Shown here: positions 1-37,040 of the stretch, piece by piece | Position numbering within the stretch: position 1 is the stretch's first letter | Layout: each line of letters opens with the position of its first letter | Origin: Candidatus Omnitrophota bacterium | GTDB lineage: Bacteria; Omnitrophota; Gorgyraeia; Aquiviventales; Aquiviventaceae | Direction of reading: 5' to 3' | Assembly (NCBI GenBank): GCA_016206675.1 | Contig: JACQRD010000047.1 | Coordinates: forward strand, 1 to 37,040 | Length of the DNA stretch: 37,040 bases | Notes under the pieces: model-generated | What the model was told of the DNA's origin: nothing | The model's database searches: none | What the model saw: only the letters and a program-made list of their open reading frames with translations | Made by a program: the position numbers and the translations under genes

Positions 1-4
1 CCCT

Positions 5-25
5 TGCCCCATGCCCCTTGCCCCT
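5..25 (+). repeat. Heptamer repeat TGCCCCW x3
   Basis: TGCCCCA TGCCCCT TGCCCCT directly upstream of the first gene. Confidence 0.7.
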
Positions 26-37
26 CCTGCGGCTGTT

Positions 38-2284
38 ATGTACGTGATATGGTCGCTGGCCGTCGGCGGCGCCGAGCGCGTGGTGGCTCTGCTGGCAGAG
101 CATCTTGACCGCGTCCGCTACCGGCCGCTTGTCGTTTGTCTCAACGAAGAGGGCGCGCTGGCCGCACCCCTGCGGCAGGCCGGGGTGGAGATCATGGCGC
201 TGCGCAAGCGGGGGCCGGCCGATCTGCAAACACTCTGGCGGCTTGTCTCGTTGATGCGGCAGCAACGGGTGCAATTGGTGCACACCCATCTCTGGGGCGC
301 GAATCTCTGGGGCCGGCTGGCGGCATGGATCGCCGGCATTCCTGTCATCGCCACCGAGCACAACACCGATACGTGGAAGCCGTGGTGGTATTTGCTGCTT
401 GACCGCTGGCTGGCGCCGCGCACCAGCGCGCTGATCGCGGTGTCACAAGCCGTGAAGGATTTCTACGTGGCGCATGGCATCGGTCCTGATCGGCTGGCGG
501 TCATCCCCAACGGGATTGAGACGGAGCGCTTCGCTTCGGTGCCGCCCTCTGGCTTCTACCGCGAATTGGGATGGCCGGAGCAGGCGCCGAGGTTTCTGGC
601 GATCGGGCGGCTGGTGCCGGCGAAGCGGCACGACCGCTTTATTGACGCCATGGCGCAGGTGATCGCCGCGCGGCCCGGTGCGCGCGGGCTGATCATCGGC
701 GAGGGGCCGCTGCAGCAGACGCTGGCCCAGCGCATTGCCGCGCGCGGCCTGCAAGGCCAAGTGGTGTTGGCCGGCGTGCGCCACGACGTGCCGTCGCTGC
801 TTGGCGGCGCGCGGGCGGTGGTGTTTACCTCAGAGCGCGAAGGGCTGCCCATGGTGACACTGGAAGCGATGGCTGCGGGGGTGCCGGTCGTCTCCACGCC
901 GGTGGGCGGCGTGCCGGAGGTCATCGAGGATGGGCGCACCGGCTGGCTGGTGCCGCCGGACGATGAGGCTTCGCTCGTCGAACGGCTGACGCGCCTGGTC
1001 GATGAGCCGGCGCTGGCCCAACGCGCGGGGGCTGCGGCCCAGACGGCGGTGCGAGGCCGCTGGAGCTTGCCGGCGATGGTGCGCGCCCATGACGCGCTCT
1101 ATCAGCGCGCCTTGCGCCCGCTCGTGCCGGTCACTTTTATCATCGACCATTTGGGCGCCGGCGGAGCGCAGCGCCAGCTCTTTGAGCTCGTCAGCCGGCT
1201 GCCGAAGGAGCGTTTCGCGGCCCGCGTCATCTCGCTTTCGGATCAGCCGCAGGCAGATCTGGAGCGATTCCGCGCCGCCGGCATCGAGGTGGCCTGCATC
1301 GCCCAATCGGGCGCCTGGAACTGGAGATGTTTCTGGCGCCTCCTGCGAGCGCTGCGGCGTCAGCGGCCGCGCATCGTCCACACCTGGCTCTTTACGGCCG
1401 ACTTGTACGGCCGGCTGGCGGCGCGTCTTGCGGGGGTGCCGGTCGTCGTCAGCGCGGTGCGCAGCGTCGACGCCGGTAAGCCGGGGCATTACATCGCCGC
1501 CGACCGGTGGCTGGGCCGCATGACGAATGCTCTGACGGTCAACGCGGAAGCGATCCGGCGGGTGCTGCGCGACCGCGAGGGGCTGCCCGCCTCAAAACTC
1601 CACACGATTTATAACGGCGTGGACCTGCACGTGTTCAATCCGGCCACCCGCAACGGGACACTGCGTCAGCAGTGGCGCGTCGGCCCGGCTGACCAGGTGG
1701 TGGGCATCGTCGGGCGGCTCGCCCCTGAGAAAGACCACGCGACCTTTCTGCGGGCGGCGGCGGCCGTCGCGCAGCAGCAGCCCAACGCCCGCTTTCTCAT
1801 CGTCGGCCAGGGGCCGCTGCGCGGCCAGCTGGAGCAACTGAGCCGCCAGCTCGGGCTGCAGCCGCAGGTGCGGTTCGTCGATTCGCCGCAGGAGATCGCC
1901 GACGTCTTCGCGGCGATCGATCTGCTTGTGCTGTCATCGATCTACGAAGGCTGCTCCAACGTCATCCTCGAGGCGATGGCGATGGGCAAGCCGGTGATCG
2001 CCACCGACGTGGGCGGCAATCCCGAGCTGGTCGAGCCGCAGCGCACCGGGTTGCTGGTACCGGTGGGCAACCCGGAAGCGCTTGCGGAAGCGATGGTGCA
2101 GCTGCTGCGCGATCCGCCGCGCGCCACGCAGCTAGGTGAGGCCGGGCGGCAGCGCGTTGAGGAGTATTTCAGCGCCGAGCGGATGGTCGCGCAGACTATC
2201 AGTCTCTATGAGTCGCTCCTTCAAAAAGGTGTCAGACACCTTTTGGCTTCCAAAGTGTCTGACACCATTTCTGGAGAGGGTTAA
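38..2284 (+). CDS. Tandem two-domain glycosyltransferase (GT4-GT4 fusion)
   Basis: ORF 11..2284; ATG at 38 (MYVIWSLAVGGAE) is the better start because the ATG at 11 lies in a TGCCCC heptamer repeat. Two complete GT4 units: GGAER...EGLPMVTLEAMAAGVPVVSTPVGG and GGAQR...EGCSNVILEAMAMGKPVIATDVGG. Confidence 0.9.
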   Translation: MYVIWSLAVGGAERVVALLAEHLDRVRYRPLVVCLNEEGALAAPLRQAGVEIMALRKRGPADLQTLWRLVSLMRQQRVQLVHTHLWGANLWGRLAAWIAGIPVIATEHNTDTWKPWWYLLLDRWLAPRTSALIAVSQAVKDFYVAHGIGPDRLAVIPNGIETERFASVPPSGFYRELGWPEQAPRFLAIGRLVPAKRHDRFIDAMAQVIAARPGARGLIIGEGPLQQTLAQRIAARGLQGQVVLAGVRHDVPSLLGGARAVVFTSEREGLPMVTLEAMAAGVPVVSTPVGGVPEVIEDGRTGWLVPPDDEASLVERLTRLVDEPALAQRAGAAAQTAVRGRWSLPAMVRAHDALYQRALRPLVPVTFIIDHLGAGGAQRQLFELVSRLPKERFAARVISLSDQPQADLERFRAAGIEVACIAQSGAWNWRCFWRLLRALRRQRPRIVHTWLFTADLYGRLAARLAGVPVVVSAVRSVDAGKPGHYIAADRWLGRMTNALTVNAEAIRRVLRDREGLPASKLHTIYNGVDLHVFNPATRNGTLRQQWRVGPADQVVGIVGRLAPEKDHATFLRAAAAVAQQQPNARFLIVGQGPLRGQLEQLSRQLGLQPQVRFVDSPQEIADVFAAIDLLVLSSIYEGCSNVILEAMAMGKPVIATDVGGNPELVEPQRTGLLVPVGNPEALAEAMVQLLRDPPRATQLGEAGRQRVEEYFSAERMVAQTISLYESLLQKGVRHLLASKVSDTISGEG
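2223..2270. repeat. REP-like composite palindrome at the 3' end of the GT4-GT4 gene
   Basis: GGTGTCAGACAC-CT-TTTGG-CTT-CCAAA-GTGTCTGACACC: 17-bp stem with a 2-nt bulge and 3-nt loop (2228-2266), built from two GTGTC-W-GACAC palindromes. Confidence 0.92.
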
Positions 2285-5200
2285 TGCGTTCGTGGAAAAC
2301 GGTGGTCATCATCGTAGTGGGTATCGCGGTGGGTGCGGCCATCGCCATGCACCGGCGCGCACCGCCATCCTCTGCCGCGGCGCAGCGAGCGGCGGCGGCC
2401 TCGCATGCGGCCAAGGAACTATGGCTGAGCGATTTTGAATCCGACGCAGAGCTGACCGAGCGCTGGAAGCTGCGCGATGCGACCGCCATTCGCAGCGCGG
2501 AGCAGGCCACCCACGGGGCGGGGGGCGCGCAGATTCTTTTCCGCAAGAGCGACGCGCCGGCCGCGATGATCGAAGACTACTTCAGCAACCACGCGGAGCT
2601 GCGCGATTGGAGCCGCTACGCCTCCCTGCGCTTCGACGTGCACAATCCCCAGGCGTCGGTGGAGCGCCTCATCGTCCAGATCAAGGACGGCGCCGGCCGC
2701 CGCTACAAGCGGGAGCTCCACCTCAGCAGCCAGACCACCCACCACATCACCATTCCGATCGCCCAGCTGCGCGAGCAGCTCAACGTGCGGCACATCGCGC
2801 AGATCAGCCTCTTCCAATGGAAACCGAAGGCGCCGGCCCGCTTCTTCCTGGATGCGGTGCGCCTGCAGACCGCGCAGGCCGCAGGCGATGACGTGGAGCC
2901 GATTGGCGCGCAGATGCCGTTGGAGGATGCGGCGGTGACGCCGAATCAATTGAGCGCCTGGAACTTCCGTCAGCAGATCGCGCGCTGGCAAGGCACGGAT
3001 GCAGCCACCGGGCAGCCGGTGGTGCGCGTGCCGCTAAGCCTCGTGACCGAGGCACCGCTCTCCGTGGGGTTTCCAGTCACCGGCGGCGTGCCGCTGCCGA
3101 TGGGGCAGTTGCAACCTCACGATGCGGTGCGGCTGGTGGATCCGCAGGGCCTGGCCTGGCCGCTCCAGACTCGTCCATTGGCCCGATGGGAGGACGGTAG
3201 CCTGAAATGGCTGCAAGTGACCACGACGATCCCGCCAGGGGCTGCTGGCCGCGATCTCTGGCTGGAGTACGGCGCGCCGGTAGCACCCCCGGCCGAACCG
3301 GCTGCGCGTGTGCAGGTGGAGGAAACGCCTGAGGCGGTGCGGGTGACGACCGGGCCGCTGCAGTTTTCCGTCAGCAAACAGCACTTCACCCTGTTTGAGT
3401 CGGCGCTGGTGGATCGCAACCGTGACGGCGCCTTCAGTGAAGAAGAACGGCTTGCCGGGGCGGGCGATCTGGTGATCATGCATCAGGGGCGCGCGTTCCG
3501 CAGCTTGGCAGACCGCAAGAGCTATACGCTGACGGTGGAAGAGCGCGGCCCGCTGCGCGCCACGCTGAAGGCCAGCGGATGGTTCCGCGACGAAGGCGGC
3601 AAGGGTTTTTGCCAGTTTACCGTGCGCCTGCAGGCTTTCGCCGGCTTGCCGCAGGTGCGCCTCTACCACACCGTCATCTATACCGGCTATCCGGCGAACA
3701 CGTACCACCATGAGTACAAGGACATCAAATTGCCCGAGAACGAGACCATTGAGGAGATCCGCCTGGAGCTGCCCGTGACGACGGCCGCCGGCGGCCAACT
3801 GCTGACGGCGGATGAGCAGGGGCCGTGGGCAGCACCGCTGAGCGCGCCAACCGTTATCCACCAGCACGCCCACGACGCCTTCCGCATCACCCAGGCAGAG
3901 GCGGTAGTGCGCAAGGGCGGGCGCAACGAGGGATGGGTGCTGGCACAGAACGAGACGGCAGGCGTCATGGCGCTGGTGCGCGAGGCCTGGCAGCAATATC
4001 CGAAAGAACTCATCGCCGATCCCCAGGCGAATCGGCTCATCATCAAGCTGTGGCCCGCCTCCGCCGGCGAGCTGGATTTACGGACCACCAAGGAGGCCTT
4101 CGGCCCGGATGACGTCGCCCGCGGCAGCGCCTTCGGGCTGGGCAAGACGCACGAGATGGTCTTCGGCTTTCTCGGCGTGCCGGTGGAGGCCCCCACCGCC
4201 CGGTCCATTGCGGGACTCTGGCAGCAGCCGTGGCTGCTGGCCGCCCATCCGGTGTGGCTGCAGGCCACCAACGTCTGGGGCGAGATGGCGCCGGCTTTCT
4301 GGGAGCAGTTCGGCGAGACCGAAGCGTTGATGGACGGCCTCTTCAACTGGGCTGACCGGCAGATCCGCAACTTCAATTGGTACGGGATGCTCGATTGGGG
4401 CGATACCCGGCTGTGGTGGCGCAAAGAAGCGTACGACAAATCGTACGACGAGTGGGGCTGGCATCCGGAAGGGCGCTGGGGGTGGCATAACTGCGAGGCG
4501 GTCGGCACGCACGCCGCCGCGCTGGTGAGCTTCATGCGGTCGCTCGATCTGCGCTACTTCCGATTCGGCGAGACGAAGGCGCGCCACGTGATGGACGTGG
4601 ACACGGTGCACTACAACACCGTCGCCAACGATCCGCGGTTGAGCAAGAAGATCCCCGACACCTTCGCCAAGGTTGGTTCGATCCACCGGCACAGCGCCAA
4701 CCACTGGAGCGGGCGCAACGAGGAGGCCACCCACACGCATGTGCTGGGGCTGCTGATGTACTACTACCTCACCGGCTACGACCGGGCGATGGACGTCGCC
4801 AACGAGGTCGGCGGTTTCCTCCTGCAGAATCCCGTGACGTACACCAAGCATCCGGACATCGCGCCGCTGCGGGGGGTGTCCAACGTGCTCTGGGGCGACG
4901 TGCTGATGTACCAGGCCACGGGCGATCGCCGCTATCGCGCGCAGGCGGATGACTGGATCCGCGTGCTGCTGCTGGGCCAGCGGGAAGACGGGGCGTGGGT
5001 TGAAACCTACAACCCGCGCGACCGGATGTGGGACGGCAAGGTCAAAACCAACTACATCACGCTGCATACCCTCCCGGCGCTAATCGCCTACCACCGGATG
5101 ACCGGCAACGAGCGGGTGGGCAAGGCGATCGTGCGCGCCACGGAGTCGATGTTCCGGCGGGAGAAGTATCTCGAAGCCTTCGACGCCGCCGGCTACAGCT

Positions 5201-7119
5201 ACCTGCTGACGGGCAAGAGCCAGTATCTGGATGAAGGCCGCCGGCTGCTGCGCAACGTCGTCAAGTCGCAGGATCACTCCGGCAAGCCGCTCTTCGACGG
5301 CATCACCTTCAAGAAGACCATCTATGACCGCGTCACCCCCATCCTCTATACCGTGCCGCTGCTGCACGGCGCGATGACCACGCCGGACTTCAACGCCCTG
5401 CGGCAGGGCATGGCGGCCGCCACGCCGCAGGTGGAGCCCCAGGAGCTTTCGGAGGGGGCGGAATCCCGAGCGAGTCCCGCCAACGGCGGGACGAGTCGAG
5501 GGACATCGCAAGCACCCAACCCGCTGATTCCATATGACGTGCTGGTCGCGCCGTCCCTGGAGAAAGTGCTGCCGGAGCGCGGGGAGATTCCCGGCGCACA
5601 CCTGAATCCGGCGCAGATCAGCCTGGCCCGCAACGAGTACGAGGCCATCCAACTCGTCCTGCACAGCGAGCTCGGCGAGCTGCGGCAGGTGCGCATCGAG
5701 CCCGGTCCGCTGACCCATGTGGGCGGACAGGGAACGATTCCACCAGACGCCATCAGTTGGTCGCCGGTTGGTTTCGTCAAAACGCGCCAGCCGGGTTACA
5801 TGGTCAGCCATGTCGGCTGGTGGCCGGATCCGCTGCCGGCTGCCACGCCGTTTGATGTGAAGCGCGGCTGGACCCAGCCTGTCTGGGTCACCATCTACAC
5901 GCCGCCGGGTACGCCCGCAGGGGAGTACCGCGGCGTGATCACCATCCGCGCCGACAATGCAGCACCCACGACAATCGAGCTGGCGGTGCACGTGTGGGAC
6001 TTCGACCTGCCGCAGATCCCAACGCTCAAAACGGCGTTTGACGTGTATCTCAATCGCCTGCAGAGCGGCTACAGCCAGTTTTTCCCGCAGTGGTGGCAGC
6101 GATGGGAGCCGCGCCAGGAGGAGCTGGCCGAGCGATTTTACGACGACCTATTGCGTCACCGCCTCTCGCCGATTCTCAACGCCGACCTGTCCGATCCTGC
6201 GCAGTTGGCCCTGGTCAAGCGGCTGCGGCAGCGCGGGCTCTCCGCCTTCGCCGTCGGCCGCCACGGCGGCAGCTTCAACAACGAATGGCCGAAGGATGAC
6301 GCCGCCCTGGCAGAGCTGGAGCCGGTCTACCGGCGCTATGCCCACGAGTTGGAGCAGGCCGGGCTGCTGGAGGCGCATTACGTCTATACCTACGATGAGC
6401 CTGAGTTGGGCCTGGCGCGCGCCGAGGAGGCCGGCCGGATGATCCGCGCGGCCTCGCCGAAGCTGAAGAATCTGCTCGTGCTCTACGACGCGCCCCACGT
6501 CGGCACGCTGCAGCAGTGGCTTGAGCCGTTCGACATCGTCGTGCTGCGCAACGTCACCTTCGAGCCGATCCGGGCGGATTCCCTGAAGCGGCTGGGCAAG
6601 GAGGTCTGGCTGTACGTCTCCGGCCCCAAGCCGCCGTTTCCAACGCTGGTGATCGACTACCCGGCGATGGCCTACCGCATCCTGCCGTGGATGTGCTGGA
6701 AGTACGGCTTGAGCGGCCTGCTGTATTGGAGCGTCAACTACTGGACCACCGATCCGTATAAGGACCCGATGAACACCCAATGGGAGCAGAACGGCAACGG
6801 CTCGCTCTACTACCCCGGGCCCGACGGGCCGGTGCCGTCGCTGCGGCTTGAGGTGCTGCGCGACGGCCTGGAAGACTACGAGTATCTAGCACGGCTGCGG
6901 CAGCTGGTGGAGCGGGTGGAGCGCCTCTCCGCCGCGCAGAACGACCGCCAGCTGCAAACGTATTTGGCGCAGGCGAAGCGTCTGCTGGCGGTGGATGATC
7001 TGCTCGTGAAGTCCATGCAGCTCTATGCGAGGAATCCCGAGGCGCTGGAGCTGCAGCGCGCGCAACTGGCGGAGGCTATTGAAATGCTGCAGCGGGTCGA
7101 ACAGGTTGCTCACCGCTGA
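2284..7119 (+). CDS. Membrane-anchored or secreted multidomain carbohydrate-active protein: YetA/PcRGLX-like (exo-rhamnogalacturonan lyase-like) region plus C-terminal DUF4091-like glycosidase-type domain
   Basis: 1611 aa; N-terminal signal/anchor RSWKTVVIIVVGIAVGAAIAM; N-terminal beta-sandwich-like segment; WYGMLDWGDTRLWW / NHWSGRNEEATHTHVLGLLMYYYLTG toroid-like region; C-terminal DIVVLRN...LLYWSVNYW...LRLEVLRDGLEDYEYL typical of DUF4091. Confidence 0.7.
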   Translation: MRSWKTVVIIVVGIAVGAAIAMHRRAPPSSAAAQRAAAASHAAKELWLSDFESDAELTERWKLRDATAIRSAEQATHGAGGAQILFRKSDAPAAMIEDYFSNHAELRDWSRYASLRFDVHNPQASVERLIVQIKDGAGRRYKRELHLSSQTTHHITIPIAQLREQLNVRHIAQISLFQWKPKAPARFFLDAVRLQTAQAAGDDVEPIGAQMPLEDAAVTPNQLSAWNFRQQIARWQGTDAATGQPVVRVPLSLVTEAPLSVGFPVTGGVPLPMGQLQPHDAVRLVDPQGLAWPLQTRPLARWEDGSLKWLQVTTTIPPGAAGRDLWLEYGAPVAPPAEPAARVQVEETPEAVRVTTGPLQFSVSKQHFTLFESALVDRNRDGAFSEEERLAGAGDLVIMHQGRAFRSLADRKSYTLTVEERGPLRATLKASGWFRDEGGKGFCQFTVRLQAFAGLPQVRLYHTVIYTGYPANTYHHEYKDIKLPENETIEEIRLELPVTTAAGGQLLTADEQGPWAAPLSAPTVIHQHAHDAFRITQAEAVVRKGGRNEGWVLAQNETAGVMALVREAWQQYPKELIADPQANRLIIKLWPASAGELDLRTTKEAFGPDDVARGSAFGLGKTHEMVFGFLGVPVEAPTARSIAGLWQQPWLLAAHPVWLQATNVWGEMAPAFWEQFGETEALMDGLFNWADRQIRNFNWYGMLDWGDTRLWWRKEAYDKSYDEWGWHPEGRWGWHNCEAVGTHAAALVSFMRSLDLRYFRFGETKARHVMDVDTVHYNTVANDPRLSKKIPDTFAKVGSIHRHSANHWSGRNEEATHTHVLGLLMYYYLTGYDRAMDVANEVGGFLLQNPVTYTKHPDIAPLRGVSNVLWGDVLMYQATGDRRYRAQADDWIRVLLLGQREDGAWVETYNPRDRMWDGKVKTNYITLHTLPALIAYHRMTGNERVGKAIVRATESMFRREKYLEAFDAAGYSYLLTGKSQYLDEGRRLLRNVVKSQDHSGKPLFDGITFKKTIYDRVTPILYTVPLLHGAMTTPDFNALRQGMAAATPQVEPQELSEGAESRASPANGGTSRGTSQAPNPLIPYDVLVAPSLEKVLPERGEIPGAHLNPAQISLARNEYEAIQLVLHSELGELRQVRIEPGPLTHVGGQGTIPPDAISWSPVGFVKTRQPGYMVSHVGWWPDPLPAATPFDVKRGWTQPVWVTIYTPPGTPAGEYRGVITIRADNAAPTTIELAVHVWDFDLPQIPTLKTAFDVYLNRLQSGYSQFFPQWWQRWEPRQEELAERFYDDLLRHRLSPILNADLSDPAQLALVKRLRQRGLSAFAVGRHGGSFNNEWPKDDAALAELEPVYRRYAHELEQAGLLEAHYVYTYDEPELGLARAEEAGRMIRAASPKLKNLLVLYDAPHVGTLQQWLEPFDIVVLRNVTFEPIRADSLKRLGKEVWLYVSGPKPPFPTLVIDYPAMAYRILPWMCWKYGLSGLLYWSVNYWTTDPYKDPMNTQWEQNGNGSLYYPGPDGPVPSLRLEVLRDGLEDYEYLARLRQLVERVERLSAAQNDRQLQTYLAQAKRLLAVDDLLVKSMQLYARNPEALELQRAQLAEAIEMLQRVEQVAHR
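5464..5502. repeat. REP-like palindrome inside the 1611-aa gene
   Basis: TCCCGAGCGA-GTCCCGCC-AAC-GGCGGGAC-GAGTCGAGGGA; perfect 8-bp inner stem with 3-nt loop. Confidence 0.8.
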
Positions 7120-7901
7120 TGCGCGTCGTCGCCCTCACCTTCCATGACTTCAGCGCGAACGGTCATGAGGGCCCCGGGGATGCGGTCTACACGATCACCG
7201 CGGCGGAGATGGAGTCGCTGCTGGCGCACGTGCACAAGCTGGGCTACCGCACCGTCAGCTCCAAGGCCTTCCGGGCGTGGCAGCAGGGCAACGGCAGCTT
7301 GCCGGAGCGCACCGTCGTCTTCACCTTCGATGACGGCTATACCAGCCATCTCGAGATCGCGGCCTCGCTGCTGAACCGCTACCGCTTCACGGGCACCTTT
7401 TTCGTCACACTGAACCACATCGGCCAGCCGGGGTTTCTCACGTGGGAGCAGCTGCGCAAGCTTATCTTCCTCGGCATGGAGATCGGCTCGCACGGGGTCA
7501 CCCACCGGCCGCTGACCTCGCTGTCGCGCCAGGAGATGGAAGAGGAGCTGGTGCAATCCAAGCGCGTGCTCGAGCAGCAGCTCGGCACGCCGGTTCATTC
7601 CATCGCCGCGCCCGGCGGCTTCTGGAACGGGGCGGTGGCCGAAGCGGCCCGGCGTACTGGCTACGACGCCGTGTGGGTCTCCAACATCGGCACCAACGGC
7701 AAGGAGACCAACCCCTTTGCGCTGCGGCGCGTCGTGGTGCGCAAGCCGTTTTCGCTCGAGCGCGTGGTGGCCATGGTCGAGGGCTGGCAGCCCGCCTTCT
7801 GGTGGGCGGCAAACCAGCAGTTGTTGATCCGCGTGCTGAAGCGCACCCTCGGCGTCTACTGGTACGAACGCCTGAAGCGCCGCCTTGTGCCCAATGCGTA
7901 A
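7119..7901 (+). CDS. Polysaccharide deacetylase (CE4/NodB domain)
   Basis: VVFTFDDGYTSH, GTFFVT, MEIGSHGVTHRPLTSL, IAAPGGFWN motifs; TGATG overlap with upstream gene. Confidence 0.92.
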   Translation: MRVVALTFHDFSANGHEGPGDAVYTITAAEMESLLAHVHKLGYRTVSSKAFRAWQQGNGSLPERTVVFTFDDGYTSHLEIAASLLNRYRFTGTFFVTLNHIGQPGFLTWEQLRKLIFLGMEIGSHGVTHRPLTSLSRQEMEEELVQSKRVLEQQLGTPVHSIAAPGGFWNGAVAEAARRTGYDAVWVSNIGTNGKETNPFALRRVVVRKPFSLERVVAMVEGWQPAFWWAANQQLLIRVLKRTLGVYWYERLKRRLVPNA

Positions 7902-7910
7902 GCCGGTGGC

Positions 7911-9476
7911 ATGATCATCGACAGCCGGACGGTGCCCGCAGGCACGACCATCAAGACGGACCTGTGCATTATCGGCGCCGGGGCCGCCGGCATTACGCTA
8001 GCCCGGGAGTTCGCGGGGCGCTCGACACGGGTCTGTCTTTTGGAAAGCGGAGGATTGACCCAGGATCCTCGAACGCAGGCCCTGAACGCGGGTGAAAACG
8101 CCGGGCTACCTTATTTCCCGCTCGTCGCGGCGCGGTTGCGTTATTTTGGCGGCACGACCAATCACTGGGCCGGGGAGTGCCGTCCGCTGGATGAAATCGA
8201 TTTTGAGGTTCGTGACTGGATCCCGCACAGTGGCTGGCCGTTTCGACGGGCGGAGCTGATGCCCTACTACGAACGGGCCCACGCGCTCTGCCAGCTGGGT
8301 CCGTGGACGTACGAACCGGCGGATTGGGAATTCAAAAGGGCGCGACACATTCCATTCCCCCCCGAGCGCATGAAGACACTGGTGTTTCAGCTCAGTCCAC
8401 CGACACGTTTCGGCAGTGTCTACCGCGAGGAGCTGGCCCAAGCGGCGAACGTCTCCACCTACTTGCAAGCCACGATCCTGGAATTGGAGACCAACGCCGA
8501 TGCCGAGAAGGTGACGAGGGCCAGAGTGGCGGTAGAGAACCGGCAGGAGTTCTGGGTGGAAGCGAAGAGGTTTATCCTGGCGGGAGGAGCCATCGAGAAT
8601 GCCCGGCTCTTGCTGGCATCGAACCGCACCCAAACCGCCGGCCTAGGCAACCAGCATAATCTCGTAGGGCGGTTCTTCATGGAGCATTTGGGAATGGAAA
8701 GCGGGATCTTTCTGAGCCAGGAGCCGAAGCTTCGCCTCGATTTCTACCCGCATCATTGGGTGGAGCGCCATGGCGTTCGCATCCGTTCCATGGCCACGCT
8801 TGGGTTTTCTCCTGAAGTGATGCGCCGTGAGCAGATCGGCAATTTTAATTGCGAGTTGGATCCCATTAAACCGCGCGAACTGGAGGGGGTGAAATCCCTT
8901 GAAACAATCGCTGGATCTGCACGGCGCGGCAAGATCGCCCCTGGGTTCGCCGCCCATGTTCGGAATATCATCGTCCACATAGATGAGGTCCTCATGTCCG
9001 CTCGCAGCAAGGTGCTCAAGCGGCCGCTAGGCCTCGCCCGTGTCATCAACCGTTCGGAGCAGGTGCCGAACCCGTCCAGTCGAGTGATGTTATCCGACAA
9101 GCGAGATCGGTTTAACCAGCCCCAAGCGCGGCTGGAATGGCGGCTCGATGTACTGGACCGGAAGACCGTAAAGAGAGGGCATGAGCTCGTGGGGCTCGAA
9201 ATGGGTCGAACGAATCTCGGCCGCCTCAAGCTCCTGCTCGGCCCCGATGAAGCCGCGTGGCCCATTCAAGGATCATGGCATCATATGGGGACGACACGAA
9301 TGCACACCGATCCCAAGCAGGGTGTCGTGAACGCCGACTGCCGCATCCACGGGATCAGCAACTTGTATGCCGCGGGCAGCTCGGTGTTTCCGACCTCCGG
9401 CAGCGCGCCTCCGACGCTGACCAGTGTGGCGCTGGCCCTTCGCCTGGCGGATCATCTGAAGGAGGTCCTGGCGTAA
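7911..9476 (+). CDS. GMC-type FAD-dependent oxidoreductase
   Basis: CIIGAGAAGITLAREFA dinucleotide-binding motif; AGGAIENARLLLAS; C-terminal GSWHHMGTTRMHTDPKQGVVNADCRIHGISNLYAAGSSVFPTSGSAPPTLTSVALALRLADHL. Confidence 0.92.
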   Translation: MIIDSRTVPAGTTIKTDLCIIGAGAAGITLAREFAGRSTRVCLLESGGLTQDPRTQALNAGENAGLPYFPLVAARLRYFGGTTNHWAGECRPLDEIDFEVRDWIPHSGWPFRRAELMPYYERAHALCQLGPWTYEPADWEFKRARHIPFPPERMKTLVFQLSPPTRFGSVYREELAQAANVSTYLQATILELETNADAEKVTRARVAVENRQEFWVEAKRFILAGGAIENARLLLASNRTQTAGLGNQHNLVGRFFMEHLGMESGIFLSQEPKLRLDFYPHHWVERHGVRIRSMATLGFSPEVMRREQIGNFNCELDPIKPRELEGVKSLETIAGSARRGKIAPGFAAHVRNIIVHIDEVLMSARSKVLKRPLGLARVINRSEQVPNPSSRVMLSDKRDRFNQPQARLEWRLDVLDRKTVKRGHELVGLEMGRTNLGRLKLLLGPDEAAWPIQGSWHHMGTTRMHTDPKQGVVNADCRIHGISNLYAAGSSVFPTSGSAPPTLTSVALALRLADHLKEVLA

Positions 9477-9901
9477 TGTGGCGGTCGGCGGTGACACGGC
9501 GGCGGTTTCTGCACGTGCTTCTCGGCGCCATCGGCGTCGCGGCGCTTCGCCCGTTTCGGGCCTTGGCGCCCTTGATGCCGCGGATGCCATCTGAACCGCT
9601 TAGCGAGCGGTTGGGACGCCTGCTGCCTGATCCAACCAGCGCCGCCGTGGTCGGCCACGCGTATCTCGATTGCGTGCCTGCAGAAGCGGATAGGCATCGG
9701 CTCGTGGAGCTGATGAGTCCGCGGCGGCAGCGCAGGGCGCTTGCGGCAGCTCCCACCGCCCGCTTGCAGGAATGGTTTCATCAGCGAAGGCGACGGGATT
9801 TTGAAATGGAGCACACCGTGCTGGTGCAGGGATGGATGCTCTCTGTGACCGAAGCGCGGCTGTGCGCGTTAGTGGCTCTCCGGGCGGGACGCTCGGCATG
9901 A
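9476..9901 (+). CDS. Small Tat-signal-bearing protein, probable partner subunit of the GMC oxidoreductase
   Basis: Frame of ORF 9257..9901; ATG at 9476 overlaps the GMC stop (TAATG). N-terminus MWRSAVTRRRFLHVLLGAIGVAAL is a twin-arginine-like signal. Position and size resemble gluconate-2-dehydrogenase subunit-3-like partners. Confidence 0.7.
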   Translation: MWRSAVTRRRFLHVLLGAIGVAALRPFRALAPLMPRMPSEPLSERLGRLLPDPTSAAVVGHAYLDCVPAEADRHRLVELMSPRRQRRALAAAPTARLQEWFHQRRRRDFEMEHTVLVQGWMLSVTEARLCALVALRAGRSA

Positions 9902-9914
9902 GGAGGTAAGAGAC

Positions 9915-10115
9915 ATGGAAGACGCCCTGCAAGCACTCGGGTTGTTCCAACAGCTTGGCATTGCGGAACTGGTCATCATCCTGTTGATCGCGCTGCTCAT
10001 CTTCGGTCCGAAGCGGCTGCCTGAGCTGGCCAAGTCGCTTGGCCGGGCCGTGCAGGAGTTTCGGCGGCAGGTCACCGGAGCCTTCCGCGGCCCCAAACAT
10101 CGGCCGAAGCCATGA
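9915..10115 (+). CDS. tatA: Sec-independent translocase TatA/TatE family protein
   Basis: 66 aa: LGIAELVIILLIALLIFGPKRLPELAKSLGRAVQEFRR is a canonical TatA TM + FGPKRLPE hinge + amphipathic helix. Confidence 0.95.
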   Translation: MEDALQALGLFQQLGIAELVIILLIALLIFGPKRLPELAKSLGRAVQEFRRQVTGAFRGPKHRPKP

Positions 10116-10158
10116 TCACCTGCTCCTTTCTGGTGTTGAAGGGTAGCCGCTACTGACG

Positions 10159-11289
10159 ATGTCCGGCCTGTTTTGGCTCTCCTTCAGTGCGCTCATCTAC
10201 ATCTACGCTGGCTATCCGCTGCTGGTATGGGTGCTGGCGCGGGTGTTCGGGCGCGAGCCGGTGCGGCGTGATGGGGCTCCCATCGTCTCGCTGCTGATTC
10301 CTGCGTATAACGAGGAGGCGTACATTGAGGCGCGGCTGCGCAACAGCCTGGCCCTGGACTATCCGAAGGATCGCCTGGAGATCGTCGTCGCCAGCGACGG
10401 CTCCACCGACGGCACCAACGCCATCGTGGAGCACTTTGTACCCCGGGGCGTGCGGCTGATCGCGATGGAGCGCAATCTCGGCAAGGCGGCGATGCTCAAC
10501 CGGGTCGTACCGCAGTTGCGCGGCGAGATCGTCGTGCTCTCCGGCGCCTCTACTGAATTGGAACCGGATGCGCTGCGGCGGCTGGTGCGGTCCTTTGCCG
10601 ATGCATCGGTCGGCTGCGTCTGTGGGTTGTACCGGTTGAAAGGCTCCTCGCAGGATCTGCGCGGAGAAGGGGAAGGGTTGTACTGGCGCTATGAAACCGC
10701 GATCAAGCAGCAAGAGAGCCGGCTGCATTCCATCCTCGGCGCGCACGGGGCGTTCTATGCCATCAGAAAATCGCTGTTTCGCCCACTGGCCGCGGCATCG
10801 ATCAATGACGATTACGTCATCGCCATGCGCGTCGTCGAGCAAGGATTTCGAGCGGTCTATGAGCCCTCAGCGGTGGGATGGGAGCGGGAGGTAGCCTCAG
10901 TGGAAAGCGAGTTTGCGCGCCGCCGGCGCATTGCAGTCGGCAATTGCCAGCAGATCGTCGCGCTGCGGCATCTGCTGAATCCGCTGCGCGGATGGGTCGC
11001 GTTCGCCTTCTTTTCGCACAAGGCGCTGCGCACGTTGGCTCCCGTCTTTCTACTGATGTTGTTGGTCTCGACGTTCTGGCTGCCGGCAGGGTGGCGCGCG
11101 GTCGCGCTCACCGCCCAGGCACTGCTCTATGGCAGCGCGCTCGCCGGCTATTGTTGCCAGCAGCGGGGCAAAACCGTCAAATGGCTCTCGCCTCCGCTGT
11201 ATTTTTGCTTCGGCAACTTGGCCATGCTCGCCGGCCTCTGGACCTTCTGCACCAGCCAACACCGCCTCCCCTGGTCTCACCGCAAATAA
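10159..11289 (+). CDS. Membrane GT2 family glycosyltransferase
   Basis: VSLLIPAYNEEAYIEARLRNSLALDYPKDRLEIVVASDGSTDGT; C-terminal TM helices. Confidence 0.92.
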   Translation: MSGLFWLSFSALIYIYAGYPLLVWVLARVFGREPVRRDGAPIVSLLIPAYNEEAYIEARLRNSLALDYPKDRLEIVVASDGSTDGTNAIVEHFVPRGVRLIAMERNLGKAAMLNRVVPQLRGEIVVLSGASTELEPDALRRLVRSFADASVGCVCGLYRLKGSSQDLRGEGEGLYWRYETAIKQQESRLHSILGAHGAFYAIRKSLFRPLAAASINDDYVIAMRVVEQGFRAVYEPSAVGWEREVASVESEFARRRRIAVGNCQQIVALRHLLNPLRGWVAFAFFSHKALRTLAPVFLLMLLVSTFWLPAGWRAVALTAQALLYGSALAGYCCQQRGKTVKWLSPPLYFCFGNLAMLAGLWTFCTSQHRLPWSHRK

Positions 11290-11290
11290 A

Positions 11291-11311
11291 TCGTGCCTGG
11301 CACGATTTTTT
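11291..11311 (+). repeat. 21-nt palindromic repeat copy A (TCGTGCCTGGCACGATTTTTT)
   Basis: Palindrome AAATCGTGCC-T-GGCACGATTT at 11288-11308, overlapping the GT2 stop codon; 19/21 identical in direct orientation to 12009-12029. Confidence 0.85.
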
Positions 11312-11320
11312 AGATGGGTT

Positions 11321-11620
11321 CTAGGGGTGGGGAGTCACGGCGAGAATCGTGAGTTGGTGTTTCTCTGGGCCGTAACACCAGAAGATCCGGTACGCTGAGG
11401 GGGTGCGGTTTTGCGCATAGGCTTCAAACACCTTCTCCTTCGGATTGAACGGATGCGAGATGGAGGAGTAGGGATGGGTGTGGCGGGAAGGGTGTTTGGG
11501 GTTGTGCTGCAGGTACGCCAGCGATTTCTTGATCTGTCTCACGAGGCCTTCATGACGCGGCGTGCGTTCCAGCGCTTCGAGATCTTTCTGCGCGCTCGCC
11601 GTGAAGATCAGCGCAAACAT
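11321..11620 (-). CDS. RelE/ParE-like toxin of a putative toxin-antitoxin pair
   Basis: 99 aa: MFALIFTASAQKDLEALERTPRHEGLVRQIKKSLAYLQHNPKHPS...YRIFWCYGPEKHQLTILAVTPH resembles a RelE/ParE fold; TAATG overlap with the upstream partner. Confidence 0.65.
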   Translation of the reverse strand: MFALIFTASAQKDLEALERTPRHEGLVRQIKKSLAYLQHNPKHPSRHTHPYSSISHPFNPKEKVFEAYAQNRTPSAYRIFWCYGPEKHQLTILAVTPHP

Positions 11621-11925
11621 TACGCCTCGTCGTTCAGGTACTTCGTATAGTCTTCCTTGGCTTTGACCGTGCGGCCTTTCCTGGCGTCCTCCAGCCCCTC
11701 CTTGACGCGCTTCATCGCTTCGGGATTCTTGAACAGCCAGGCCTCGTAGGCGGGAACGGTGACGAGAGGGTCCAGGATGATCTGGCCCACCCGATTGCGG
11801 TACACTCGGTAACTTGAGACGCGCATCCCCGGCAGGCGCCCCAGCGCCACGCGATGTTTCGCGTCCACCCGCGCTTCGGTCACTGCTTCAAATTCGGCGT
11901 CCTTCAAAATGTCCTGCCGGATCAT
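11620..11925 (-). CDS. Putative antitoxin
   Basis: 101 aa, upstream of and one-base overlapping the RelE-like ORF; WLFKNPEAMKRVKEGLEDARKGRTVKAKEDYTKYL resembles antitoxin C-termini; GGGAGG Shine-Dalgarno on the minus strand. Confidence 0.6.
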   Translation of the reverse strand: MIRQDILKDAEFEAVTEARVDAKHRVALGRLPGMRVSSYRVYRNRVGQIILDPLVTVPAYEAWLFKNPEAMKRVKEGLEDARKGRTVKAKEDYTKYLNDEA

Positions 11926-11960
11926 CGCGCACCTCCCTCGTCACCGACAACGATACCATA

Positions 11961-12002
11961 AAGTGGGATTTAATACAAGTGGGATATACTAACTATCCCA
12001 CT
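11961..12002. promoter_or_regulatory. Candidate operator region of the TA pair
   Basis: AAGTGGGAT twice in direct orientation (11961-11969, 11977-11985) plus a perfect 9-bp inverted repeat AGTGGGATA-N7-TATCCCACT (11978-11986/11994-12002), just upstream of the minus-strand antitoxin start. Confidence 0.55.
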
Positions 12003-12008
12003 CTAAAA

Positions 12009-12029
12009 TCGTGCCAGGCACCATTTTTT
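12009..12029 (+). repeat. 21-nt palindromic repeat copy B (TCGTGCCAGGCACCATTTTTT)
   Basis: GTGCC-A-GGCAC core; 19/21 match to 11291-11311. Confidence 0.85.
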
Positions 12030-12226
12030 GGCGTTGCCTGCGCACGACAATTCGTGCTTGATTCCCCCTCCAGCAGCAACATCCTCTCGCTTTCCGAGGA
12101 ATAAGGTACTTAGTAACTACTTGTAAAATAAGCAGTTACAAAAATATTGATACCTGAACACTTCGGCATGGCATGTGCTTACTTATGTCTATATCTGCGT
12201 AACAATGAGGAGGTTTGCATAACGTC

Positions 12227-12436
12227 ATGACCACCGGAACGGCCAGCCAGCTGCTGACATTAGAGGAAGTCGCCGGTTACCTCAGAGTCTCCAAGGCGAC
12301 GGTCAGACGTTGGACCAACAGCGGAAAGCTGCCCTGCTACCGCCTCGGCGGCAAGGCCGGCCGCCGGCTGTTTTCGCTGGAGCAGATCCAGCAGTTTCTG
12401 ACCGCCAACGAACAGAAGCCGGTAGTGACCACCTAA
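12227..12436 (+). CDS. Excisionase/MerR-like helix-turn-helix DNA-binding protein
   Basis: LLTLEEVAGYLRVSKATVRRWTNSGKLPCYRLGGKAGRRLFSLEQIQQFL is a HTH_17-type winged helix; AGGAGG Shine-Dalgarno upstream. Confidence 0.9.
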   Translation: MTTGTASQLLTLEEVAGYLRVSKATVRRWTNSGKLPCYRLGGKAGRRLFSLEQIQQFLTANEQKPVVTT

Positions 12437-13566
12437 TGCCTAAGCCCCTGCGCGTGCTCATGCTCAACTATGATTGCCCGCCGCTCGGGGCGGGCGCCGG
12501 GCAGATGGCCTTCGGGCTGTCGAAGGCGCTGGTGCGCGCAGGCCATCAGGTGGACTTCGTGACCATGGGCTTCAAGGGCCTGCCGGCAAGGGAAGAGATC
12601 GAGGGCGTGCGCATTCACCGCGTGCCGTGCCTGCGCCGCCGCGCGCACATGTGCACGATGGCGGAGGCCGCCACGTACGTCGTCTCGGCGCTGGTCGCCG
12701 TGCGACGGCTGGTGCGGCAGCATCGCTACGACCTGATCCACGCGCACTTCATCTTTCCGGGTGGGCCCATCGGGTGGTGTGCCTCGCGATGGACCAAGGT
12801 GCCCTATCTGATCACCGCGCATGGCTCCGACGTGCCCGGCTACAACCCGTACCGGCTGCAGCTGGTCCACTGGATGATGGCGCCGCTGTGGCGGGCTATC
12901 GTGCGCCGCGCGAGGCACGTGGTCTGTCCCAGCCGCCGGCTGCGCAGCCTGCTGGCGGCGTGCGGAGCCAGCGCGCCGGTGACGATCATCCCCAACGGGA
13001 TGGACGCGCCGCCGGCGACCGCGCCGCAGCCCCGGCTGCGCCGCATCCTCATCGTGGGTCGCATGGTGCAGCTCAAAGGCGTGCAGCATGCCCTGGCCGC
13101 CCTCAACGGCTTCTCTAAAGACTACGAACTGCATATTGTCGGCGATGGGCCGTACCTGCCGACGCTGCGGCAGATGGCCGAGGCGCAGGGGGCGCGCGTG
13201 ACGTTTTGGGGATGGGTGGACAGCCACTCGCCGAAATTCCGCGAGCTGTTCGAAACATCAAGCCTCTTCATACTGCCCTCGGAGTCGGAGAATTTTCCAG
13301 TCGTGCTGCTCGAAGCGATGGCCGCCGGCCTGCCCATCATCACGACCTCCGGCACCGGCTGCGATGAGGTGGTCGGCGACGCCGCCCTCCTCGTGCCCCC
13401 CGGCGATGTGCAAGCGCTGCGCTACGCGGTGAAACGCCTCATCGAAGATGAGCCGTTGCGCCGCACGTTGGGCCAGGCGGCCCGCCGGCGCCTGGAAGAA
13501 CAGTTCAGCTGGAGCGCCGTCGCCGCGCGGTACGCCGCGCTCTACCAGCGCGCGGAGGGGGCATGA
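12436..13566 (+). CDS. GT4 family glycosyltransferase
   Basis: MPKPLRVLMLNYDCPPLGAGAGQMAFGLSKAL...SESENFPVVLLEAMAAGLPIITTSGTGCDEVV; ATG overlaps the HTH stop (TAATG). Confidence 0.93.
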   Translation: MPKPLRVLMLNYDCPPLGAGAGQMAFGLSKALVRAGHQVDFVTMGFKGLPAREEIEGVRIHRVPCLRRRAHMCTMAEAATYVVSALVAVRRLVRQHRYDLIHAHFIFPGGPIGWCASRWTKVPYLITAHGSDVPGYNPYRLQLVHWMMAPLWRAIVRRARHVVCPSRRLRSLLAACGASAPVTIIPNGMDAPPATAPQPRLRRILIVGRMVQLKGVQHALAALNGFSKDYELHIVGDGPYLPTLRQMAEAQGARVTFWGWVDSHSPKFRELFETSSLFILPSESENFPVVLLEAMAAGLPIITTSGTGCDEVVGDAALLVPPGDVQALRYAVKRLIEDEPLRRTLGQAARRRLEEQFSWSAVAARYAALYQRAEGA

Positions 13567-14564
13567 GTCGCCGTCCCCGGCAGGGTCCGGATTTCCTCTG
13601 CATCGGCGCGCCGCGCTGTGGCACGACGTGGCTCTACCAGATGCTGAAGACGCATCCGCAGATCTGGCTGCCCCCGGTGAAGGAGTTGAAATATTTTCAC
13701 AGCGATCCGGCCGCGGGCACGCTGCTGGGGCAGCGGCTCTTCGGCCGCGCGCCAGAGCATCAGGTCTGGCGCAAGCATCTGCGATCACGTCTCGAGGAGA
13801 CCGTGCTGGCCCCGGCGCTCTTCGGCAGCGGGGGGATGGTCACGTGGTGGAGGAAGGGGGCCATGCGGCTGGGCGACGGCTACTGGGGCGGACGACTAAA
13901 CACCCTGCGCCGCAGCCCGGGGCGTTTCTTCTCGGATCTGGCGTGGGATGTCCGGTATTTTGGCGGCGGGGGGACCGATGCGTGGTACTGCGCATTGTTC
14001 GACGCCGCCCGGGAGCGGGTCACCGGCGACATCACGCCGAGCTACCTGATGCTGGACGCAGCCCAGGTGGCCCGCGCGCACCGGCTGCTGCCGCAGGCCA
14101 AAATCGTCTTGTTCCTGCGTGATCCCATCGAGCGCTTCTGGGCGGCGGCGCGCATGCAGTGGGGGTTAGGGAAGCTCTCGTTTGACTTGACGGACGCGGA
14201 GGCGATCGCCCGGCTGGCGCGTCATCCCAACCAGGTGCTGCGCGCCGATTACCAGCGGGCACTCACGATCTGGGAGGCGCGCTATCCCCCCGCGCAATGG
14301 TTCATCGCCTTCTATGAAGAGCTGGCAGAAGCACCCGAGGCGCTGCTGATGCGCCTCTATCGCTTCCTTGGCGTGGAGGCCTCGGCCCGGCGCATCCCGG
14401 CGCAGGTACGACAGCGGGTGCTGGCGGCTCCCCCCCATGAGATGCCGCCGGCGGTGGGGCGCGAGCTGGCTCGACAGTACCTGCCGCAGCTGGAGTATGT
14501 GCAGGCCCGCTTCGGCGGCTATACGACGCGCTGGCTGCATGACGCGCAGGCACGGCTCGCATGA
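13563..14564 (+). CDS. Sulfotransferase domain protein
   Basis: DFLCIGAPRCGTTWLYQMLKTHPQIWLPPVKELKYF (5' PAPS-binding loop), KIVLFLRDPIERFWAA (3' PAPS motif); ATGA overlap. Confidence 0.92.
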   Translation: MSRRPRQGPDFLCIGAPRCGTTWLYQMLKTHPQIWLPPVKELKYFHSDPAAGTLLGQRLFGRAPEHQVWRKHLRSRLEETVLAPALFGSGGMVTWWRKGAMRLGDGYWGGRLNTLRRSPGRFFSDLAWDVRYFGGGGTDAWYCALFDAARERVTGDITPSYLMLDAAQVARAHRLLPQAKIVLFLRDPIERFWAAARMQWGLGKLSFDLTDAEAIARLARHPNQVLRADYQRALTIWEARYPPAQWFIAFYEELAEAPEALLMRLYRFLGVEASARRIPAQVRQRVLAAPPHEMPPAVGRELARQYLPQLEYVQARFGGYTTRWLHDAQARLA

Positions 14565-15541
14565 CGCGGGCAAGTTGGCTGGGCGGCTGGTGGCTCAGAG
14601 CCGGCGTCGCCGGCGGCCTGCTGTATCTCATTATCCGCACCATTCCGCTGGCCGACGTGGCGCGGTCGCTGCGATCGGCCCGGCTGCCCGAGGTGGCGGC
14701 GGCCATCGCCCTGTTGGGTGCGGCGCGCGCGCTGAGCGGCTACCGCATGAAGCGGCTCACCGATGAGCAGGGCATGGGCTTATCCACGCTGCAGATCATG
14801 GAGATCGGCATGGCCAGTTCGTTCTACGGGTTCGTGCTGCCGGGATCGTTGTCGGGGGGGCTCATCCGCTGGTACCGGCTCGGCCGGCAGGGCAAGAAGC
14901 CGGCCGGTGCCGTGGCCGCCATCGCGTTTGATCGGTGGACGGATACGATGGTACTCGCAGCCGTCGGGCTGGCCTGCTGGGCGCTCAGCCCGATCGCGCA
15001 CACGCGCGCCCTGATCGGGCTCATCCTGCTGGCGGCCATCGCCGCCCTCCTCGGGCTCTATGGCATGACCTTTCAGCAGCACGGCGCGCGGGTGCTTGAG
15101 CCCTTCAGGCGGCTCCTGCGGTCGCTAGCCCCCGGCCTTATGCGGGAAAAGATCAACCGGGTGCGCAAGGCGCTGGCCCAGTATCACGCGTTGCCGCCCA
15201 CGGCGCTGGGTGCGCTGTTGGGGCTTTCCGTCGCCGTGCAACTGGCGGGCGCGGCGTCTCTGTTGCTGCTGGCGCGTTCGCTGAACGTCTCACTGCCGTT
15301 TGTGGACGTCTGCTGGATCCGCTCGTGCATGCTGCTGCTGGCCATGCTCCCCATCACGGTGGCCGGCTTAGGCATCCGGGAAGGCAGCTTGCTGGTCTTC
15401 CTGGCCCCCTACGGGGTCAGCGGCGCGGAGGCGATCGCCCTGTCCGTGCTCAAGCTGGCGGCGGGGCTGGTCCTGATCGTCGTCGGGGGATTGCTCGAGC
15501 TGCGGCGCCTGCTGCAGCCGCAGAGGGCGCAGGCCTCATGA
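14561..15541 (+). CDS. Lysylphosphatidylglycerol synthase TM-domain / flippase-like membrane protein
   Basis: 326 aa polytopic; MEIGMASSFYGFVLPGSLSGGLIRWYRLGRQGK and LPITVAGLGIREGSLLVFLAPYGVSGAEAIALSVL are hallmarks of the family. Confidence 0.88.
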   Translation: MTRASWLGGWWLRAGVAGGLLYLIIRTIPLADVARSLRSARLPEVAAAIALLGAARALSGYRMKRLTDEQGMGLSTLQIMEIGMASSFYGFVLPGSLSGGLIRWYRLGRQGKKPAGAVAAIAFDRWTDTMVLAAVGLACWALSPIAHTRALIGLILLAAIAALLGLYGMTFQQHGARVLEPFRRLLRSLAPGLMREKINRVRKALAQYHALPPTALGALLGLSVAVQLAGAASLLLLARSLNVSLPFVDVCWIRSCMLLLAMLPITVAGLGIREGSLLVFLAPYGVSGAEAIALSVLKLAAGLVLIVVGGLLELRRLLQPQRAQAS

Positions 15542-17547
15542 GCGACGGGCACGTGGTCTCGGTCATCATTCCCACCATCGACCGGCCGACCCTGCAGCAG
15601 TCTCAAGAGGCTCTGCGGGCCCAAACCCGGCCGGCGGATGAAGTCATCGTGATCCACGATACCGGGCGGCGAGGGGTGAGTTGGGCGCGCAACGAAGGCA
15701 TCCGCCGCTCGCGCGGGGATCTGATCGTGTTCGCCGATGATGACTGCGTGCCCCCGAGGGATTGGCTGGAGCAGCTCGTGCGCGCAGTTGATCGCGACGC
15801 GGCTGGCATCGTCGTGGGCGGCTGCCGGGAGACGGACCCGCTGCTCGATGCCAAACGGCGCCGGCGCGGCGCGGCGAATCGTGTCCAACCGTCGTCGGCG
15901 TACGGGGGCAACGTCCTCTATCGGCGCAGCTGCCTGGAGGCCTGCGCTGCGCAGGACGGGAGCATCTTTCAGGAAGCCTTCGGCATCGGGGGCATCGGGG
16001 GAGAAGATGTGGAGCTGGCCGGACGCCTGCGGGCCCGCGGGGTGCCGATTGTGTTCGTCCCGGTGGACGTGACGCATCTGAAGCGCGTCACCCCGCGCGG
16101 CTACTGGGCGCAGCAGTTTGGCCGCGGGCAGGGGATCGCCGCGCTCTTCAGGGCCGCGCGATCCGGACGCGTGGCCCTCGCCCAGCAGAGCCTGCTCTGG
16201 GATCATGAGGCGCAGCCGAAGGCTCGGCGCGGCCCCAGGTGGTTGCTTGCCGTGTGGCGCAAGCTCGTGGGGCCGTTTGACGTGAAGAGTTTTCCATCCC
16301 TGCGCCACTTTCTGGTGTTCTGGGCCGGCGAAAAGTGCGAGGCCGCCGGTTTCGCCTGGGGCCTGCTGTGCCGCCGGCACGGTCGTCCGCAGGCCGCGCC
16401 GCGCGTCTGTCTCTGGGGAACCTCGCTCCACAAAGTGGCCGATGAGGCCCAGATGATAGCGGCGTGTGACGCCATTCGCCTGCGGATGCCTCAGGCGCGC
16501 ATCACCTTATTTGCCCGGCCCAACGGCGTCTTTGAGCGCGAGGCCGCCGGAATCGAGGTCATCCCCACGGCGCGAATCATCCAGGTCCTGCGCCGCCTGG
16601 CGCGCAGCGATCTCTTTGTCATCGTTGGCGGGCCCTTTCTTGAGAACCGCGCGCAGGTGTTCAGCTGCGCGCTGCTCATCGGCGCCGCCAGGCTGTGGCG
16701 CCGTCCGGTTGTCACCTTCGGCAGCACGATTCTCGATTACAAGACGCGCTGGGGCCGGTGGTGGTACCGGCGGCTCTTCGAGCGCATTGACGCCATCGCC
16801 GTGCGGGAGGAGGTCGGGCTGCGGCAGCTTCACGCGCTGGGGGTTCGAAGCGCGGCCGCGCTGGTCGGGGATCCGCGCATCCTGCTTACGCCGGCGCCTG
16901 CCGAGGAGATCCGCGGCCTCTTGCGGCGCGAAGGGTTCGACGGCACGCGTCCGCTCATCGGGCTGACCACCCGTCATCTCAGCGACGACGTGCCGGTATG
17001 GGTCAAGCGCACCGCCGGCTACACGCCGGAGCATGTCGCGCAGGCCAACGTCATCCTTGGACGCACCATCAGCGCGCTCAGTCAGCGGGCGGACGTCGTC
17101 CTGCTGCCGATGCACCCGACGTATGATGAGGATCTGAAGACGGCCGAAGCCATCAGGGACACGATGGCTGATCCGTCGCAGTTGAACATTCTGAGCCGGG
17201 CGTACCGGGCGCGCGAGCTCATCGGGTTGATCGCCGCGTGCGAGCTGCTCATCGCGGGACGGCTCGGCTCCGCGATCTTCGCTACGGCGGCGGGAACTCC
17301 GGTGCTCGGCGTCGCCTACGAAAGCCGGCTGCCGGGCTACTTGGAGCAGATCGGCTGCGGCCGGTACGTGCGCGACTGGCGGGCGCTCGACGACACGTTT
17401 GTGCGGTTGGCGGAGGAGCTGTGGAGTGATCGCGCTACGGTCCAGCGGCAGATGCAGGGGCATCTGGCACACCTGAAATCGCAGGCGGCGGCCAACGGGG
17501 AGCTGATCGCTCGGTGGGCTCGCCGGGATCAGGTCAAAGCGGCATGA
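15538..17547 (+). CDS. Fusion: N-terminal GT2 glycosyltransferase + C-terminal polysaccharide pyruvyl transferase-like domain
   Basis: VSVIIPTIDRPTLQQSQEALRAQTRPADEVIVIHD...DDDCVPPRDWLEQL then RVCLWGTSLHKVADEAQM...PLIGLTTRHLSDD...AACELLIAGRLGSAIFATAAGTPVLGVAYE; real start 15538 (ATGA overlap). Confidence 0.85.
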   Translation: MSDGHVVSVIIPTIDRPTLQQSQEALRAQTRPADEVIVIHDTGRRGVSWARNEGIRRSRGDLIVFADDDCVPPRDWLEQLVRAVDRDAAGIVVGGCRETDPLLDAKRRRRGAANRVQPSSAYGGNVLYRRSCLEACAAQDGSIFQEAFGIGGIGGEDVELAGRLRARGVPIVFVPVDVTHLKRVTPRGYWAQQFGRGQGIAALFRAARSGRVALAQQSLLWDHEAQPKARRGPRWLLAVWRKLVGPFDVKSFPSLRHFLVFWAGEKCEAAGFAWGLLCRRHGRPQAAPRVCLWGTSLHKVADEAQMIAACDAIRLRMPQARITLFARPNGVFEREAAGIEVIPTARIIQVLRRLARSDLFVIVGGPFLENRAQVFSCALLIGAARLWRRPVVTFGSTILDYKTRWGRWWYRRLFERIDAIAVREEVGLRQLHALGVRSAAALVGDPRILLTPAPAEEIRGLLRREGFDGTRPLIGLTTRHLSDDVPVWVKRTAGYTPEHVAQANVILGRTISALSQRADVVLLPMHPTYDEDLKTAEAIRDTMADPSQLNILSRAYRARELIGLIAACELLIAGRLGSAIFATAAGTPVLGVAYESRLPGYLEQIGCGRYVRDWRALDDTFVRLAEELWSDRATVQRQMQGHLAHLKSQAAANGELIARWARRDQVKAA

Positions 17548-19562
17548 AGATCTGTCTGATTGCAGTGGAGATCTTTGCATGGGGCAAGCATGGCGGCTTC
17601 GGCAAGGCCACGCGCCTGATCGGCCGTGAGCTCATCCGCCGGGGCCACCAGGTCTTCGCGGTCGTCCCTCAACGGAAGGGGCAGCGTCCCGTGGAGCAGC
17701 TCGACGGAATCACCGTGCTGGGTTTTTCGCCATCTCGACCCTGGATGGCGGCGGCGCTGTTGCGCTCGTGCGATGCCCAGATCTACCACTCCTGCGAGCC
17801 GTCGCTGGCCACGGCGCTGGCCCTGCGCGTCATGCCCCACAAGCGCCACATGGTGACCTTCCGCGATCCGCGCGACCTGCGGGATTGGTGGTTGGAATTC
17901 GAGCGCCCTTCGCTCCATTACGGGCAGGTGCTGCACAACTTTCTCTATGAGGACAACTGGTGGGTCCAGCGCGCGGTGCGGCGCATGGATGCGGTTTACA
18001 CGACCGCGCACGAGCTGATCCCCAAGGTGCGTCGCATGTATCGGCTGGCAACCGACCCGGCCTTTCTGCCGACGCCGGTGGCGGTCCCGGCCCGTGTCAC
18101 CAAAGCCCAGACCCCGACGGTCTGCTACCTCGCGCGTTTGGATCGGCGCAAGCAGCCGGAGCTCTTCTTCGAGATGGCGCGCCAGTTTCCCGCCGTGCGC
18201 TTCATCGCGATGGGCAAGTCGAGAGACCCGCGCTGGGAGGCCGAGCTGCGCCGGCGCTACACCGGGCTGCCCAATGTGACGTTTGCCGGGTTCCAGGACC
18301 CGTTCGTCGACGGCCGGCACGCGAGCCTGCTTGAGCAGAGCTGGGTGATGGTCAACACGGCCACGCGCGAAGCGCTGCCCAACGCGTTTCTCGAAGCGGC
18401 CGCGCACGGCTGCGCCGTCCTGAGCGAGATCAATACGGATGGGTTTGCTGCACGCTTCGGCTTCCACGTCCGTGACGGGGACTTCGCCTCCGGGCTGCAG
18501 TGGCTGCTGGAGGATGGGCGATGGCGCACGCAGGGCGAGGCCGGACGCCGCTTCGTCACAGAGCACTTCGAGCTGGACCGGGCGATGGAGGCGCATGTGA
18601 CCGCCTACAAGCGTCTCCTGGCCTCGGTAGCCGCGGTTGCGCCGTCCGCGCGTCCTCCACGCGCAGCCGTCGTCGTGCTGAACCGCGACAAGAAGGCCGA
18701 GGCGCTGGCCTGCGTCGAGAGCGTGCAGCGGCTGACACGGCAACCCTTGGAGGTCGTCGTCGTCGACAACGCCTCGATGGACGGTTCACCCGACGCGATC
18801 ACCCGGGCCTTCCCGCAGGTGCGCTTGATCCGCAACCCCGCCAATCTCGGCGCCTCCGGGGGCCGCAATGTGGGGTGGCGCGCGGCCGCGGCGCGCACGC
18901 GTCCGGAGTTCATCCTGTTTCTCGATGATGACGCGGCGCCTGAGCCGCCGTCGCTCGGCCGGCTTATCGACGCGTTACAGGCCGATCCACAGGCCGGCAT
19001 CGCGTGCGGCAAAGCGTACACGCGCTCCCCATCGCGCACCATCATGTCGGCGGGCATCATCGTCAACCGGTGGACCGGCGCGGTGCATGACCGCGGCGCA
19101 GGCCGCCTCGACGACGGCCGCTACGACCGTGGAGGCTACGTGGATGCCTGCGGCGGTTTTGCCTGGCTGGCGCGTCGTGAAGTGTTGGAGGCGCTCAACG
19201 GATTGGACGAGCGCTTTAACCCGTACGGATGGGAAGACGTCGACTTCTGCCTGCGGGCGGCAGCACGCGGTTGGCGCGTGCGCTACGTGCCTGAGGCGAT
19301 CGTGTATCACGGCGGCGGCAAGGTCGGCCGCAAGCCGGTGGCCGCCTACGAGCGGCGCAAAGTCTGCAATTATTTGCTGCTGCTGCGGCGGCATACGAAT
19401 CTTCTGCAGCGATTCAGTTGCGCGCTCTGCGTGCCTTGGCGCGCGCTGCTCGTGATGGGCCGGCTGATCCGGCAGGGCCATGCGGCCATCATCGCGGAGC
19501 ACTGGCGCGGCCTGTGGGACGGCCTGCGCCTCTTACCTGACAACCACGGAGGTCCATCATGA
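17544..19562 (+). CDS. Fusion: N-terminal GT4 + C-terminal GT2 glycosyltransferase
   Basis: MKICLIAVEIFAWGKHGGFGKATRLIGRELIRRGHQV...NAFLEAAAHGCAVLSE (GT4) followed by AAVVVLNRDKKAEALACVESVQRLTRQPLEVVVVDNASMDGS...FLDDDAAPEP...GWEDVDFCLRAAARGW (GT2). Confidence 0.9.
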   Translation: MKICLIAVEIFAWGKHGGFGKATRLIGRELIRRGHQVFAVVPQRKGQRPVEQLDGITVLGFSPSRPWMAAALLRSCDAQIYHSCEPSLATALALRVMPHKRHMVTFRDPRDLRDWWLEFERPSLHYGQVLHNFLYEDNWWVQRAVRRMDAVYTTAHELIPKVRRMYRLATDPAFLPTPVAVPARVTKAQTPTVCYLARLDRRKQPELFFEMARQFPAVRFIAMGKSRDPRWEAELRRRYTGLPNVTFAGFQDPFVDGRHASLLEQSWVMVNTATREALPNAFLEAAAHGCAVLSEINTDGFAARFGFHVRDGDFASGLQWLLEDGRWRTQGEAGRRFVTEHFELDRAMEAHVTAYKRLLASVAAVAPSARPPRAAVVVLNRDKKAEALACVESVQRLTRQPLEVVVVDNASMDGSPDAITRAFPQVRLIRNPANLGASGGRNVGWRAAAARTRPEFILFLDDDAAPEPPSLGRLIDALQADPQAGIACGKAYTRSPSRTIMSAGIIVNRWTGAVHDRGAGRLDDGRYDRGGYVDACGGFAWLARREVLEALNGLDERFNPYGWEDVDFCLRAAARGWRVRYVPEAIVYHGGGKVGRKPVAAYERRKVCNYLLLLRRHTNLLQRFSCALCVPWRALLVMGRLIRQGHAAIIAEHWRGLWDGLRLLPDNHGGPS

Positions 19563-21151
19563 CGTATTCGCGACGAGGAAGCGGCCAGGTCATCGCGATC
19601 GGGCTTGAAGCCACCGATCCGGGTTTGGTTGAACGCTGGTGCCGCGAGGGCCATCTGCCGACGTTCACCTCGCTGATGCAGCGCGGCGCCTGGCGGCGGC
19701 TGCGCTCGAATACCGAAATCTCCAGCGGCTCGACGTGGGCCTCGGTCAACACCGGCGCCGGTGCTGGCAAGCACGGCATGGCCTTCTATCACCGGCAGTT
19801 GAAGTCCGGCACCTACCGGCTGCGCAAGAAGTATGCGGAAGAGATCGCGCGCGAGCCGTTTTGGCTGCCCTTAAGCCGCGCGGGCAAGCGGGTGGCCGTC
19901 TTGGACGTGCCGGAATCGTACGCCACCCCGGGCTTCAACGGCATGCAGCTCATCGGCTGGGGCGCAGAGGGCTTAAACGCGCCGCGTTCCTCTTGGCCCT
20001 CGCCGCTGTATCGGCGCATCACCGCGCGCTACGGCTGCCATCCTCTCGCCGGATGGTTCCAGCACCGGCCGGCCTCGCTCGACGAGTGGGCAGTGCTCTC
20101 AAAGAACATGCTCGATGGCACCACGACGCGGGCGGCCATCTTCCGCGAGCTGTACGCGCAAGAGCGGTGGGATCTGTTCCTGGCGGCATTCGCCGAGCCG
20201 CACTGGTCCGGCCACTACTTCTGGCACATCATGGACGAGCGCCACCCCGACTACGATCCGCAGGTGGCCGCCGTCTGTGGCGACACGATCCGTCGGGTGT
20301 ACCAAGTCATCGACCGATCCATCGCCGAGTTGTTGGAGGCCGCGCCGCAGGCCACGGTGCTGATCTTTTCCAACACCGGCATGGGGCCCAACTACAGCGG
20401 CCAGCATCTGCTGCCGGAACTTCTCAGCCGCCTGGGTTTGGCTGGCCGCATGGGGCAGTCGATGGCGCCGAAGGGGCTGTCGAAATTGCTGCCTGGACGG
20501 TACGTAGGCTCCTCCGCCATCCGCCGGATCGCCGACGCGGTCTCGCCTCAGAACATCGAGCGGATCAAGCAGCTGATGCCGGAGCGTCTCTGGGATGCGT
20601 GGACCCGCTGGGCGCTCGCGTTGGGCAGCACGTGGAAGGACAGCCGGGCGTTTGCGCTCCCCACCGATTTTACCGGCGCCATCCGCATTAACCTGCAGGG
20701 GCGCGAACCGGAGGGCAAAGTGGCCCCCGGCGCGGAGTACGATGCCACCTGCGAGGAGCTCGCGCATGCGCTGAAGGAGCTGATCAATCCCGCCACGGGC
20801 AAGCCGGCGGTGGCCGAGGTGATCAAGATCGCCGACTGGCATCCCGGCGAGCAAGTCGACGAGCTGCCTGATCTGATCGTCAAATGGACCGCGGATGCGC
20901 CCATCAATGCGCTCACCTCGCCGCGCATCGGCACCGTCAGCGGCGTGCTGCCGGATCTGCGCTCCGGAGCGCACACGACGTACGGCTTTCTGCTGGGGGT
21001 CGGGGAGGGCATCGCTGCGCGCGGCACGCTGCCCAACGCGCACATCATGGACGTGGCCCCCACCATCATGCGGCTGATGGGTCAGCCGGCCCCCGACGAT
21101 GTGGAGGGGCGGCCGCTGGAGGATCTGCTGGGTGCGGCGGTGAACGCATGA
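19559..21151 (+). CDS. Alkaline phosphatase superfamily / type I phosphodiesterase-nucleotide pyrophosphatase-like protein
   Basis: VIAIGLEATDPGLVERWCREGHLPTFTSLMQRGAW...SSGSTWASVNTGAGAGKHGM; IFSNTGMGPN; DVAPTIMRLMGQPAPDDVEGRPLEDLL. Confidence 0.85.
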   Translation: MTYSRRGSGQVIAIGLEATDPGLVERWCREGHLPTFTSLMQRGAWRRLRSNTEISSGSTWASVNTGAGAGKHGMAFYHRQLKSGTYRLRKKYAEEIAREPFWLPLSRAGKRVAVLDVPESYATPGFNGMQLIGWGAEGLNAPRSSWPSPLYRRITARYGCHPLAGWFQHRPASLDEWAVLSKNMLDGTTTRAAIFRELYAQERWDLFLAAFAEPHWSGHYFWHIMDERHPDYDPQVAAVCGDTIRRVYQVIDRSIAELLEAAPQATVLIFSNTGMGPNYSGQHLLPELLSRLGLAGRMGQSMAPKGLSKLLPGRYVGSSAIRRIADAVSPQNIERIKQLMPERLWDAWTRWALALGSTWKDSRAFALPTDFTGAIRINLQGREPEGKVAPGAEYDATCEELAHALKELINPATGKPAVAEVIKIADWHPGEQVDELPDLIVKWTADAPINALTSPRIGTVSGVLPDLRSGAHTTYGFLLGVGEGIAARGTLPNAHIMDVAPTIMRLMGQPAPDDVEGRPLEDLLGAAVNA

Positions 21152-22137
21152 CGATCCCAACGCGCCCGCTGGGAGCCACGGGGCCGCGCGTCTCGGCGCT
21201 GGGCCTTGGCTGCTCGTCGCTGGGCGGCGGGGTCTTCTCCCGCGACGACGCCGAATCGCTTCGCCTCTTGCATCACGCGTTGGAGCGCGGGGTGACCTTC
21301 TATGACACCGCGGATATGTACGGCTATGGCCACAGTGAGCGGCTCATCGGGCGGGCGTTCAAAGGCCGCCGGCGCGAAGTGATCATCGCCAGCAAGGCCG
21401 GCTTCTTGCCGTCGTCGCTGGCGCGCTGGGGGCAAGTCGCCCTGCCGGTTGCCGGGCTGGTGCGTCCGCTGCTGCAACCGCTGCGGAAACCGCTGCATCA
21501 GGCCTCGAAAACACGGCAGGATTTTTCCCGGGGCCACATCACGCGCGCCATCGACGGGACGTTGCAGCGGCTGCAGACGGACTACGTCGATGTCTATCTG
21601 CTGCACAGCCCGCCGACAGCGGTGCTGCAGCAGGGCGAGGTGTTCGAGCTCTTGCGAGCGATGAAGCGGCAGGGCAAGATCCGCCATGGCGGTGTGTCGG
21701 CGCACACGATCGATGACGCGCTGCTCGCATTGCGCGATCCGGATGTCGAGGTCCTCGAAGTGGCGTTCAATCTGTTGGATCAAGAGGCCGCGGTGCGCCT
21801 GTTTCCCGTCGTCGCCCAGCGGCCGGTGGGCATCATCGCCCGCGTCCCGTTGGCCCGCGGCCTGCTGATCGAGCGCGCGACGATGCAGCCCGGCAGGACG
21901 CGGTCGATCGCTCACGCAGCACTGCAGTTTGTGCTCCAGTATCCCGAAGTCTCCACGGTGATTCCCGGCACCAAGTCGGTGGCGCATCTGGAGGATAATC
22001 TCCGAGCGCTGGAAGTCGAACCTTTGACCCTCGAAGAAATACAACAAGTCACAGACCAATCGTGGCTCAGGGCTCGGGGCTCGGGGCAAACGACCCAGAG
22101 CCCCCAGCCCACAACCCAGAGCCACGCGGGTTCTTGA
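21148..22137 (+). CDS. Aldo/keto reductase
   Basis: MTIPTRPLGATGPRVSALGLGCSSLGGG...GVTFYDTADMYGYGHSERLIGRAFKGRRREVIIASKAG...DYVDVYLLHSP...VSTVIPGTKSVAHLEDN. Confidence 0.94.
   Translation: MTIPTRPLGATGPRVSALGLGCSSLGGGVFSRDDAESLRLLHHALERGVTFYDTADMYGYGHSERLIGRAFKGRRREVIIASKAGFLPSSLARWGQVALPVAGLVRPLLQPLRKPLHQASKTRQDFSRGHITRAIDGTLQRLQTDYVDVYLLHSPPTAVLQQGEVFELLRAMKRQGKIRHGGVSAHTIDDALLALRDPDVEVLEVAFNLLDQEAAVRLFPVVAQRPVGIIARVPLARGLLIERATMQPGRTRSIAHAALQFVLQYPEVSTVIPGTKSVAHLEDNLRALEVEPLTLEEIQQVTDQSWLRARGSGQTTQSPQPTTQSHAGS
22061..22126. repeat. GC-rich heptad/palindromic repeat forming the aldo/keto reductase C-terminal codons
   Basis: CGTGGCTCAGGGCTCGGGGCTCGGGG (22061-22086) inverted against CCCAGAGCCCCCAGCCCACAACCCAGAGCCACG (22094-22126); outer arms CGTGGCTC/GAGCCACG perfect. 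Confidence 0.7.
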
Positions 22138-22138
22138 G

Positions 22139-22588
22139 ATGCTCGCAAAACTGGCGCAGCTGATTGCCACGGGTGGCGGAGTCGGATACGCTCCAGTGGC
22201 CTCCGGGACCGTGGCAAGCGCCGTTGTCGCAGCCCTCTGGTGGGTGCTGCCGTTGTCTGTGCCGGTCCAATGGGTGGTTTGTGCCGCGATGACACTGGGC
22301 GGCGTCTGGGCTTCCGGCGTGGTGGCCAGGCGCCTGGGTGATCAAGATCCTTCCGTTGTGGTGATTGATGAGTTCGCGGGCATGTGGCTGGCTGTCGCCG
22401 GCCTGCCGAAGGCCTGGCCGGTGATCGGCGCAGCCTTCCTGTTGTTCAGAATCTTGGATATCGGTAAGTTTCCTCCTATGAAGCAGTTAGAGCATCTTCC
22501 CGGCGGATGGGGCATCATGCTCGACGACGTGGCCGCCGGAGCGATCACCCGTCTCTGCCTCCTGGGGCTGGTCGCCTACATGTTCTGA
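22139..22588 (+). CDS. pgpA: Phosphatidylglycerophosphatase A
   Basis: LIATGGGVGYAPVASGTVAS...DPSVVVIDEFAGMWLA...RILDIGKFPPMKQLEHLPGGWGIMLDDVAAG. Confidence 0.94.
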   Translation: MLAKLAQLIATGGGVGYAPVASGTVASAVVAALWWVLPLSVPVQWVVCAAMTLGGVWASGVVARRLGDQDPSVVVIDEFAGMWLAVAGLPKAWPVIGAAFLLFRILDIGKFPPMKQLEHLPGGWGIMLDDVAAGAITRLCLLGLVAYMF

Positions 22589-22893
22589 CATAGTCCACGT
22601 CGGCTAAATACAACATAAAGACGCTTATTGTTGCTTAATTCTTCATATTGACCTGCTGTTGCATTCGACAGACGCTCTGTCGTGTCGAACAGACTCAAAA
22701 GGATTCGCTGGTCCACACACCATCTGATCAGTCCTCGAGGGCGCCTCGTAAAGCATAACTATAGTATTTCCAATAGGTTAGACAGAATAAAATTCACCAT
22801 TTTGTTAGGAGATTGGCATGATCCCTGCTTTCATAAGGATATGCTCTCTTACAAAGTTCAACCAACCATAAGGCATAAGGCAGGTCATAAGGA

Positions 22894-23595
22894 ATGAGTG
22901 CGTTAGTCGCGAGGCTGTTGTCGTTTCATCAGGAATTGGCGGTTGAGCTTCAACGATTTTTACTGCTTGTTCGATACCAGCACCATGTGCCGCCGTTTAC
23001 GCTGTGGTGGCGGCTGGTGCTCAAGCGGATTGTGGATGTGCTCGGCGCGCTCATCGGCCTGATCATCACGGCGCCGGTGATGGCCGTCGTCGCCGCGCTG
23101 ATCAAACTCGATTCCAGGGGGCCGATCTTCTACAAGCAGCAGCGCGTGGGCCGGTTCGGAGAGCTATTTAACATTTGCAAGCTCCGTTCCATGAAGATGG
23201 ACGCCGAAGTCGCCGGGCCGCAATGGGCCGCCGGAGCAGAGGACCCCCGATTGACCCGCGTTGGCCGCCTGCTGCGGCGCCTGCATCTCGATGAGCTGCC
23301 GCAGCTCTGGAACGTGTTGGTCGGCCACATGAGCCTGGTCGGTCCGCGGCCTGAACGGCCATGCTTTTTTGACGATCTGAATCACTCCATCGACCGCTAC
23401 GATGAGCGCCTGCTGATCAAGCCCGGCATGACGGGCTTGGCCCAGGTGCACTACCGCTACGATGCGTCGCTTGCGGATGTGCGCAGAAAATTGCGGTTCG
23501 ATCTGCTCTACATTAAGCGAATGTGCGTGGCACTTGATGCGCGGATTCTTGCGTGGACCGTCCTGGTCGTGCTGACCGGGCGCGGCATCCGCTAA
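22894..23595 (+). CDS. Initiating sugar transferase (bacterial sugar transferase family)
   Basis: LKRIVDVLGALIGLIITAPVMAVVAALIKLDSRGPIFYKQQRVGRFGELFNICKLRSMKMDAE...LDELPQLWNVLVGHMSLVGPRPERP...KPGMTGLAQV. Confidence 0.95.
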   Translation: MSALVARLLSFHQELAVELQRFLLLVRYQHHVPPFTLWWRLVLKRIVDVLGALIGLIITAPVMAVVAALIKLDSRGPIFYKQQRVGRFGELFNICKLRSMKMDAEVAGPQWAAGAEDPRLTRVGRLLRRLHLDELPQLWNVLVGHMSLVGPRPERPCFFDDLNHSIDRYDERLLIKPGMTGLAQVHYRYDASLADVRRKLRFDLLYIKRMCVALDARILAWTVLVVLTGRGIR

Positions 23596-23623
23596 TACGG
23601 TGTAACCGAAGGAGGACGGCACG

Positions 23624-23935
23624 ATGCAGCACACATCGCGGACGTGGGTGACGGTCGCAGGACTGTCGCTCGCGCTGCTGGCCGCAGGGTGTAAGAGCGG
23701 CGGCGGGGGATTGAGCAGTTTGTTCGGGATTTTCGGCGGCGGTGGTGGTTTAGATGGAGGGGGCACTCAGCTGGCGGAGCTTTTTGACAACACCCCCAAT
23801 CCGGATACAACTCCAACGCCACCGGATACCGATCCACTGGCGGCAACCGTTCGCAATCCGGAACCGGGCAGCCTGGCGCTGTTCGGGACAGGCTTGCTGG
23901 GCGTGGCCTGTCTGCGCCGGCGGCGCAAAGCCTGA
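23624..23935 (+). CDS. Small Gly/Pro/Thr-rich putative lipoprotein with C-terminal PEP-CTERM sorting signal
   Basis: N-terminal LSLALLAAGC lipobox-like; C-terminal NPEPGSLALFGTGLLGVACLRRRRKA = PEP motif + TM + Arg cluster; GGAGG Shine-Dalgarno. Confidence 0.85.
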   Translation: MQHTSRTWVTVAGLSLALLAAGCKSGGGGLSSLFGIFGGGGGLDGGGTQLAELFDNTPNPDTTPTPPDTDPLAATVRNPEPGSLALFGTGLLGVACLRRRRKA

Positions 23936-24026
23936 CCGCACGCAACACAAAGGACGAATTGATCAGCGTCGATTGCCTTCTTCGGTGAGTTTGGACGCTA
24001 CCCCCACCTCCTAAAGCGGGTAGCCC

Positions 24027-24061
24027 ACCGCCTCCGTCGTGCTGCACGGAGGCGGTTTTTT
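24027..24061 (+). terminator. Rho-independent terminator after the PEP-CTERM gene
   Basis: ACCGCCTCCGT-N8-ACGGAGGCGGT followed by TTTTTT; perfect 11-bp stem. Confidence 0.92.
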
Positions 24062-24113
24062 ATTCCAGCCGCGCACTTAATTTTCATTAAAGATGCCTAA
24101 CAGAGGTGAAACC

Positions 24114-24129
24114 TGGTACGGATCATGCT
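24114..24129 (+). promoter_or_regulatory. Candidate sigma-54 promoter of the exosortase operon
   Basis: TGGTAC-N5-ATGCT (consensus TGGCAC-N5-TTGCT/A), GG-N10-GC spacing exact; intergenic, between the terminator and the next gene. Confidence 0.55.
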
Positions 24130-24154
24130 TTTTCAAGGATCAGGCGACACATCG

Positions 24155-24979
24155 ATGAACGTAGTGCAACAAGCGCTGGGGGAGACGCTCAAGCACTTGC
24201 GCGCCCATCGGCTGCTGTGGCTGCCGTTTCTTCTCACCATGCTGGCTCAAGCCGTCCTGTTGAGCCTGGTGTGGGCAGCGCCGCATCCGCCCTTTTCCGG
24301 CCTCTTGGCTCCCCCGATCCGCTACGCGTACGGCGATGCCATGCTGCATTATCCCTGGCATCTGTGGCTGCTCTATCACGTGATGAAGCATACGCAACTA
24401 GCCGCCACACTGCTGGTGGGCGCGTACATGAGCGGCCTGGCCAGCGCCATGGTGCGCCAGCTGCACGAAGGACAGACGCTGTCCATACGGCAGGCGCTGC
24501 TCGGCGGCCGGGTGCGCTACGGGCGCCTGCTGCTGGTGTGGGCCGCCAGTTGGGCCGTCGCCACCGGGGTTCTGGAAGCCGCCGCGCGGCTGCCCTTCAG
24601 CGCCGCGGCGATGATGTGGCTGCAAGCGGCGCTGCTGATCGGCCTGCAGGCGGTGGTGGTGTATCCCATTGCCGCCGCCGTCTTCGAAGATCTCTCTTGG
24701 TGGAGGGCGCTGGTGCGCGGCGTGCAAGAGACGCTGCGCTATCCCGTCAGCACCGTGGCCATCGTGGCCATCCCCAGCGCCCTCATGGTGGCCTTTGCGC
24801 TGCTGGCTCACGAGCAGCGGGTCCAGGCGTGGATGACGCAGCTCGCGCCTGAAATTGCGGTGGCGTGCGTGCTGGCACGGCTGCTCGTCGTGACGGTCGC
24901 CGATGCGCTGCTGACCGTGGGTGCGGCGAATCTATGGCTGATCCATCGAAAACACCGACTCTTCTCATCGCATTCCTGA
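24155..24979 (+). CDS. Polytopic integral membrane protein of unknown function
   Basis: Start at ATG 24155 preferred because the ATG at 24125 lies in the candidate -12 element; multiple hydrophobic helices. Confidence 0.75.
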   Translation: MNVVQQALGETLKHLRAHRLLWLPFLLTMLAQAVLLSLVWAAPHPPFSGLLAPPIRYAYGDAMLHYPWHLWLLYHVMKHTQLAATLLVGAYMSGLASAMVRQLHEGQTLSIRQALLGGRVRYGRLLLVWAASWAVATGVLEAAARLPFSAAAMMWLQAALLIGLQAVVVYPIAAAVFEDLSWWRALVRGVQETLRYPVSTVAIVAIPSALMVAFALLAHEQRVQAWMTQLAPEIAVACVLARLLVVTVADALLTVGAANLWLIHRKHRLFSSHS

Positions 24980-25854
24980 TTCCACTACACGGCTGCAGCG
25001 CCGAGTACCGGGCCGAGCGGCTCTTGTGGCACGCGCAACAGCGCGCGCAGGCGGTGATGGACGATCCCGCCGGCGCGGCAGAGGAACAGGCGGTTGCGGC
25101 CATGGCGGCATTGGAACAGGTCATCAGCAAGGCCCGTGGCAGCCGCGCGGCGGCGCAGGCGCAGCTCGCTCTCGGGTCGATCGCCGCGCGCCGCAACCAG
25201 TTGGCGCAGGCGCGCGAAGCGTACGAAACGGCCGTCCGCAATCACAGCCAGTTCCCCGACCTGGCATATGCGGCGCGCGCGGCGCTACTGACGATCTATG
25301 CAGCCCAGCACGATCAGGCCGCGTTGATCGCCATGTACCGTGAGCTGATGGTTTCGCAGCCATGGAGCGGCGCGGGGCTGGATGCGCCGCTGGCCATCGC
25401 CCGTGCCGTCGCGCAGCGCCACTCCGCTGAGGAAGCCTCCGCGGCGTATCAGGCCGCGGTCAAGCACTACGAGAAGTTGATCAACGAGGCGCCCTCGATG
25501 GCCCAGGTGCTGCTCGCGAAGGGGCAGATGGTTGCGGCCTACGAAGGGCTGGGACAGTGGGAGCGCGCCATGGCGCTCTTGAAGGAGCTGGCAGCGGCGG
25601 AGCGTGGCGTGAACCGCCCTGTGGTCTTGCTGAAGATGGCGCAACTGCACGAAACACGGTTCGGTGAGATGGAGCAGGCGAAAGCCCTCTACCGGCAAGT
25701 GATCGACGGTTATGCGGGGCAGCCGGCCGCGTGGGCGGCGGCGCAGGCGCTGGCACGCCTTGTCCCGCCGCCGGCATCCCACACGGCGGCGTTGCCGGAG
25801 CTGTTGCTGTTCGCGCCGCCGCAGCGTCGAGGGACAAGCGCGCATGTCGAGTAG
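24934..25854 (+). CDS. TPR-repeat putative lipoprotein
   Basis: MADPSKTPTLLIAFLIPLHGCSAE lipobox-like start; TPR-like QAQLALGSIAARRNQLAQAREAYETAVRNHSQFPDLAYAAR, QVLLAKGQMVAAYEGLGQWERAMALLKEL. Confidence 0.75.
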   Translation: MADPSKTPTLLIAFLIPLHGCSAEYRAERLLWHAQQRAQAVMDDPAGAAEEQAVAAMAALEQVISKARGSRAAAQAQLALGSIAARRNQLAQAREAYETAVRNHSQFPDLAYAARAALLTIYAAQHDQAALIAMYRELMVSQPWSGAGLDAPLAIARAVAQRHSAEEASAAYQAAVKHYEKLINEAPSMAQVLLAKGQMVAAYEGLGQWERAMALLKELAAAERGVNRPVVLLKMAQLHETRFGEMEQAKALYRQVIDGYAGQPAAWAAAQALARLVPPPASHTAALPELLLFAPPQRRGTSAHVE

Positions 25855-26695
25855 CGCCGTGCGCGGAGGGCCGCACCGTCTGGCATGGACGCTGCCATGG
25901 ATCGCCGCCGGCGTGGCCTTGTGCTGGCCCACCATGCGCTGGATGGCGGAGCGGTTTGAGGCCCCCGACTCCTTTTATTCGCACGGCTGGCTGATCCTTG
26001 TGGCCAGCGGATGGCTGCTCTGGAAGCGGCGCGCGCGGCTGGCCGCGCTGCCGGCCTCGCCGACGTATGACGGCCTGTGGGTGTTGGTGCCGTCGCTCGC
26101 CGTCTACGTGATGGCGACATGGTGGCGCATTCACGTCGTCGCGGGCTTGAGCCTGTTGGGGATCCTCTGGGGGCTGGTCTGGACGCTCTGGGGTCGCGCG
26201 GTCGCCAAGGTAGCGCGGTTTCCGTTGGCCTTTCTCGTGTTTATGGTCCCGCTGCCTGGCATTCTCTTAATTGCCATCAGCTTTCAAATGAAGCTGCTGG
26301 CCGCCGCCATCGCCACGTGGCTGCTGAACCTCATCGGCATGCCGGCGACGCAGGCCGGCTCAACGATTCAGGTGCCCGGCGTGTCCGTCATTGTGGACGA
26401 CACCTGCAGTGGGCTGCGGTCGCTCATCAGTTTGCTGGCTCTGTCGATTTTCTGGACGGCGCTACTGCCGCCGGTCGCCGCGCGGTGGCAGAAGCTCAGC
26501 CTGGTCGCGGCGTCAGTGCCGATTGCCCTGCTGGGGAACATGGTCCGGATCCTCGTGCTGGTGTTGGTGGCCGTGATTTACGGAGCGAAGGCCGCCGAAG
26601 GATTCATTCACTATGGTTCCGGCATGGTGGTCTTCGGCGTCGCCATCGTCGTGCTGGTGTGGCTGAGCAACCTCTTGATGAAGCGCTCCCGATGA
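25844..26695 (+). CDS. Exosortase (EpsH/exosortase family)
   Basis: Multi-TM; conserved Cys in VIVDDTCSGLRSLISLLALS, Arg in NMVRILVLVLVA, His in GFIHYGSGMVVF. Confidence 0.92.
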   Translation: MSSSAVRGGPHRLAWTLPWIAAGVALCWPTMRWMAERFEAPDSFYSHGWLILVASGWLLWKRRARLAALPASPTYDGLWVLVPSLAVYVMATWWRIHVVAGLSLLGILWGLVWTLWGRAVAKVARFPLAFLVFMVPLPGILLIAISFQMKLLAAAIATWLLNLIGMPATQAGSTIQVPGVSVIVDDTCSGLRSLISLLALSIFWTALLPPVAARWQKLSLVAASVPIALLGNMVRILVLVLVAVIYGAKAAEGFIHYGSGMVVFGVAIVVLVWLSNLLMKRSR

Positions 26696-27327
26696 AACAC
26701 GCAGGCAAGCAGAGGGCTGCGCGCCCGGTTGCGCTGCTGCTGCTGGCCGCCGCCGCGGCCCTGGTGTGGCACGGACCCCCGGCGGCCCAAGCCGTCTCCG
26801 GCGCGTCTTCCCCATCGATCGGTGCGACGGTTCCCGCGCAGGTCGGTTCCTGGGCGGGCCGGGCCCTGTCGGTTGAAGACCGGGCGAAAGCGCTCCTTGA
26901 GACGGACGACGTCGTCCTTATGGAGTATCGCCATGGCGATCAGCCGCCGGTGTGGCTGGCGTTCGTGGCCGGCTTCGGCAATCGCGCCGCCTTCCACCCG
27001 CCCGAGCTCTGCTATGTGGGCAGTCACTTTGAGGTCATGCAGCGTGCGCCGGTGATATTGGCCGTCAACGGGGCGGCCCATCGGCTGATGCGCCTGGTCG
27101 TCCGGCAGAATCGCCAGCACTACGAAGCCTGGTACTGGTTCACCGCCAACAAGCGGGTGACCTCCAACTACTACCAGCAGCAGGCATGGCTGATGTGGGA
27201 CACCATCCGGGGCCGCCCCGCCTCAGGCACCCTGGTGCGGATTTCCACGCCGCTGGACGACCCTCGCGCCACCCATGCCCGCCTGCTGGATTTCGTCACC
27301 GCCTGGGAGGAGCGCGCCGGCTCATGA
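26692..27327 (+). CDS. epsI: EpsI-domain protein
   Basis: N-terminal TM, VPAQVGSWAGRA, FGNRAAFHPPELCYVGSHFEV, EAWYWFTANKRVTSNYYQQQAWLMWDTIRGRPASGTLVRIST. Confidence 0.88.
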   Translation: MKHAGKQRAARPVALLLLAAAAALVWHGPPAAQAVSGASSPSIGATVPAQVGSWAGRALSVEDRAKALLETDDVVLMEYRHGDQPPVWLAFVAGFGNRAAFHPPELCYVGSHFEVMQRAPVILAVNGAAHRLMRLVVRQNRQHYEAWYWFTANKRVTSNYYQQQAWLMWDTIRGRPASGTLVRISTPLDDPRATHARLLDFVTAWEERAGS

Positions 27328-27416
27328 GCACTCCCGGTGCGATTGACCCCTCCGAGCGGGTGTGGTACGCTACAGCCCTTCATCCCCGGCATCGCACGGC
27401 AACCGTAAGGCGGATC

Positions 27417-28499
27417 ATGGCGTCTCCCAATCTCCAATCTGATGAATGGGAGCAACTCTGCCGCATCGCTCCCTGCGGCATGATGTTGCTGGACAGCCAC
27501 GCGATGATTCGTTTTCTCAACGGGGCCGCCTCGAAGCTGCTCGGCATTGACCTCCACCTGTCGATCGGCCAGTCGTTGGCGGATGCGCTGCCCGCGTGGA
27601 AGGAGACGCCGCTCTACGCCAGCCTGCCCTCGCTGATGGGAGCCCAATCCACGTTCGAAGCCATCGATTTCGACGTGCCCGGCCGCGACAAGAAACGGCT
27701 GCGGGTTTCTGCCGCGCACATCCCTGGCGCGGCGCAGCAGGCCCGCGGGGTGTTGCTGACCATCGTGGAGGATTCAGAGGTCGCCAGCCTGGAGCAGCGG
27801 CTCCATCGGGCGGAGTACCAGGCCTCCATCGGCAAGCTGGCCCGCGGCATCGCGCATGAGCTCAACAGCCCGCTGGACGGCGTGCTGCGCTACACGCACT
27901 TAGCACTTGAGCAGCTGGTGAGCGACTCCACCGTTCGCGAGTACCTCATCCACGTCAAGGAAGGCTTAGACCGGATGGTGCGCGCGGTGCGGGCCTTCCT
28001 GGAGTTCTCCCGCCAGGTCACCACCCCCGTCACCCGCGTGGCGGATCTGAACAAGCTGGTTGACGACGCGCTGCTGCTCGTGCAGCACCGGGCCAAGTTC
28101 CAGCAGGTGCAGGTGCTCAAGCGCTACGACCCGCATTTGCCGGAGGTGCTCGACGGGGGGCTGCAACACGCCATCGTCAACCTGATCAAGAACGCCTTCG
28201 ATGCGATGCCGCGCGGGGGGACGCTCACGATCACCACGCGCAAAAACGAGGATCACGTAGACGTCGACGTGGAGGATACCGGGGCCGGCATTCCGGAAGA
28301 GTTGCATTCCCGCATGTTCGAGCCGTTCTTCTCCACCAAGCCGATCCACCAGGGCAGCGGACTGGGCCTGATCATCGCCAAGGAAGTGGTGGAGCGCTCC
28401 GGGGGCACCATCGAATTCACCAGCCAGCCGGGGGCGGGGACGACGTTCCGCATCCACGTGCCGGCCGCGCCGGCCGACAGCCAAACGAATGGAACGTAA
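27417..28499 (+). CDS. PAS-containing sensor histidine kinase
   Basis: IAHELNSPLDGVLRY (H box), NLIKNAFDAMP (N box), DTGAGIPEELHSRMFEPFFSTK, GSGLGLIIAKEVVERSGG. Alternative upstream start 27324 overlaps the epsI stop. Confidence 0.93.
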   Translation: MASPNLQSDEWEQLCRIAPCGMMLLDSHAMIRFLNGAASKLLGIDLHLSIGQSLADALPAWKETPLYASLPSLMGAQSTFEAIDFDVPGRDKKRLRVSAAHIPGAAQQARGVLLTIVEDSEVASLEQRLHRAEYQASIGKLARGIAHELNSPLDGVLRYTHLALEQLVSDSTVREYLIHVKEGLDRMVRAVRAFLEFSRQVTTPVTRVADLNKLVDDALLLVQHRAKFQQVQVLKRYDPHLPEVLDGGLQHAIVNLIKNAFDAMPRGGTLTITTRKNEDHVDVDVEDTGAGIPEELHSRMFEPFFSTKPIHQGSGLGLIIAKEVVERSGGTIEFTSQPGAGTTFRIHVPAAPADSQTNGT

Positions 28500-29895
28500 C
28501 CGCATCCTGGTCGTCGACGACGACCCCCTCATCCGCGGCTCCCTCTACGAGATGCTCCGCGGGCGGCACTACGACGTCGAAATGGCGTCCAACGGTGCTG
28601 AAGCGATGGAGCACCTGAAGCGCCGCAAGTTCCAGCTCGTGCTCACGGATTGGAAGATGCCGCAGATCGACGGCATGAGCCTCTTGGCCCACATCAAGCG
28701 CGCGCAGCCGGAGGTCAACGTCGTCCTCATCACGGGCTTTGGCAACATCAGCTCGGCGGTGGAGGCGATGCGGGAGGGCGCCTTCGACTACCTCACCAAG
28801 CCGATCCAGCCGGAAGAGCTGGAGGCGACGATTCAGCGAGCCCTGAGCGAGTACATCGTGCCCGGCAGCCCGGAGGGCGACGGGTTCAACGATCCGTTCG
28901 CCGGCATCGTCTCGCAGGACCCGGCGATGAAGAAACTCTTCGGCATGATTGAATCCATCGCCGCCACACCGGCTACGGTGCTGCTGGAAGGGGAGAGCGG
29001 CACCGGCAAGCGCGTCATCGCCCATGCCATCCACCGGGCGGATCCCAAGCGCTGCCACCATCCGTTCGTTGAGATCAGCTGCGGGGCTTTGCCGGAGACG
29101 CTGCTGGAGAGCGAGCTCTTCGGGCACGTGAGGGGCTCCTTCACCGGCGCGATCCGTGATAAGCAGGGGCGCTTCGAGCTGGCCGACGGCGGCAGCGTGC
29201 TGCTGGATGAGATCGACGCCTTCACGCCGGCGCTGCAGGTGAAGCTGCTGCGGGTGATTCAGGACCGGCTCTACGAGCGGGTGGGCGATACGCGCACGGT
29301 GCGTGTGGATGTGCGCATCATCGCCGCCACCAACCGCAGGCTCTCCGAGCTGGTCAAGCAGGGCAAGTTCCGCGAAGACCTCTACTACCGGCTGAACGTC
29401 ATCTGCCTGCGGCTGCCGCCGCTGCGCGAGCGCAAGGTGGATCTGCCGCTGCTGATCGACCATTTCATCGCCCGCAGCAGCCAGGCGATCGGCAAGAGCA
29501 TCAGCGGAGTGACGGATGAGGCGATGCAGTTGCTGACCGCCCACCCCTGGCCCGGCAACGTACGCGAGCTGGAAAACGTCATCGAACGGGCCGTGATTCT
29601 GGCTAGGCATGCGAAGATCGGCGCGGAGGATTTGTCCGAGGAGTTGGGAGGCGAGGGCAGTGCTACAGCGCCCGATGAGGCTGTGCCATCCGCTGCGCCC
29701 TCCGCCGGTCACGCCTCCGACAGCGCCGGCTGGGCGCTGAAGGACGCGCTGCGCATGCCAGAGCGCGATCTGATTTTGAAAGTGCTGGCTGAGGTGCGAT
29801 GGAACCGCTCGGAAGCCGCCAAGCGGCTAGGGATCCATCGCTCCACCCTGTATCACAAAATCAAACAGTTGGGGATCGATACCTCGTCGAAATAG
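28489..29895 (+). CDS. Sigma-54-dependent (NtrC-family) response regulator
   Basis: Receiver VLTDWKMPQIDGM; AAA+ GESGTGKRVIAHAIH, GSFTGA, GGSVLLDEID; C-terminal Fis-type HTH RSEAAKRLGIHRSTLYHKIKQLGI. Confidence 0.95.
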   Translation: MERNRILVVDDDPLIRGSLYEMLRGRHYDVEMASNGAEAMEHLKRRKFQLVLTDWKMPQIDGMSLLAHIKRAQPEVNVVLITGFGNISSAVEAMREGAFDYLTKPIQPEELEATIQRALSEYIVPGSPEGDGFNDPFAGIVSQDPAMKKLFGMIESIAATPATVLLEGESGTGKRVIAHAIHRADPKRCHHPFVEISCGALPETLLESELFGHVRGSFTGAIRDKQGRFELADGGSVLLDEIDAFTPALQVKLLRVIQDRLYERVGDTRTVRVDVRIIAATNRRLSELVKQGKFREDLYYRLNVICLRLPPLRERKVDLPLLIDHFIARSSQAIGKSISGVTDEAMQLLTAHPWPGNVRELENVIERAVILARHAKIGAEDLSEELGGEGSATAPDEAVPSAAPSAGHASDSAGWALKDALRMPERDLILKVLAEVRWNRSEAAKRLGIHRSTLYHKIKQLGIDTSSK

Positions 29896-29922
29896 CGCCG
29901 TCCCCCGCCTCGGCCACACCTC

Positions 29923-30501
29923 ATGCCCTCTATCTCCGCGTCCCCGTCTGCGCCTACGCTGCTTGAAGGCGTGGAGCCCGCCCGGTGGCAGCGCCTCCAG
30001 GATCGCTTGGCCCATGTCCTCGGCGTGCCGATTCGGACCGTGGGGCTCTCCCGCGAGCTGCTCGTCCCGCCCAGCTGGCCCTCCAGCCTGGTCAACGACC
30101 AGACCATCGCCTTGTTGCGCGCCGGGGAGGAGCTGGAGCAGCTGATTCCGTCTGGGCAGCTGCTGCGCGAGGTCGCCAGCGTCACCACGACCCTTGGGGC
30201 CACCTACGCCGCAGTGCCGATGCGCGCCGCGCCGGAGTTGATCCTTGCCTACGTGGTGATCGGCCCGATCGTGGTGGGAGTGCGCGAGGAGGAGCTGCAA
30301 TTCCGCCAGCGAGTGCACGCGATGGGGCTTGATGCCTCCGCCCTGTGGCCGCTGATGCTCTCCCTGCGGCTGTATTCTTTCAGCGGGCTGCGAGCGCTGC
30401 TGGATCTGATCGAAGATCTCACCGGCCTGCTGGCTGAAATGGCCTATCGAAAGACCGGGGACGGTTCTCATTTTCCCGTCGGATCAATGCCGGGAAAATA
30501 A
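29923..30501 (+). CDS. PocR-like ligand-sensing domain protein (standalone)
   Basis: WQRLQDRLAHVLGVPIRTVGLS...AAVPMRAAPELILAYVVIGPIVVGVREEELQFRQRVHAMGLD resembles the PocR sensory domain; last codons and TAA lie in a palindromic repeat. Confidence 0.55.
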   Translation: MPSISASPSAPTLLEGVEPARWQRLQDRLAHVLGVPIRTVGLSRELLVPPSWPSSLVNDQTIALLRAGEELEQLIPSGQLLREVASVTTTLGATYAAVPMRAAPELILAYVVIGPIVVGVREEELQFRQRVHAMGLDASALWPLMLSLRLYSFSGLRALLDLIEDLTGLLAEMAYRKTGDGSHFPVGSMPGK

Positions 30502-30510
30502 GAACCGTCC
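30459..30510. repeat. Long palindromic repeat (GGACGGTTCT... / ...AGAACCGTCC)
   Basis: GGACGGTTCTCATTTTCCCG-N12-CGGGAAAATAAGAACCGTCC; about 19 of 20 stem positions pair; includes the stop codon of the upstream ORF. Confidence 0.9.
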
Positions 30511-31003
30511 TGCTCTGTCGAAAACCGCCCCGCCAGCGCCGTTGCGCCGCCGGACGCCTGGCTTCAGTGGACCGGCGCGGGGGGCCTGCAGGGCCAGCGG
30601 CGGCGGGGCCGGCCGCTCGCTCCGGTGCGGGCTCCGGGCGCCCGGAGGGCGTCGACCCGGCCGGCCAACTCCTCGCCGGTTAGGCTCGTCGGACAGGCCG
30701 GCCGTGTCTCAAAATCAGGTCGCCGCCTCCGGGCTGAGCCCGCACAGTCGCTCGCGGTCCGGCCCACGCCGCCGCTGGCTGTGTTTCGTGGGCTAGTAGT
30801 GCCGCAGGCACCCCCGGCGAGCGACTATGCGGTTCAGCCTGGCGCAGGCGGACTGCTGTTAGAGCCCCCGGCCGTGCTGTTTGAGGCGCCGGTTAAGCGG
30901 CGCCGAGTTCACGGCCGGGTCCGCCGAGCCGGGCGTCTCGGAACCGCATCGGAGCGAGCCGGGGTGCCGGCGGCACAGAGGAGCGGCCGCGGTGGCGCCA
31001 GTC

Positions 31004-31032
31004 TTGCGAGTGTGAAAGTTTTCACATATAAT
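31004..31032 (+). promoter_or_regulatory. Sigma-70-type promoter with palindromic operator in the spacer
   Basis: TTGCGA (31004-31009) - 17 nt - TATAAT (31027-31032); spacer holds TGTGAAA-GT-TTTCACA (31011-31026). Confidence 0.7.
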
Positions 31033-31067
31033 GAAGTCTCTTCGTTCCATCGCGTAATTTCCCATCC

Positions 31068-31595
31068 GTGAAAGGGTTGGCGTTGCACGGGTCAGTCATC
31101 GAAGGATTCCTGGAGCAGGTCGCGCGCCGGGGATCATGGTTCGGGGGAGGCAGCGTGGCGGCGCTTGGCGCCGCGATGGCTGCGGCTCTGCTGGAAAAGC
31201 TGATCACCGACGCCGCCACCGCGCGGCGATTAAAGCGCATCCGGCGGCGGTGCGTGGCCCTCATTGATCACGACGCTGCCACCTTCTCGCGCGCCATCGC
31301 CGCCACCCGCACCGGACGACGCCGCGACTTCACGCGGGCCCTGAAGCGCGCGACGGAGGTGCCGTATCAGGTCTTCGCCGACGCGCACGCCATCCGCGCG
31401 ATCGGGCGCGCCACGCGGCAGGCGATCAAGCCGCGGTTTCAATCCGATGTGCGTTGTGCCGTGGCGCTGGCCGAGGCGGCCGCCCGCTCATCGGAGACGT
31501 TGATCCGCACCAACTTGACGTGGCTGAAGGACCGGGCGTATACGGCGCATATGAGCCGCCGATTGCGCAAGGCCTGCCGGCCTCATGTTGGTTGA
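31068..31595 (+). CDS. fchA: Cyclodeaminase/cyclohydrolase family protein (FTCD C-terminal/FchA-like)
   Basis: SWFGGGSVAALGAAMAAALLEKLI motif (family P/S-GGGSVAAL); located next to folD. Start uncertain (GTG 31068 or TTG 31083 behind AAAGGG). Confidence 0.8.
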   Translation: MKGLALHGSVIEGFLEQVARRGSWFGGGSVAALGAAMAAALLEKLITDAATARRLKRIRRRCVALIDHDAATFSRAIAATRTGRRRDFTRALKRATEVPYQVFADAHAIRAIGRATRQAIKPRFQSDVRCAVALAEAAARSSETLIRTNLTWLKDRAYTAHMSRRLRKACRPHVG

Positions 31596-31614
31596 GACTC
31601 CGACCACACTCCCG

Positions 31615-32463
31615 ATGTCGACGCTCCTCGATGGCAAAGCACTCGCCGAGCAGATCAAGCAGCAGCTGCAGCGCGAACTGCACACCCTGCCGAAGCAGCC
31701 CACCCTGGGAATCGTCTCGTTCGACGCGCCGGCCTCTTCGGTCTATTGCCGCGCCCAATGTCTGCAAGCGAATGCACTGGGTATTCGCACGCGGGTGGAA
31801 CAGCTGCCGCTGAACGTCACCCCGCAGCGGGTGGAGCAGCTCATCCAGGCCTGGAACGCCGATGCGGCGGTGCACGGGATCTTCGTCCATCAGCCGATGC
31901 CGCCGCAGATCGACGCCCAGCGGGTGTCCTCAATCATCAATCCGGATAAGGACGTCGAAGGCATCCATCCGCAGCACTCCGCCCGCCGCTTCTTTGCGCG
32001 CGCGCGCATCGGCTCCTGCACCGCGCTGGCGGTCATGGCGTTGATCGAATCGACCGGGGAGCCGCTCGAAGGCAAGGAGGCGGTGGTGGTGGGCCACAGC
32101 GACATCGTCGGCCGCCCGGTGGGGATGCTGCTGCTGGATGCGCTGGCGACGACCACCATCTGCCACGTCGGCACCGACCGCGCCAAGAGGCTGGAAGAGC
32201 ACGTGCGCCGCGCCGACGTGCTGGTCGTGGCCGTGGGCAAACCCCAGTTCGTCAAAGGGGAGTGGATCAAGCAGGGCGCGATCGTCATCGACGTGGGGAT
32301 CAACGTCGTCGGCGGCCATGTGAAGGGCGACGTTGAATTTGAAGCGGCCACAGCGCGGGCGAAATACATCACCCCTGTTCCTGGCGGTGTTGGGCCGGTC
32401 ACCGTGATGATGGTGATGAAGAATACGATCGAAGCGTTCAAGCTCCAGCAACGGTCGGCATGA
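31615..32463 (+). CDS. folD: Bifunctional methylenetetrahydrofolate dehydrogenase/methenyltetrahydrofolate cyclohydrolase
   Basis: LLDGKALAEQIKQQ, QPMPPQIDAQRVSSIINPDKDVEG, VVVGHSDIVGRPVGMLL, ATTTICHVGT, ITPVPGGVGPVTVMMVMKNT. Confidence 0.96.
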   Translation: MSTLLDGKALAEQIKQQLQRELHTLPKQPTLGIVSFDAPASSVYCRAQCLQANALGIRTRVEQLPLNVTPQRVEQLIQAWNADAAVHGIFVHQPMPPQIDAQRVSSIINPDKDVEGIHPQHSARRFFARARIGSCTALAVMALIESTGEPLEGKEAVVVGHSDIVGRPVGMLLLDALATTTICHVGTDRAKRLEEHVRRADVLVVAVGKPQFVKGEWIKQGAIVIDVGINVVGGHVKGDVEFEAATARAKYITPVPGGVGPVTVMMVMKNTIEAFKLQQRSA

Positions 32464-32469
32464 ATCTCA

Positions 32470-32582
32470 AGTGGCGGGTGACGCGGAGACGTTCCCGAGA
32501 GGGAGGCCCGGACACGCCCTCGTCTCGTGGCGGGGAGAGGGAGGGTTCCCCGAGGGAACGTTCCGCGGCAGGACCCGCCACT
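32470..32582. repeat. 113-bp intergenic element with terminal inverted repeats
   Basis: AGTGGCGGGT (32470-32479) / ACCCGCCACT (32573-32582) perfect, extended by GACGTTCCC / GGGAACGTT further inside. Confidence 0.75.
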
Positions 32583-32596
32583 ATCGCGATACAACG

Positions 32597-33496
32597 ATGA
32601 ATTTTCCTGACGCGAATCGATTCGAGCAGAAGCTCGGCAAGAAGTTCCTGGTCACCCTGGAAGTCAACCCGCCCAAGGGCACCGACCTCACCGAGATCCT
32701 GGCCGCGGTCAGGCAGGTCGGCGGCCTGGTCGATGCCCTCAACGTCACGGACGGCTCCGGCGCGATCATGCGGGCCTGCTCGCTGGCCGTCGCCAAGCTG
32801 GTGCTCGATGCGGGTGTGGATCCGATCCTGCAGATGACCTGTCGCGACCGCAACCGGCTGGCCCTGCAGGCGGACCTGCTGGGTGCGGCGATGCTGGGCA
32901 TCCGCAATGTGCTGGTGCTCACCGGTGATGATCCCAAATCCGGCGATCATCCGGAGGCGAAGCCGGTCTTCGACATCAACTCCGCCACGCTAATGCAGGT
33001 AGCACGGGGGCTTATCCAGGGCAAGGACATGGCTGGCAAGGCGCTTACCGGCAGCCCGCGCTACTGTATCGGCGCAGCCGCCGATTGCGGCGCGAAGGAT
33101 CTTGAGGTCGAGCTGCAGAAGTTCAAGGCGAAGGTCGACGGCGGGGCGCAATTCTTCCAGACGCAGGCCGTCTTCGATACGCAGCCATTGCGCGCCTTCA
33201 TGCAGCGTGCCACACCATTCAACACGCCGGTGTTGGCGGGCATCTTGCTGGTGAAGTCGGCGAAGATGGCGCGGTACATGAACGAGCACGTCTGGGGCAT
33301 CCATGTCCCGGACGCACTGATGGCTCGCTTTGAGCAGGCGAAGGATGCCAAAGCGGAGTGCGTGGCCGTCACCGTGGAGCTCATCAAGGCGGTGCGCGGC
33401 ATCGCGGACGGCATCCATCTCTACGCGCTCGGTTGGGAATCCCTGGTTCCCACCATCTTGAAGGAAGCAGGAGTAGAGCGTTCATTCGTTCATTAG
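32597..33496 (+). CDS. metF: Methylenetetrahydrofolate reductase (short type)
   Basis: FLVTLEVNPPKGTDLTEILAAVRQVGG..DALNVTDGSGAIMR, DPILQMTCRDRNRLALQADLLGA..GIRNVLVLTGDDP, GAQFFQTQAVFD; ATG 32597 is downstream of the inverted-repeat element. Confidence 0.93.
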   Translation: MNFPDANRFEQKLGKKFLVTLEVNPPKGTDLTEILAAVRQVGGLVDALNVTDGSGAIMRACSLAVAKLVLDAGVDPILQMTCRDRNRLALQADLLGAAMLGIRNVLVLTGDDPKSGDHPEAKPVFDINSATLMQVARGLIQGKDMAGKALTGSPRYCIGAAADCGAKDLEVELQKFKAKVDGGAQFFQTQAVFDTQPLRAFMQRATPFNTPVLAGILLVKSAKMARYMNEHVWGIHVPDALMARFEQAKDAKAECVAVTVELIKAVRGIADGIHLYALGWESLVPTILKEAGVERSFVH

Positions 33497-33563
33497 TTCA
33501 ATTGTTCAATGGTTCCGCAGAGAGCGGAACCGTTGAGCCAATGAACTATTGAGCCATTGAACG
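33479..33563. repeat. Octamer-based 40-bp-arm imperfect palindrome
   Basis: Five octamers per arm: CGTTCATT CGTTCATT AGTTCAAT TGTTCAAT GGTTCCGC - AGAGA - GCGGAACC GTTGAGCC AATGAACT ATTGAGCC ATTGAACG; includes the metF stop codon. Confidence 0.9.
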
Positions 33564-33572
33564 CAGTTGACG

Positions 33573-34721
33573 ATGCAAAAGACTGCGCTTTACGAGCGGC
33601 ATCGGCAGCTCGGTGCGAAGATGACCGACTTCCACGGCTGGGAGATGCCGCTGTATTACACCAGCATCCTGGAGGAGCACAAGGCGGTGCGCGAGGCGCT
33701 CGGCCTCTTCGACATCTCCCACATGGGGCAGGTGCTTGTGACCGGGCCCGATGCGGTGACCACACTCAACCACCTGGTGGTCAGCGACATGACCCAGGTG
33801 GGCAAGGAGCGCGCCTGCTACACGCTGATGCTCAACGAGCGCGGCGGCATCGTGGATGATCTGATCCTCTACCGCCTGGGGGAGGCGGAGTGGCTGGTGA
33901 TTGTCAACTGTGCGACCCATGCCGCCGATGTGGAGTGGCTGACTGGGCATGCGCAGGGGGGCACGACGGTGGCGGACATCAGCGAGGGCCGCGCGATTCT
34001 GGCGGTACAGGGGCCGCGGGCTAGCCGCGTGCTCGAAGAGATTCTCGATGCGAAGGTAGCGGGGCTGGGCCGCTTTGCGATTGCGCCGATCCGCACGATG
34101 GGACCGGACGCCTGTATTGCGCGCACCGGCTACACCGGCGGCGCCGGCTTCGAGCTGTTCGTGCCGAATGCCCACGCCAAGCGGGTCTGGGACGCCGTCT
34201 TGACGATGGCCAAGCCGCTGGGGGCCCTGCCGATTGGGCTGGGCGCGCGGGATACGCTGCGCGTTGAGGCGGGTTTGCGGCTCTACGGCACTGACATGGA
34301 TGCGCAGACCAGCCCAATTGAAGCCGGCCTTGACTGGACGGTCGCCTGGAACAAGACGGCGTTTCTCGGCCGCGAGGCGCTGTTGCGGCAGCAGCGGGAG
34401 GGCGTCGCACGGAAGTTCGTCGGTTTTGAGATGAGCCAGGGGCCGGTGCCGCGCGCCGGCCTTGAGCTGGCTGCCGTATCGGGCAAGGCCGCCGGGTTGA
34501 AGGTCGGGGCGGTGACCAGTGGCACCTACAGCCCGATTCTGAACAAGCCGCTGGGCATGGGCTACGTGGAGCCGGCGTATGCGGCGGTGGGCACGCCGCT
34601 GGCGATGACGGTGCGCAACCAGCGCCACACCGGCACCGTGGTGAAGCTGCCCTTTTGGAAAGGCGAGCGGACGCAACCGGCGCTCACAAGCGGAGCGCCA
34701 ACCGTGGAGCGATTGACGTAG
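33573..34721 (+). CDS. gcvT: Glycine cleavage system T protein (aminomethyltransferase)
   Basis: TALYERHRQLGAKMTDFHGWEMPLYYTSILEEHKAVREALGLFDISHMGQ; ARTGYTGGAGFELF; GLGARDTLRVEAGLRLYGTDMD. Confidence 0.97.
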   Translation: MQKTALYERHRQLGAKMTDFHGWEMPLYYTSILEEHKAVREALGLFDISHMGQVLVTGPDAVTTLNHLVVSDMTQVGKERACYTLMLNERGGIVDDLILYRLGEAEWLVIVNCATHAADVEWLTGHAQGGTTVADISEGRAILAVQGPRASRVLEEILDAKVAGLGRFAIAPIRTMGPDACIARTGYTGGAGFELFVPNAHAKRVWDAVLTMAKPLGALPIGLGARDTLRVEAGLRLYGTDMDAQTSPIEAGLDWTVAWNKTAFLGREALLRQQREGVARKFVGFEMSQGPVPRAGLELAAVSGKAAGLKVGAVTSGTYSPILNKPLGMGYVEPAYAAVGTPLAMTVRNQRHTGTVVKLPFWKGERTQPALTSGAPTVERLT

Positions 34722-34723
34722 TC

Positions 34724-35116
34724 ATGGCTTACCCCTCGGAGTTGCTGTACACCAAGACACATGAGTGGGCGCGGCGCGACGGCGAGGAGGCGGTCGTCGG
34801 CATCACTACCCACGCGCAGGAAGAGCTGCGGGATATCGTCTTCGTCGAGCTGCCCAAGGCGGGCCGCGCGGTCAAGCAGGGCGAGGCGGCGGCGGTGATC
34901 GAGTCGGTGAAGGCCGCCTTCGACATCTACGCGCCGGTTTCCGGCACCATCGCGCGGGTCAATGAGGCCGTCTCGAAATCGCCCCAGGTGATCAACCAAG
35001 ATTGCTACGGGGTGGGGTGGCTCTTTGCGATTCGGCCCTCCAGCCAGCAGGAGTTCACGACGCTGCTGAGTTCCGGCGCGTATGAGAAGCAACTCCAAGC
35101 AGGGACGCATCAGTAG
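34724..35116 (+). CDS. gcvH: Glycine cleavage system H protein
   Basis: LLYTKTHEWARRDGEEAVVGITTHAQEELRDIVFVELP; lipoylation motif IESVKAAFDIYAPVSGTI. Confidence 0.97.
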   Translation: MAYPSELLYTKTHEWARRDGEEAVVGITTHAQEELRDIVFVELPKAGRAVKQGEAAAVIESVKAAFDIYAPVSGTIARVNEAVSKSPQVINQDCYGVGWLFAIRPSSQQEFTTLLSSGAYEKQLQAGTHQ

Positions 35117-35144
35117 CAGTCAGCACACAGCAGACAGCACACAG
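35117..35144 (+). repeat. 14-nt tandem repeat (CAGWCAGCACACAG x2) in the gcvH-gcvPA spacer
   Basis: CAGTCAGCACACAG / CAGACAGCACACAG, 13/14 identical. Confidence 0.85.
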
Positions 35145-35154
35145 TAGGAAGACG

Positions 35155-36504
35155 ATGGATTACGTGCCGAATACCGACGCGCAGTTGAAAGAGATGCTGC
35201 GCACCATCGGGGTCGGCTCCTTCGAGGAGCTGATCGCGGTGGTCCCGCCGGCGCTGCACCAGCGCAGCGTGGAAGTGCCGCCGGGTCTTGTGGAATCGGA
35301 GGTTCTCGCGCTCACCGGCGAGCTGGCCGCCCGCAACCGGTCGCTGGAGGCCGTCAGCTCCTTTCTCGGCGCCGGCGCCTACCACCACGTGATTCCCACA
35401 GTGGTGGATGCGCTGGCGGCGCGCGGGGAGTGGCTGACCCCGTACACTCCGTATCAGGCGGAAGCCAGCCAGGGCACGCTGCAGGCCATCTATGAGTTTC
35501 AGACGATGGTCTGCGAATTGCTGCAGATGGACGTGGCCAACGCCTCGCTCTATGACGGGGCTTCCAGCGCGGCGGAGGCGGTGGTGCTGGCCCTGCGCGC
35601 CACGGAACGCCCGCGGGTCCTCATCTCGGAGGCGGTGCATCCTCACGCGCGGCAGGTCATCGCCACCTATGTCAGCGGCATGCCCGCGGTGCTTCAGGAG
35701 ATTCCGACAGTGAACGGCGTGACAGATCTTGAAGCGCTCGGCAAGGCCGCGCGGGATGATGTGGCCTGCGTGCTGCTGCAGCAGCCCAACGTCTTCGGGG
35801 TGCTGGAGCCGATGGCGCAGGCCGGCGAGTTGGCGCACCGCGTGGGGGCCTTGTTTGCGGCCTCTGTCTACCCGGTCAGCCTGGGGTTGCTGCAGCCGCC
35901 CGGCGCGTACGGGGCGGATATCGCCGTGGCGGAAGGCCGCTGCCTGGGCAGCCCGCCGGCGTACGGCGGGCCGGGATTGGGAGTGTTTACGACGACGCAG
36001 GCGCTGCTGCGTCGCATCCCCGGCCGGCTGGCCGGCTGCACCGTGGATCAGAGCGGCGCACGCGGCTTTACGCTCACCCTGCAAACACGGGAGCAGCACA
36101 TCCGCAGGGAGCGGGCGACCTCAAACATCTGCACGAACGAAGGGTGGTTGGCGCTGCGGGCGACGATCTTCCTCAGCTTGATGGGGCCGCACGGCATGCA
36201 GGAGCTGGCCCAGCTGAATCTTGAGAAGGCGCACTATGCGTACGAACGGTTGCGGGAAATCCCTTGGATCCATCCGGCATTCGACCAACCGTTCTTCAAC
36301 GAGTTCACCGTGCAGTACGAGCCGCCGATGACCGCCGAAGCGGTTAACAAACGTCTGGCGAGGGCGGGCATCATCGGCGGGCTGCCGCTCACTGACTGGT
36401 TCCCGGGGATGCCCCAGGCATCGCTGTGGTGCGTGACCGAGCTGGCCAGCCGCGAGGCAATCGACCGGACGGTTGAAGTATTGAAGAGTTTTACTCCAGT
36501 ATGA
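35155..36504 (+). CDS. gcvPA: Glycine dehydrogenase (decarboxylating) subunit 1
   Basis: MDYVPNTDAQLKEMLRTIGVGSFEELI, GAGAYHHVIPTVVDALAARGEWLTPYTPYQAEASQGTLQAIYEFQTMVCELLQMDVANASLYDGASSAAEA. Confidence 0.97.
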   Translation: MDYVPNTDAQLKEMLRTIGVGSFEELIAVVPPALHQRSVEVPPGLVESEVLALTGELAARNRSLEAVSSFLGAGAYHHVIPTVVDALAARGEWLTPYTPYQAEASQGTLQAIYEFQTMVCELLQMDVANASLYDGASSAAEAVVLALRATERPRVLISEAVHPHARQVIATYVSGMPAVLQEIPTVNGVTDLEALGKAARDDVACVLLQQPNVFGVLEPMAQAGELAHRVGALFAASVYPVSLGLLQPPGAYGADIAVAEGRCLGSPPAYGGPGLGVFTTTQALLRRIPGRLAGCTVDQSGARGFTLTLQTREQHIRRERATSNICTNEGWLALRATIFLSLMGPHGMQELAQLNLEKAHYAYERLREIPWIHPAFDQPFFNEFTVQYEPPMTAEAVNKRLARAGIIGGLPLTDWFPGMPQASLWCVTELASREAIDRTVEVLKSFTPV

Positions 36505-36857
36505 CGGTGTGCCCCCTTTGTCAGAAACAGATTTGTAGGCTTCGCGTAAAGCACCGGTGGCCATGGCAGCGAGCAAGGACATGGGGAACTCTGATCGTGG
36601 AGTGTCGGGAATGCGGAGGAGAATTGCTGGCGCCACGTCTGAGCGCGTGGTTGTGGGGTTTTACCATGCTGTTTTCGTTTGTGTTCGTAGCTGTCCAACG
36701 ATGGCTTGAGGGAGAGTTCCGCTTATCTTCAATGCTGGTTGCCTTCGGCATCTGGCTCGTGCTTATGGGAAGTCTATTACGAGTGATCGCTGTGAAAGAT
36801 GGATGGGGTAATTGCCCTACGTTGATGCCGTTTAAAGGACAGAGGTCATCAACGTGA
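36501..36857 (+). CDS. Zinc-ribbon-like two-TM membrane protein of unknown function
   Basis: 118 aa; CPLC and CREC pairs then two hydrophobic segments; ATGA overlap with gcvPA and GTGA overlap with gcvPB. Confidence 0.7.
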   Translation: MTVCPLCQKQICRLRVKHRWPWQRARTWGTLIVECRECGGELLAPRLSAWLWGFTMLFSFVFVAVQRWLEGEFRLSSMLVAFGIWLVLMGSLLRVIAVKDGWGNCPTLMPFKGQRSST

Positions 36858-37040
36858 GCAGGTCACTAATTTTTGAGCAGTCGGTGCCAGGTCGCCGCGG
36901 GTATCGTTTGCCGCCCGGCGATGTGCCCTCGCGTTCGCCCTCGGAGCTCTTGCCGGCTGAGCAGGTGCGCGCTGGCACGCCGCCGCTTCCGGAGGTGGCA
37001 GAGTTTGACGTCATCCGCCATTACACGCGGCTCTCCCAGC
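36854..37040 (+). CDS. gcvPB: Glycine dehydrogenase (decarboxylating) subunit 2, truncated by window end
   Basis: GTG start; VSRSLIFEQSVPGRRGYRLPPGDVPSRSPSELLPAEQVRAGTPPLPEVAEFDVIRHYTRLSQ matches the GcvPB N-terminus. Confidence 0.92.
   Translation, partial: MSRSLIFEQSVPGRRGYRLPPGDVPSRSPSELLPAEQVRAGTPPLPEVAEFDVIRHYTRLSQ

Follow-up and report, generated by a model that had tools for sequence, protein, structure and literature searches.

The described systems closest to the repeats reported here are the REP/REPIN-RAYT (TnpA-REP) REPtrons and their TIRtron/TIRYT variants, and those closest to the genes lying between the repeats are the toxin-antitoxin (TA) systems RelBE, YefM-YoeB and ParDE. 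Atypical palindromes and terminal inverted repeats are known beside other Y1 subclasses (PMC6006769; PMC3733652). Other REP families favor the gaps between convergent genes and 3′ ends, and REPs at the ends of ORFs have been described (PMC3733652).

The locus analyzed here lies in a window of 37,040 nt (the whole stretch of DNA under study; contig JACQRD010000047.1 of the “Candidatus Omnitrophota” assembly GCA_016206675.1). The original prediction described a TA-like island that was bounded by direct 21-nt repeats and was consistent with insertion as a small mobile or repeat-bounded cassette. According to our analysis, it is very probable that the two 21-mers are solo copies of a dispersed REP-like palindrome, of the kind that accompanies Y1/RAYT proteins, and that they flank an independent, self-regulated type II TA operon. 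Several points behind this reading were observed directly: the palindromes exist, they are dispersed in the genome and across phyla, they form inverted pairs, they are enriched next to RAYT genes in relatives, and the TA family is independent of them. The features of the locus are as follows.

2229–2265, no strand: second REP-like pair, GTGTCAGACAC-N15-GTGTCTGACAC, an inverted dimer
10159–11289, plus strand: GT2 glycosyltransferase, last gene of the family-conserved block GT4-GH123-deacetylase-GT2 and left edge of the lineage-specific stretch
11288–11308, no strand: REP-like palindrome copy 1, AAATCGTGCCTGGCACGATTT, with a perfect 9-bp stem, a CTG loop and then TTT
11321–11620, minus strand: toxin of 99 aa, a divergent RelE/YoeB/ParE-fold protein (by ORF, profile and predicted structure)
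11620–11925, minus strand: antitoxin of 101 aa, the first gene of the operon (by ORF, with weak SpoVT/MraZ matches)
11962–12002, minus strand: putative TA operator, with AGTGGGAT at 11962–11969 and 11978–11985 and inverted ATCCCACT at 11995–12002
12006–12026, no strand: REP-like palindrome copy 2, AAATCGTGCCAGGCACCATTT, its stem containing one C-C mismatch
12215–12436, plus strand: small DNA-binding protein of HTH_17/excisionase type, which opens the next operon and lies outside the TA unit
22894–23595, plus strand: bacterial sugar transferase, located close after GT2 in most relatives examined and forming the right edge of the lineage-specific stretch

The 21-mers at 11291–11311 and 12009–12029 are identical at 19 of 21 bases, so the coordinates and the degree of match given in the original prediction were confirmed. 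They bracket a minus-strand two-gene unit, with the ORFs 11321–11620 and 11620–11925 inside, and the placement of the island right after the GT2 stop (11289) and before the HTH-led operon (start at 12215) was also correct. In first-order shuffles about 0.15 direct 19/21 repeats within 1 kb were expected per window, and two were observed; at this expectation the pair of 21-mers is unlikely, yet the figure is not decisive alone. Each 21-mer is a near-palindrome, AAATSGTGCCWGGCACSATTT, and copy 1 matches copy 2 at 21 of 22 positions in inverted sense (as the reverse complement) and at 20 of 22 in direct sense. Since each copy is nearly palindromic and its inverted match is at least as good as the direct one, the label “direct” carries no information.

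The core of the palindrome, GTGYCWGRCAC, was searched for in the host assembly (1.10 Mb in 97 contigs, 78% complete), where it occurred 13 times, in comparison to no occurrence of the reversed control. About eight of these 13 copies look like true elements, namely the two at the TA operon and the pairs at 2229/2255, on contig C32 and on contig C22. The remaining five sites are single and may represent coding sequence or chance, some of them lying in likely coding DNA. Across 27 genomes of the family the core was found 388 times, versus 39 for the control. The full 21-mer pattern was present in 55 stretches of reference genomes from many phyla (Desulfovibrio, Gammaproteobacteria, Elusimicrobia, Omnitrophota, Actinobacteria, Acidobacteria, Clostridia and others), and the genomes sampled from these matches carried 1–77 copies each when one mismatch was allowed. 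The median palindrome length was 21; between genomes the arms vary and the core is constant. A chance resemblance of two short AT-flanked palindromes, which would draw on the roughly 0.15 such pairs expected per window, is a practically negligible explanation in view of the core count in the assembly (13, with 0 for the control) and of a 21-mer common to many phyla. The viral contigs contained no exact copy of the 21-mer, and no Rfam family and no tRNA were detected in the window. A literature search with the exact core sequence returned no paper that treats it as a repeat, the matches by title looking like primers or other unrelated sequences.

Close inverted pairs of the core occur in the window (2229/2255), in C32 (281/304) and in C22 (13328/13346), and many more are found in relatives. 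The pair at 2229/2255 is contained in the final 19 codons of the GT4 ORF at 11–2284 and supplies a C-terminal tail that has no counterpart in the GT4 proteins of relatives. The similarity to these proteins ends at about residue 737–740, where the pair begins, and the corresponding loci of relatives are without the core. Such a pattern would be expected from the insertion of a REP-like element at a 3′ end. In other phyla (L093, L108, L110, L091, L105 and similar loci), the core in its GTGCCWGGCAC form was seen at the tip of longer palindromes, which are genome-specific and about 40–50 nt in length, for example AATAACTTAATAAATGGTGCCTGGCACCATTTATTAAGTTATT in a Desulfovibrio MAG.

The association with RAYT genes was found in relatives. 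When the 30 Y1_Tnp loci with the best scores were checked first, the GTGCC core was present in one only; the link emerged after the GTGTC variant had been added and the RAYTs of the family had been searched. Among the family RAYT loci, 10 of 30 contained the core, with a total of 31 sites in 95 kb and none for the reversed control, and 20 were without the motif; the non-RAYT loci of the relatives (29 of GT2 type and 14 of TA type) had 0 cores in 144 kb. After removal of the overlap between L210 and L235, the excess was 25 to 0, with p of about 6e-11 by length, a value that serves only as a guide because sites within one locus are not independent. In the host assembly, at its 78% completeness, no RAYT was detected by Pfam or by protein search. 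A GT[AG]G foot was present at 4 of 204 palindrome ends, which is below the random expectation of about 11, so the palindromes resemble classical GTAG REPs and are not such REPs. Palindromy, dispersal, inverted pairs and Y1/RAYT flanking together lead us to classify them as dispersed REP-like hairpins that lack the classical GTAG foot.

The existence of REP-RAYT-REP arrangements with the same palindromes (in one case, an actinobacterial RAYT lies between two copies) brings up the question of whether the window holds a composite REP-like element, in which inverted palindromes and TA genes moved together and the TA pair took the place of the RAYT of a REPtron. Both window copies can be read in inverted sense and enclose only the TA genes, as such an element would require. 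We regard this as improbable: no second REP-TA-REP arrangement was found among 43 TA loci, and the two copies differ from each other, so that they could have arrived separately.

The two window copies also differ in folding. GT2 and the toxin gene are convergent, with a gap of 31 nt between their stops, and copy 1 lies in this gap; as RNA it folds with -10.0 kcal/mol (z of -3.5) on one strand and with -10.5 kcal/mol (z of -4.3) on the other. Copy 2, which folds weakly (z of -1.2 and -1.5 on the two strands), is situated between the divergent antitoxin and HTH genes, upstream of the antitoxin operator and about 190 nt ahead of the HTH ORF. The 9-bp stem and T-run of copy 1, its convergent gap and its good fold on both strands might suggest that the two sites are merely similar-looking ordinary intrinsic terminators. 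It is quite unlikely that this is all they are, given that the 11-nt core is far more frequent than the reversed control in different genomes and phyla and is concentrated next to RAYT genes, that copy 2 folds weakly and lies upstream of both neighboring genes, and that one pair of cores is located inside a coding end. Copy 1 was not among the sites listed by a simple terminator scan. As a solo REP-like palindrome, copy 1 would probably act as a bidirectional terminator or mRNA 3′ end, because it folds equally on both strands and occupies a gap between convergent stops, and REPs favor such gaps (PMC3733652). Copy 2, the weaker of the two hairpins, is located immediately outside the TA operator and may simply be a resident copy. 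We infer that single-strand (HuH-type) RAYT activity placed the copies, and this activity is assigned to an ancestor because the 78%-complete host assembly contained no RAYT.

In the tree of the family RAYTs, all seven proteins located beside GTGCCWGGCAC (L230, L231, L234, L235, L236, L238 and L239) fell into one clade with a support of 1.00. None of the other 20 leaves was labeled with GTGCCWGGCAC, and the two labeled with GTGTCWGACAC fall elsewhere and have intact motifs; L210 and L235 are neighbors in the same genome, and each was labeled according to the palindromes closest to it. All seven members of the clade have a broken HuH motif (PDQVH, PSEVR, PDSIE and similar sequences) and have lost Y--NP. 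The proteins, about 416–452 aa from a conserved MPRP/MARL start, contain a hydrophobic stretch; their C-terminal domain (WETMQT..WRGEW..MRGV.TRQ) is also conserved and ends in SEI/SET or similar residues. Pfam recognized the Y1 domain only. These motif changes suggest that the seven are possibly domesticated, catalytically dead RAYTs. As a tentative proposal, to which we give a real chance and rather less than an even one, GTGCCWGGCAC may constitute a cross-phylum REP-like class without the GTAG foot that is tied, in this family, to a domesticated and possibly membrane-anchored hairpin-binding RAYT derivative, not to a transposase; the window copies would then represent scattered binding sites or relics.

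The TA pair is genuine as judged from its sequence and predicted structure. The antitoxin ORF (11925–11620) and the toxin ORF (11620–11321) overlap by one base, and the antitoxin-toxin order is kept in relatives. The AlphaFold model of the toxin has a pLDDT of 87.5 and the RelE element order E-H-H-E-E-E-E; Foldseek assigned it to YoeB/RelE with a probability of 1.00, the best matches being YoeB/ParE 6n90 (TM 0.71) and archaeal RelE 1wmi. The match to Pfam ParE_toxin reached 15.4 bits (E 0.029), under the cut-off of 23, and the best relative reached E 7e-4. No PDB chain matched the toxin by sequence, and PADLOC, PHROGs and NCBIfam gave no usable TA assignment (there was no NCBIfam match). The toxin profile detected relatives in four viral contigs and, within the phylum, in 63 of 384 genomes. 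The antitoxin showed a weak SpoVT match (E 0.24) and, in one member, a weak MraZ match (E 0.13); its N-terminus is probably a swapped-hairpin (AbrB/SpoVT-like) domain followed by a toxin-binding tail. Its structural model was too poor for use (pLDDT 38.8). TCCCAC half-sites occur at 22 per kb upstream of the antitoxins versus 0.35 per kb elsewhere in the loci (about 60-fold), and such sites are present in 26 of 28 loci, the window counted. The RelE/YoeB fold, the conserved two-gene order and the conserved operator thus agree with the TA assignment made in the original prediction.

The operon would be transcribed leftwards from about 11960 towards copy 1, antitoxin first and toxin second. The antitoxin probably binds the AGTGGGAT half-sites and neutralizes a toxin of the RelE/YoeB RNase type, which is predicted from its fold to act as an RNase at the ribosome. 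Among the viral relatives of the toxin, L206, L208 and L209 have different antitoxins with a similar tail, a pattern of partner swapping; the antitoxin of L206 is short and AbrB-like, and those of L208 and L209 are, by eye, ribbon-helix-helix-like.

Concerning the relation between the repeats and the TA genes, the original prediction had named TA genes conserved without the repeats as the pattern contrary to a repeat-bounded cassette. This pattern was looked for and found at 43 of 43 other loci: the palindrome was present at 0 of 14 and 0 of 29 (90 kb) TA loci, i.e., at 0 of 43, a few of these loci being partial or repeat matches. Conversely, the palindromes occur without any TA genes elsewhere in the host assembly and in other genomes. 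Homologues without the palindrome (29 further loci) and an operator of its own indicate that the TA unit is self-contained and independent of the repeats. A small mobile cassette, with the TA genes inserted as a unit between direct repeats serving as target-site duplication or recombination sites, would fit the 19/21 direct match on either side of the only minus-strand unit of the stretch, the lack of TA genes at the GT2 junction of six relatives, and the GC content of the island (57%), which is below that of the window (65.5%). We consider it very unlikely, since the repeats are palindromic and match better in inverted sense, recur without TA genes, and are missing at all 43 other TA loci examined, and since the lineage-specific stretch extends to 11.6 kb with a right edge that has no matching repeat. 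That the repeats flank an ordinary TA pair is incidental; they are not the ends of a mobile cassette, for which no support was found.

The extent of this stretch was established at the GT2 junction. GT2 is retained in six relatives and is mostly preceded there by the deacetylase, GH123 and GT4 genes; after it, neither the TA genes nor the repeat is present, as compared at the gene level in relatives none of which belongs to the same genus. The sugar transferase starts 228–293 bp after GT2 in L242–L245 and about 1.3 kb after it in L240; no sugar transferase was found in the stretch examined after GT2 in L241. Exosortase-type genes follow in several of the six. In the window, the sugar transferase (72% identity) is encoded at 22894–23595 and an exosortase at 25712–26695. 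In most relatives GT2 is followed by a gene that here lies at 22894, so the lineage-specific stretch comprises about 11.6 kb, not 0.7 kb. This DNA (11290–22893), absent from the relatives examined, begins with the TA genes and continues with the HTH gene, GT4 and other glycosyltransferases, a sulfotransferase, an LPG-synthase TM protein, a pyruvyl transferase, a phosphodiesterase, an aldo/keto reductase and, last, a PgpA-like gene. It is a lineage-specific glycan block within an exosortase locus. No repeat joins its left and right edges. Taken as a whole, the original prediction was supported in part: the locus is specific to the lineage, with no TA genes behind GT2 in six relatives, and a 0.7-kb repeat-bounded unit is not supported. 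An imperfect palindrome, GTAACTACTTGTAAAATAAGCAGTTAC, at 12115–12141, upstream of the small HTH gene at 12215, is a candidate operator.

Overall, the analysis removes a false lead, in that repeats bracketing a TA operon need not be the ends of a cassette, and palindromic repeats make the distinction between direct and inverted meaningless. It adds a REP-like hairpin family that spans several phyla and whose sequence was not described in the literature searched. It also adds a TA family (AbrB-like antitoxin, divergent RelE toxin and TCCCAC operator) that is common in the phylum and was missed by the family models searched. The apparently inactive RAYT-like clade beside the same hairpins is the most interesting lead of the analysis and bears on the open question of why hosts keep RAYTs.

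In comparison to RelBE, YefM-YoeB and ParDE, the TA pair has the same antitoxin-first two-gene operon, the same RelE fold and similar upstream operator half-sites, whereas the toxin sequence stays below the Pfam ParE_toxin cut-off without an NCBIfam match, and the antitoxin is not recognizably similar to RelB, YefM or ParD and is probably AbrB-like. The window palindrome differs from classical REPs in having no GT[AG]G foot. It is also a low-copy element of the host genome (13 cores, about eight of them convincing), whereas REPs usually exceed 100 copies, and it differs from REPtrons in that RAYTs flanked by the palindromes are found in relatives and none was found in the 78%-complete host assembly. 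With REP/REPIN-RAYT REPtrons and the TIRtron/TIRYT variants it shares the form of dispersed, mostly extragenic palindromes of 20–40 nt, the close inverted pairs, the location in convergent gaps and at gene ends, and Y1 transposases as neighbors (PMC3733652; PMC6006769).
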